Part shown: piece by piece, positions 1 to 30,990 of the stretch | Layout of the letters: the number at the start of each line of letters is the position of its first letter | How positions within the stretch are numbered: the stretch's first letter is position 1 | From: a virus | Direction: 5' to 3' (one strand) | Virus record (IMG/VR): IMGVR_UViG_3300043449_000494 | Span: 1-30,990 of that record | Length of the DNA: 30,990 nucleotides | The notes under the pieces: generated by a model | Database searches by the model: none | Told to the model about the DNA's origin: nothing | What the model saw: only the letters and a program-made list of their open reading frames with translations | Position numbers and translations under genes: made by a program

Positions 1-308
1 CCGAACTCGTAAGTGGCACAACCATTACGGGCGCGACGATCAGCGGAGGCACTCTCTCGGCTCCTACGATTACCGGCGCAACTCTGACGACAGCTACTGT
101 CTCAGGCACGTTCACGTCAACGGCTACGACGGACGCTGTTGTTGCCAACGCAACGGCAGGTCTGTATTTCCTGACCACGGCCATTACCGCCAACACGACG
201 ACGACAAGCGCGCCGAAAGGTTCGATTGCGACGACGACGAACGCTACCGGCACTGGCAAGCTGTTTGTGTCAGACGGCACAAAATGGCAATTTGCAGTAG
301 TCGCCTAG
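1..308 (+). CDS. C-terminal end of a fibre/head-decoration-like protein (partial)
   Basis: Open reading frame entering from the left edge (codons in frame from base 3) and stopping at TAG 306-308. The visible 101 residues begin with short repeats rich in Thr, Gly and Ile (ITGATISGG, APTITGATL, TATVSGTF), which suit a beta-rich or fibrous shaft. A compact end follows with the pattern KLFVSDGTKW. From memory, such ends occur on phage capsid-decoration or fibre proteins. Its place just before the gp4-like adaptor, where P22-type genomes have capsid genes upstream, favours a head-fibre or decoration role. A tail fibre is also possible. The start lies outside the window. A terminator follows 6 bases after the stop. 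Confidence 0.6.
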   Translation, partial: ELVSGTTITGATISGGTLSAPTITGATLTTATVSGTFTSTATTDAVVANATAGLYFLTTAITANTTTTSAPKGSIATTTNATGTGKLFVSDGTKWQFAVVA

Positions 309-314
309 TTTAAC

Positions 315-338
315 GAGCGGCCTACGGGCCGCTCTTTT
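315..338 (+). terminator. Rho-independent terminator after the fibre/decoration gene
   Basis: Perfect 8-bp stem GAGCGGCC / GGCCGCTC with a TACG tetraloop, followed directly by TTTT. It sits between the TAG at 306-308 and the next ATG at 355, so it probably separates or attenuates capsid and tail transcription. Confidence 0.85.
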
Positions 339-354
339 CCTTAGAAAGCTACAG

Positions 355-558
355 ATGGCTGTTATTTACTTGAGACATCCCGACCACGGGGTTAAAGTGG
401 CTTGTATGGATTTAGAAGCCGACGCCGACGAAGAGAACGGCTGGGAGAGGTTCGACCCAGATGACGACATACAGTTGCTACGATCAGATAGTGGGCGCGT
501 TGAGGCTCCTAGGAGTGTTAGCCGAAGGCGAAACGCCCTCGTCAGAGACAGCGAATGA
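355..558 (+). CDS. Small acidic phage protein overlapping the gp4-like gene
   Basis: 67-residue ORF starting 17 bases after the terminator. The first ~37 residues (MAVIYLRHPDHGVKVA, then an acidic ADADEENGWERF stretch) resemble, from memory, a small conserved protein found just before tail-adaptor genes in many podoviruses. The last ~32 residues are read from DNA that also encodes the start of the gp4-like protein in another frame. They are Arg/Ser-rich and look unconstrained, so the functional part is probably the N-terminal half. No function is known to me. Upstream AGAAAGCTACAG gives a weak ribosome binding site. Confidence 0.6.
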   Translation: MAVIYLRHPDHGVKVACMDLEADADEENGWERFDPDDDIQLLRSDSGRVEAPRSVSRRRNALVRDSE

Positions 559-1177
559 CGCACTATTTGCTCTTCAACAGATGATCGACAGTTGGGACAC
601 CGAACGGCTTTCGGTGTTCTCAACGCAGGATCAGGTGTTTAACTGGCCGTCAGGTGAAAGAAACCGCACGTTAGGGCCGACCGGCGATTTTGTGGGTGAG
701 CGTCCTGTGTTGCTGGACGACGCGACTTACTTCCGCGATCCACAGACTAACGTTTCTTACGGCATTAAATTTATTAATCAGCAACAGTATGACGGCATTG
801 CGGTTAAGACCGTAACGTCTACTTACCCACAGGTCATATTCACCAATATGACCTACCCAAACATTGATATGGTCATCTATCCAGTGCCGCTGCGCTTGCT
901 GGAATGGCATTTCATTTCGGTAGATAAGCTCACGCAGCCTGCGACACTGGCGACGACAATCCTTTTCCCGCCAGGGTATCTGCGGGCGTTTCGGTATAAT
1001 CTGGCTTGCGAATTGGCTCCTGAGTTTGGCGTCGAGCCATCAAATCAGGTGCAGCGAATTGCTATGTATAGCAAGCGCAACTTGAAGCGCATCAATAACC
1101 CTGACGACATCATGGCGCTGCCTTACAGCATCGTCGGCACACGTCAGCGCTATAACATTTTTGCGGGCAATTACTGA
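461..1177 (+). CDS. P22 gp4-like tail adaptor / head-completion protein
   Basis: 238 residues. In P22-type virions gp4 binds under the portal after packaging and forms the adaptor on which gp10 and the tail are built. The N-terminal half is helical (ALRLLGVLAEGE, then ALFALQQMIDSW), followed by FSTQDQVFNWPSG and a C-terminal part ending near SNQVQRIAMYSKRNLKRIN. This fits the family layout, and the neighbouring gp10-like gene supports the call. The ATG at 461 is preceded by GGGAGAGG at 443-450, about ten bases away, supporting this start even though it lies inside the previous small gene. The stop overlaps the next ATG (ATGA). Some gp4 proteins have muramidase activity; I see no catalytic motif proving it here. 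Confidence 0.85.
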   Translation: MTTYSCYDQIVGALRLLGVLAEGETPSSETANDALFALQQMIDSWDTERLSVFSTQDQVFNWPSGERNRTLGPTGDFVGERPVLLDDATYFRDPQTNVSYGIKFINQQQYDGIAVKTVTSTYPQVIFTNMTYPNIDMVIYPVPLRLLEWHFISVDKLTQPATLATTILFPPGYLRAFRYNLACELAPEFGVEPSNQVQRIAMYSKRNLKRINNPDDIMALPYSIVGTRQRYNIFAGNY

Positions 1178-2958
1178 TGGTCGCTACGCCTATCCTTGGC
1201 TCTAGCTATGTTACGCGCAGCCCTAATGCTGCCGATAACCGCATGGTTAACTTGTTTCCTGAAGTTGTGCCGGAAGGTGGTAAGCAGGCGGCATGGCTCC
1301 AACGCGCGCCGGGTTTACGTTTTCTTCAAACACTTGGTGCAGGGCCAGTTCGCGGGCTTTGGACGTTTACAAGCGACACGATAGATCCAGCCCCAGGCGA
1401 ATCAGCGACAACTGCGTATGGCTATGCGGTATCGGCAACGACGCTATATCGTATTGATTCTGACTGGAACTTTACGGCGCTTGGCGCAATTGCTGGATCT
1501 GACAACGTTAATATGACCGACAACGGGCGGCAGATGTTTATTGCCGCAGGTGCGAACGGTTACATTTATAATAGCACGTATAAAGAAATCGCGTTTAATA
1601 CAACGAACTCAAGCACGGCGGTTACGACGGGCGATACAACGTATCTTTACCCTGGTCAGCCTGTGTCAGGCACAGGTATCCCGACCGGCGCAACAGTCGC
1701 TAGTATTACAAGCTCTACGGCGTTTGTGTTATCCGCCGCAGCGACCGCTACGAATACAGGCGTTACGCTGACGTTCAGCCCTTTCATAACACAACTTACG
1801 TCGCCTTTTGCAGGGGCTGTCGGTTGTGGTTTTCTTGACGGTTGGTTTGTATTTAACCAGCCAGACAGCCAAATTTTCTGGGTTATGGATTCTACTGGCA
1901 CGACCATTGACCCGCTTTACTTTGCTAGCGCTGAAGGCTCACCTGACAATCTTGTTACGCTGATCGTTGACCACCGCGAAATCTGGTTGTTTGGTCAGAA
2001 CTCCGTTGAGGTCTGGTATGACGCCGGACTGCCTGACTTTCCTATGGCGCGTATCCAAGGCGCGTTTAACGAGATCGGTTGTCTTGCTGCTTACTCAGTC
2101 GCCAAGCTCGATAACGGACTGTTCTGGCTCGGCGCGGACGCTCGCGGTAATGGTATTGTCTACCGTTCAAAAGGCTACTCAGGCGAGCGTGTTTCGACCC
2201 ATGCAGTCGAGTGGCAGATCCAGCAATACGCGACGTTATCTGACGCTGTGGGCTATACATATCAACAAGACGGTCATAGTTTTTACGTTCTGAACTTCCC
2301 CAACGCTAACACGACATGGGTTTACGACGTGGCGACCGGCGCATGGCATGAACGCGCTGGTTGGGAGAATAACGACTTTACCCGCACACGCGGTAATTGT
2401 CAGATGAACTTTAACAATGAGATCGTCATCGGCGACTACCGCACGGGCGAGATTTTCGCTTACGATCCGACAGTTTACTCAGAGGCTGGCACAACGCAGA
2501 AATGGCTGCGGTCGTGGCGCGCTCTGCCTACAGGTCAGAATGATTTAAACCGCTCAACGCAGCATAGTCTTCAGTTAGATTGTCAAGCAGGTGTCGGTCT
2601 TCCAGGCTACAGCCAAGAGGATGTCAATGCTATTATTTACATTTATGATCGCGCTGGGGATTACATTCTTGACCGCGCTGGGTCTGCTTTAAAGATCCGC
2701 GACTATGCTCAATACACTATAACCATTGGCGCAGACCCGCAGGTTATGCTGCGCTGGTCGGATGATGGCGGTCATACATGGTCTAATGAGCACTGGAAAT
2801 CTATGGGCAAGATAGGTCAGACTGGCTATCGCACGATCTGGCGGCGGCTTGGCATGACAATGAAACTCCGCGATAGAGTGTATGAGGTATCGGGCACTGA
2901 TCCTGTTCAGATCGCCATTATGGGCGCTGAACTGCACGTAAGTCCGACCAATGCCTAG
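1177..2958 (+). CDS. P22 gp10-like packaged-DNA stabilisation / tail hub protein
   Basis: 593 residues. gp10 of P22 forms a hexameric ring below gp4 that plugs the portal channel and carries the tail needle. Family-like features are the N-terminal ILGSSYVTRSPNAADNRMVN and FPE patterns, APGLRFL near residue 45, and the central WLFGQNSVEVWYDAG and GCLAAYSVAKLDNGLFWLG segments typical of its beta-propeller-like body. A Thr/Ser-rich insertion lies around residues 130-200 (AVTTGDTTYLYPGQPVSG), which looks like an extra Ig-like or surface domain. P22 gp10 is about 470 residues, so this one is longer, consistent with an insertion. Start and stop overlap both neighbours. Confidence 0.88.
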   Translation: MVATPILGSSYVTRSPNAADNRMVNLFPEVVPEGGKQAAWLQRAPGLRFLQTLGAGPVRGLWTFTSDTIDPAPGESATTAYGYAVSATTLYRIDSDWNFTALGAIAGSDNVNMTDNGRQMFIAAGANGYIYNSTYKEIAFNTTNSSTAVTTGDTTYLYPGQPVSGTGIPTGATVASITSSTAFVLSAAATATNTGVTLTFSPFITQLTSPFAGAVGCGFLDGWFVFNQPDSQIFWVMDSTGTTIDPLYFASAEGSPDNLVTLIVDHREIWLFGQNSVEVWYDAGLPDFPMARIQGAFNEIGCLAAYSVAKLDNGLFWLGADARGNGIVYRSKGYSGERVSTHAVEWQIQQYATLSDAVGYTYQQDGHSFYVLNFPNANTTWVYDVATGAWHERAGWENNDFTRTRGNCQMNFNNEIVIGDYRTGEIFAYDPTVYSEAGTTQKWLRSWRALPTGQNDLNRSTQHSLQLDCQAGVGLPGYSQEDVNAIIYIYDRAGDYILDRAGSALKIRDYAQYTITIGADPQVMLRWSDDGGHTWSNEHWKSMGKIGQTGYRTIWRRLGMTMKLRDRVYEVSGTDPVQIAIMGAELHVSPTNA

Positions 2959-3538
2959 TCAATTCTATAACGATACTCAGATCCCAGCGGCACGCGTTCA
3001 GATGAACGACCCCGTAACTGAGTATGTTAACCGCCCATGGTATCGGTTTTTTTATAACCTGTTTATTCTTCTCGGCAGCGGATCGCTGCGCTACGGCACT
3101 TTTTTCGACACGACCGATCAAACGGCGGCGGCTATTAACACTGGCTATCCAATAACTTTTAATAGCACTGACTTATCAGAAGGCGTTTACTTAGGCACAC
3201 CTACGTCGCGCATTTACGTGAACAGACCCGGAGCGTATAACTTTCAGTTCTCGCTTCAGCTTGTTAGCAGCAACGCCAGCGAAAATTTAGTTTATATATG
3301 GGCGCGAATAAACGGCACCGATGTCGCTGATTCGGCCACAAAAATTACACTAAAAGGTTCTGGCGAAGCCGCTGTCGCCGCGTGGAATTTCGTGCTAAGA
3401 ATGGACACGAATGACTATTTTGAGCTGGTATGGGCGACTGACGACGTAGACGTAGAAATACACGCTGACGCGGCTACAGCTTTTTGTCCTGCTATTCCTT
3501 CGGTTATTATGACCGTAACTTGTAATATAGGTGAATAA
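2951..3538 (+). CDS. Jelly-roll-like virion protein, possible tail-needle/tip knob
   Basis: 195 residues, overlapping the end of the gp10-like gene by 8 bases. The N-terminal ~50 residues (EYVNRPWYRFFYNLFILLGSG) are aromatic and could anchor the protein to the tail. The rest alternates beta-strand patterns (GVYLGTPTSRIYVNRPGAYNF, SLQLVSS, LVYIWARINGTDV, FELVWATDDVDVEI) as in C1q/TNF-like trimeric jelly rolls. In P22 the tail needle gene gp26 follows gp10, and some P22-like needles end in a TNF-like knob. By position this could be a short needle or tip protein, but no long coiled coil is present. Assignment is by fold pattern and position only. Confidence 0.55.
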   Translation: MPSQFYNDTQIPAARVQMNDPVTEYVNRPWYRFFYNLFILLGSGSLRYGTFFDTTDQTAAAINTGYPITFNSTDLSEGVYLGTPTSRIYVNRPGAYNFQFSLQLVSSNASENLVYIWARINGTDVADSATKITLKGSGEAAVAAWNFVLRMDTNDYFELVWATDDVDVEIHADAATAFCPAIPSVIMTVTCNIGE

Positions 3539-4752
3539 TGGCCGTCGTAACGCCCACCGCAAAAGCCCAATTTATTGACGCCGCTGGCATACCGCTGGCA
3601 GGCGGATTTCTTTATACTTATGAAGCTGGCACGACCACGCCGCAAGCGACTTATACGGACTCAACCGCAGCGACGGCTAATAGCAACCCGATTGTATTGG
3701 ACTCTCGCGGCGAGGCTAATATCTGGCTGTCGTCAGCCAACTATAAGTTCAAGCTGACTGACGCTGACGGCACTGAGATCTGGACGGTTGATAACATCGC
3801 CGCGCCTTCGACGGCTCTGTCGCCGGTCTTTTCTAGTAACGTCACCATCTCGGCTAATACCTCCGGCCCCGCGCTTCTCGTCACGCAAACGGGCGCAGGC
3901 GCGGCTATCAGAGTTCAGGACTCAGCCGATCCTGACGCATCACCATTCGTCGTTGACACGACAGGTCAGGTAGGTATCGGCACCGCAACGCCAGCTAACG
4001 CTATTGACGTGGCGGGCGGCGCTATTCAGATTTCGACATCCGGCGGCACAGCTCGCACGGTTATGTCAGCGGATTCAACGGATTCTATATTTTCTGTCAA
4101 CGACGACCGTAACTTCACGGTTAAGACTAACGCGGCGACACGTCTGACAGTTAATAGTTCAACGGCGACATCTACAGTTCCTGTCGTTCTTCCGTCAGAC
4201 CCGACAACAGCGCTTCAAGCAGCGACTAAACAATATGTTGATACTGTAGGCACTACATCAACGCCAGCGGGTTCACTTATAGCGTTTGCAGGCACTTCAG
4301 TTCCTACGGGTTGGCTGGCCTGTCAAGGTCAAGCCGTATCGCAGACCACATACGCAACGCTTTACGCTGCGATAGGCGCAACTTGGAATACAGGCGGCGA
4401 AGGCGCGGGCAACTTCAGATTGCCAGATCTTCGCGGTATGTTTTTACGCGGCACGGGCACCAATGCGACTGGATCTTCTAGTGGTGCAGTTGGCCCGTCA
4501 GTTGGCGCTTACGCGGCAGACACGTATTTAAACCATAGCCACGCCGTGACCGATCCTGGTCATGCTCACAATATAACATTATCGGGATTTAATGGTGGTT
4601 CTTCTGGCGTATTTAATCAACCTATTACCCCAGGTGCGGCAGGCGTAAACACTAGTTCGGCTACCACTGGTTTGACCGTCAACACATCTACGACCGGCGG
4701 CACAGAAACAAAGCCAAAGAACTATGGCGTGCTATACATCATCAAGACCTAG
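3538..4752 (+). CDS. Tail fibre with phage tail-collar domain
   Basis: 404 residues. Residues ~1-90 form a beta-rich N-terminal module (PLAGGFLYTYEAGTTTPQ, ANSNPIVLDSRGEANIWL) common at the base of phage fibres and tailspikes. Around residue 145 is a VGIGTATPANAIDV motif, often found ahead of fibre shafts. A tail-collar domain starts near residue 243 (PTGWLACQGQ, then NFRLPDLRGMFLRG). A His-rich tip follows (HSHAVTDPGHAHN); in T4-type fibre tips and relatives such HxH motifs bind metal ions and help trimerise. The protein probably contacts the host surface. ATG at 3538 directly follows the TAA of the previous gene (TAATG). Confidence 0.8.
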   Translation: MAVVTPTAKAQFIDAAGIPLAGGFLYTYEAGTTTPQATYTDSTAATANSNPIVLDSRGEANIWLSSANYKFKLTDADGTEIWTVDNIAAPSTALSPVFSSNVTISANTSGPALLVTQTGAGAAIRVQDSADPDASPFVVDTTGQVGIGTATPANAIDVAGGAIQISTSGGTARTVMSADSTDSIFSVNDDRNFTVKTNAATRLTVNSSTATSTVPVVLPSDPTTALQAATKQYVDTVGTTSTPAGSLIAFAGTSVPTGWLACQGQAVSQTTYATLYAAIGATWNTGGEGAGNFRLPDLRGMFLRGTGTNATGSSSGAVGPSVGAYAADTYLNHSHAVTDPGHAHNITLSGFNGGSSGVFNQPITPGAAGVNTSSATTGLTVNTSTTGGTETKPKNYGVLYIIKT

Positions 4753-4769
4753 TATTATAGTGAGGCATT

Positions 4770-5771
4770 ATGGATCCGTTCACACTAGCCCTTTTAGGAA
4801 GCACCGCAGCAAGCGCGCTCAGTAGTGGGGCGGGCTATGCGGCTTCACAACGTGCGGCTGGCACACAGGCCCAGGCCGCTCAACAGGGCGGCATGTTGGG
4901 TTATCTCGCTCAACAGCAAGCGCTTGAGCAAGCGCGCCAGATGGCTGAGAAAGGCGCTGCGGCAGGCGCTGAGTATTACGGAAAAGGCCGCGCGGATCTT
5001 TTAGAGCAAGGTCGTCAAGGCGCTGAAACAGCGCGCGAGTTCTACGGCAAAGGCGTCGGATTCCAAGAACCCTACATGCAGGGTGGCGCAGGGGCTTTTA
5101 ATCAGCTCGCAGCGCTTTACGGCCCTGGCGGCGCGTATACGCAACAGCCTACCTATGAACAGATTCAATTAGACCCCGCGTATGAATTTCTTAAGCAGCA
5201 AGGTCAACAGGCCACGACTAATGCCGCAAGAGCTGGCGGGTTAGCTGGTTCGGGTAGCGCGCTAAAAGCAGCCGAACGTTTTGGTCAAGGTTTAGCCAGC
5301 CAAGAATACAGCAACGCTTACAATCGTTTTATGGCTAACCGTTTAGCTGTTACCCAAGGATTGCAAAATATTGCTGGCACTGGCGCTAACGCCGCTCAAA
5401 TATCGTCGCAGCTTGCAGGCACGACAGGTGGTCAATTGTCGGGCAATCAATTTAATCTTGGGTCTAACCTTGGCACAATGGCGTCTAATGCTGGCGGCAC
5501 AGTTGCGGGCGCTTACACAGGCATCGCACCAACAATAGCTAGTCTTGCCTCTGCTAATCCATATGGGCAGGGTGTTGAGAACGCAGCCGCTGCCCGCGCT
5601 TCAGGTTACATGGGCGGCGCATCCGCGCTGCAAGGCGCGCTTCAAACGCCAGTTAATGCTATGATGGCTTACGGTATGGCGGATAGATTTGCGCCGCAGG
5701 GGGCTACAGGATCCTACCAGTTTGGCGGTCAAAATGTTCCTTACTTTGGTAGGCCATCAATTTACGGGTGA
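4770..5771 (+). CDS. DNA-ejection (injection) protein, P22 gp7-like
   Basis: 333 residues rich in Ala, Gly and Gln. The N-terminus is hydrophobic and small-residue rich (FTLALLGSTAASALSSGAGY). A Gln/Ala helical stretch follows at residues ~30-110. The pattern LDPAYEFLKQQGQQATTNAA, GLAGSGSALKA and FGQGLASQEYSNAYNRF is typical of podovirus internal ejection proteins. Such proteins are packed in the capsid and leave with the DNA to help build a channel across the cell envelope. First of three consecutive ejection-type genes, matching the gp7-gp20-gp16 block of P22. Start ATG at 4770 is preceded by GTGAGG. Confidence 0.75.
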   Translation: MDPFTLALLGSTAASALSSGAGYAASQRAAGTQAQAAQQGGMLGYLAQQQALEQARQMAEKGAAAGAEYYGKGRADLLEQGRQGAETAREFYGKGVGFQEPYMQGGAGAFNQLAALYGPGGAYTQQPTYEQIQLDPAYEFLKQQGQQATTNAARAGGLAGSGSALKAAERFGQGLASQEYSNAYNRFMANRLAVTQGLQNIAGTGANAAQISSQLAGTTGGQLSGNQFNLGSNLGTMASNAGGTVAGAYTGIAPTIASLASANPYGQGVENAAAARASGYMGGASALQGALQTPVNAMMAYGMADRFAPQGATGSYQFGGQNVPYFGRPSIYG

Positions 5772-5776
5772 GTTAA

Positions 5777-7192
5777 ATGCCAGTTGACTACACAATTGCA
5801 GCCCGCAACGCGCAATTAAACAACACGCCTACTGATTTCACGAACATGCTGGCGCAATACCAGATGATGGGATCGCGCGCTCAACAAAATGAGCTGGCGC
5901 AACTTCAGATGCAGAAACTCCAACAGGAGCAAATGCAACAAAATTCTTTTCTTAATACTTTACGTAATTTGGATATTAGTTCACCTGAAGCCGTTAATGT
6001 ATTAGCGCGCGGCGGTAATTTATCTGAAGCGTTGCAAGTTCAACAAGCGCAACGTCAAGCCGCAACATTGCAAGCGCAAGAAGCCGCTCAACGTGCGACC
6101 GCTGAATATCATCGAGGAGTGCTTGGGATAGCTCAAGCTAAACTTCCTTTTGAGCAAGAAAAACTTAGGCTTGAAGGAGTTAAAGAAGAACGTCTTGGCG
6201 AATCCGCGCAAGCTACAAGAGAGAAAACACAATTAGAAAAAGATGCAGAATTATTTAAGTCCGCCGAAAACACAGCGGCTAAAATTGTTATGGCTGGCGG
6301 TAAAGGATATGAGTCCTTTTACAAAAAATTACCCCCACAACTACAGTCAATTTTAGATCCTAATTACAACGAAGACGCGTTGACAAACTTTACAACGCAG
6401 ATGTCCACAATTCAGGATCAGATCAAACGCCGCGATGAGTTTGAGCTAATAGACAGAATCAATCCGCAGACAGGGCTTAAGGAAAAAGTCGCTGTTCCTA
6501 AATACGCGCCTGAAAAAGGCGGTAAAGCTGTCGCTGGAACTGAAAGCGCCATTCAAGAAAAATACGGGTTTATGCCTGGGCCTGAAGGAAGCGCTACAGT
6601 TATCCGCACTAATCCTGTGGCTGGGACGGCTGAATCTTTACCGCTTACTAGCGGCATACCTGCACCGCGTGTTCAAGTCCCGCCAGAGGGTAAACTTACG
6701 CCGCGCGTTGATATGACTGCGCCTCCTGGCGCGCCGGCTAATGTCGCAGAACCGCTGCCAGGAACGCCTGAATTTAATAACCGTCGCTTTGGCCGCGAGG
6801 CATTAGAAGCTATTGGTTTTGACCCTAAGACAGGTGAAGACCGCGTTTCTAAACTCATTAAGAAGTCTACAAGCGGTGGGCTAGAATCAGTAGGCGCTGG
6901 CATTAGCGGGTTCTTTGGCCGTGCTACAGAAGGCGCTAAGAAAATAGGCCAGATCAAACCTATCATCAATAATCTTATCTTGGATAAGATGAACGGTAAA
7001 CTTGGCGCTGGCATATCGAACGAAGACCGCGAGTTCTTTAAATCCACGTTAGGTAATCTAGACGATCCGTCTATCCCCGCCGAAGTACGTCTTGCGTCTT
7101 GGGGCGAGGCTAAACGCCGTCTTGCTAAATATGCTGGCGGTATGCCATCTCCTGCCGATAATCGTCCATCTCTTAACGAGATCTTTAAATAA
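5777..7192 (+). CDS. DNA-ejection protein, P22 gp20-like position
   Basis: 471 residues. The N-terminal third is strongly helical and Gln-rich (QNELAQLQMQKLQQEQMQQN, then repeated QQAQRQAATLQAQEAAQ) and probably forms a long coiled coil at residues ~25-135. The middle is mixed and charged, and a Pro-rich linker (PAPRVQVPPEGKLTPRV) lies near residue 300. The C-terminal part contains GLESVGAGISGFFGRA, a possible membrane-active segment. By position and composition it is the second ejection protein. There is no catalytic motif. DNA at ~5930-6400 is more AT-rich than its neighbours. Its stop overlaps the next start (TAATG). Confidence 0.65.
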   Translation: MPVDYTIAARNAQLNNTPTDFTNMLAQYQMMGSRAQQNELAQLQMQKLQQEQMQQNSFLNTLRNLDISSPEAVNVLARGGNLSEALQVQQAQRQAATLQAQEAAQRATAEYHRGVLGIAQAKLPFEQEKLRLEGVKEERLGESAQATREKTQLEKDAELFKSAENTAAKIVMAGGKGYESFYKKLPPQLQSILDPNYNEDALTNFTTQMSTIQDQIKRRDEFELIDRINPQTGLKEKVAVPKYAPEKGGKAVAGTESAIQEKYGFMPGPEGSATVIRTNPVAGTAESLPLTSGIPAPRVQVPPEGKLTPRVDMTAPPGAPANVAEPLPGTPEFNNRRFGREALEAIGFDPKTGEDRVSKLIKKSTSGGLESVGAGISGFFGRATEGAKKIGQIKPIINNLILDKMNGKLGAGISNEDREFFKSTLGNLDDPSIPAEVRLASWGEAKRRLAKYAGGMPSPADNRPSLNEIFK

Positions 7193-9147
7193 TGGCTAAC
7201 TTTTCCGCCAAGATCCAGACAGCGCGCGATGCCGGATACTCTGATGAAGAGATCAAACGGTTTCTTATGTCTACGCCTGAAGCGGAGAAAGCTAAAGAAG
7301 CAGGATATACAGACGTAGAGATCGCGTCGCATTTTGGGCTGGCGTTACCTGAAGAAGCTGAACCAACTTCGGCGTATGATTTTAGAAGCCCTGCGACAAA
7401 AGCAGTTTCTGAATATGTCGGCGAAACGCTAGGTAATATTCCGGCAAGCACGCTTAATTTCGCTCAAGGCGTTTATGAAACTGCAACGCATCCTATGGAA
7501 ACGACTGCGGCGCTAGGACAGGCTGCGATGAGTCCTGTCCAGACGGCTAAAGCTATTGGTGGTTATTTAGGCGAACGCTATGCGTCGCCGTTAGAGACAT
7601 TTAAGCAAGATCCTGTCGGCGTTTTATCTGACATATCCGCTATCGCAGGAGGAGTCGGAGCTGGCGCGCGTCTAGCAGGCAAAGGCCCATTATCGCAAGG
7701 CGCTATGAAATTAGCGCAACAAACCGCCCCTTCAAATGTATTGGCTGGTATGGTGCAAGCTCCATTTAATGTTGCTGCGCCTACATATGAATTTGCGCGC
7801 AACATGATGGCTCCTAAGTATGCAGCCTACATGGCGGCGACTGAGGGCAGAACGCCTGAGATTATTTCGGCGCTTCGCAGCCCACAAGCGCAGATCGTTC
7901 CTGGCTCCATGCCTACGGCGGCGCAAGCCGCTGTGCCGGTTGGCGCGACTAAGTTCCAAGCACTCGGCGCTACGGCTAGAGAAGTAATGCCCTCAGAATA
8001 TGACCTGCGTGCAGAACAACAAGCCGCCGCCCGTTTGAAAGCCATGCGAACTGTAGCTGGATCCGAGCGCACGTTAGAAGCGGCTAAAGAAGGCCGATCT
8101 AAAGAAGCTGCGTATTTATACGGCAAAGCAGATAAGATGCTTGTGCCTGAAGATAAGAAGCTAACCGAACTATTAACGCGTCCTTCAATGGATAAGGCGC
8201 TTGCCCGCGCTGAAGAGTTAGCCGCAGAGCGCGGTCATACCTTCCAGCTCGGCGAGACTAAACCTGCTACGACTATAGAGTCCGCTATCGTTGATGAGTA
8301 TGGTCAGCCAATTAAGCGCACAATTCCTGCAACGACCGCTAAGTATCCTGTTAGCAGCTTGCACGCGCTCAAGATGTCTATGGACGATCTTATACGCAAC
8401 CCAGAACGCTTTGGCATCGGCGCATCTGAAGCCGCTGCTATCGGTAACACGCGCAAGCAATTAATTAGTTGGATCAAACAAAAATCACCGCTGTATGAAC
8501 AAGCGCGTGGACAATTTGCGAAGCGTAGCGGCCCGATCAATCAAATGGAGATCGGCCAATATCTTGAAAGTAAATTATTGTCGGCGCTTGATGAGGAAGC
8601 ACCGCAACGCGCAGGTGTGTTTGCGACGGCTGTAGAAGCTGCGCCGCGCACGATTAAACAATCTATAGAAGGCTCACCTCGTTTTGAAAAACTGTCCGAT
8701 GTATTAACCCCGCAGCAAGTAAAAACAGTTAATGACATCCGCGCCGATCTAGCGCGCGCGGCTGAAACTGACCGTAAGGCAAGACTGGCTAGAGAAAGCG
8801 CGCCGGACGCTAAAGAAGTTACAAAAGGGACTATACCACGCGCTCCTAACTTGTTGAGCAAACTTACGACCAGTATCAATTTGTTCATGAACAAGACGCA
8901 GGGTCACATAGATCGCAAGTTGGCTCTTGAGATCGCGACTGAGATGTTGGATCCCGAACAGACCGCAAAGGTTCTTGAAGCCGCTGTGGCATATGCGGAA
9001 AAGACTAAGAAGACCGCAGAAAAGATAAAAGGCATGGGCGCAGGTGTTAAAGAAACTGTGCAGAAACTTGGCCCCGCGATCTCTGGAGCTGTAACCGTTC
9101 AGAACGTGATGCGCCGGAGAGACAACCAGAACGCGATGGCGAGATGA
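7192..9147 (+). CDS. Large DNA-ejection / internal virion protein, P22 gp16-like position
   Basis: 651 residues, the largest of the three ejection-type proteins. The N-terminus carries two related helical motifs, ARDAGYSDEEIKRFL and AKEAGYTDVEIASHFGL, within the first 50 residues. A region of small hydrophobic residues follows (ISAIAGGVGAGARLAGKG, ~140-165) that could insert in membrane. The remainder is long, helical and charged (LEAAKEGRSKEAAYLYGKAD and AVAYAEKTKKTAEKIKG). No lysozyme or transglycosylase catalytic signature is evident. Probable role: ejected with the genome, forming part of the trans-envelope conduit. The call is from position, size and composition. Confidence 0.65.
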   Translation: MANFSAKIQTARDAGYSDEEIKRFLMSTPEAEKAKEAGYTDVEIASHFGLALPEEAEPTSAYDFRSPATKAVSEYVGETLGNIPASTLNFAQGVYETATHPMETTAALGQAAMSPVQTAKAIGGYLGERYASPLETFKQDPVGVLSDISAIAGGVGAGARLAGKGPLSQGAMKLAQQTAPSNVLAGMVQAPFNVAAPTYEFARNMMAPKYAAYMAATEGRTPEIISALRSPQAQIVPGSMPTAAQAAVPVGATKFQALGATAREVMPSEYDLRAEQQAAARLKAMRTVAGSERTLEAAKEGRSKEAAYLYGKADKMLVPEDKKLTELLTRPSMDKALARAEELAAERGHTFQLGETKPATTIESAIVDEYGQPIKRTIPATTAKYPVSSLHALKMSMDDLIRNPERFGIGASEAAAIGNTRKQLISWIKQKSPLYEQARGQFAKRSGPINQMEIGQYLESKLLSALDEEAPQRAGVFATAVEAAPRTIKQSIEGSPRFEKLSDVLTPQQVKTVNDIRADLARAAETDRKARLARESAPDAKEVTKGTIPRAPNLLSKLTTSINLFMNKTQGHIDRKLALEIATEMLDPEQTAKVLEAAVAYAEKTKKTAEKIKGMGAGVKETVQKLGPAISGAVTVQNVMRRRDNQNAMAR

Positions 9148-9410
9148 CACCGATGGCCGAATATCAAGTGTTTTTTGACGTGGCCGTTGGCGTGATCGGC
9201 GTCCTGGGCGGATGGGTATTGAATACCGTCTGGGGCGCTGTCAAAGACTTGCAAGCAGCGGATAAAGAACTGGCCGAAAAGGTCGGTGAGATCGAGGTGC
9301 TTGTTGCTGGTCGTTACATTACACGCGAAGAATTTAATAGCGTGCTCAATCAAGTGTTTGCAAAACTCGATACAATTCGAGATCTTGTGAGCCAGAAAGC
9401 GGATAGATGA
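9144..9410 (+). CDS. Small membrane/coiled-coil protein at the head of the lysis cassette
   Basis: 88 residues. One hydrophobic segment (FFDVAVGVIGVLGGWVLNTVW, ~8-28) is followed by a heptad-like helix (LQAADKELAEKVGEIEVLVAG) and a C-terminal helix. This topology resembles XhlA-type and other holin-associated proteins. Its position just before the endolysin, with ATGA overlaps on both sides, suggests a role in lysis, perhaps membrane targeting or holin modulation. A second ATG at 9153 is possible. Not a proven holin. Confidence 0.65.
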   Translation: MTPMAEYQVFFDVAVGVIGVLGGWVLNTVWGAVKDLQAADKELAEKVGEIEVLVAGRYITREEFNSVLNQVFAKLDTIRDLVSQKADR

Positions 9411-9910
9411 AAGAGAACTACGCCCAGGCGCTAAAGCAAGTCCTAAAATACGAGGGCGGCTACGTTGACCATCCAAAAGACCCAGGTGGCCCGACGAATA
9501 AGGGCGTTACGCAAGCAGTTTATGATAACTGGCGCAAGTCACAGAACCTCCCAACGCAAAGCGTGCGCGCTATCGCTGACTCAGAAGTTGCGGCGATTTA
9601 CAAGAACTTATATTGGGATCGTATTTCTGGAGATAATCTGCCCTCTGGCGTTGATTTTGCTGTGTTCGACTTTGCTGTCAATTCCGGCGTAAGCCGCGCA
9701 GCTAAGATGTTGCAGTCAGTTGTTGGCGTTACACAAGACGGCATGATTGGGCCTGCAACCATAGAAGCCACTAAAACATATGTTGCGATGGCGGTCACAA
9801 ACAAACGTCTAGCGTTCATGCAGTCGTTGTCGATCTGGTCTACGTTCGGCAAGGGTTGGTCTGCCCGCATCGCTGACGTTAAAGCGCAGATCAAGTCGCT
9901 TGTTGGATAG
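9407..9910 (+). CDS. Endolysin, GH108-type N-acetylmuramidase
   Basis: 167 residues, the usual length of the family. The N-terminal hallmark YEGGYVDHPKDPGGPTNKG contains the catalytic Glu16 of the EGGY motif. YWDRISGDNLPSGVDFAVFD follows, and a C-terminal peptidoglycan-binding-3-like half carries SGVSRAAKMLQSVVG and QDGMIGPATIEA. It cleaves the glycan backbone of peptidoglycan at the end of infection. No signal peptide or N-terminal membrane anchor is seen, so it should need a holin for release. ATG overlaps the stop of the previous gene (ATGA). Confidence 0.92.
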   Translation: MKENYAQALKQVLKYEGGYVDHPKDPGGPTNKGVTQAVYDNWRKSQNLPTQSVRAIADSEVAAIYKNLYWDRISGDNLPSGVDFAVFDFAVNSGVSRAAKMLQSVVGVTQDGMIGPATIEATKTYVAMAVTNKRLAFMQSLSIWSTFGKGWSARIADVKAQIKSLVG

Positions 9911-10004
9911 AATTGTATATATCGTCGCGGTTGCCGCTTCGATAGCTTACGGGGCCAAACTGCTATTCATGCTTGGCATTTATTTTAGGAGATCAATGGA
10001 ATGA
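9903..10004 (+). CDS. Very short hydrophobic protein in the lysis cassette (TTG start)
   Basis: A 33-codon frame, LDRIVYIVAVAASIAYGAKL then LFMLGIYFRRSME, starts with TTG at 9903 overlapping the endolysin stop and ends with TGA 10002-10004 overlapping the ATG of the next gene. It fills an otherwise empty 90-base gap and encodes one clear transmembrane helix (about residues 4-27) ending in RR. Both overlaps and the hydrophobic composition argue that it is real. It could be a mini-holin or antiholin partner. The start codon is non-standard and the ribosome binding site is weak. Confidence 0.45.
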   Translation: MDRIVYIVAVAASIAYGAKLLFMLGIYFRRSME

Positions 10005-10162
10005 TTAAGAATTGGCGCACAACCATCCCCGGCGTTATCACGCTTGTTGGTGTCTTATTTAATATTTGGCAGACCAAGACGATTGACTGGTCATCTTTGC
10101 AAGCCGCGCTTGTTGCTGTCGGTCTGATCGGCGCTAAAGACTTTAACGTCACGGGCGCATGA
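10001..10162 (+). CDS. Short holin-like membrane protein
   Basis: 53 residues. The sequence has two hydrophobic stretches (IPGVITLVGVLFNIW and LQAALVAVGLIGAKDFNVTG) around a short polar turn. This resembles, from memory, a widespread family of ~55-75-residue holin-like proteins beside endolysins whose members end in AKDFNVSG-like motifs. AGGAG at 9987-9991 precedes the ATG at 10001, a good ribosome binding site. The stop overlaps the next ATG (ATGA). It is the most likely holin of the cassette. The known family name is not certain. Confidence 0.65.
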   Translation: MIKNWRTTIPGVITLVGVLFNIWQTKTIDWSSLQAALVAVGLIGAKDFNVTGA

Positions 10163-10371
10163 CGACCGTTATCTTAATTGGCATAGTTCTAGTCGTTCTG
10201 TATGGGGCGGCTAAGATGCTAACGGCTGAAGCCTATGAACGCGGGCGGCGCGAGGAAGTTGTGCGTCGTTTGGATCTCGCGGCTAAATTAAAAGAAAGAC
10301 AGACCAATGTCGTTATGGCCCCTAAAACCGTGGACGATACTGCTACTGATCTCGACAACGGCGCTTTCTAG
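10159..10371 (+). CDS. Inner-membrane spanin subunit (Rz-like)
   Basis: 70 residues. An N-terminal transmembrane segment (VILIGIVLVVLYGAAKML) is followed by a charged helix (YERGRREEVVRRLDLAAKLKE) in the periplasm. This is the type II anchor plus helical domain expected of an i-spanin, though shorter than lambda Rz. The next gene, which encodes a lipoprotein, begins inside its 3' end in another reading frame, the classical Rz/Rz1 arrangement. Together they would join inner and outer membranes in the last step of lysis of a Gram-negative host. Confidence 0.7.
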   Translation: MTTVILIGIVLVVLYGAAKMLTAEAYERGRREEVVRRLDLAAKLKERQTNVVMAPKTVDDTATDLDNGAF

Positions 10372-10528
10372 CTGTCAGTCAACGAGCGGCGGGTCGTGCC
10401 CGCCACTCGCTCAGTATTCACTCGCTCAACAGCGCGCTGTCGCCAGTGAACTTCGGCGGCTCCGAGGAACCGAAACGGCTCAGTTTATCATCGATTACGG
10501 CAAGCTCAGGGCGGCGTGTCGGCTTTAA
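10307..10528 (+). CDS. Outer-membrane spanin lipoprotein (Rz1-like)
   Basis: 73 residues. The N-terminal signal peptide LKPWTILLLISTTALSSC ends in an LSSC lipobox, so Cys23 should be lipidated after cleavage by signal peptidase II. The mature part, SGGSCPPLAQYSLAQQ then IDYGKLRAACR, resembles, from memory, Rz1-like lipoproteins of other phages. It overlaps the i-spanin gene by 65 bases in a different frame. Its last 111 bases are antisense to the 3' end of the convergent minus-strand gene. A lipidated o-spanin implies a Gram-negative host. Confidence 0.78.
   Translation: MSLWPLKPWTILLLISTTALSSCQSTSGGSCPPLAQYSLAQQRAVASELRRLRGTETAQFIIDYGKLRAACRL
10384..10408. other. Strong hairpin within the o-spanin gene at the convergent junction
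   Basis: GGCGGG / CCCGCC (10388-10393 and 10399-10404) with a TCGTG loop, extended outward by GAG/CTC with small bulges. It lies 13 bases after the i-spanin stop and 10 bases before the last base of the minus-strand gene. No T-tract on either strand, so it is not a classical terminator, but it could slow converging transcription. Confidence 0.35.
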
Positions 10529-10867
10529 CTCTTCTTTCTTAGCGGGTCTTAAATCCGCGCGTTTCTTGTATCCGATGTTAGCGCCAGTTGCGGCCTTTTG
10601 ATTTGCATAGTCATTAGCAAACATCGCCGCAAACGCTTCATAGTTCATCGCGTCGAGACGGCTGTCGATATGCGTCGGGCTGCTAAACGCGCGAGCGTTC
10701 TTAACGCAGACCATGATAATCGCTACCTCAAAGGGGTGAATATCGCGGCCCAAACGCAGAGATGCCAGATCAGCAATAAGCTGAAAATTATCTTCAATTC
10801 CACCGTAGTCAGCCCCGCGCTCTCCGATAATTTCGCTGGCTTGTTGTAGTAGATCGTGCGGATTCAT
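10418..10867 (-). CDS. DUF6378-like phage protein
   Basis: 149 residues. The N-terminal ~80 residues (LLQQASEIIGERGADYGGIE, DNFQLIADL, HPFEVAIIMVCVKNARAF) match, from memory, the DUF6378 pattern common in phages, usually near replication genes. The function is unknown. The C-terminal ~50 residues are basic and Pro/Lys-rich (KKRADLRPAKKEELKPTRRP) and look like a disordered tail. The gene ends inside the convergent spanin gene on the other strand. It is last of the minus-strand group VRR-NUC, helicase, 77-residue protein, this gene. Confidence 0.7.
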   Translation of the reverse strand: MNPHDLLQQASEIIGERGADYGGIEDNFQLIADLASLRLGRDIHPFEVAIIMVCVKNARAFSSPTHIDSRLDAMNYEAFAAMFANDYANQKAATGANIGYKKRADLRPAKKEELKPTRRPELAVIDDKLSRFGSSEPPKFTGDSALLSE

Positions 10868-11042
10868 CTATTTCCCCTATTAGTTCGGCACGCTCACGCA
10901 ACATCCGCAACGTCGTGTAACGCTGATGCAAACGTATAATGACCGTAGACCGCCGAGCGTTCTTGCGCTCGTCTTCCAAGAGATCCAATACCTCTTGTTC
11001 CGTGTAGTCCGTCAGGACTTCATTCAATTCACGCCAGTTCAT
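10809..11042 (-). CDS. Small conserved phage protein, unknown function
   Basis: 77 residues, mostly helical and charged (VLTDYTEQEVLDLLEDER, then RLHQRYTTLRMLRERAEL). The body looks like a small conserved helical protein. The last ~15 residues (RSTTTSQRNYRRARG) overlap the start of the next gene and look unconstrained. It overlaps the helicase stop by 14 bases and the DUF6378-like start by 59 bases, so it is translationally packed in the operon. I do not know its function. Confidence 0.6.
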   Translation of the reverse strand: MNWRELNEVLTDYTEQEVLDLLEDERKNARRSTVIIRLHQRYTTLRMLRERAELIGEIDESARSTTTSQRNYRRARG

Positions 11043-12309
11043 TTAAGGCTAACTCCGCTAACGAACGCTTGTCGTGCAGACTTGCGTAGATGCGCTCGTC
11101 AATAGTCTTATTACAAATCATAACGTAACACCACACTTCTTTTGTCTGGCCGCTACGGTGCAAGCGTCCGATGGTTTGCTCGTAAAGTTCGAGCGACCAC
11201 GGCAGCGATAGAAAGATAATTTTGTTGCCGCCGAACTGTAAGTTCAGCCCATGACCTGCGCTCTTTGGATGCAGGGCCAGAAGCTCCAGTTCACCTTTGT
11301 TCCACTTGTCAACGACATTCTCGTCGTCCATAGTAGAGAGTTGTGGATATTGTCGTTTTAATTCTGCTAATTCTTCTTTATAATTGTAGACAATGATTGT
11401 GTTGGCGTGTTGGTTCTCTTCGAGCACTTCTTTTAATAGATCAAACTTATGCGAAGTTAGCCACTCCGCGCCGTTAGCGCCGTAAATGAAGCCGCCCGCG
11501 AGCTGTTGTAGTTTCTGAGTGACAACAGCCGCTGTCGGCGCTGTGATGGTCTGTCCTAACTCAAGGACAAAATCCTTTTTCATTTTATTGTATGGCGCTA
11601 GATCCATGTCGCAGCGCAACTCGACGACGTTTAGCGGCGGTAGCTTATCCTTGTATTCGCCAGCCTCTAACACATACGTCGCTGGTTTGATTACGCCCAT
11701 AACGTTGTTCAGCGCGCCGGGCAGCGGTTCCCACTGTTGATACTCGCGGTTAATGCAGTAAAAATACTGTTGCAGAAACGCGCCTTTGCTGCGGCCCAAC
11801 AATTTCTGGTCGATCACTTTGCATTGGCCGAACACGTCTTCAAGTCCGTTAGACGTGAACGATCCCGTCAAGCCCCAACGAATGTGAAACTTGTCAAGTA
11901 TTTTCAGTAAGTATTTAAAGCGTTTTCCACTAGGATTTTTTAGTCGCGTAAGCTCATCAAAAACCACACCGTCAAAACCAGTGGGATCAATGCTAGGTAT
12001 ATTGTCATAGTTCGTCACCACAATGTCAGCGTCGGAATCAAAAGCGGCTTTGCGTTGCGCTGGCGTCCCAACGGCTATGCTTATGTCAAACTCAGGACAC
12101 CACTTTTGACCTTCTTGCTTCCAAACATCAGTGCAAACTCGTTTGGGTGCAAGCACTAACCATCGGCCAACATGGCCGTTTGCTAACATTTCTGTCATTG
12201 CAGTTAACGTGATCGCAGTCTTACCAGCGCCGACGGGCGCTAAGATCATGGCGCGGTCACGACAGAAGAGGAAGTCGGCAGCGTCGTGTTGATACGGTCG
12301 TAAGTCCAT
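11029..12309 (-). CDS. SNF2-type DEAD-like helicase
   Basis: 426 residues, an SF2 ATPase. PYQHDAADFL at the N-terminus is the Q-like motif. Walker A is APVGAGKTA (Lys30). Walker B is VVFDELTRLKN (Asp118, Glu119). Motif III is LTGS (~147-150), and the C-terminal RecA-like lobe carries NLQFGGNKIIFL and the arginine-finger motif QTIGRLHRSGQ. This compact SNF2-like form is common in phage replication modules and probably remodels or unwinds DNA during replication or recombination. It starts within the end of the VRR-NUC gene, a 64-base overlap; since the Q motif begins at residue 5, a later start is unlikely. Confidence 0.9.
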   Translation of the reverse strand: MDLRPYQHDAADFLFCRDRAMILAPVGAGKTAITLTAMTEMLANGHVGRWLVLAPKRVCTDVWKQEGQKWCPEFDISIAVGTPAQRKAAFDSDADIVVTNYDNIPSIDPTGFDGVVFDELTRLKNPSGKRFKYLLKILDKFHIRWGLTGSFTSNGLEDVFGQCKVIDQKLLGRSKGAFLQQYFYCINREYQQWEPLPGALNNVMGVIKPATYVLEAGEYKDKLPPLNVVELRCDMDLAPYNKMKKDFVLELGQTITAPTAAVVTQKLQQLAGGFIYGANGAEWLTSHKFDLLKEVLEENQHANTIIVYNYKEELAELKRQYPQLSTMDDENVVDKWNKGELELLALHPKSAGHGLNLQFGGNKIIFLSLPWSLELYEQTIGRLHRSGQTKEVWCYVMICNKTIDERIYASLHDKRSLAELALNELA

Positions 12310-12569
12310 CTATCTACCTGTTCACGATTCCAGAGGCACGCATAACGCTGATTCAACTTTTTCATGTCTTCGGCAAATATCTTTTGCAACGCCGATAGCT
12401 TGCCGCCATCTTGTTTTAACTCTACAAACCATGTCTCGCCGTTGGGTAAACAGACAATTCTGTCAGAAACTCCACGATTGGACAGGCTGTTAAATTTAAA
12501 CGCAACGCCGTTAAGTGATTGAACGGACTTGACAAAGTAGCGTTCAATATCTTTTTCCAAATCAGTCAT
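12246..12569 (-). CDS. VRR-NUC domain nuclease
   Basis: 107 residues. PD-(D/E)XK-type catalytic residues are in family order: FNSLSNRGVSDRIV (Asp36), WFVELKQDGGKLSALQ (Glu50, Lys52, Gln62). Stand-alone VRR-NUC proteins of phages act as structure-specific nucleases and usually sit beside an SNF2-type helicase, as here. First gene of the minus-strand group, divergent from the DUF2800 gene; its ATG is 65 bases from the other start. No good ribosome binding site precedes the ATG (the upstream bases are mostly T), so translation may be weak or leader-dependent. Confidence 0.85.
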   Translation of the reverse strand: MTDLEKDIERYFVKSVQSLNGVAFKFNSLSNRGVSDRIVCLPNGETWFVELKQDGGKLSALQKIFAEDMKKLNQRYACLWNREQVDRWTYDRINTTLPTSSSVVTAP

Positions 12570-12579
12570 AAAAAACTAT

Positions 12580-12609
12580 TTGACACATCCGTAATAAATT
12601 GTCTAGTAT
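12580..12609 (+). promoter_or_regulatory. Sigma-70-like promoter for the replication operon
   Basis: TTGACA (12580-12585), 18-base spacer, TAGTAT (12604-12609). The -35 box is perfect and the -10 box fits 4 of 6. It lies in the 65-base divergent gap, with transcription expected to begin near 12616 and AGAAAGG just before the ATG at 12635. It implies host RNA polymerase drives this operon. Confidence 0.65.
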
Positions 12610-12634
12610 GCAAATCACAGAAAGGTAATATACA

Positions 12635-13741
12635 ATGCACTCGGATATAGTCGGCGGCTCAACTGCAAAGCGCGTAATGAACTGCCCTGGCTCTGTAAAG
12701 CTCGCGCAATCCGTTCCCCCAAGACCAACATCAAAATATGCAGAGGAAGGATCACTCTTACATGATGCGATACACAAGATCTTATCTCATGGTGCATCTG
12801 TTGATGATTTTGGCCTTGGCGATGATCTCATTGAGCGTAAACTACGCCCTGCCCTTGATGCGCTGAATGAGATCGATCCTAACTCACAGATGGAGTTTCA
12901 GACTGAGATCTCCGTCTCCTTTGGAGGGTATCTAGCTGGCGTATTCGGATCATGTGACCTCATTGGTCGTATTGGCAATCGTGCAGTTGTTCTCGATTGG
13001 AAGTTTGGTGATGGGGTGGCGGTGGATGCTGTCGAGAACCATCAGCTTTTGTTTTATTCCGCTGCGGCTATGCGGACTGACGAAGCCCGTTGGGCGTTCG
13101 AGGGCGTCACTGAAATAGAGTGCATCATTGTCCAACCGCCATATGTGAAGCGTTGGACTACTACGCCAGGACGCGTCAAAGCGTTTGAGCGTGAGCTTTA
13201 CGACGCCGTTACAACAGCGCTGCGCGGTAATGCGCCTGTAAAGATTGGCGATCATTGCAAGTGGTGTCCTGCCAAGCCAATATGTCCTGCTATGACGGGC
13301 GAGACTGAGCGCGCGTTACGGATACAACTGAACAGCATATCGCCAGAGGGCTACAGTAATGCGCTTGTTATCGCAGATCGTCTTGAAGACTGGATCAAAT
13401 CTGTGCGTGAGATGGCGCAACAGGCGCTTGAGAACGACATTGCCATCCCAGGATTTAAACTTGTGCCAAAGCGCGCCACACGTCAGTGGGTCAACGACGA
13501 AGGCGCATTGGAAGCTCTTAAAGAAATGGGACTTGAGCTTGATGAATTAACAGAAACGAAATTGAGATCGCCAGCGCAAATTGAAAAAACGCTTAAAAAG
13601 CGTAAGCTCGACTTGCCAAAAGATCACGTCGTTGCTGTTTCAACGGGTAACACGATTGCGCCGGAGTCAGATCCGCGTCCAGCCGCGTTACAACTCGGTA
13701 AGCACATCCGTGCTGCCACACTCAAACTACAGGTAAAATAA
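12635..13741 (+). CDS. DUF2800 RecB/Cas4-like Fe-S nuclease
   Basis: 368 residues. Typical PD-(D/E)XK exonuclease elements: EEGSLLHDAIH (~37-46), GVFGSCDLIG (Asp108), VVLDWKFGDG (Asp121, Lys123), and ENHQLLFYS (Gln137, Tyr141). One Cys near the start (Cys17) and three after the nuclease core in HCKWCPAKPIC (Cys208, Cys211, Cys217) match the four-cysteine iron-sulfur signature of Cas4/AddB-like nucleases. No CRISPR elements are near; it is instead paired with a probable ssDNA-binding protein, a common phage recombination arrangement. Start supported by AGAAAGG about 10 bases upstream. First gene of the plus-strand replication operon. Confidence 0.85.
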   Translation: MHSDIVGGSTAKRVMNCPGSVKLAQSVPPRPTSKYAEEGSLLHDAIHKILSHGASVDDFGLGDDLIERKLRPALDALNEIDPNSQMEFQTEISVSFGGYLAGVFGSCDLIGRIGNRAVVLDWKFGDGVAVDAVENHQLLFYSAAAMRTDEARWAFEGVTEIECIIVQPPYVKRWTTTPGRVKAFERELYDAVTTALRGNAPVKIGDHCKWCPAKPICPAMTGETERALRIQLNSISPEGYSNALVIADRLEDWIKSVREMAQQALENDIAIPGFKLVPKRATRQWVNDEGALEALKEMGLELDELTETKLRSPAQIEKTLKKRKLDLPKDHVVAVSTGNTIAPESDPRPAALQLGKHIRAATLKLQVK

Positions 13742-14373
13742 TGTCTAATCTAGTAAAGTTCGCTGGCGAAAACGCTAAACTTCCTAACTTATCACAAGTG
13801 TTGCGTTCGGTTAAGACCGAATCAGCGCCGATAGGCATGGCAATTATCAAGATGGACAAAACCGGCCATTGGGTTGTCGGCGCTGACCAGACTGAGATTG
13901 AGAAGACAAGCGTATGGGCGGTTAATCCTTTCTCTTTTGTTCACGGCTTTATTGCTTGGGGCCAAGGCGAAGTGTTAGCTGAGAAGATGTTTCCGATTGA
14001 TGTAAAGCTCGCAGACGTTGATCTGGGGCCAGCTCCGGCAGGCGCACAGCGCGGTTGGGAAGATCAGTTCGGCATGTCTGTGAAGTGCATCGAAGGTGCA
14101 GACGAAGGACTTGATGCGCGTTTCTCAACAACATCTGTCGGTGGTCGGCGCGCTATGGCAACGCTGATGAACACCGTCGGCGAACAAGAAGAGAAAGACC
14201 CAACCAACATTGTGCCGTTGGTTGAGCTTGGTAGCGAGTATTATGCACATAAGGTTTATGGTCGCGTTTACACACCTGTATTCAAGATCATTAACTGGAT
14301 CAGCTTAGACGGTAACGCCGCTGACGAGGCGCAAGTCGAGTCAGCAAGCACGGGGCGTCGCCGCCGTAGCTGA
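13741..14373 (+). CDS. Probable ssDNA-binding protein partner of the DUF2800 nuclease
   Basis: 210 residues, coupled to the nuclease gene (TAATG). The N-terminal part is mixed, then beta-rich (PIGMAIIKMDKTGHWVVGAD). The middle has an acidic insert (TVGEQEEKDPTNIVPLVELGS), and the segment YYAHKVYGRVYTPVFKIINW looks like the end of an OB-type barrel. The tail ends in basic GRRRRS. DUF2800 nucleases often precede gp2.5/DUF2815-like ssDNA-binding proteins. Assignment rests on that neighbourhood and general make-up, not on a recognised motif. Confidence 0.45.
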   Translation: MSNLVKFAGENAKLPNLSQVLRSVKTESAPIGMAIIKMDKTGHWVVGADQTEIEKTSVWAVNPFSFVHGFIAWGQGEVLAEKMFPIDVKLADVDLGPAPAGAQRGWEDQFGMSVKCIEGADEGLDARFSTTSVGGRRAMATLMNTVGEQEEKDPTNIVPLVELGSEYYAHKVYGRVYTPVFKIINWISLDGNAADEAQVESASTGRRRRS

Positions 14374-14374
14374 T

Positions 14375-14403
14375 GTCTGTCCTACTTCCCAGATAGGATA
14401 GAC
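14375..14403 (+). other. Intercistronic stem-loop A
   Basis: GTCTGTCCTA (14375-14384) pairs with TAGGATAGAC (14394-14403), ten pairs with a single G-U wobble, around a nine-base CTTCCCAGA loop. It starts one base after the TGA of the ssDNA-binding-type gene. No T-run follows. Possible mRNA 3'-end stabiliser, processing site or attenuator. Confidence 0.55.
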
Positions 14404-14406
14404 GAT

Positions 14407-14442
14407 GGGGGCGGCTTTTCGCGTGACAGCCGTGCCGCCCCC
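14407..14442 (+). other. Intercistronic stem-loop B (GC-rich)
   Basis: GGGGGCGGC (14407-14415) pairs perfectly with GCCGCCCCC (14434-14442) around an 18-base loop. It lies three bases after stem-loop A. There is no T-tract, so it is not a standard intrinsic terminator. With stem-loop A it fills most of the 97-base gap between two genes and could set different mRNA levels upstream and downstream. Confidence 0.55.
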
Positions 14443-14470
14443 GTTAATTCTCAGATAGAAAGATAAGAAG

Positions 14471-14650
14471 ATGGCCGAACGCAAAGTTTGGATTGATGCA
14501 ACACGTCTAACGCCCAAAGAACAACAGGTCTATGATCTATTCCGTAAGGGCTTTAGAGTTAAAGACATCGCTGTGATTCTTAGCATTACGCCAAGCGCAG
14601 CGCGGACAAGACTAGCTCTAGCAAAGGATAAGGTGCGCTGTGGAGGATAA
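14471..14650 (+). CDS. Small LuxR/sigma-region-4-like HTH protein
   Basis: 59 residues. The central part LTPKEQQVYDLFRKGFRVKD then IAVILSITPSAARTRLALAK fits the four-helix LuxR/sigma-4-like DNA-binding fold: LTPKE start, xxVYDLFRKG helix, a turn, and SAARTRLALA as recognition helix. There is no sensor or dimerisation domain, so it is a bare DNA-binding module. It lies after the two hairpins and before small hypothetical genes, with an 11-base overlap into the next gene. A likely role is phage gene control. AGATAAGAAG before the ATG is a weak ribosome binding site. A similar small HTH gene lies in the minus-strand operon at 21390-21593. Confidence 0.6.
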   Translation: MAERKVWIDATRLTPKEQQVYDLFRKGFRVKDIAVILSITPSAARTRLALAKDKVRCGG

Positions 14651-14885
14651 TTTAGCTCAACAACTTTATGCCGCGTATCAGAAAACCGGCGTTAAAATGT
14701 ATCGGTCTGCGGGTGAAGAAATCTTACGCCTGCGCGCTGCGAATGAGATACTACGGACGGCATTAAGTCCGTTTGCTTATTACGCCTCACAAATACCAGA
14801 TGACGTAAGCGACACGGCGTCTGCATCTGGAACAGTTGGTGACTTACGCGTCGTCGCAGCCGTGATGAAGGAACTTGGGGAATGA
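14640..14885 (+). CDS. Small hypothetical protein (GTG start)
   Basis: 81 residues, starting with GTG at 14640 inside the end of the HTH gene. It is helical and charged at the N-terminus (QQLYAAYQKTG, GEEILRLRAANEILRTALSP), which could pair as a short coiled coil. The remainder, YYASQIPDDVSDTASASG, is more polar. I recognise no family. Overlaps the next start by ATGA, so it is part of the same translationally linked series. Confidence 0.5.
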   Translation: MEDNLAQQLYAAYQKTGVKMYRSAGEEILRLRAANEILRTALSPFAYYASQIPDDVSDTASASGTVGDLRVVAAVMKELGE

Positions 14886-15484
14886 GCAAACTTTTCATAC
14901 CGGCCTACTGGCCTTTCTTCAAATCGGGTGAGTTGCGTCGCTTTGACTATCAAGCGCCGGATACGCCGTCGTTCACGTCTGTGTTTAGTTATGACAAGGG
15001 CAGCGACAGTATGCTCTACAATAACTACGACAGCGCAGGCACATGGCTAAACAAATGGTTCTACCGTTACAACCCAGGCTTCGGCGTCGCTGAGTGGCGT
15101 GACGATTATCCGGGCAACAAGAAGGTCGTGCTCTCGCCAGCGATAGGATGGGGCGAATTTCAGGACGTTGGGTCTGACTATATCAATTATCCTAAGTTCG
15201 ATTTCTTTAAATGCTGGCCTCCGGCGTCTAGCAGCGGTGTGCAGATCGTGCATTTTGAAGAACACATTTCACAGATGAATGTGCTTGGGGCTTACTATCA
15301 AGACGTGATTCAGTTCACATACTTGCAGAATTGGAACGGCAAGCCAGCCACAGGCGCGCGCTACTGGATGGCGCTTGGTGTCGGGCCGATCAAGACGCAG
15401 TTCTTAACGCAAGACGCAAAAGATCCAACAAAGGTAACGGAATCTGTAATATGGGACGCTAAAATAACGAGGATAAACCAATGA
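14882..15484 (+). CDS. Aromatic-rich hypothetical protein
   Basis: 200 residues, unusually rich in Tyr, Trp and Phe. Strand-like segments such as SFTSVFSYDKGSDSMLYNNY, WLNKWFYRYNPGFGVAEW, IVHFEEHISQMN and GARYWMALGVGPIKTQFL suggest an all-beta fold. There is no signal peptide. The YWMALGVGPIK pattern reminds me of beta-rich bacterial surface or lipoprotein repeats, but I cannot assign a family. It lies between small genes of the replication operon with ATGA overlaps on both sides, so it is expressed with early/replication functions rather than with virion genes. Confidence 0.55.
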   Translation: MSKLFIPAYWPFFKSGELRRFDYQAPDTPSFTSVFSYDKGSDSMLYNNYDSAGTWLNKWFYRYNPGFGVAEWRDDYPGNKKVVLSPAIGWGEFQDVGSDYINYPKFDFFKCWPPASSSGVQIVHFEEHISQMNVLGAYYQDVIQFTYLQNWNGKPATGARYWMALGVGPIKTQFLTQDAKDPTKVTESVIWDAKITRINQ

Positions 15485-15783
15485 GTGATGCAAGTTTACC
15501 ACATTGTAAGAAATGTAGCGCGCCGGAATATGCTTGCATATGCGGCGGACGCAGAGATTCTGAATATTATTTAGATGCGCTAGAGCGCGAAGACCGTAAA
15601 GATCGCCGCGATGATCGTGAAGAGCGATTAAAAGAATTAATGAGCGATCTACTGTCCACCATCAAAGACTATTCAGACAAACATGAGAGGCCAGATGAAA
15701 TCCTATTCGTTCTTGATCGTATCGTTGACGCTTATCGCACAGCCTTTGAAAGCACAGGAAGTCGAGACGCCAAGGTTCAGTGA
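15481..15783 (+). CDS. Small protein with a four-Cys zinc-ribbon-like N-terminus
   Basis: 100 residues. Near the N-terminus are four cysteines and one His in the order HCKKCSAPEYACICGG (Cys9, Cys12, Cys19, Cys21), suggesting zinc binding. A highly charged helical region follows (ALEREDRKDRRDDREERLKE) and then LLSTIKDYSDKHERP, probably a helical dimer. GAGG lies nine bases before the ATG. The function is unknown; a nucleic-acid- or protein-binding adaptor is possible. The next gene begins inside its 3' end in another frame. Confidence 0.55.
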   Translation: MSDASLPHCKKCSAPEYACICGGRRDSEYYLDALEREDRKDRRDDREERLKELMSDLLSTIKDYSDKHERPDEILFVLDRIVDAYRTAFESTGSRDAKVQ

Positions 15784-15922
15784 GATGAATTACGGCGAAC
15801 AGACGTTCATCTACGACCGCAACGGGCGCATGGTCGCTGCGGGTGTGGGCGATGAGTATGGCATGTATTACAGCAACCGTTACGGCCAGACTATCGGCAC
15901 AAGATATGACGCGCCAAAATGA
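15695..15922 (+). CDS. Small exported protein
   Basis: 75 residues. The N-terminus (MKSYSFLIVSLTLIAQPLKA, then QE) is a good Sec signal peptide, with Lys at residue 2, a hydrophobic core and an LKA-Q cleavage site. The mature ~55 residues are polar and Gly/Tyr-rich (IYDRNGRMVAAGVGDEYGMY, then YSNRYGQTIG). GAGAGG at 15684-15690 lies just before the ATG at 15695, so I prefer this to the ATG at 15683. It overlaps the Cys-rich gene by 89 bases and the polymerase start by ATGA. A periplasmic phage protein made early could act on the envelope, for instance in superinfection exclusion; this is inference. Confidence 0.55.
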   Translation: MKSYSFLIVSLTLIAQPLKAQEVETPRFSEMNYGEQTFIYDRNGRMVAAGVGDEYGMYYSNRYGQTIGTRYDAPK

Positions 15923-17841
15923 TCTGGTTAGACTTTGAAACGCGTAGCGAGTGCGATCTGAAGGTGGCGGGCGTATATAACTACGCTCGTCATCCTTCGA
16001 CGCAGATCCTGTGCATGGCCTTTGCGTTTAATGATGAAAGCGTCAACGTCACGACGAACGTGTCGGAGATGCGTAAGATATTCGCTAACGCTCCAGACCA
16101 TCAGATCTGCGCGCATAACGCAGCTTTCGAACGTCTAATCATAGAGCATGTGCTTGGTATGCCGATGCCGATAGACCGCTTCTACTGCACGTCTGCACAG
16201 GCTCGCGCTAACTGTATGCCAGGATCGTTAGAAGATGTCGGCCGCTTCATGGGCGCGTCAATGCGTAAAGACAACAAAGGCGGCGCGCTGGTCAAGAAGC
16301 TCTGCACACCGCCGTTCAAAGGCACTGACGAAGACATGAAAGGTTTGATTAGATACTGCGCGCAGGACGTTCGCGCTATGCGAGACTTCAGCCAACGCAT
16401 CGAACCGTTGAGCGAAGAACAGCTAACTGATTATCACGTCAACGAGCGCATCAACGACAGAGGCGTGCGCGTAGATGTCAAACTGTGCAAGGCCGCGCTG
16501 CTTTATTCTGATGCAGAGATTGTTGATATTCAAAAGCGCGTGGTTGATATAACCAAAGGCGCGATCACATCCGTCCGCAGTCCTAAGATGCGTGAGTGGG
16601 TGTTAGCGCGGCTGGGGCCAGATGCGCGGGCGCTGGCGGTCAAGAACGACAAGCCGTCTATCGACAAGAGCGTGCGGGCCGCGCTGTTGTCAATGGACGA
16701 CCCTGACCAAGTGCCGCCCGATGTCCTTGAGGTCATACAATGCGCCGATGATATGTGGGCGTCGTCAGTCGCTAAGTTCAAACGGCTCGAACAGCTCGCC
16801 GGAGAGGACGACCGTGTGCGCGGCGCGTTTGTATTCGCTGGCGGCAGCGCCACGGGTAGAGCGTCATCATACGGCGCGCAAGTGCATAACTTCACACGCA
16901 AGTGTGCAGACAAGCCCGACTCGGTGCGTCAAGATATGGTGCGGCGTAAACCGATTGTGCCTATACATGGTAAGCGCGTCACTGACGTGCTCAAGAGTAT
17001 GTTACGCCCCGCATTAATTCCGGCCCCTAATAAAAAGTTTGTAGTAGCAGACTGGTCGTCCATAGAAGCCCGTATAACTCCGTGGTTGTCTAATAATGGT
17101 GAAGCGAAGTTAAAACTATTTGAGACGGGCGCTGATGTTTATAAAGTAAATGCGGCTAAAACATTTAATATATCAGTAGATAAAGTAACAAAAGATCAGC
17201 GACAGATCGGTAAAGTTCAAGAGCTTGCGTGTGGCTTTGCTGGCGGTATCGGCGCGTTTGCCGCGATGGGGCGCATCTACGGCGTTGATTTGTCTGATAC
17301 TGAAGCGAATCAAATGGTTGTCGGTTGGCGAAAGGCTAATGATTGGGCGGCTGACTTTTGGTCTGCATTACAAGAAGCCTACACAAGCGCTATGCGAAAT
17401 GACGACAAGGAGTTTGAAGCAGGCCGCGTAAAATACTTGCGACAGAATAGACACCTTTGGTATATTCTCCCTTCGGGTCGCAGGCTGTGCTATCCGTATG
17501 CTGATTTTAATAGCGCCAAAGAAGAGGTAACATACGCTAAAGCGTCATTTAAGCCTAGCGCCGACGCTAAAAAATGGCCGCGTGCAAGACTATGGAAAGG
17601 ATTAGCTTGTGAAAATATTACACAGGCTACCGCCGCAGATATTTTACGCCATGCTTTACGCTGCCTTGATGATGAAGGTTTTGATACTGTTCTACACGTT
17701 CACGATGAAATTGTTATTGAAACAGATAATCCAGACAAAGCACAAAAAGCATTAGAACGAATAATGAAAACGCCGCCGTCATGGGCGGAAGGTTTACCAT
17801 TAGACATAGAAGTTTCCGTTATGGGGCGGTATGGCAAATGA
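15919..17841 (+). CDS. Family A DNA polymerase, phage type, with 3'-5' exonuclease
   Basis: 640 residues. Exonuclease motifs: WLDFETRSE (Asp5, Glu7), ICAHNAAFERL and YCAQDVRAM. Polymerase motif A is VVADWSSIEARI (Asp378). Motif B is RQIGKVQELACGFAGG (Arg428, Lys432). Motif C is VHDEIVIE (His595, Asp596, Glu597). All catalytic residues appear present, so it should be the replicative polymerase. In motif B the position four after Lys432 is Leu436 (E. coli 762 equivalent) and the position eight after is Phe440, where most relatives have Tyr. It overlaps the exported-protein gene and the primase-helicase gene by four bases each. Confidence 0.95.
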   Translation: MIWLDFETRSECDLKVAGVYNYARHPSTQILCMAFAFNDESVNVTTNVSEMRKIFANAPDHQICAHNAAFERLIIEHVLGMPMPIDRFYCTSAQARANCMPGSLEDVGRFMGASMRKDNKGGALVKKLCTPPFKGTDEDMKGLIRYCAQDVRAMRDFSQRIEPLSEEQLTDYHVNERINDRGVRVDVKLCKAALLYSDAEIVDIQKRVVDITKGAITSVRSPKMREWVLARLGPDARALAVKNDKPSIDKSVRAALLSMDDPDQVPPDVLEVIQCADDMWASSVAKFKRLEQLAGEDDRVRGAFVFAGGSATGRASSYGAQVHNFTRKCADKPDSVRQDMVRRKPIVPIHGKRVTDVLKSMLRPALIPAPNKKFVVADWSSIEARITPWLSNNGEAKLKLFETGADVYKVNAAKTFNISVDKVTKDQRQIGKVQELACGFAGGIGAFAAMGRIYGVDLSDTEANQMVVGWRKANDWAADFWSALQEAYTSAMRNDDKEFEAGRVKYLRQNRHLWYILPSGRRLCYPYADFNSAKEEVTYAKASFKPSADAKKWPRARLWKGLACENITQATAADILRHALRCLDDEGFDTVLHVHDEIVIETDNPDKAQKALERIMKTPPSWAEGLPLDIEVSVMGRYGK

Positions 17842-20240
17842 ATTTCGTTGACTTTCTTAAAAGCCTTTCATTCGATGGTGAGACAGCGCTTTTTACTAAA
17901 CAGATATTAAAGAAACGCAACGGTGAGGTGCATTACTTCCCCGACGGAACGCCGGAGTCTACTTACCCTGCGTTTCTGCCGGAGCAAGTGCGTATCAAAG
18001 ATGGCGACTCTTGGTATGGTAACACGGGCTGCTACATCAAAGAGCGTTTCGTTGACGGTAAAGTAAGCGCATCAGCCGCTAACTGCGACTACGTTCTTGT
18101 TATGATGTTAGACGACATCGGATCATTGAAAGACTATGGACAGTTAATCATACCGCCGCTTGAACCTACTTGGAAGATGGAAACATCTGAAGGGTCTATT
18201 CAGTGGGGGTATGCGTTTGATCCAGACAATCAACCAACAACAGGTGAATTTAGCGCAGCTATTAACGCCATAGCTGATGCGCTCTACACTGACAAAGGCG
18301 CAAACAATCCTGTTCGTAATTTCCGTATGCCAGGTAGTGTTAATTTAAAACGCGGGCGTAACAACTTTGCAGCTAAATTACTTGAGTTTCATCCAGACCG
18401 TTTGTTCACGCTTGAACAGATCTGCACCGCGCTTAACGTAACGCCAGGTGACGCGAACACAACACGCAGCCAACACATACGAATTAAAGACACTGGTAAT
18501 GATAACATCACCGCTTGGCTAAACGATAATAATTATATTCTGTCTAGCATCAATGGCGAAGGCTGGCGCAGCGTTGTTTGTCCTAACCATGAAGAACACA
18601 GCGAAGGTATTGAAGGACGCTATCATGCTGCGACGCGATCTTATTTTTGTTTTCACGGGCATTGCAGAGACAAGATCGACAGCAATTATTTTTTGAAATG
18701 GGTTGCTGACAATGGTGGGCCAACTGAAAAGCAAGGACTGCGTAGCGAGCTTATATCAGAGCTTGGTCAAAAGATGCGCGCGAACAGTGAGCCTAACGAT
18801 ATATTCCCAGATGATGCAAAGGCGCGTCAAGCTGATGCAGATCGGCGCACTGAAGTTATAGAAGACCGCGCGGGTTGGTTTACAGAATGGGCGTATGTCG
18901 TAACTGATGATGGTTATTTTAATAAGCTAACGCGGCGTGAAGTATCGCGGCCATCATTTAACGCCATCTACCGTGGCACCAAGTGCATATCTATTCACAC
19001 AGGCCGTAAAGTTGAAGCGGCTACTTTTTACGATGAAAACAGGAAATCGAAAGGCGCAGAGATTGTCAATGAAATCACTTACGCATCGGGTGAAGATGCG
19101 ATTGTTACGCGCGATGGTCTTGTCTATGGCAATAAATGGATTGATGCGCGCCCAGCTATCGTCTCGTCAACGGCGAGTATAGACCGCTGGCATAAGCATT
19201 GTGAGCTGCTTGTCCCTGACACAAGTGAGCGCGAACACATTTTTGATATGATGGCGGTCAAGCTGCAAAAGCCTAAAGTGAAAATAAACCATGCGGTCTT
19301 ACACGGCGGCGATGAGGGCGCTGGTAAGGATCTTATGTGGGCACCGTTTATCTGGAGTATATGCGGCCCGTTTCATCGTAACTATGGCTTGATAAAGAAC
19401 GAGCTAATTAACAATCAGTGGGGCTATCTTTTAGAAAGCGAGATCGTTGTCCTTAACGAGTTGAAGGAAGGCGAAGCTGTTGAACGCCGCGCACTGGCTA
19501 ACCAACTCAAGCCGCTTATCGCTGCGCCGCCGGATCTGATCTCGATCAATCGTAAAGGTATGCACCCGTATTACATGCTCAACCGTTTATTCGTTCTAGC
19601 ATTTACGAATCATCGGCTACCTATCACGCTTGAGTCTACCGACCGTCGCTGGTTCTGCGTGTGGTCTACTGCGCCGCGTATGCACCCACGCGATGGCGCT
19701 GCTATGGCTGAATGGTATCAGCGCGAGGGCTTTAACGCTATCGCTCAGTGGTTACACGACCGCGACGTGTCTAAGTTCAATCCTGGCATGATGCCGCCGC
19801 TTACCGATTATAAAGCATCCTTGATCGAGAGCGGCATGTCGCTGGCTGAGAGTTACATCTTAGACGCGATAAGAAACAAAGAGCCGCCATTTGATCTTGA
19901 GGTTATTGGCAGTCCTTTCCATAAGGTCTGTCAAGAGTTAGCTGTATCAACAAGAGCGCCAGCTACCAAGATGAAGATACCGCCAGCGGCGCTGTTCCAG
20001 GCGCTTAAGGAAGCTGGCTGGATCGACTGCGGCTCTGTGGCAACGCCGGAGCATCAGACCAAGAAGCACATATTCTGCGCGCCGCATATGTTGGTAAAGC
20101 ATAAGAAATCTGGACTTAGGGTATTGTTAGCAAATACGCTGAAGTTTGAGGAAAAGCCTGATGAAACGCCTAAAGACGATGCGAAGCCTAAAGACGATAA
20201 TGTTGTTCCTATCACTAAGTCTAAGCCTAAGTGGGTGTGA
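17838..20240 (+). CDS. Primase-SF3 helicase (DUF5906-type)
   Basis: 800 residues from the ATG overlapping the polymerase stop (ATGA). A start 19 codons further up would lie in the polymerase gene and is not needed. The N-terminal ~230 residues look like a RepB/AEP-type primase domain (NCDYVLVMMLDDIG; FRMPGSVNLKRGRNNF). Cys/His residues near 248-282 (CPNHEEH; CFHGHC) suggest a zinc site. The helicase part has Walker A GGDEGAGKDL (490-499), Walker B EIVVLNELKE and sensor-1 VLAFTNHRLP, then RRWFCVW. It should prime and unwind at the phage fork. The tail is Lys/Asp/Pro-rich (KPKDDNVVP) and probably disordered. Confidence 0.85.
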   Translation: MNFVDFLKSLSFDGETALFTKQILKKRNGEVHYFPDGTPESTYPAFLPEQVRIKDGDSWYGNTGCYIKERFVDGKVSASAANCDYVLVMMLDDIGSLKDYGQLIIPPLEPTWKMETSEGSIQWGYAFDPDNQPTTGEFSAAINAIADALYTDKGANNPVRNFRMPGSVNLKRGRNNFAAKLLEFHPDRLFTLEQICTALNVTPGDANTTRSQHIRIKDTGNDNITAWLNDNNYILSSINGEGWRSVVCPNHEEHSEGIEGRYHAATRSYFCFHGHCRDKIDSNYFLKWVADNGGPTEKQGLRSELISELGQKMRANSEPNDIFPDDAKARQADADRRTEVIEDRAGWFTEWAYVVTDDGYFNKLTRREVSRPSFNAIYRGTKCISIHTGRKVEAATFYDENRKSKGAEIVNEITYASGEDAIVTRDGLVYGNKWIDARPAIVSSTASIDRWHKHCELLVPDTSEREHIFDMMAVKLQKPKVKINHAVLHGGDEGAGKDLMWAPFIWSICGPFHRNYGLIKNELINNQWGYLLESEIVVLNELKEGEAVERRALANQLKPLIAAPPDLISINRKGMHPYYMLNRLFVLAFTNHRLPITLESTDRRWFCVWSTAPRMHPRDGAAMAEWYQREGFNAIAQWLHDRDVSKFNPGMMPPLTDYKASLIESGMSLAESYILDAIRNKEPPFDLEVIGSPFHKVCQELAVSTRAPATKMKIPPAALFQALKEAGWIDCGSVATPEHQTKKHIFCAPHMLVKHKKSGLRVLLANTLKFEEKPDETPKDDAKPKDDNVVPITKSKPKWV

Positions 20241-20311
20241 GCTGACTAAAATCGTCTATCACACCTGCAAAGAAGGGCTATGCCGTTGACATTTATGGCA
20301 AACGGTAGGAT

Positions 20312-20343
20312 CATGGTCTGACCCTTTGGAGGGTCTGACTATG
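20312..20343. other. Imperfect 32-base stem-loop in the convergent gap
   Basis: CAT-GTC-GACCC pairs with GGGTC-GAC-ATG around a TTTGGA loop, with one G-T and one T-T mismatch. It lies in the 113-base gap between the primase stop and the stop of the minus-strand gene. No strong T-run on either side. It may serve as a two-way transcription barrier. The rest of the gap (20241-20311) shows nothing clear. Confidence 0.45.
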
Positions 20344-20353
20344 ATAGATTATC

Positions 20354-20575
20354 TTATTTGCGTCTGTGCATTGCTGATAGAATATGGGCCTTTGTCTCAT
20401 CGTCCACTTGCGCCAATGCTTCTTCAAGTGCCAAGCGCAACCGCGCGCTTTCATCAACGGCGGCGCTGATCGTCCATTGTGAGCGTTGCCTAGCTTCCTC
20501 GTATCCTTTAAGATAGGCCGAACTAACCTCTTGCTGTAACGCTTTGAGGCGGCGCTCATACTCGGTATTAATCAT
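20354..20575 (-). CDS. Small coiled-coil hypothetical protein
   Basis: 73 residues, starting MINTEYERRLKALQQEVSSA and mostly helical (YLKGYEEARQRSQW, ARLRLALEEALAQVDDE), suggesting a short coiled coil. AGGTCAGCC precedes the ATG at the right distance on the minus strand, so this start is better supported than one 40 codons further upstream. It is head-to-head with the plus-strand 122-residue gene, and the two start codons share bases in CATG. Convergent with the primase gene. The function is unknown. Confidence 0.55.
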   Translation of the reverse strand: MINTEYERRLKALQQEVSSAYLKGYEEARQRSQWTISAAVDESARLRLALEEALAQVDDETKAHILSAMHRRK

Positions 20576-20942
20576 GGCTGACCTAATGGGGTTAATCGAA
20601 GAGGATCCTAACGCCCCGGCGTTGCCTCTATCACAGCGAAACCTTAGCCCTCGCATAAGGAACTCGCTGGCGCGCTTAAAGAGCACCTTATACAACGACC
20701 CGACATTTTATGAAAGTATGCAAGACCGCTTCACAAATAATCTCGCTAACATGATGGCAGATTATAATAGCTATATGCAGCCGCCGCCCATCCACTATCA
20801 AGCGCGCCCTATCTTTGGCGAGCTTCCCCAGATACCGCAAACGCCAAACTATCCATACGATGAGACAGACGAATACCTGTTCGGTAAGTCTCGCATGGGG
20901 CCGATTAATTACTTTAGACCGCGCAATTACTATGGCCCATAA
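20574..20942 (+). CDS. Tyr/Pro-rich hypothetical protein
   Basis: 122 residues from ATG 20574 (MADLMGLIEEDPNAPALPLS). The C-terminal half is rich in Tyr, Pro and Asn (YNSYMQPPPIHYQARPIFGE; RNYYGP) and probably disordered. No family is recognised. No clear ribosome binding site precedes this ATG; a TTG at 20544 in frame is possible but lies within the opposite gene. Its stop touches the T-tract of the minus-strand operon terminator. It is a lone plus-strand gene between two minus-strand stretches with no obvious promoter, so it may depend on read-through from the replication operon. Confidence 0.5.
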   Translation: MADLMGLIEEDPNAPALPLSQRNLSPRIRNSLARLKSTLYNDPTFYESMQDRFTNNLANMMADYNSYMQPPPIHYQARPIFGELPQIPQTPNYPYDETDEYLFGKSRMGPINYFRPRNYYGP

Positions 20943-20969
20943 AAAAGCCCCGCGCCTTGCAGCGCGAGG
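20941..20969 (-). terminator. Rho-independent terminator of the minus-strand operon
   Basis: Read on the minus strand: CCTCGCGC, a six-base TGCAAG loop, GCGCGGGG (eight pairs with one T-G), one C, then six T. It ends transcription of the run of genes from 23878 to 21086 and overlaps the stop codon of the plus-strand gene by two bases. Confidence 0.85.
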
Positions 20970-20999
20970 TCAAGTCAAGGGGAGGTCAACACGTCCCTC

Positions 21000-21062
21000 T
21001 TAATAACAGATCCCTAGGCCATCGTATAGCAGGGCCGGATCGACTAGCTGATATGTAAACAT
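21000..21062 (-). CDS. Possible 20-residue microprotein
   Basis: Between the DnaA-like gene and the operon terminator a short frame reads MFTYQLVDPALLYDGLGICY and ends in TAA. GGGGA lies about 8 bases before its ATG on the minus strand. It uses most of an otherwise empty 116-base stretch. The length gives little statistical support, so it is only a candidate. Confidence 0.25.
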   Translation of the reverse strand: MFTYQLVDPALLYDGLGICY

Positions 21063-21085
21063 GTCATTTGATCCCCAATAAGACT

Positions 21086-21412
21086 TCAATCAACACCGAC
21101 ACTAGCACCGTCAGCGCGCTTTGCTCTTTTGTATTGTTTGCCATCTCTTATTGCCTCCCAACATCTGACACCATGGATCACGGTCGTATGATCCCGCTTG
21201 AATATGCGCGCTAGTTTTAGATAGCTTGCGTCTGTCTCTTGTCGTGCGCGCCACATGGCTTTATGGCGCGCTTTGACGATCTTGCTTCGCCGCTTGTGGC
21301 TTACAATGTCTGACGGGAATAGCTGAAACTCGTCAGCCACTTCCGCGATTATGTCACGAATGAACACATCCCCCTCTCTTTCTGTATTTTTATCCCACCA
21401 TGCGGAACGCAT
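21086..21412 (-). CDS. Stand-alone DnaA domain IV-like DNA-binding protein
   Basis: 108 residues. Residues ~21-90 follow the DnaA C-terminal domain: IIAEVADEFQLFPSDIVSHK, KRRSKIVKARHKAMWRARQE, an SYLKLARIF helix and the signature KRDHTTVIHGV (DHTTV at 74-78). The basic KRRS...AR loop and DHTTV residues are those that contact DnaA boxes in bacterial DnaA. The ATPase and other DnaA domains are absent. It should bind DNA without ATP-driven assembly, as an origin marker, a competitor of host DnaA, or a transcription factor. GGAG lies 8-9 bases before the ATG. Penultimate candidate gene of the minus operon and the last one that is firm. Confidence 0.85.
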   Translation of the reverse strand: MRSAWWDKNTEREGDVFIRDIIAEVADEFQLFPSDIVSHKRRSKIVKARHKAMWRARQETDASYLKLARIFKRDHTTVIHGVRCWEAIRDGKQYKRAKRADGASVGVD

Positions 21413-21593
21413 CCTGAAGCTCCAGTTTTTCTTTTATTACTTTCATACGTGATGCAATGCTGGCGGGTAGTTGGTTCATCTCTTTGCCGATCTGATGATT
21501 AGTTAGCCCTTGGCAACGAAGCTCCCATATGCGCTTCTCATAGGGCGTTAGTGCAGCCGGATCTTTGAGATGTCTTTGCGGTTCTATTGTCAT
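21390..21593 (-). CDS. Small LuxR/sigma-4-like HTH protein
   Basis: 67 residues from the ATG that overlaps the stop of the previous gene (ATGA). LTPYEKRIWELRCQGLTNHQ then IGKEMNQLPASIASRMKVIK fits a LuxR-type helix-turn-helix: LTPYE, a WELRCQGLTN turn, IGKEM, and SIASRMKVIKEKL as recognition helix. As with the plus-strand 59-residue protein at 14471, only the DNA-binding unit is present. It directly precedes the DnaA-domain gene with a 23-base overlap. Probably a phage transcription regulator. Confidence 0.65.
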   Translation of the reverse strand: MTIEPQRHLKDPAALTPYEKRIWELRCQGLTNHQIGKEMNQLPASIASRMKVIKEKLELQDAFRMVG

Positions 21594-21775
21594 TGTTTTT
21601 GTCTCTCTCGTTCTATCTTTATCCAATCGTCATTTTTTAACGCCGATTTTAAATCCTCGTGTTTCATGTATGTTGCAACTAGAGCTTCGATTTGCCCCTC
21701 TAGCTCATAGCATCGGTTTATTAGACTAAGGGTGCGCTTTTTCTCGCGCCTATAGCGTTTCTTTAGGCTTTTCAT
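21590..21775 (-). CDS. Small basic coiled-coil protein
   Basis: 61 residues. Very basic N-terminus (MKSLKKRYRREKKRTLSLIN) followed by a helix with heptad spacing (RCYELEGQIEALVATYMKHE). It could bind nucleic acid or partner proteins; no family is recognised. Both ends overlap neighbours by ATGA, supporting its reality. Confidence 0.55.
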   Translation of the reverse strand: MKSLKKRYRREKKRTLSLINRCYELEGQIEALVATYMKHEDLKSALKNDDWIKIERERQKQ

Positions 21776-21912
21776 TGCCGCGCCCCTATCTCACCTTCCA
21801 GCAACTGGCGTTTATAGTCGTCGCACTCATACTCCAGCATGACGCGCAAAGCGTCAGTGTCGAGTCGATACAGCATTTGTAAAAATTCGTAATAATCTTT
21901 CATCTTACTCAT
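21772..21912 (-). CDS. Very short acidic helical protein
   Basis: 46 residues, MSKMKDYYEFLQMLYRLDTD onward, ending in EGEIGARQ. It fills the 137 bases between two genes and overlaps both by ATGA, which is the main evidence. The composition is helical and acidic (MLEYECDDYKRQLLEGE). It is too short for a domain call. Confidence 0.6.
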   Translation of the reverse strand: MSKMKDYYEFLQMLYRLDTDALRVMLEYECDDYKRQLLEGEIGARQ

Positions 21913-22229
21913 ACGTCAGCCTCATAGTTTGCGTTTTCTTCACAAGCCTCTTGAACATGGTCGGAATTTATTAGCGCGTTATATATGAGCTTATAAAGCC
22001 AATGATCTTGGCTAAGATTAAGAGGCGATAAGCCTTTTTTATTGTTATGAATAACGATTGACATTATATCAATGTCAGTTGCCCAAGGGTCGAATATGCC
22101 AACATCTGGCTCCGCTGGCGCTATTCTATATTCTATGTCCGCTTCGCCTGTAGCCGTTACAGCATAGCCCTGGATTAACTCTAGTTCTTCAAAAGTATAG
22201 TTGAAGGTATACGTTCGCTTATGTCTCAT
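21909..22229 (-). CDS. Conserved-looking hypothetical protein with AEPDVGI motif
   Basis: 106 residues. The first half is beta-like (YTFNYTFEELELIQGYAVTA, EADIEYRIAPAEPDVGIF) and the second is more helical (SQDHWLYKLIYNALINSDHV). Short phage proteins with an AEPDVGI motif are familiar to me from other phage genomes, but I know no function. The start lies three bases beyond the previous stop (TAACA then ATG). It is coupled to the following 46-residue gene. Confidence 0.55.
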   Translation of the reverse strand: MRHKRTYTFNYTFEELELIQGYAVTATGEADIEYRIAPAEPDVGIFDPWATDIDIMSIVIHNNKKGLSPLNLSQDHWLYKLIYNALINSDHVQEACEENANYEADV

Positions 22230-22231
22230 TG

Positions 22232-22492
22232 TTAGCCCCCTAATAATGCGCTTGCGGGTAATTGATTTACAGGCATTGTTGCCAGCATTTGCGCTATTTC
22301 TTGCGGTGTTGCGGTGCGGCCTTCCTCAAAGGGGCCATCATCAGTTTCTGCTATGTGTTGTGTGGCATACCAATAACACAAGGCATGATCGTAGGATAAA
22401 ACCCAATATTCGTTTGGGTTGTCGGTATTGATGTCGAAATCAACATAGTCCTCCCAATCGTGAACACGCCCAACAAATTTATATTGCGTCAT
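22232..22492 (-). CDS. Hypothetical acidic phage protein
   Basis: 86 residues. N-terminal strand-like VGRVHDWEDYVDFDI, aromatic ALCYWYATQHIA in the middle, then an acidic TDDGPFEEGRTATPQEIAQM helix. Coupled by ATGA to the 59-residue gene ahead of it, and followed three bases later by the next ATG. Small acidic proteins in such early operons often inhibit host proteins, but nothing here shows that. Confidence 0.5.
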   Translation of the reverse strand: MTQYKFVGRVHDWEDYVDFDINTDNPNEYWVLSYDHALCYWYATQHIAETDDGPFEEGRTATPQEIAQMLATMPVNQLPASALLGG

Positions 22493-22668
22493 TTGTAGTT
22501 CTCCCCATTGCTAAAGAAATCATCCGCGCGGCGCGCGTATTCATTGTCTAATTCTTCCTGTAGTGTCTCGCGCGCGTCGATCATATGCCAAGGCAACGGC
22601 GCGGGCTGGCTATCAATCCATGCAATTATTGCGTCGATTGTTTCTATGTTGAGAGAGACGGTTAGCAT
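22489..22668 (-). CDS. Small hypothetical protein
   Basis: 59 residues, MLTVSLNIETIDAIIAWIDS onward. Mostly helical with an APLPWHMIDARETLQEELDN core and a C-terminal YARRADDFFSNGENYK. It overlaps the previous gene by TAATG and the next by ATGA, so it is a genuine link in the operon despite its length. It is not assigned to a family. Confidence 0.6.
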   Translation of the reverse strand: MLTVSLNIETIDAIIAWIDSQPAPLPWHMIDARETLQEELDNEYARRADDFFSNGENYK

Positions 22669-22940
22669 TATGCAGCCTCCGAATATTCGTCGATCATATG
22701 TTGCGCGATCTCTGTCCAGTTAACGTCAGACAAAAACGCCATGGCGTAGTTATAGGCTAAACCCTCGGCGTTACCTGTCTCGTGCTCTAGAATGTCGCTT
22801 GCATGATGTTGCAGCGCTTTTCCAAGATCATAGGCGCTATCAAAAGACCCTTGCCACCATTCGCGCGGATCAAATCCATCGAATATCTCTAAATTGACTC
22901 GCCACGTCGCATAGTTTGTCCAGCCGTTATACTTTTCCAT
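22668..22940 (-). CDS. DUF7249-like phage protein
   Basis: 90 residues beginning MEKYNGWTNYATWRVNLEIF, a widespread phage and plasmid N-terminal signature (NGWxNYxTWxVNLxxFDG; from memory DUF7249). A helical part with LGKALQHHASDILEHE and MAFLSDVNWTEIAQHMID follows. The function is not known. A 19-base repeat lies upstream across the stop codon of the clamp gene, and AGGGGAATAAGACA precedes the ATG as a fair ribosome binding site. Confidence 0.7.
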   Translation of the reverse strand: MEKYNGWTNYATWRVNLEIFDGFDPREWWQGSFDSAYDLGKALQHHASDILEHETGNAEGLAYNYAMAFLSDVNWTEIAQHMIDEYSEAA

Positions 22941-22955
22941 TGTCTTATTCCCCTA

Positions 22956-22974
22956 TGTTGATTTATTACAGTTA
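22956..22974 (-). repeat. 19-base intergenic repeat, copy 1
   Basis: Minus strand reads TAACTGTAATAAATCAACA. Its TAA is the clamp gene stop, and it lies 16 bases before the start of the DUF7249-like gene. Identical to the copy at 23543-23561. Possible operator, promoter part or mRNA element. Confidence 0.6.
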
Positions 22975-23526
22975 AAGCGCCCATGATGGCGCGCTATCCA
23001 TGCCAGCAAATTGAACGCGCATCGGCATCAGCAAACCAAAGCCGTCAATGTCAGGGCCGAATGTGATTAGAGCGGCTGCGCAGCCATTGTGCGCGATGCG
23101 CGTCGGTGTCCCTTTGCCTAGCGCCTTAGCTATTTTGGCAAAGTCACCCATGTAGGACAAATTAAACTGCGCAATCTCTCCGCTTGGCTCTTTGGGCACA
23201 ATGCGCCGCCATTCGGGGAAGGTTCCGTTAATTGGTTCAAAGATCATATTGCCTAGCATGTATTGCGCGTCATTGATCTTACCTAATTCGACGGTTTCTT
23301 CTTTAGTTTTTAGCGCGTTTACGGTGTCGCTTGGAATTATAATATCAATCGGAGCGCCGTCGTATGTCTCAGACTGCCTAAATGCTACCGCCCGATGTCC
23401 ATCAGTTGCGACGATAAACACGCCTGTTTCATTTGCTTGGATTGCCACGCCCTTAAGATAATAGCGCGTCTCTTCTTTAGAGACGGCAAGCACGGCTGCT
23501 TTAAGATAGTTTACGTTAAGTTTCAT
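22972..23526 (-). CDS. Two-domain beta sliding-clamp homologue
   Basis: 184 residues. TRYYLKGVAIQANETGVFIV then ATDGHRAVAFR, DIIIPSDTV and FPEWRRIVP align with domain II of bacterial DNA polymerase III beta (E. coli RYYLNG...VATDGHR...FPDYRRVLP). The C-terminal part ends in LLMPMRV, like the VMPMRL end of domain III. Domain I is missing and domain III is shortened; bacterial clamps are ~365 residues. It could form a trimeric processivity ring, work with host clamp, or block it. It lies on the opposite strand from the phage polymerase gene. ATG is preceded by GGAAAGG. Confidence 0.82.
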   Translation of the reverse strand: MKLNVNYLKAAVLAVSKEETRYYLKGVAIQANETGVFIVATDGHRAVAFRQSETYDGAPIDIIIPSDTVNALKTKEETVELGKINDAQYMLGNMIFEPINGTFPEWRRIVPKEPSGEIAQFNLSYMGDFAKIAKALGKGTPTRIAHNGCAAALITFGPDIDGFGLLMPMRVQFAGMDSAPSWAL

Positions 23527-23542
23527 TTTACTTTACCTTTCC

Positions 23543-23561
23543 TGTTGATTTATTACAGTTA
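23543..23561 (-). repeat. 19-base intergenic repeat, copy 2
   Basis: Minus strand TAACTGTAATAAATCAACA, identical to copy 1. The TAA is the stop of the 68-residue gene, and the clamp ATG follows 17 bases after the repeat. Confidence 0.6.
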
Positions 23562-23765
23562 GCGCGCTAATGGCGCACGATTAGCCCAAGAATTAAGCGC
23601 CGCAACCCATAGATTATACTGATCTTGCGTCGCCTTGTTATCTAATAGCGCCGCGTCAGCACGATCCATCAGCCGTTCTATGATGCGCTCCAATGCGCGC
23701 TCCTGAATAGGAGCATAGATGTGTGGGAATATTGGTAGATGCCGTCCATATGGTTCAAGTATCAT
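23559..23765 (-). CDS. Small hypothetical protein
   Basis: 68 residues from ATG 23765 (MILEPYGRHLPIFPHIYAPI). AGAAGGA precedes this ATG at a suitable distance, so I prefer it to a TTG six codons upstream. Pro/aromatic N-terminus, then a helical region (ALERIIERLMDRADAALLDN) and a Trp-containing tail. No family is recognised. It lies just before the clamp gene and just after the 32-residue membrane peptide. Confidence 0.55.
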   Translation of the reverse strand: MILEPYGRHLPIFPHIYAPIQERALERIIERLMDRADAALLDNKATQDQYNLWVAALNSWANRAPLAR

Positions 23766-23779
23766 TGTCTTAGTCCTTC

Positions 23780-23878
23780 TCAATATACGAAATAGAGTGT
23801 TGCAAGCGCCATCATCGGAACAAACAAAGTGGCGGCAATTGTGAAAACTATCGTCTCTATAATCTGAATTGTGCTCAC
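23780..23878 (-). CDS. 32-residue single-span membrane peptide (GTG start)
   Basis: Minus-strand frame STIQIIETIVFTIAATLFVP then MMALATLYFVY after a GTG start, nearly all one transmembrane helix. GGGGGA sits five bases before GTG, a strong ribosome binding site for so short a gene. It is the first gene of the minus-strand operon, 14 bases before the next ATG. Short membrane peptides encoded early by phages can affect membrane potential, host proteins or superinfection; no specific role can be read here. Confidence 0.5.
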   Translation of the reverse strand: MSTIQIIETIVFTIAATLFVPMMALATLYFVY

Positions 23879-23913
23879 TCTATCCCCCTATTGAATTGTG
23901 GCAACCTTGCCGC

Positions 23914-23932
23914 TGTTGATTTGTTACAAGTA
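23914..23932 (-). repeat. 19-base intergenic repeat, degenerate copy 3
   Basis: Minus strand TACTTGTAACAAATCAACA, matching copies 1 and 2 at 16 of 19 bases, without a stop codon role. It lies 35 bases before the GTG start of the first minus-strand gene. Confidence 0.5.
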
Positions 23933-24102
23933 GCACGATTGGGGATAACTTGTAAAGATCTTTTTTATATGGCGTTAAAAAGGGCTGTTTTAGGGTAAGT
24001 GAAAAGTGAATGGTTCACCCTGAATTGGGCGGCGAGTTTTCAGCGGCAGGGCGGTTTTTGAGATTGCCTAACTAATTGTATTTATTACGCCCGTTTATTT
24101 TT

Positions 24103-24238
24103 AGGGCGGTTAGGGTAATAAAAAAAAAAAATCAATCCAACCCTTTATAAGAGTAATAGTCTATCAGTTTAGTATACACGCCTTAATGTTACTCCTAGTA
24201 AACCTAAAAGGGCAAAAAAAGATTGCCCTAACCGCCCT
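24103..24238. repeat. 17-base inverted repeat flanking an AT-rich core
   Basis: Left arm AGGGCGGTTAGGGTAAT (24103-24119) and right arm ATTGCCCTAACCGCCCT (24222-24238) are inverted copies with one mismatch. The 102-base core begins with 12 consecutive A and is strongly AT-rich, a shape seen in DNA-unwinding elements. Confidence 0.75.
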
Positions 24239-24258
24239 GGATTGCCCTAGCCGCCCCG
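24222..24258. repeat. Tandem 19-base iterons
   Basis: ATTGCCCTAACCGCCCTGG followed at once by ATTGCCCTAGCCGCCCCG, differing at few positions. The shared 9-mer ATTGCCCTA recurs at 24320-24328 and 24329-24337, and as an inverted variant TAGGGTAAT at 24111-24119 and TAGGGTAAG at 23991-23999. Confidence 0.7.
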
Positions 24259-24282
24259 ACGCTGCAAACTTGCAAACTTCCC

Positions 24283-24296
24283 CAGGGAATTCCCTG
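24283..24296. repeat. Perfect 14-base palindrome
   Basis: CAGGGAATTCCCTG, exactly self-complementary, just after a tandem TGCAAACT pair (24263-24278). A possible binding site for a dimeric protein. Confidence 0.6.
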
Positions 24297-24319
24297 ACGC
24301 GGCTGCGACTTGAAAAGCA

Positions 24320-24337
24320 ATTGCCCTAATTGCCCTA
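24320..24337. repeat. Tandem 9-base iterons
   Basis: ATTGCCCTA repeated twice head to tail without a gap, followed by AAC. Same unit as in the 19-base iterons at 24222-24258. Confidence 0.7.
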
Positions 24338-24342
24338 AACTT

Positions 24343-24393
24343 GTTTATGTAAACTTGAATGTCTACTTAGTTTATGTAAACTGTATTGTAGAC
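24343..24393. repeat. Repeated palindromes, one nested in a longer inverted repeat
   Basis: GTTTATGTAAACT occurs at 24343-24355 and 24370-24382; each is a GTTTA-TG-TAAAC palindrome, 27 bases apart. The second sits inside an outer inverted repeat GTCTAC (24361-24366) / GTAGAC (24388-24393). A G-run follows. It resembles paired operator sites or a terminase recognition structure ahead of the terminase genes. Confidence 0.65.
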
Positions 24394-24487
24394 AGAGGGG
24401 GGCTGGGCCGAAGGGATGGTGGGAATATCTACGCAGGGTCTGCACAAACTTTTTTATTTTTTATTTTTGTGTGCTATAAATCCTTTT

Positions 24488-25033
24488 ATGGCTTTCTATG
24501 CAGATGGTGGCTTTAGTTCCATCCCCCATGAGCCGCGCGATGTTCGGGCAACTGAGGCGCGGCTAGAGAAAATATATGAAGCGGCCAAACGTGGCCTGAA
24601 GGGCGACGCGCTGGCGTTAGCTTGCGACATGCTGCCGACTGAGTATCGGCGCTTGATTCAGCTTGACCCGATTGCGGAGTATGCGGAGATTAAAGGACGC
24701 GCTGAAGGTGAGATGGAAATGGCTGACGTGTTGCGTCGCGCGGCTATGGCTGGCGACACTAAAGCGGCCCTAGATGTCTTGAAGCATGTCCATAACTGGG
24801 TTGCCAAACAAGCTATGAGCGTTGAGGTCAACCAGACCATATCTATTACGGCGGCGCTGCAAGAGGCGCAGCAACGAGTCATCGAAGGGCAAATCATAGA
24901 TGCAAACGACGGTATATTCGCCGGAGGAAGAGCAGCGCTTAATGGCGACGCTGTGGAACCCCGCGCTGAAGAACGACCCGCTGGCCTTCGTGAGACTAGC
25001 CTTTCCTTGGAAGAAGCCGAATACGCCACTTGA
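24488..25033 (+). CDS. Terminase small subunit
   Basis: 181 residues from ATG 24488 (MAFYADGG). The N-terminal helical part DVRATEARLEKIYEAAKRGL then KGDALALACDMLPTEYRRLI looks like the DNA-binding HTH unit. A charged central helix (AEIKGRAEGEMEMADVLRRA) follows, then ALDVLKHVHNWVAKQ and a beta-like MSVEVNQTISITAALQ tail, as in oligomeric small terminases. It recognises phage DNA and loads the large subunit. An ATG 24 codons upstream (24416) would add a hydrophobic Phe-rich stretch that does not fit the family. No ribosome binding site precedes 24488; TATAAA at 24475-24480 would put transcription start at or near the ATG. Confidence 0.8.
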   Translation: MAFYADGGFSSIPHEPRDVRATEARLEKIYEAAKRGLKGDALALACDMLPTEYRRLIQLDPIAEYAEIKGRAEGEMEMADVLRRAAMAGDTKAALDVLKHVHNWVAKQAMSVEVNQTISITAALQEAQQRVIEGQIIDANDGIFAGGRAALNGDAVEPRAEERPAGLRETSLSLEEAEYAT

Positions 25034-26426
25034 ACACTTCGAAGGCCCGCGCAAATGGCAGCGCGAGGTGCTCGTTGAACTGCGCGATCACATCCACGCG
25101 AACAACGGACGCATAGACTTCGAGACGTTACGGCTGGCGGTATCATCTGGGCGCGGAATTGGTAAGTCTGCCCTCGTAAGCTGGCTGACGATCTGGATGC
25201 TGACGACACGGATCGGCTCGACGACCATCGTGTCCGCAAATAGCGAGGCGCAGCTTCGTAGCGTTACATGGGCTGAGATCACCAAGTGGCTGAGTATGTC
25301 GATACACAGTCACTGGTTCGAGGTCAGCGCAACCAGAGTCTTACCGGCGAAGTGGATAGCGGAGTTAGTAGAAAAAGATCTGAAACTCGGAACGCGCTAT
25401 TGGGGCGTAGAAGGGCGGTTGTGGAGTGCAGAGAATCCTGACGCATATGCTGGCGTGCATAACTTCGCGGGTGTCATGCTGGTATTCGATGAGGCGAGCG
25501 GAATTGATGATAGTATCTGGTCAGTTGCAGCGGGCTTTTTTACGGAAAATACCCCTAATCGCTTTTGGTTGTGCTTCAGCAACCCCCGTCGTAACTCTGG
25601 TTACTTTTATGAGTGTTTTAACTCCAAGCGAGACTTTTGGCGAAATAAAATTGTCGATGCCCGCTCCGTCGAAGGCACGGATAAGGCCGTATACCAACAG
25701 ATCATTGACGAGTATGGCCCCGATTCAAGCGCAGCCCACGTCGAGGTCTACGGTCAGTTCCCCAACGCCAGCGACGACCAGTTCATCGGAAACGCGCTGG
25801 TTGACGAGGCAATGGAACGTCCCGCTATATCCGACCAGTCCGCGCCCATCGTGGTCGGAGTGGATCCAGCACGCTTTGGTGCCGACGCCACCGTCATCGC
25901 CATAAGGCAAGGACGCGATATATTAAGCATCCGACGACACCGCGGCGACGACACGATGGAAGTCGTGGGGCGCGTGATCGACGTGATCGAAGAGTATAAG
26001 CCTGCGCTGGTCGTGATCGACGAGGGCGGACTCGGCGCGGGTGTGGTGGATCGCTTGAAAGAGCAACGCTACAAGGTGCGCGGTGTGAACTTCGGCAACA
26101 AAAGCAGTAAGCCCATGATGTATGGCAACAAGCGCGCTGAGATGTGGGGCGCGATGAAGGACTGGCTGAAGGATGCGAGCATACCGAAGGACAGGTATCT
26201 GAAGTCAGACCTGATCGGGCCTATGATGAAGCCGGACTCAAAGGGGACGATATTCTTAGAGTCAAAGAAGGACATGAAGTCGAGAGGGCTAGCATCACCT
26301 GACGCGGCGGACGCTATCGCAGTAACCTTTGCATTTCCTGTCGCTAGACGCGAGCAACGAGTAGACAACACACGCCGCGTCAGCTATGGTCAAGGCTCCG
26401 CATCGTCTGGATGGATGGCCTCATAA
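24900..26426 (+). CDS. Terminase large subunit
   Basis: 508 residues. Walker A SSGRGIGKSA (Lys89), Walker B VMLVFDEASG (Asp197, Glu198) and coupling-type segment LCFSNPRRNSGYF form the packaging ATPase. The nuclease part has VVGVDPARFGADATV (Asp322), LVVIDEGGLGAGVVDRL (Asp374) and ASPDAADAIAV (Asp468, Asp471), the three acidic sites of the RNase H-like fold. It cuts concatemers and drives DNA into the head. The start at 24900 lies inside the small-subunit gene, a 134-base overlap; a second ATG at 24942 with GGAGGAAG upstream is an alternative. It overlaps the next gene by TAATG. Confidence 0.93.
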   Translation: MQTTVYSPEEEQRLMATLWNPALKNDPLAFVRLAFPWKKPNTPLEHFEGPRKWQREVLVELRDHIHANNGRIDFETLRLAVSSGRGIGKSALVSWLTIWMLTTRIGSTTIVSANSEAQLRSVTWAEITKWLSMSIHSHWFEVSATRVLPAKWIAELVEKDLKLGTRYWGVEGRLWSAENPDAYAGVHNFAGVMLVFDEASGIDDSIWSVAAGFFTENTPNRFWLCFSNPRRNSGYFYECFNSKRDFWRNKIVDARSVEGTDKAVYQQIIDEYGPDSSAAHVEVYGQFPNASDDQFIGNALVDEAMERPAISDQSAPIVVGVDPARFGADATVIAIRQGRDILSIRRHRGDDTMEVVGRVIDVIEEYKPALVVIDEGGLGAGVVDRLKEQRYKVRGVNFGNKSSKPMMYGNKRAEMWGAMKDWLKDASIPKDRYLKSDLIGPMMKPDSKGTIFLESKKDMKSRGLASPDAADAIAVTFAFPVARREQRVDNTRRVSYGQGSASSGWMAS

Positions 26427-26674
26427 TGGTATCGTTATCGGTAGGTCGTGGCGAGAAGCTATCGACAAAAGCGGGCGCTGGTCTGACGGCTAAAGGTCGT
26501 GCTAAGTATAATGCTGCGACAGGCAGTAAGCTGAAGCCACCGGCACCTAATCCTAAAACCAAAGCAGAGGCTGGACGGAAGGCTAGTTTTTGTGCTAGGA
26601 TGAAACCTATCGCAGAAAAGAGTGAGAAGGGCAGCCGTGCAAGAGCATCAATGCGTCGATGGAATTGTTCATGA
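26426..26674 (+). CDS. DUF6321-like small basic protein
   Basis: 82 residues from the ATG overlapping the terminase stop. SVGRGEKLSTKAGAGLTAKG, RAKYNAATGSKLKPPAPNPK, AGRKASFCARM and a terminal RRWNCS match, from memory, the DUF6321 pattern common beside phage terminase or portal genes. Highly basic, so DNA binding or a virion-internal role is plausible but unproven. The linker after CARM is short and Glu/Lys-rich. Its 3' end overlaps the HNH gene start. Confidence 0.75.
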   Translation: MVSLSVGRGEKLSTKAGAGLTAKGRAKYNAATGSKLKPPAPNPKTKAEAGRKASFCARMKPIAEKSEKGSRARASMRRWNCS

Positions 26675-27095
26675 GGAATGGCGCGACATTCGTGGTTACG
26701 AAGGGCGCTATCAAGTAAGTAATTTGGGCCGCGTAAAATCGTTGGCTCGTGATAGACGAGGCAAAAATAACGGGTTAGTCCCTATGCCGGAACGCATAAT
26801 GAGACTGACACCAAAGAAAGATAACGGTCGAACCAAACCATATGTTGAAGTGCGGTTTAGGAACGGCGGCTTAAGAACAGAAAGGTGTAAAGCGTTTTTG
26901 GTTCACAGGTTGGTAGCGGACGCATTTATAAAACCGTTAGAACTTGGCGAGCAAGTAGATCATAAAAACGGTTTACATAGTGACAACAGGGTTGAGAATC
27001 TTAGGGTTTTAACTTGGCTAGATCATGCTAAACTGCATCCTAGTTTACACAGGCCCAGAGATCCAGCTACAGGAAGATTACAAAGTGGCAAGTAA
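26637..27095 (+). CDS. HNH homing-type endonuclease with NUMOD4 motif
   Basis: 152 residues from GTG 26637, which has AGAAGGG a few bases upstream; GTG 26622 is an alternative. The N-terminal EEWRDIRGYEGRYQVSNLGR then VKSL is a NUMOD4 DNA-binding motif. The C-terminal HRLVADAFIKP, EQVDHKNGLHSDNRVENLRV is an HNH_3 nuclease core (VDHKNG with His, and following Asn). Free-standing homing endonucleases of this kind move into phage genomes. Here it lies between two small basic genes and overlaps both. It could also help cos cleavage next to the terminase, but the NUMOD4 form favours mobility. Confidence 0.85.
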   Translation: MQEHQCVDGIVHEEWRDIRGYEGRYQVSNLGRVKSLARDRRGKNNGLVPMPERIMRLTPKKDNGRTKPYVEVRFRNGGLRTERCKAFLVHRLVADAFIKPLELGEQVDHKNGLHSDNRVENLRVLTWLDHAKLHPSLHRPRDPATGRLQSGK

Positions 27096-27240
27096 ACCAG
27101 GTCTTTACAGTAATATTCACGCCAAACGCGCACGCATAGCCGCCGGATCGGGCGAGAAGATGCGTAAGGTTGGAGCTAAAGGCGCACCGACAGCTAAAGC
27201 GTTTGTTAGATCCGCAAAGACAGCTAAAGGAAAACGCTGA
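27085..27240 (+). CDS. Small basic protein, GLYANIHAKR family-like
   Basis: 51 residues from GTG 27085, with AGGAAG about eight bases before. ASKPGLYSNIHAKRARIAAG, SGEKMRKVGAKGAPTAKAFV and SAKTAKGKR form a pattern I recognise from many phages near terminase/portal genes. Very basic, with no known function. Overlaps the HNH stop by 11 bases and the next start by one base (TGATG). A longer upstream frame would run through the HNH gene and is unlikely. Confidence 0.75.
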   Translation: MASKPGLYSNIHAKRARIAAGSGEKMRKVGAKGAPTAKAFVRSAKTAKGKR

Positions 27241-27386
27241 TGCCGTTAGTTAAGTCATCATCTAAGAACGCCATGCGTAAGAACATCAAGGCTGAAATGA
27301 AGGCTGGCAAGCCACAGAAGCAAGCCGTTGCAATCGCGTATTCAGTTAAGCGTGCGGCCTCTAAGAAGGGCAAGTCGTGTAAATAA
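27240..27386 (+). CDS. Small basic protein, DUF6496-like
   Basis: 48 residues: MPLVKSSSKNAMRKNIKAEM, KAGKPQKQAVAIAYSVKRAA, SKKGKSCK. This matches, from memory, a widespread phage family (DUF6496) with NIKAEMxAGKPQKQAVAIA. Very basic and helical. It sits between two coupled genes (TGATG upstream, TAATG downstream). Function unknown; virion or DNA association is a guess. Confidence 0.75.
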   Translation: MPLVKSSSKNAMRKNIKAEMKAGKPQKQAVAIAYSVKRAASKKGKSCK

Positions 27387-28591
27387 TGCCCGTCAATGCG
27401 CTTGCTCCTGAACCGCGTAATGCTATGTTGCGGCCATACGAGCCGACATTACGGGAGCGTATTGCAGCGTATCTTATGGGCGACACCCGCCCGTCACCAG
27501 AGCGGCGTCAGTTTGCAACCGGCGCGGCTGACATATTAAGTTATCTTCCTTTTACCGGCAATATTATACAAGGCGAAGAAGCTGCGCGGAGAGGCGACAC
27601 TAAAGGCGCTATAATGGCCGCGCTACCTATTCCTGGCGCGGCTAAAATACCCGCACAACAAGCCGTTCAACGAGGCATCCGCGCGTTTCATGGCTCCCCT
27701 CATGACTTTCCACAATTTGACATTAGTAAAATTGGCACTGGCGAAGGCAATCAAGTATATGGTCATGGGCTATATTTTGCGGGGCATGAACCAGTAGCGT
27801 TAAAATACCGCGAAGCGTTAAGTTTTCCTAAGTATAAAGGCTTAAATGTCCAGCAAGTTCAGCCAGAATTAGGACTTAACGAAGTTCAATCAGACGTTAT
27901 ATTTGATGTAGCGCAACGCATAAAAAACCAAAATATTTCGCCTTCTGAAGCTGTTAACAAAACGCAAGAAGAATTGTTAAGACACGCTAAATCAGCGGTG
28001 GAACAATTTAAATCGGCTGCGCCAAATGAACGTTCTTGGCGGGCAAAAACAGCTTTAGAAGCTATTGAGCAGGCTAAACTTGCGCGCGGTATAACACCTG
28101 AAGATTTCGCGCCGCATAAAGGGCATATGTATGAGGTAAATATTAACGCCCAACCTGAACAGTTTCTTAACTGGGAGTTGCCATTAGAAGAACAGCCCGC
28201 AGGCAAGTTAATGCTCGAAAAAATGGATCCTAAACTGCGCGTCGAATTAGAAGATATGTTAGACGAAAAAGGACTTAGCCCCGATCTACCTGTTTATAGT
28301 GGCCGCGAAGTTCATTCTCTGTTACAAAGATTTGCAGACGAAGGCGAATTATTACCAGGCTCCACCGAAGTAGGCGCACCCGCCGTTGCTGAATATATGC
28401 GGTCTTTAGGTATCCCTGGAGTCCGCTATCAAGACGCCGGTTCTCGCGGAGCGGCTGAAAAAACGTATAATTACGTCGTTAATGATGATAGATTGGTTGA
28501 AGTCATGCGTAAATACGGTCTAATGGGGCCGATTGGAGCGGGTATTGCCGCTAAAATATTAGCCCGCCAAGACGCGCGGCAGGAGATGTAA
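27386..28591 (+). CDS. ADP-ribosyltransferase-like protein (polyvalent-protein ART type)
   Basis: 401 residues. The N-terminal ~95 residues are helical and ejection-protein-like (LRERIAAYLMGDTRPSPERR; ADILSYLPFTGNIIQGEEAA). From residue 100, RAFHGSPHDFPQFDISKIGT, GHGLYFAGHEPVALKYRE (His102, Tyr130), GHMYEVNINAQPEQFLNWEL and the end motif GIPGVRYQDAGSRG then YNYVVNDDRLVEVMRKYG follow the ART-PolyVal pattern. Such enzymes transfer ADP-ribose from NAD to proteins. Placed between terminase and portal genes, it may be packaged and ejected to modify host targets, as T4 Alt is. The DNA is more AT-rich than neighbours in the middle. No target can be inferred. Confidence 0.75.
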   Translation: MPVNALAPEPRNAMLRPYEPTLRERIAAYLMGDTRPSPERRQFATGAADILSYLPFTGNIIQGEEAARRGDTKGAIMAALPIPGAAKIPAQQAVQRGIRAFHGSPHDFPQFDISKIGTGEGNQVYGHGLYFAGHEPVALKYREALSFPKYKGLNVQQVQPELGLNEVQSDVIFDVAQRIKNQNISPSEAVNKTQEELLRHAKSAVEQFKSAAPNERSWRAKTALEAIEQAKLARGITPEDFAPHKGHMYEVNINAQPEQFLNWELPLEEQPAGKLMLEKMDPKLRVELEDMLDEKGLSPDLPVYSGREVHSLLQRFADEGELLPGSTEVGAPAVAEYMRSLGIPGVRYQDAGSRGAAEKTYNYVVNDDRLVEVMRKYGLMGPIGAGIAAKILARQDARQEM

Positions 28592-30720
28592 TGGCTGCAA
28601 GTGATGTAGAAGGCGCAGGCAAAGTATCTGACAACCCAGACGGCGACCGTCTGGCGACGATGCGTCACCGCTTTACGGTGGCAAGCACAGCCTATTCTGA
28701 CTCCCGCGAAGATGAGCTGGACGACTTGCGTTTTATGGCAGGCTCTCCAGATAATGCTTGGCAATGGCCCGCTGACGTGTTGGCGACCAGAGGCGCGGTG
28801 CAGGGTCAGACGATCAACGCGCGTCCCTGCCTGACGATTAACAAGCTGCCACAGCATGTCAGGTTAGTAACCAATGAACAGCGACAAAACAGACCCTCCG
28901 GCAAGGTCATCCCAGCGGACGATAAAGCCGACATTGCGGTCGCAGAAGTCTTTCAAGGTATCGTTAGACACATCGAATACTTATCCGACGCGGACGTTGC
29001 ATATGATACCGCGTGCGACAATCAAGTTACCTACGGAGAAGGTTATATCCGAATCCTTACGGAATATTGCCGCGAAGATTCGTTTGACCAAGACCTAAAG
29101 ATCGGTCGCGTCCGTAACAGCTTTAGCGTTTATATGGATCCTATGATCCACGACCCATGCGGATCAGACGCAGAATGGTGCTTCATAACCGAAGACATCC
29201 CGAAAGAAGAATATGAGCGGCTTTATCCAGACGCGCTGCCGATCTCTGTAATGATGTCGCAAGGCGTTGGCGATCAGTCTCTTAGCATGTGGATGAGCCA
29301 GGAAACCGTCCGTATTGCTGAGTATTTTTACATTGAGCATCAAAAGAAAAAGCTCAACCTCTACCCCGATAATATAACCGCTTTTGAGGGTTCGCCACAG
29401 GACAAGCAGCTCAAGGCTATGTTCGGCAAACCGCTGAAGTCGCGCACAAGCGAGCATCGTCAGGTCAAGTGGCTGAAGACGAACGGCTTTGAAGTGCTCG
29501 AAGAACGCGATTGGGCGGGTAAATGGATCCCTGTCATCCGCGTGGTCGGTAACGAGTTTGAAGTAGACGGACAGCTCTATATCAGCGGTCTAGTGCGTAA
29601 CGCGAAAGACGCGCAGCGCATGTATAATTATTGGGTCAGCCAGGAAGCAGAGATGCTGGCGCTGGCTCCAAAAGCGCCATTTATCGGATATGGAGGTCAG
29701 TTTGAAGGATACGAAACAAACTGGAAAACCGCCAATACGAACAACTGGCCTTACCTCGAAGTCAACCCAGACGTCACCGACGGCAATGGATCTCCTTTGC
29801 CATTACCTGAACGCGCGCAGCCGCCTATGGCGCAAACCGGCCTTATACAGGCAAAAGTGGGCGCTGGGGAAGATATCAAAGCCACCACGGGTCAATACGA
29901 CAGTTCAATTGGTGCGACCAGTAACGAGAGGACGGGTCGTGCGATTCTGGCTCGGCAAAACCAAGGCGATACATCCACATATCACTACGTGGACAATCTC
30001 GCGCGAGCGGTTCGATATACGACAAGACAGCTAGTCGATCTGATCCCTAAGATCTACGACACGGAGCGCGTGGCGCGCATTGTCGGGTTAGACGGCGAAG
30101 TGGATATGGTGAAAATCAATCCAAATCAGCCGGAGCCAGTCCGCGTTATCAAGGATCCGATCACAGGTCTGGATATTGAAAAGATCTACAACCCGTCAAT
30201 TGGTATTTACGACGTGGTTGTTACCACTGGCCCAAGCTACGCAACCAAGCGCCAAGAAGCGATGGAAGCGATGCAGATGATCTTGCAGACCAACCCGCAG
30301 CTCTGGGGCGTAGCAGGCGATCTGTTCATTAAAAACATGGATTGGCCTGGGGCGCAGGAGATGGCGGCGCGGTTTGCTAAGACGCTCGATCCGAAAGTTC
30401 TGGATAACACAGATGAGTCGCCAGAAGCGCAGATGATGCGCGCTCAGATGAACGACATGGCGAATCAGATGGAACAGACTGCGGCTCTGGTTCAGCAACT
30501 GCAACAGTCATATGATATGCAAAAACTGGCTATTGACGAGCAAAATACGCAGATCAAGGCGTATGATGCAGAGACAAAACGTCTTCAAGCCATGCAAAGC
30601 GGCCTGTCACCTGAACAGATACAAGACATTGTGATGGGAACGGTTGCGGCGGCAATGGACACGGGTGACATTGTGCCTAGATCGACGCCTATGCAACCTC
30701 AATTACCGGGATTAGAATAA
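28591..30720 (+). CDS. Portal protein, P22-type
   Basis: 709 residues, close to the ~725 of P22 gp1. The N-terminus RHRFTVASTAYSDSREDELD, DLRFMAGSPDNAWQWP, and CLTINKLPQHVRLVTNEQRQ are typical of the family; VYMDPMIHDPCGSDAEWCFI follows. A central wing and the stem segment GAGEDIKATTGQYDSSIGAT then NERTGRAILARQNQGDTSTY are also typical. The C-terminal part is helical and Gln/Met-rich (MANQMEQTAALVQQLQQ), like the barrel of P22 portal. Forms the dodecameric vertex ring through which DNA enters and leaves. ATG overlaps the preceding stop. Confidence 0.93.
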   Translation: MAASDVEGAGKVSDNPDGDRLATMRHRFTVASTAYSDSREDELDDLRFMAGSPDNAWQWPADVLATRGAVQGQTINARPCLTINKLPQHVRLVTNEQRQNRPSGKVIPADDKADIAVAEVFQGIVRHIEYLSDADVAYDTACDNQVTYGEGYIRILTEYCREDSFDQDLKIGRVRNSFSVYMDPMIHDPCGSDAEWCFITEDIPKEEYERLYPDALPISVMMSQGVGDQSLSMWMSQETVRIAEYFYIEHQKKKLNLYPDNITAFEGSPQDKQLKAMFGKPLKSRTSEHRQVKWLKTNGFEVLEERDWAGKWIPVIRVVGNEFEVDGQLYISGLVRNAKDAQRMYNYWVSQEAEMLALAPKAPFIGYGGQFEGYETNWKTANTNNWPYLEVNPDVTDGNGSPLPLPERAQPPMAQTGLIQAKVGAGEDIKATTGQYDSSIGATSNERTGRAILARQNQGDTSTYHYVDNLARAVRYTTRQLVDLIPKIYDTERVARIVGLDGEVDMVKINPNQPEPVRVIKDPITGLDIEKIYNPSIGIYDVVVTTGPSYATKRQEAMEAMQMILQTNPQLWGVAGDLFIKNMDWPGAQEMAARFAKTLDPKVLDNTDESPEAQMMRAQMNDMANQMEQTAALVQQLQQSYDMQKLAIDEQNTQIKAYDAETKRLQAMQSGLSPEQIQDIVMGTVAAAMDTGDIVPRSTPMQPQLPGLE

Positions 30721-30990
30721 TGAGCTGCGCGGATCTAATAGGACACCTGTTTTTAGCCCGCGATGTGACGCATAGCGTGCATTTAAACACGCGATCATAT
30801 GCAAAACATAAGGCTTTAGGCGGCTTTTACGGCAAAGTTATCGACTTAGCGGACGATTTAGCTGAAGCCTACCAAGGCAGACATGGACTGATCGGCCCGA
30901 TTACGTTACACTCGGCCAAGAAAACGAACAATGTCATTGAGTTTCTTGAAGATTCACTCAAAGATGTTGAAGATATGCGCTATAAAGTGT
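30720..30990 (+). CDS. Helical-bundle phage protein, DUF5856-like (partial)
   Basis: Starts with ATG overlapping the portal TAA and runs off the right edge (90 codons seen). MSCADLIGHLFLARDVTHSV, HLNTRSYAKHKALGGFYGKV and IDLADDLAEAYQGRHGLIGP look like a ferritin-like four-helix bundle with His/Glu/Asp residues. From memory it matches a widely spread phage family (DUF5856) often found near portal or scaffold genes. Its function is not established. It cannot be complete in this window. Confidence 0.75.
   Translation, partial: MSCADLIGHLFLARDVTHSVHLNTRSYAKHKALGGFYGKVIDLADDLAEAYQGRHGLIGPITLHSAKKTNNVIEFLEDSLKDVEDMRYKV

Follow-up and report, generated by a model that had tools for sequence, protein, structure and literature searches.

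Our results suggest that the gene at positions 22,972 to 23,526 (minus strand) of the window, the whole stretch of 30,990 bases analysed here and a complete IMG/VR record, encodes a ring-less fragment of the bacterial β clamp. We propose that this protein, which we call the short clamp, has been cut down to the peptide-pocket unit, made up of domain II and the C-terminal half of domain III (D3b), and that it binds the clamp-binding motifs (CBMs) of host proteins, likely as a competitor. We favour this reading with somewhat less than even confidence. Sliding clamps have been described as six-domain rings in which the pocket and the ring act together; a widespread family with the pocket and without the ring would suggest that both functions are separable.

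Judging from its full-length relatives, its purifying selection (dN/dS 0.06-0.22) and the good ribosome-binding site AGGAAAGG upstream of its start codon (23,536 to 23,543, minus strand), this is a real gene. The original prediction had placed an open reading frame of 184 residues at 22,972 to 23,526; the coordinates and the length were correct, and we add that the gene runs on the minus strand (ATG start, TAA stop). The plus strand across the same interval is closed by many stops. The gene was assigned by its match to PF02767, its match to the phrog_3007 profile and its full-length relatives, of which close ones have 94 and 75% identity to the window protein. Note that a 19-base repeat, TAACTGTAATAAATCAACA, is found on the minus strand at 22,956 to 22,974 and 23,543 to 23,561, with a degenerate copy at 23,914 to 23,932, where none is expected by chance; it starts at the stop codons of the short-clamp gene and of its upstream neighbour.

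In Pfam searches the window protein matched the central DnaN domain (PF02767) alone, above the cut-off (7.4e-10), and the equivalog model TIGR00663 of NCBI fell short of its cut-off of 137.65 bits, with a score of 53. The significant matches in a sequence search of the PDB were β clamps, over domain II, and the top ones include the Caulobacter clamp. When aligned with E. coli DnaN, the protein consists of domain II (residues 1-115; 23,182 to 23,526), with two beta-alpha-beta-beta-beta motifs, then D3b (residues 116-171, FNLSY...MPMRV; 23,014 to 23,181), and finally a C-terminal tail of 13 residues, QFAGMDSAPSWAL (22,975 to 23,013), all on the minus strand. No counterpart of domain I or of the N-terminal half of domain III (D3a) is present. 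Thus, the claim that this is a β homologue with domain II and without domain I was borne out by the presence of PF02767 and the absence of PF00712. Domain III is indeed shortened, and only D3b is kept, but the protein does not end at MPMRV as had been proposed, since the tail follows it.

The same architecture was seen in the relatives: in Pfam, 46 of 46 scanned carry the central DnaN domain, and the N- and C-terminal domains were found in none of them. The D3b sequence score by local alignment was z 2.7 in the window protein and up to 13 in relatives; the D3a score was z -0.8 in the window protein and about 0 in nearly all relatives. D3b was therefore favoured in nearly all of them, and D3a was rejected as the identity of the third motif. 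After Pro111 a linker of 7-11 residues is found in nearly all relatives, compared to the approximately 59 residues of D3a in ring clamps. The possibility that a separate gene encodes domain I was also rejected, because PF00712 was found neither elsewhere in the window nor in the records of the two nearest relatives. Salmonella phage STGO-35-1 (L009:6001-6537) is the sole relative with a marked secondary D3a-like stretch, which lies in its D3b (AAKLFNPKFEGVR against AAILSNEKFRGVR); judged by sequence, this D3b is possibly a recombinant of both halves of domain III.

To model the fold, the window protein was submitted as a monomer to AlphaFold2 with a 46-member alignment, and the model had a pLDDT of 93.5 and a pTM of 0.89. 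The last block, covering the tail, had a pLDDT of 91, so the tail is predicted confidently. The original prediction had put forward the monomer model as a check, and this check returned a β-type fold: in VIA-align, residues 1-171 superposed on residues 128-366 of E. coli β (about 166 residues, 2.2-2.5 Å, Z 14-17). A distant relative (L082) gave about 166 residues at 2.2-2.4 Å in the same superposition, and its C-terminal tail is predicted to be disordered. Across the family, about half of the relatives have a P-x-W(A) ending after MPMR, and in other lineages the tail is absent or disordered. Since the model superposes on this part of β, it preserves the geometry of the peptide pocket at the junction of domains II and III, and domain II and D3b are predicted to retain the relative placement that forms it. 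The ring-lining helices are also retained in the model, in which the first strand of the third motif is unformed.

The residues of the pocket and the conserved dimer-interface residues of DnaN, Ile78, Phe106, Ile272 and Leu273, have been listed (PMC11139829). All four interface residues fall in the absent domain I and D3a; both ring-closing surfaces are absent from the short clamp. Most positions of the pocket (subsites I and II) are conserved, and those of V344 and M364 vary. Subsite I is represented by TDGHR (residues 41-45; 23,392 to 23,406; E. coli T172-R176) and PEWRRI (residues 104-109; 23,200 to 23,217; E. coli P242, R246 and V247), subsite II by FNLSY (residues 121-125; 23,152 to 23,166; E. 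coli N320 and Y323), and both by MPMRV (residues 167-171; 23,014 to 23,028; E. coli M362-L366), all on the minus strand. Among 52 relatives below 80% identity, the pocket columns had a mean entropy of 0.86 bits and the remaining columns one of 2.43; when column sets were drawn at random 100,000 times, no set reached a value as low. Pocket residues account for eight of the ten most conserved columns (R152, L155, T172, G174, H175, P242, P363 and R365), and the near-invariant positions of the family are these eight together with R246, Y323 and M362. Note that the conservation of some pocket residues may reflect folding, and that pocket residues are also conserved in ring clamps.

Each chain contains three beta-alpha-beta-beta-beta motifs, or 1.5 domains, and not the two domains initially proposed. 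A trimer would thus have 4.5 domains instead of six, and only a tetramer gives six. The trimeric two-domain ring was rejected on this count and on the absent interfaces, and with 1.5 domains per chain the idea of a natural half-way form between β and PCNA or gp45 was not supported either. A true sliding clamp for the phage replisome could still be built as a homo-oligomer, the simplest being a tetramer with 12 motifs and six domain equivalents, and the retained ring-lining helices would suit it. We regard this as improbable, because both natural ring-closing faces are gone and because most family members have Ala or Gly at the helix position of E. coli Leu325, which gives no suggestion of a new hydrophobic interface. 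The phage polymerases also argue against it. The CBM consensus (Q-phi-x-[LM]-[FL] or Q-phi-x-[LM]-x-[FL]) was found in none of 29 PolA homologues from loci with the short clamp, and shuffled PolA sequences would be expected to contain about four. The search of the phage polymerase that the original prediction had suggested was likewise negative, with no canonical motif in the PolA of the window. Moreover, models of family A, B and C polymerases had no matches in Hafnia phage yong1, STGO-35-1, Skarpretter, phiHSIC and SHI, all of them searched as complete records, so the short clamp occurs independently of a recognisable phage polymerase. These results disfavour a canonical processivity factor for the phage PolA, as had been envisaged, and make a dedicated phage-polymerase clamp unlikely as the general role of the family, although the motif may be degenerate or the polymerase divergent.

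Other readings retain the pocket and give it a different use. The protein could be a ring-less tether or adaptor, whose pocket would hold a host enzyme with a CBM (polymerase, ligase or clamp loader) and whose lysine-bearing helix face would touch DNA or the phage initiator, thereby recruiting host enzymes to phage DNA, much as the monomeric UL42 serves its own polymerase. In support of this, the gene adjoins polA in BcepC6B and Acinetobacter phage 4316 (polA, short clamp, nuclease, helicase), and in the lambdoid Hafnia phage yong1 it has cII on one side and an O-like initiator gene on the other. K9 and K131 are K or R in 88% and 85% of relatives, positions at which the ring clamps compared have mostly acidic or neutral residues; these family-specific lysines hint at a further contact, perhaps with DNA. 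The median net charge of the short clamps is -1, compared to -5 for the corresponding portion of cellular DnaN, so the short clamps are the less acidic of the two. However, the family is near neutral (median pI 6.5, not strongly basic; 5.7 in the window protein), whereas UL42-type clamps have been described as rich in positive charge (PMC9690074), and in many phages the gene is distant from the replication genes. We consider the tether or adaptor unlikely, if worth keeping in mind. Less probable still is that the partner of the pocket is a phage protein and not a host protein. In lambdoid phages this could be CII, whose C-terminal motif would be bound and whose stability or activity would change. 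The last six residues of the yong1 CII, which is encoded directly upstream of the short clamp, are QVTMNF and match the CBM consensus perfectly. However, the CII proteins of lambda (QIQMEF) and HK97 (QIDMQF) end alike, and these phages are not known here to carry a short clamp, so motif and short clamp are not coupled; in addition, no CII was recognised in the window, where the sole motif match among the scanned proteins is internal, in a virion-region protein. Finally, early annotations of the family as a 'DNA Pol III b subunit fragment' (Bcep781) and a 'possible moron' (SO-1) would suit a decaying, functionless remnant of a captured host dnaN. This we find hardly credible: the same end points recur across many and diverse phages and the pocket is near-invariant, so this reading is contradicted by purifying selection and family-wide conservation.

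The reading that we prefer is the soluble competitor, and among the roles initially put forward a decoy for clamp partners is the predicted one that fits best. The short clamp is probably monomeric, and a ring-less unit whose pocket is under strong selection most likely binds host CBMs. Binding would take place in solution, and during infection some host clamp partners would be taken from the host clamp on DNA; candidate partners are the clamp-loader delta subunit, Hda, repair polymerases, MutL and RecB, the last of these a recently validated clamp partner that uses the same pocket (PMC13254535). A monomer mutant of E. coli β cannot tether Pol III, and its binding to delta is approximately 50-fold tighter than that of the dimer (PMC11139829), so a monomeric pocket could compete well. 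Since no ring opening is needed, the short clamp may bind some partners tighter than the ring does. General competition has a difficulty in yong1, which is lambdoid and presumably uses the host Pol III: if the clamp loader were blocked strongly and in general, this phage itself would suffer, so either the competition would be selective or the protein would recruit partners rather than remove them. The position of the gene beside replication genes in several lineages also fits a helper role.

The family is large. In tblastn searches 241 GenBank phage records matched the short clamp, and in 126 of these a single place gave a coverage of 80% or more. A scan of IMG/VR confirmed at least 538 stretches, the best 80 of which hold open reading frames of the same design, with 180-225 residues. 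The window protein matched phrog_3007 at 4.5e-35 (residues 1-171 on positions 3-186 of the 190 in the profile) and fits the design of that family, domain II plus D3b with a short linker replacing D3a. A scan of genomes mostly returned full-length alphaproteobacterial DnaN, with a single short-type protein, L101, from a Thalassospira MAG. The evidence on a possible mimicry of the host clamp by domain II was mixed. The best PDB match of domain II follows the host in Acinetobacter phage 4316 and, with enterobacterial clamps, in STGO-35-1 and Sodalis phage SO-1; it differs from the host in Acinetobacter phage SHI and Pseudomonas phage USP_25. In databases the family goes under the names 'RusA-like resolvase' and 'DNA Pol III beta subunit'. 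The RusA-like Holliday junction resolvase was rejected, because Pfam matched DnaN domain II and found no RusA domain in the window protein or in the scanned family members; the RusA label in phrog_3007 and RefSeq thus appears to be a propagated annotation error. The short clamp had no match among defence systems. The family was already in databases, under other names, and the literature searched contained no functional study of short phage clamps and no paper on the design of domain II plus D3b.

Compared to bacterial DnaN (PF00712, PF02767 and PF02768; TIGR00663), the short clamp shares the fold and placement of domain II and D3b and the CBM pocket residues, but it has 184 residues instead of about 366, lacks domain I, D3a and the known dimer-interface residues, and carries an extra C-terminal tail. 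Bcep781 gp15, SO-1 gp7 and BcepC6B gp31, all in phrog_3007, have the same length, architecture and pocket as the window protein. The p081 protein of Rhizobium phage 16-3 (378 residues) is also a phage β homologue, but with the full three-domain length and sequence. The herpesvirus UL42, a monomeric processivity factor, is a clamp fold that works without a ring, and here the likeness is one of analogy only: UL42 is of the PCNA type and strongly basic, whereas the short clamp is near neutral overall but has the family-specific lysines K9 and K131. Bulk charge gave no clear support for a UL42-like direct clamp on DNA (median pI and net charge as above). Phage Gp168 (structure 7evp) acts on the clamp system too, but it binds the clamp itself, whereas the short clamp imitates the pocket of the clamp.

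It is possible, and we hold this a little more cautiously than the proposal for the window protein, that hundreds of phages use a bare host-clamp pocket as a soluble competitor that redirects the clamp loader, Hda, repair polymerases, MutL and RecBCD. If so, the short clamp would be a mimic of the whole pocket, the reverse of the known clamp-binding peptides and inhibitors, and a route of host takeover may hide behind a wrong database label. It would also supply a small natural reagent to trap clamp-binding proteins, and since family members occur in coliphages such as Skarpretter and Ivi, E. coli can be used as the test host.

The gene context varied between phages. In Bcep781, SO-1 and Ivi the short clamp is a lone divergent gene among head genes, and in the window it belongs to a minus-strand block of small genes, opposite polA and the primase-helicase. 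The same block encodes a stand-alone DnaA domain IV at 21,086 to 21,412 (minus strand; PF08299, 9e-20). A DnaA_C match was present in 13 of 33 records with a short clamp, and the named phages are not among the 13.

Finally, two observations were made alongside. Six lambdoid CII proteins (L182:361-654; L181:12306-12605; L183-L186) have Q-[IV]-x-[MI]-x-F as their last six residues; the hexameric CBM consensus is exact in five of the six tails and nearly so in phiEt88 (QITIEF). By this likeness the lambda CII may bind the host clamp, with a C-terminal tail that we take to be the FtsH degron as well. In the window, two tiny proteins, encoded at 14,471 to 14,650 (plus strand) and 21,390 to 21,626 (minus strand), resemble the helix-turn-helix of sigma-70 region 4 and GerE.

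What the first reader, a model, noticed from the sequence alone, without database searches (positions are those of the whole stretch)
27386..28591. ADP-ribosyltransferase-like gene between terminase and portal, a candidate ejected effector
The sequence shows the FHGSPHDF, GHGLYFA and GIPGVRYQDAGSRG...YNYVV motifs of polyvalent-protein ARTs, joined to an N-terminal ~95 residues that look like an internal virion protein. It is co-transcribed with packaging/portal genes, not early genes. That suggests it is carried in the head and injected, like T4 Alt, so it could modify host RNA polymerase, translation or defence proteins at once on entry. The fusion of an ejection-like leader to this ART type in a P22-like phage may be undescribed.
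Basis: partly seen in the sequence, partly recalled or inferred. Interest (0 to 1): 0.72.

Follow-up and report, generated by a model that had tools for sequence, protein, structure and literature searches.

The report
Swappable ADP-ribosyltransferase gene beside phage portal
A short-tailed phage carries, between its DNA-packaging genes, an enzyme gene predicted to tag host molecules with ADP-ribose; related phages keep the same front piece but swap or delete the enzyme, as expected of an interchangeable weapon that is probably carried in the virus particle.

Summary
The gene is real: 27386-28591, 401 aa, overlapping by one base (TAATG) both the small ORF before it and the P22-type portal gene after it. 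Residues ~97-383 are a divergent H-Y-D ADP-ribosyltransferase (ART) of the polyvalent-protein kind: triad H102/Y130/D350 conserved in relatives, confident AlphaFold model, best solved match a domain of the cyanophage A4 pre-ejectosome (Z 10.8), then diphtheria toxin and tankyrases. Pfam ART-PolyVal alone is below cut-off. ARTs beside terminase/portal, predicted to be packaged and injected, are already published (Iyer 2017, 2022). New here: the first ~92 residues are a separate, slowly evolving leader. In sister phages the same leader, at the same TerL-portal site, carries an unrelated 182-aa domain (11 loci, one lineage) or is reduced to a 40-aa in-frame deletion stub (2 contigs); a phage with 98.7% identical portal has an HNH-like ORF instead of the whole gene. 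A second phage group also keeps leader and tail while the core varies. So this is an accessory, swappable effector slot coupled to the portal. Virion carriage is likely but inferred; target unknown. No proteomic or enzymatic test was possible.

The parts
27386..28591 (+). ART effector gene, 401 aa
   Evidence: ORF; homologues; purifying selection
27386..27661 (+). constant leader, residues 1-92
   Evidence: 82-85% aa identity over res 1-85 in loci (apart from the 94% identical nearest relative) whose C-terminal part is ART or an unrelated domain; DNA homology between an ART and an alternative allele ends at about residue 92; pN 0.13 against 0.34 in the ART part at similar pS (window vs L047)
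27674..28534 (+). ART domain, residues 97-383, with a helical insert at about 146-243
   Evidence: AlphaFold model: 24 of 28 ten-residue blocks in 101-380 have mean pLDDT of 85 or more, but 111-130 only 72-73; VIA-align ART matches
27689..27691 (+). H102, first triad residue
   Evidence: H in 129 of 131 aligned copies (biased upward by the search pattern)
27773..27775 (+). Y130, second triad residue
   Evidence: Y in 131 of 131
28121..28150 (+). GHMYEVNINA strand, subfamily signature
   Evidence: alignment; parts of it were also search patterns
28433..28435 (+). D350, predicted third triad residue
   Evidence: D in 124 of 127; the H-Y-D assignment follows PMC5512222
28526..28588 (+). conserved C-terminal tail, residues 381-401
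   Evidence: its last part (KILARQ...) is retained in the 40-aa deletion stub of L182/L183
27240..27386 (+). 48-aa phrog_2423 ORF; stop overlaps the ART start (TAATG)
   Evidence: present with ART, alternative and stub alleles
28591..30720 (+). P22-type portal gene; start overlaps the ART stop (TAATG)
   Evidence: PF16510 2e-172
24900..26426 (+). terminase large subunit
   Evidence: phrog_2 1.1e-43
26411..26674 (+). DUF6321 small protein
   Evidence: PF19846 6.2e-16
26622..27095 (+). HNH endonuclease ORF (NUMOD4 + HNH_3)

Best explanation
An accessory H-Y-D ADP-ribosyltransferase effector sitting in an exchangeable slot whose reading frame overlaps the portal start. The ~92-residue leader is a constant module that most likely docks the protein to the assembling portal/procapsid, so that it is packaged and ejected with the DNA; the ART core then uses NAD+ to modify a host (probably protein) target at the start of infection. 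Other phages put a different effector behind the same leader, or lose it. Shown here: the gene, its ART fold (predicted) and triad, the overlap with the portal gene, leader conservation, effector replacement and natural deletion. Inferred: leader as docking signal, virion carriage, enzymatic activity, target.
For: ART: model pLDDT 81 overall, 24 of 28 blocks in 101-380 at 85 or more; VIA-align ranks 1-25 are ART-superfamily chains as I read their titles, led by 9k3a_B, cyanophage A4 pre-ejectosome, Z 10.8 over 165 residues; that chain is A-4L ORF27 and by eye carries LYHGT and GTYFS at the matching place. Triad H 129/131, Y 131/131, D 124/127. Portal: TAATG on both sides of the gene; a portal within 20 nt in 27 of 57 representatives in which one was recognised, of 107 in all. 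Same domain in large proteins with LPD23 and phage lysozyme (L023), PBECR5, Nudix and GNAT, and in vir555_00054, two genes after an annotated internal virion protein. Slot: of 25 leader loci 13 carry the ART, 11 another domain, 1 is cut by the contig end; DNA 87.6% identical from TerL to leader residue ~92, no match in the core, 84% again from the portal start (L047 vs L163); stubs in 2 contigs; an HNH-like ORF in its place in MW202483.1. Second group: leader 104/104, core 129/207, tail 25/26 (L013 vs L016).
Against: No virion proteomics: a phiGT1 mass-spectrometry table exists (PMC10386132, Table S3) but could not be read. The leader resembles no known virion protein, so its docking role is a guess, and MW202483.1 and OR003940.1 do without it. 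The alternative domain of group 1 could not be identified or folded and all 11 loci are one lineage. 50 of 107 representatives show no recognised same-strand portal in the DNA held. Plain Foldseek against PDB gave no hit at E<=0.001. The sequence link to the A4 domain is weak (hhalign probability 1.9, E 0.026), Pfam finds no ART in A4 ORF27, and the structural match has rmsd 5.9.
Confidence: 0.6

Rival explanations
1. A late-made but unpackaged modifier: an accessory (moron-like) ART produced with the head genes that acts inside the already infected cell, for example on RNA polymerase, translation or superinfecting phages, as T4 ModA/ModB do.
For: Late-gene position alone does not show packaging; accessory status is shown; no known packaging signal is recognised.
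Against: Recurrent direct abutment to the portal in different phages, the same domain inside virion-type giant proteins, and a constant leader kept while the effector changes fit carriage better than free expression.
Confidence: 0.2
2. A polymorphic toxin or toxin-antitoxin module used by lysogens or in phage-phage competition.
For: Constant N-terminus with variable C-terminus is the polymorphic-toxin layout; H-Y-D ARTs are shared with polymorphic toxins (PMC5512222 passages, PMC9503650 section 3.7.1).
Against: No allele-specific partner gene in the loci laid out: the phrog_2423 ORF accompanies the ART, alternative and stub alleles alike, and the ART-bearing L177 has the same run of ORF sizes after the portal as the alternative-bearing L163. 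Exact-pattern scans gave at least 585 viral loci but 7 in 84,980 bacterial and archaeal species genomes, all in contigs titled MAG; tblastn found 7 of 72,556 plasmid records. No MuF or secretion domain.
Confidence: 0.1
3. The ART modifies or protects the phage's own packaging machinery (portal, terminase).
For: Iyer et al. 2022 raise as an alternative that such ARTs counter immune processes aimed at the packaging apparatus.
Against: The gene is missing while the portal stays 98.7% identical, so the portal does not need it for assembly.
Confidence: 0.05
4. A degenerate ART without catalysis, kept as a structural or binding protein.
For: The position that by eye corresponds to the Glu of PARP-type ARTs is N362 (N in 125/126).
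Against: H, Y and D of the H-Y-D clade are retained and the ART part is under purifying selection (pN 0.34 against pS 0.72 vs L047).
Confidence: 0.05

Closest known systems
ART-PolyVal (PF18760) / Tox-ART-HYD2-like ARTs of phage polyvalent proteins (Iyer et al. 2017, PMC5512222)
   Same: H-Y-D triad, ART fold, phages with terminase-portal packaging; close relatives just pass the Pfam cut-off (L086 32.3 bits; L026 31.5 bits).
   Different: The window protein itself scores below the cut-off; a solo gene with one ART plus leader, not a 2-15 domain protein; helical insert and GHMYEVNINA signature.
ARTs encoded next to terminase/portal, predicted head-packaged (Iyer et al. 2022, PMC9503650)
   Same: Same genomic context and same proposed fate.
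   Different: The section read (3.7.1) speaks of fusion to MuF or portal and of vicinity; it does not mention a short constant leader with exchangeable effectors at one locus.
MuF polymorphic toxins of temperate phages (PMC5576092, PMC12226406; starts of abstracts in search listings)
   Same: Constant N-terminal part, variable C-terminal effector, phage head protein.
   Different: No MuF domain found; ~92-aa leader without a known fold; no immunity gene seen.
Phage T4 Alt
   Same: Works-like model: ART injected from the head.
   Different: R-S-E triad and a different ART clade (PMC5512222 passages).
Cyanophage A4 pre-ejectosome protein (9k3a chain B, A-4L ORF27)
   Same: Best structural match to the ART domain among the chains compared; carried in the virion as a pre-ejectosome part (PDB title).
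   Different: ART-like region inside a 1717-aa protein; sequence similarity barely detectable; its paper (PNAS 2025, seen only as a reference-list entry) was not held.

Membership tests
ART superfamily, H-Y-D clade | ART fold | tested here: met
   predicted model: diphtheria toxin Z 8.5, tankyrase 8.3, MbcT 7.4, RES toxins 7.2, A4 pre-ejectosome 10.8
ART superfamily, H-Y-D clade | H (strand 1), Y (strand 2), D (strand 5) | tested here: met
   H102 in E98-104, Y130 in E129-132, D350 just after E345-349 (strands not renumbered to the published scheme); conservation
ART superfamily, H-Y-D clade | NAD-dependent ADP-ribosyl transfer | not testable with these tools
   needs biochemistry
Pfam ART-PolyVal PF18760 | score over the curated cut-off of 31.2 bits | tested here: not met
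   17.2 bits; relatives L026 31.5 and L086 32.3 pass
Polyvalent protein (Iyer 2017) | 2-15 domains in one polypeptide | tested here: not met
   only one recognised domain; relatives in large proteins do meet it
MuF polymorphic toxin | MuF domain | tested here: not met
   Pfam at E<=1 lists only ART-PolyVal
MuF polymorphic toxin | constant N-terminus, variable C-terminus | tested here: met
MuF polymorphic toxin | cognate immunity gene | tested here: inconclusive
   no allele-specific neighbour in the loci laid out; distant immunity genes not excluded
Head-packaged, injected effector (T4 Alt type) | present in the virion and ejected | not testable with these tools
   only context evidence
T4 Alt family | R-S-E triad | tested here: not met
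   H-Y-D instead

The most novel reading that the evidence does not exclude
P22-like podoviruses have a delivery slot at the terminase-portal junction: a ~90-100 aa leader, made in step with the portal, is a packaging-and-ejection signal for whatever enzyme is fused behind it. Different phages load it with an ART, a short ART variant, an unidentified domain, perhaps a GNAT or a zincin, or nothing, so the leader would be a portable tag for loading proteins into podovirus heads.
Probability: 0.4. Interest if true: 0.75.

Novelty: new variant of a known kind. Interest (0 to 1): 0.55.

Why it matters
If the leader is a packaging and ejection signal, podoviruses have a modular way to deliver enzymes with their DNA, and comparing slot contents becomes a route to injected anti-host proteins. 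Natural gain, swap and loss in closely related phages (one pair has 98.7% identical portals, with and without the gene) give ready-made comparisons for what the ART does. It would also give a short tag for loading proteins into podovirus heads.

Tried and rejected
Foldseek against PDB with the full model: no hit at E<=0.001; the ART assignment rests on VIA-align, BFVD relatives, motifs and the family alignment. VIA-align looked only at 983 chains that Foldseek ranked highest. A profile search of PDB sequences found nothing; single-sequence search gave two irrelevant hits at E 0.25-0.37. NCBIfam and PADLOC: nothing relevant. hhalign against the A4 domain aligned the two motifs but with probability 1.9. 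The second effector (L126 C-terminal 182 aa): no PDB sequence match at E<=1, no phage match, single-sequence AlphaFold failed (pLDDT 39.6); its one distant hit, L161, lies in an ORF that reads by eye like a helicase with a short shared stretch and was discarded. phiGT1 leader search: no relatives. L012-type leader: 4 loci, of which L198 was not resolved. The GNAT reading of L192-L195 is weak (PF00583 E 2.5e-4, 14.8 bits, cut-off 20.7), and those genes are not next to a recognised portal in the DNA held. The HNH reading of the MW202483.1 ORF is also below cut-off (PF01844 E 1.3e-4, 18.2 bits, cut-off 21.4). M15/VanY peptidase matches in L023 are below cut-off. The zincin reading of L199 (HEIQH) is by eye only. 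One query (labelled GNAT192) was cut out of frame; its hits are ignored. In one search L103 was scored as having no adjacent portal because of ORF tiling; one search corrects it. Promoter and terminator scans gave counts no better than shuffles, so co-transcription is inferred from gene order and overlaps.

Rows dropped: the upstream-neighbour scan used 94 of 97 neighbours (two over 1,200 aa and L042 left out). Conservation counts come from loci found with patterns that include the H102 and E250 motifs (and, N362), so those columns are biased upward.

Full report
The gene. ORF 27386-28591 (+) encodes 401 aa in a 30,990-base IMG/VR virus record. It lies after TerL (24900-26426), DUF6321, an HNH ORF and two small ORFs, and before a P22-type portal (PF16510 2e-172). 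Its start overlaps the stop of the 48-aa phrog_2423 ORF and its stop overlaps the portal start, both as TAATG, so translation is probably coupled. Promoter and terminator scans gave nothing above shuffles. A sequence match of 1177-2958 to needle-head / stabilization proteins of solved phages also fits a short-tailed phage.

It is an ART. Pfam ART-PolyVal alone is weak (17.2 bits, cut-off 31.2), but relatives L026 (31.5) and L086 (32.3) just pass, while L010, L013 and L041 (27.9-30.0) do not. AlphaFold on a 60-sequence alignment gives mean pLDDT 81; 24 of 28 ten-residue blocks in 101-380 are at 85 or more, but residues 111-130 only 72-73. In VIA-align, which looked at 983 chains ranked by Foldseek, ranks 1-25 are ART-superfamily chains as I read their titles: cyanophage A4 pre-ejectosome 9k3a_B (Z 10.8, rmsd 5.9, 165 residues), diphtheria toxin (8.5), tankyrases (8.3), MbcT (7.4), RES toxins (7.2); 6kyf, titled an anti-CRISPR protein, scores 5.7. 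Foldseek's own PDB list had no hit at E<=0.001; in BFVD, 31 hits reach E<=0.001 and several are named ART-PolyVal-like. The predicted triad is H102, Y130, D350, as described for polyvalent ARTs (H in strand 1, Y in strand 2, D in strand 5; PMC5512222, passages). In an alignment of 140 rows: H 129/131, Y 131/131, D 124/127, R354 123/123; H is biased by the search patterns, while Y, D and R were in no pattern.

Who has it. tblastn finds 4 of 50,697 phage records and 7 of 72,556 plasmid records, four annotated LPD23 domain-containing. In 84,980 species genomes the same kind of scan confirmed 7 loci, all in contigs titled MAG. Of 109 complete ART-bearing ORFs, 67 are at most 450 aa, 24 are 451-800 and 18 longer. 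Large forms add LPD23 and Phage_lysozyme2 (L023), PBECR5 (L083), Nudix and GNAT (L043) or a second, more typical ART-PolyVal stretch (L027, L028, L036). In vir555 the 1974-aa protein with the ART comes two genes after an annotated internal virion protein.

Portal neighbourhood. 107 representatives (90% identity) of 122 loci were used. PHROG scans of the next ORF of at least 150 aa: downstream (96 scanned) 11 hit phrog_156 portal, 5 phrog_1216 portal, 6 phrog_3927 scaffold; upstream (94 of 97) 16 phrog_1216, 6 phrog_156, 12 phrog_2 terminase. By my own clustering a same-strand portal lies within 20 nt in 27 representatives (13 downstream, 14 upstream) of 57 with a recognised portal; in the other 50 none was recognised in the DNA held. 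For a phage of some 60 genes chance adjacency would be about 3% (my estimate, no call). This agrees with Iyer et al. 2022, who place about 44% of the phage ARTs they recovered in contexts suggesting head packaging (PMC9503650, section 3.7.1 read).

Leader and core evolve differently. Window against L047: residues 1-95 are 81% identical (pN 0.13, pS 0.69), the rest 53% (pN 0.34, pS 0.72); the portal is 81% (Fisher p 1.5e-6 on amino-acid identities). So the leader is constrained as protein, at a portal-like pace. Among 55 complete representatives of at most 450 aa the segment before the ART has a median of 99 aa, 48 lie within 70-170, and 0 of 51 tested has a hydrophobic stretch of transmembrane strength. 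Outside close relatives the leaders do not align well.

The slot. A scan with the window leader found 25 viral loci: 13 continue into the ART, 11 into an unrelated domain (267-aa ORF), 1 is cut by the contig end. The 11 carry an identical 182-aa domain, so they are one lineage. TerL, phrog_2423, cassette, portal and phrog_858 stand in the same order around both types wherever the contig is long enough; DUF6321 and the next small ORF are labelled in L163, L164, L166, L167, L174, L137 and in L003, L047, L175, L178, L045, but not in L002, L046, L177, L182, L183. L047 (ART) and L163 (other domain) are 87.6% identical in DNA from TerL to about leader residue 92, share no match over the core, and match again at 84% from the portal start. 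L182 and L183 have a 40-aa ORF in which leader residues 1-28 run in frame into the ART's C-terminal tail: a deletion of the effector; leader and tail of ART alleles share only GCGGC there. MW202483.1, a complete circular record whose portal is 98.7% identical to the window's, matches the window DNA at 93.0% over 286 bases just before the gene (84.9% over the TerL region) and 93.7% from window base 28578 on, but has a 190-aa ORF with a weak HNH match (below cut-off) in place of leader and ART; the ART protein is not found anywhere in that record or in OR003940.1 (the same kind of search matched 11 of 11 known carriers). OR003940.1 (portal 70%) has an 82-aa ORF annotated GroES in the slot.

Is it general? 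A second leader (L013 type) gave 14 loci: 5 with this ART, 3 with a short ART variant, 4 with a GNAT-like domain, 1 with a long different protein, 1 cut off. Between L013 and L016 the leader is 104/104 identical and the tail 25/26, the core 129/207. The GNAT match is below cut-off and those genes are not beside a recognised portal in the DNA held, so at the portal group 2 shows swapping mainly through its ART variants. A third (L012 type) appears with the ART (L012, L200) and with an HExxH-bearing protein (L199; by eye), one further locus being unresolved; the motif PVDHDPF (searched with some variation) occurs in 5 ORFs of the loci then held, each time within 25 residues of an end of these cargo proteins, four with and one without the ART. 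A further leader, from phiGT1, gave no relatives.

How it most likely works. Made with the portal, docked by its leader to the procapsid, ejected with the DNA, then ADP-ribosylating a host target. Shown: gene, predicted fold, triad, overlap with the portal gene, exchange, natural loss. Inferred: docking, packaging, ejection, catalysis, target. A fold match to a domain in a solved pre-ejectosome is the nearest thing to physical evidence; that chain is A-4L ORF27 and by eye carries YHGT and GTYFS motifs, but the sequence link is weak, Pfam finds no ART in it, and its paper was not held. Mass-spectrometry data for phiGT1, which has an ART of this family between portal and scaffold, are published (PMC10386132; passages, figure legends and sections 3.2 and 4.1 read), but the table is not readable here and the text read does not mention this protein.

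Novelty. ARTs beside portals and their proposed injection are known. I found no description of a constant leader with exchangeable effectors at the terminase-portal junction in the paper searches (open-licence PMC only; listings, with passages of PMC5512222 and passages plus one section of PMC9503650 read). I call it a new variant of a known kind.

Noticed in passing
L010:1805-4834; L088:7656-11166: In two relatives the P22-like portal is split into two ORFs at the same place (about phiGT1 portal residues 151-180); in L010 the ART gene lies between the two portal halves.
   Followed up: partly
L012, L053, L057, L199, L200: Short motif PVDHDPF occurs near the N- or C-terminus of four ART proteins and one non-ART cargo protein and in no other ORF of the loci then held; possible docking tag.
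   Followed up: partly
L124:20116-25269 (Anabaena phage A-4L ORF27, PDB 9k3a chain B): The solved A4 pre-ejectosome protein seems to contain an ART-like domain near residues 1405-1610 (VIA match; YHGT and GTYFS motifs); Pfam does not see it, and I could not check whether the authors named it.
   Followed up: partly
L182:1920-2042; L183:6001-6123: 40-aa in-frame remnant of leader plus ART tail, a natural effector deletion; ART alleles share GCGGC at the two ends.
   Followed up: yes
L201:8439-9011: HNH-like ORF (PF01844 18.2 bits, below cut-off) occupies the slot in a phage with 98.7% identical portal; it is not annotated in the record.
   Followed up: yes
L202:6678-6926: An 82-aa ORF annotated co-chaperonin GroES occupies the slot in phage DSL-LC05.
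   Followed up: no
window 11029-12309 (-): A minus-strand 426-aa SNF2-type helicase ORF.
   Followed up: no
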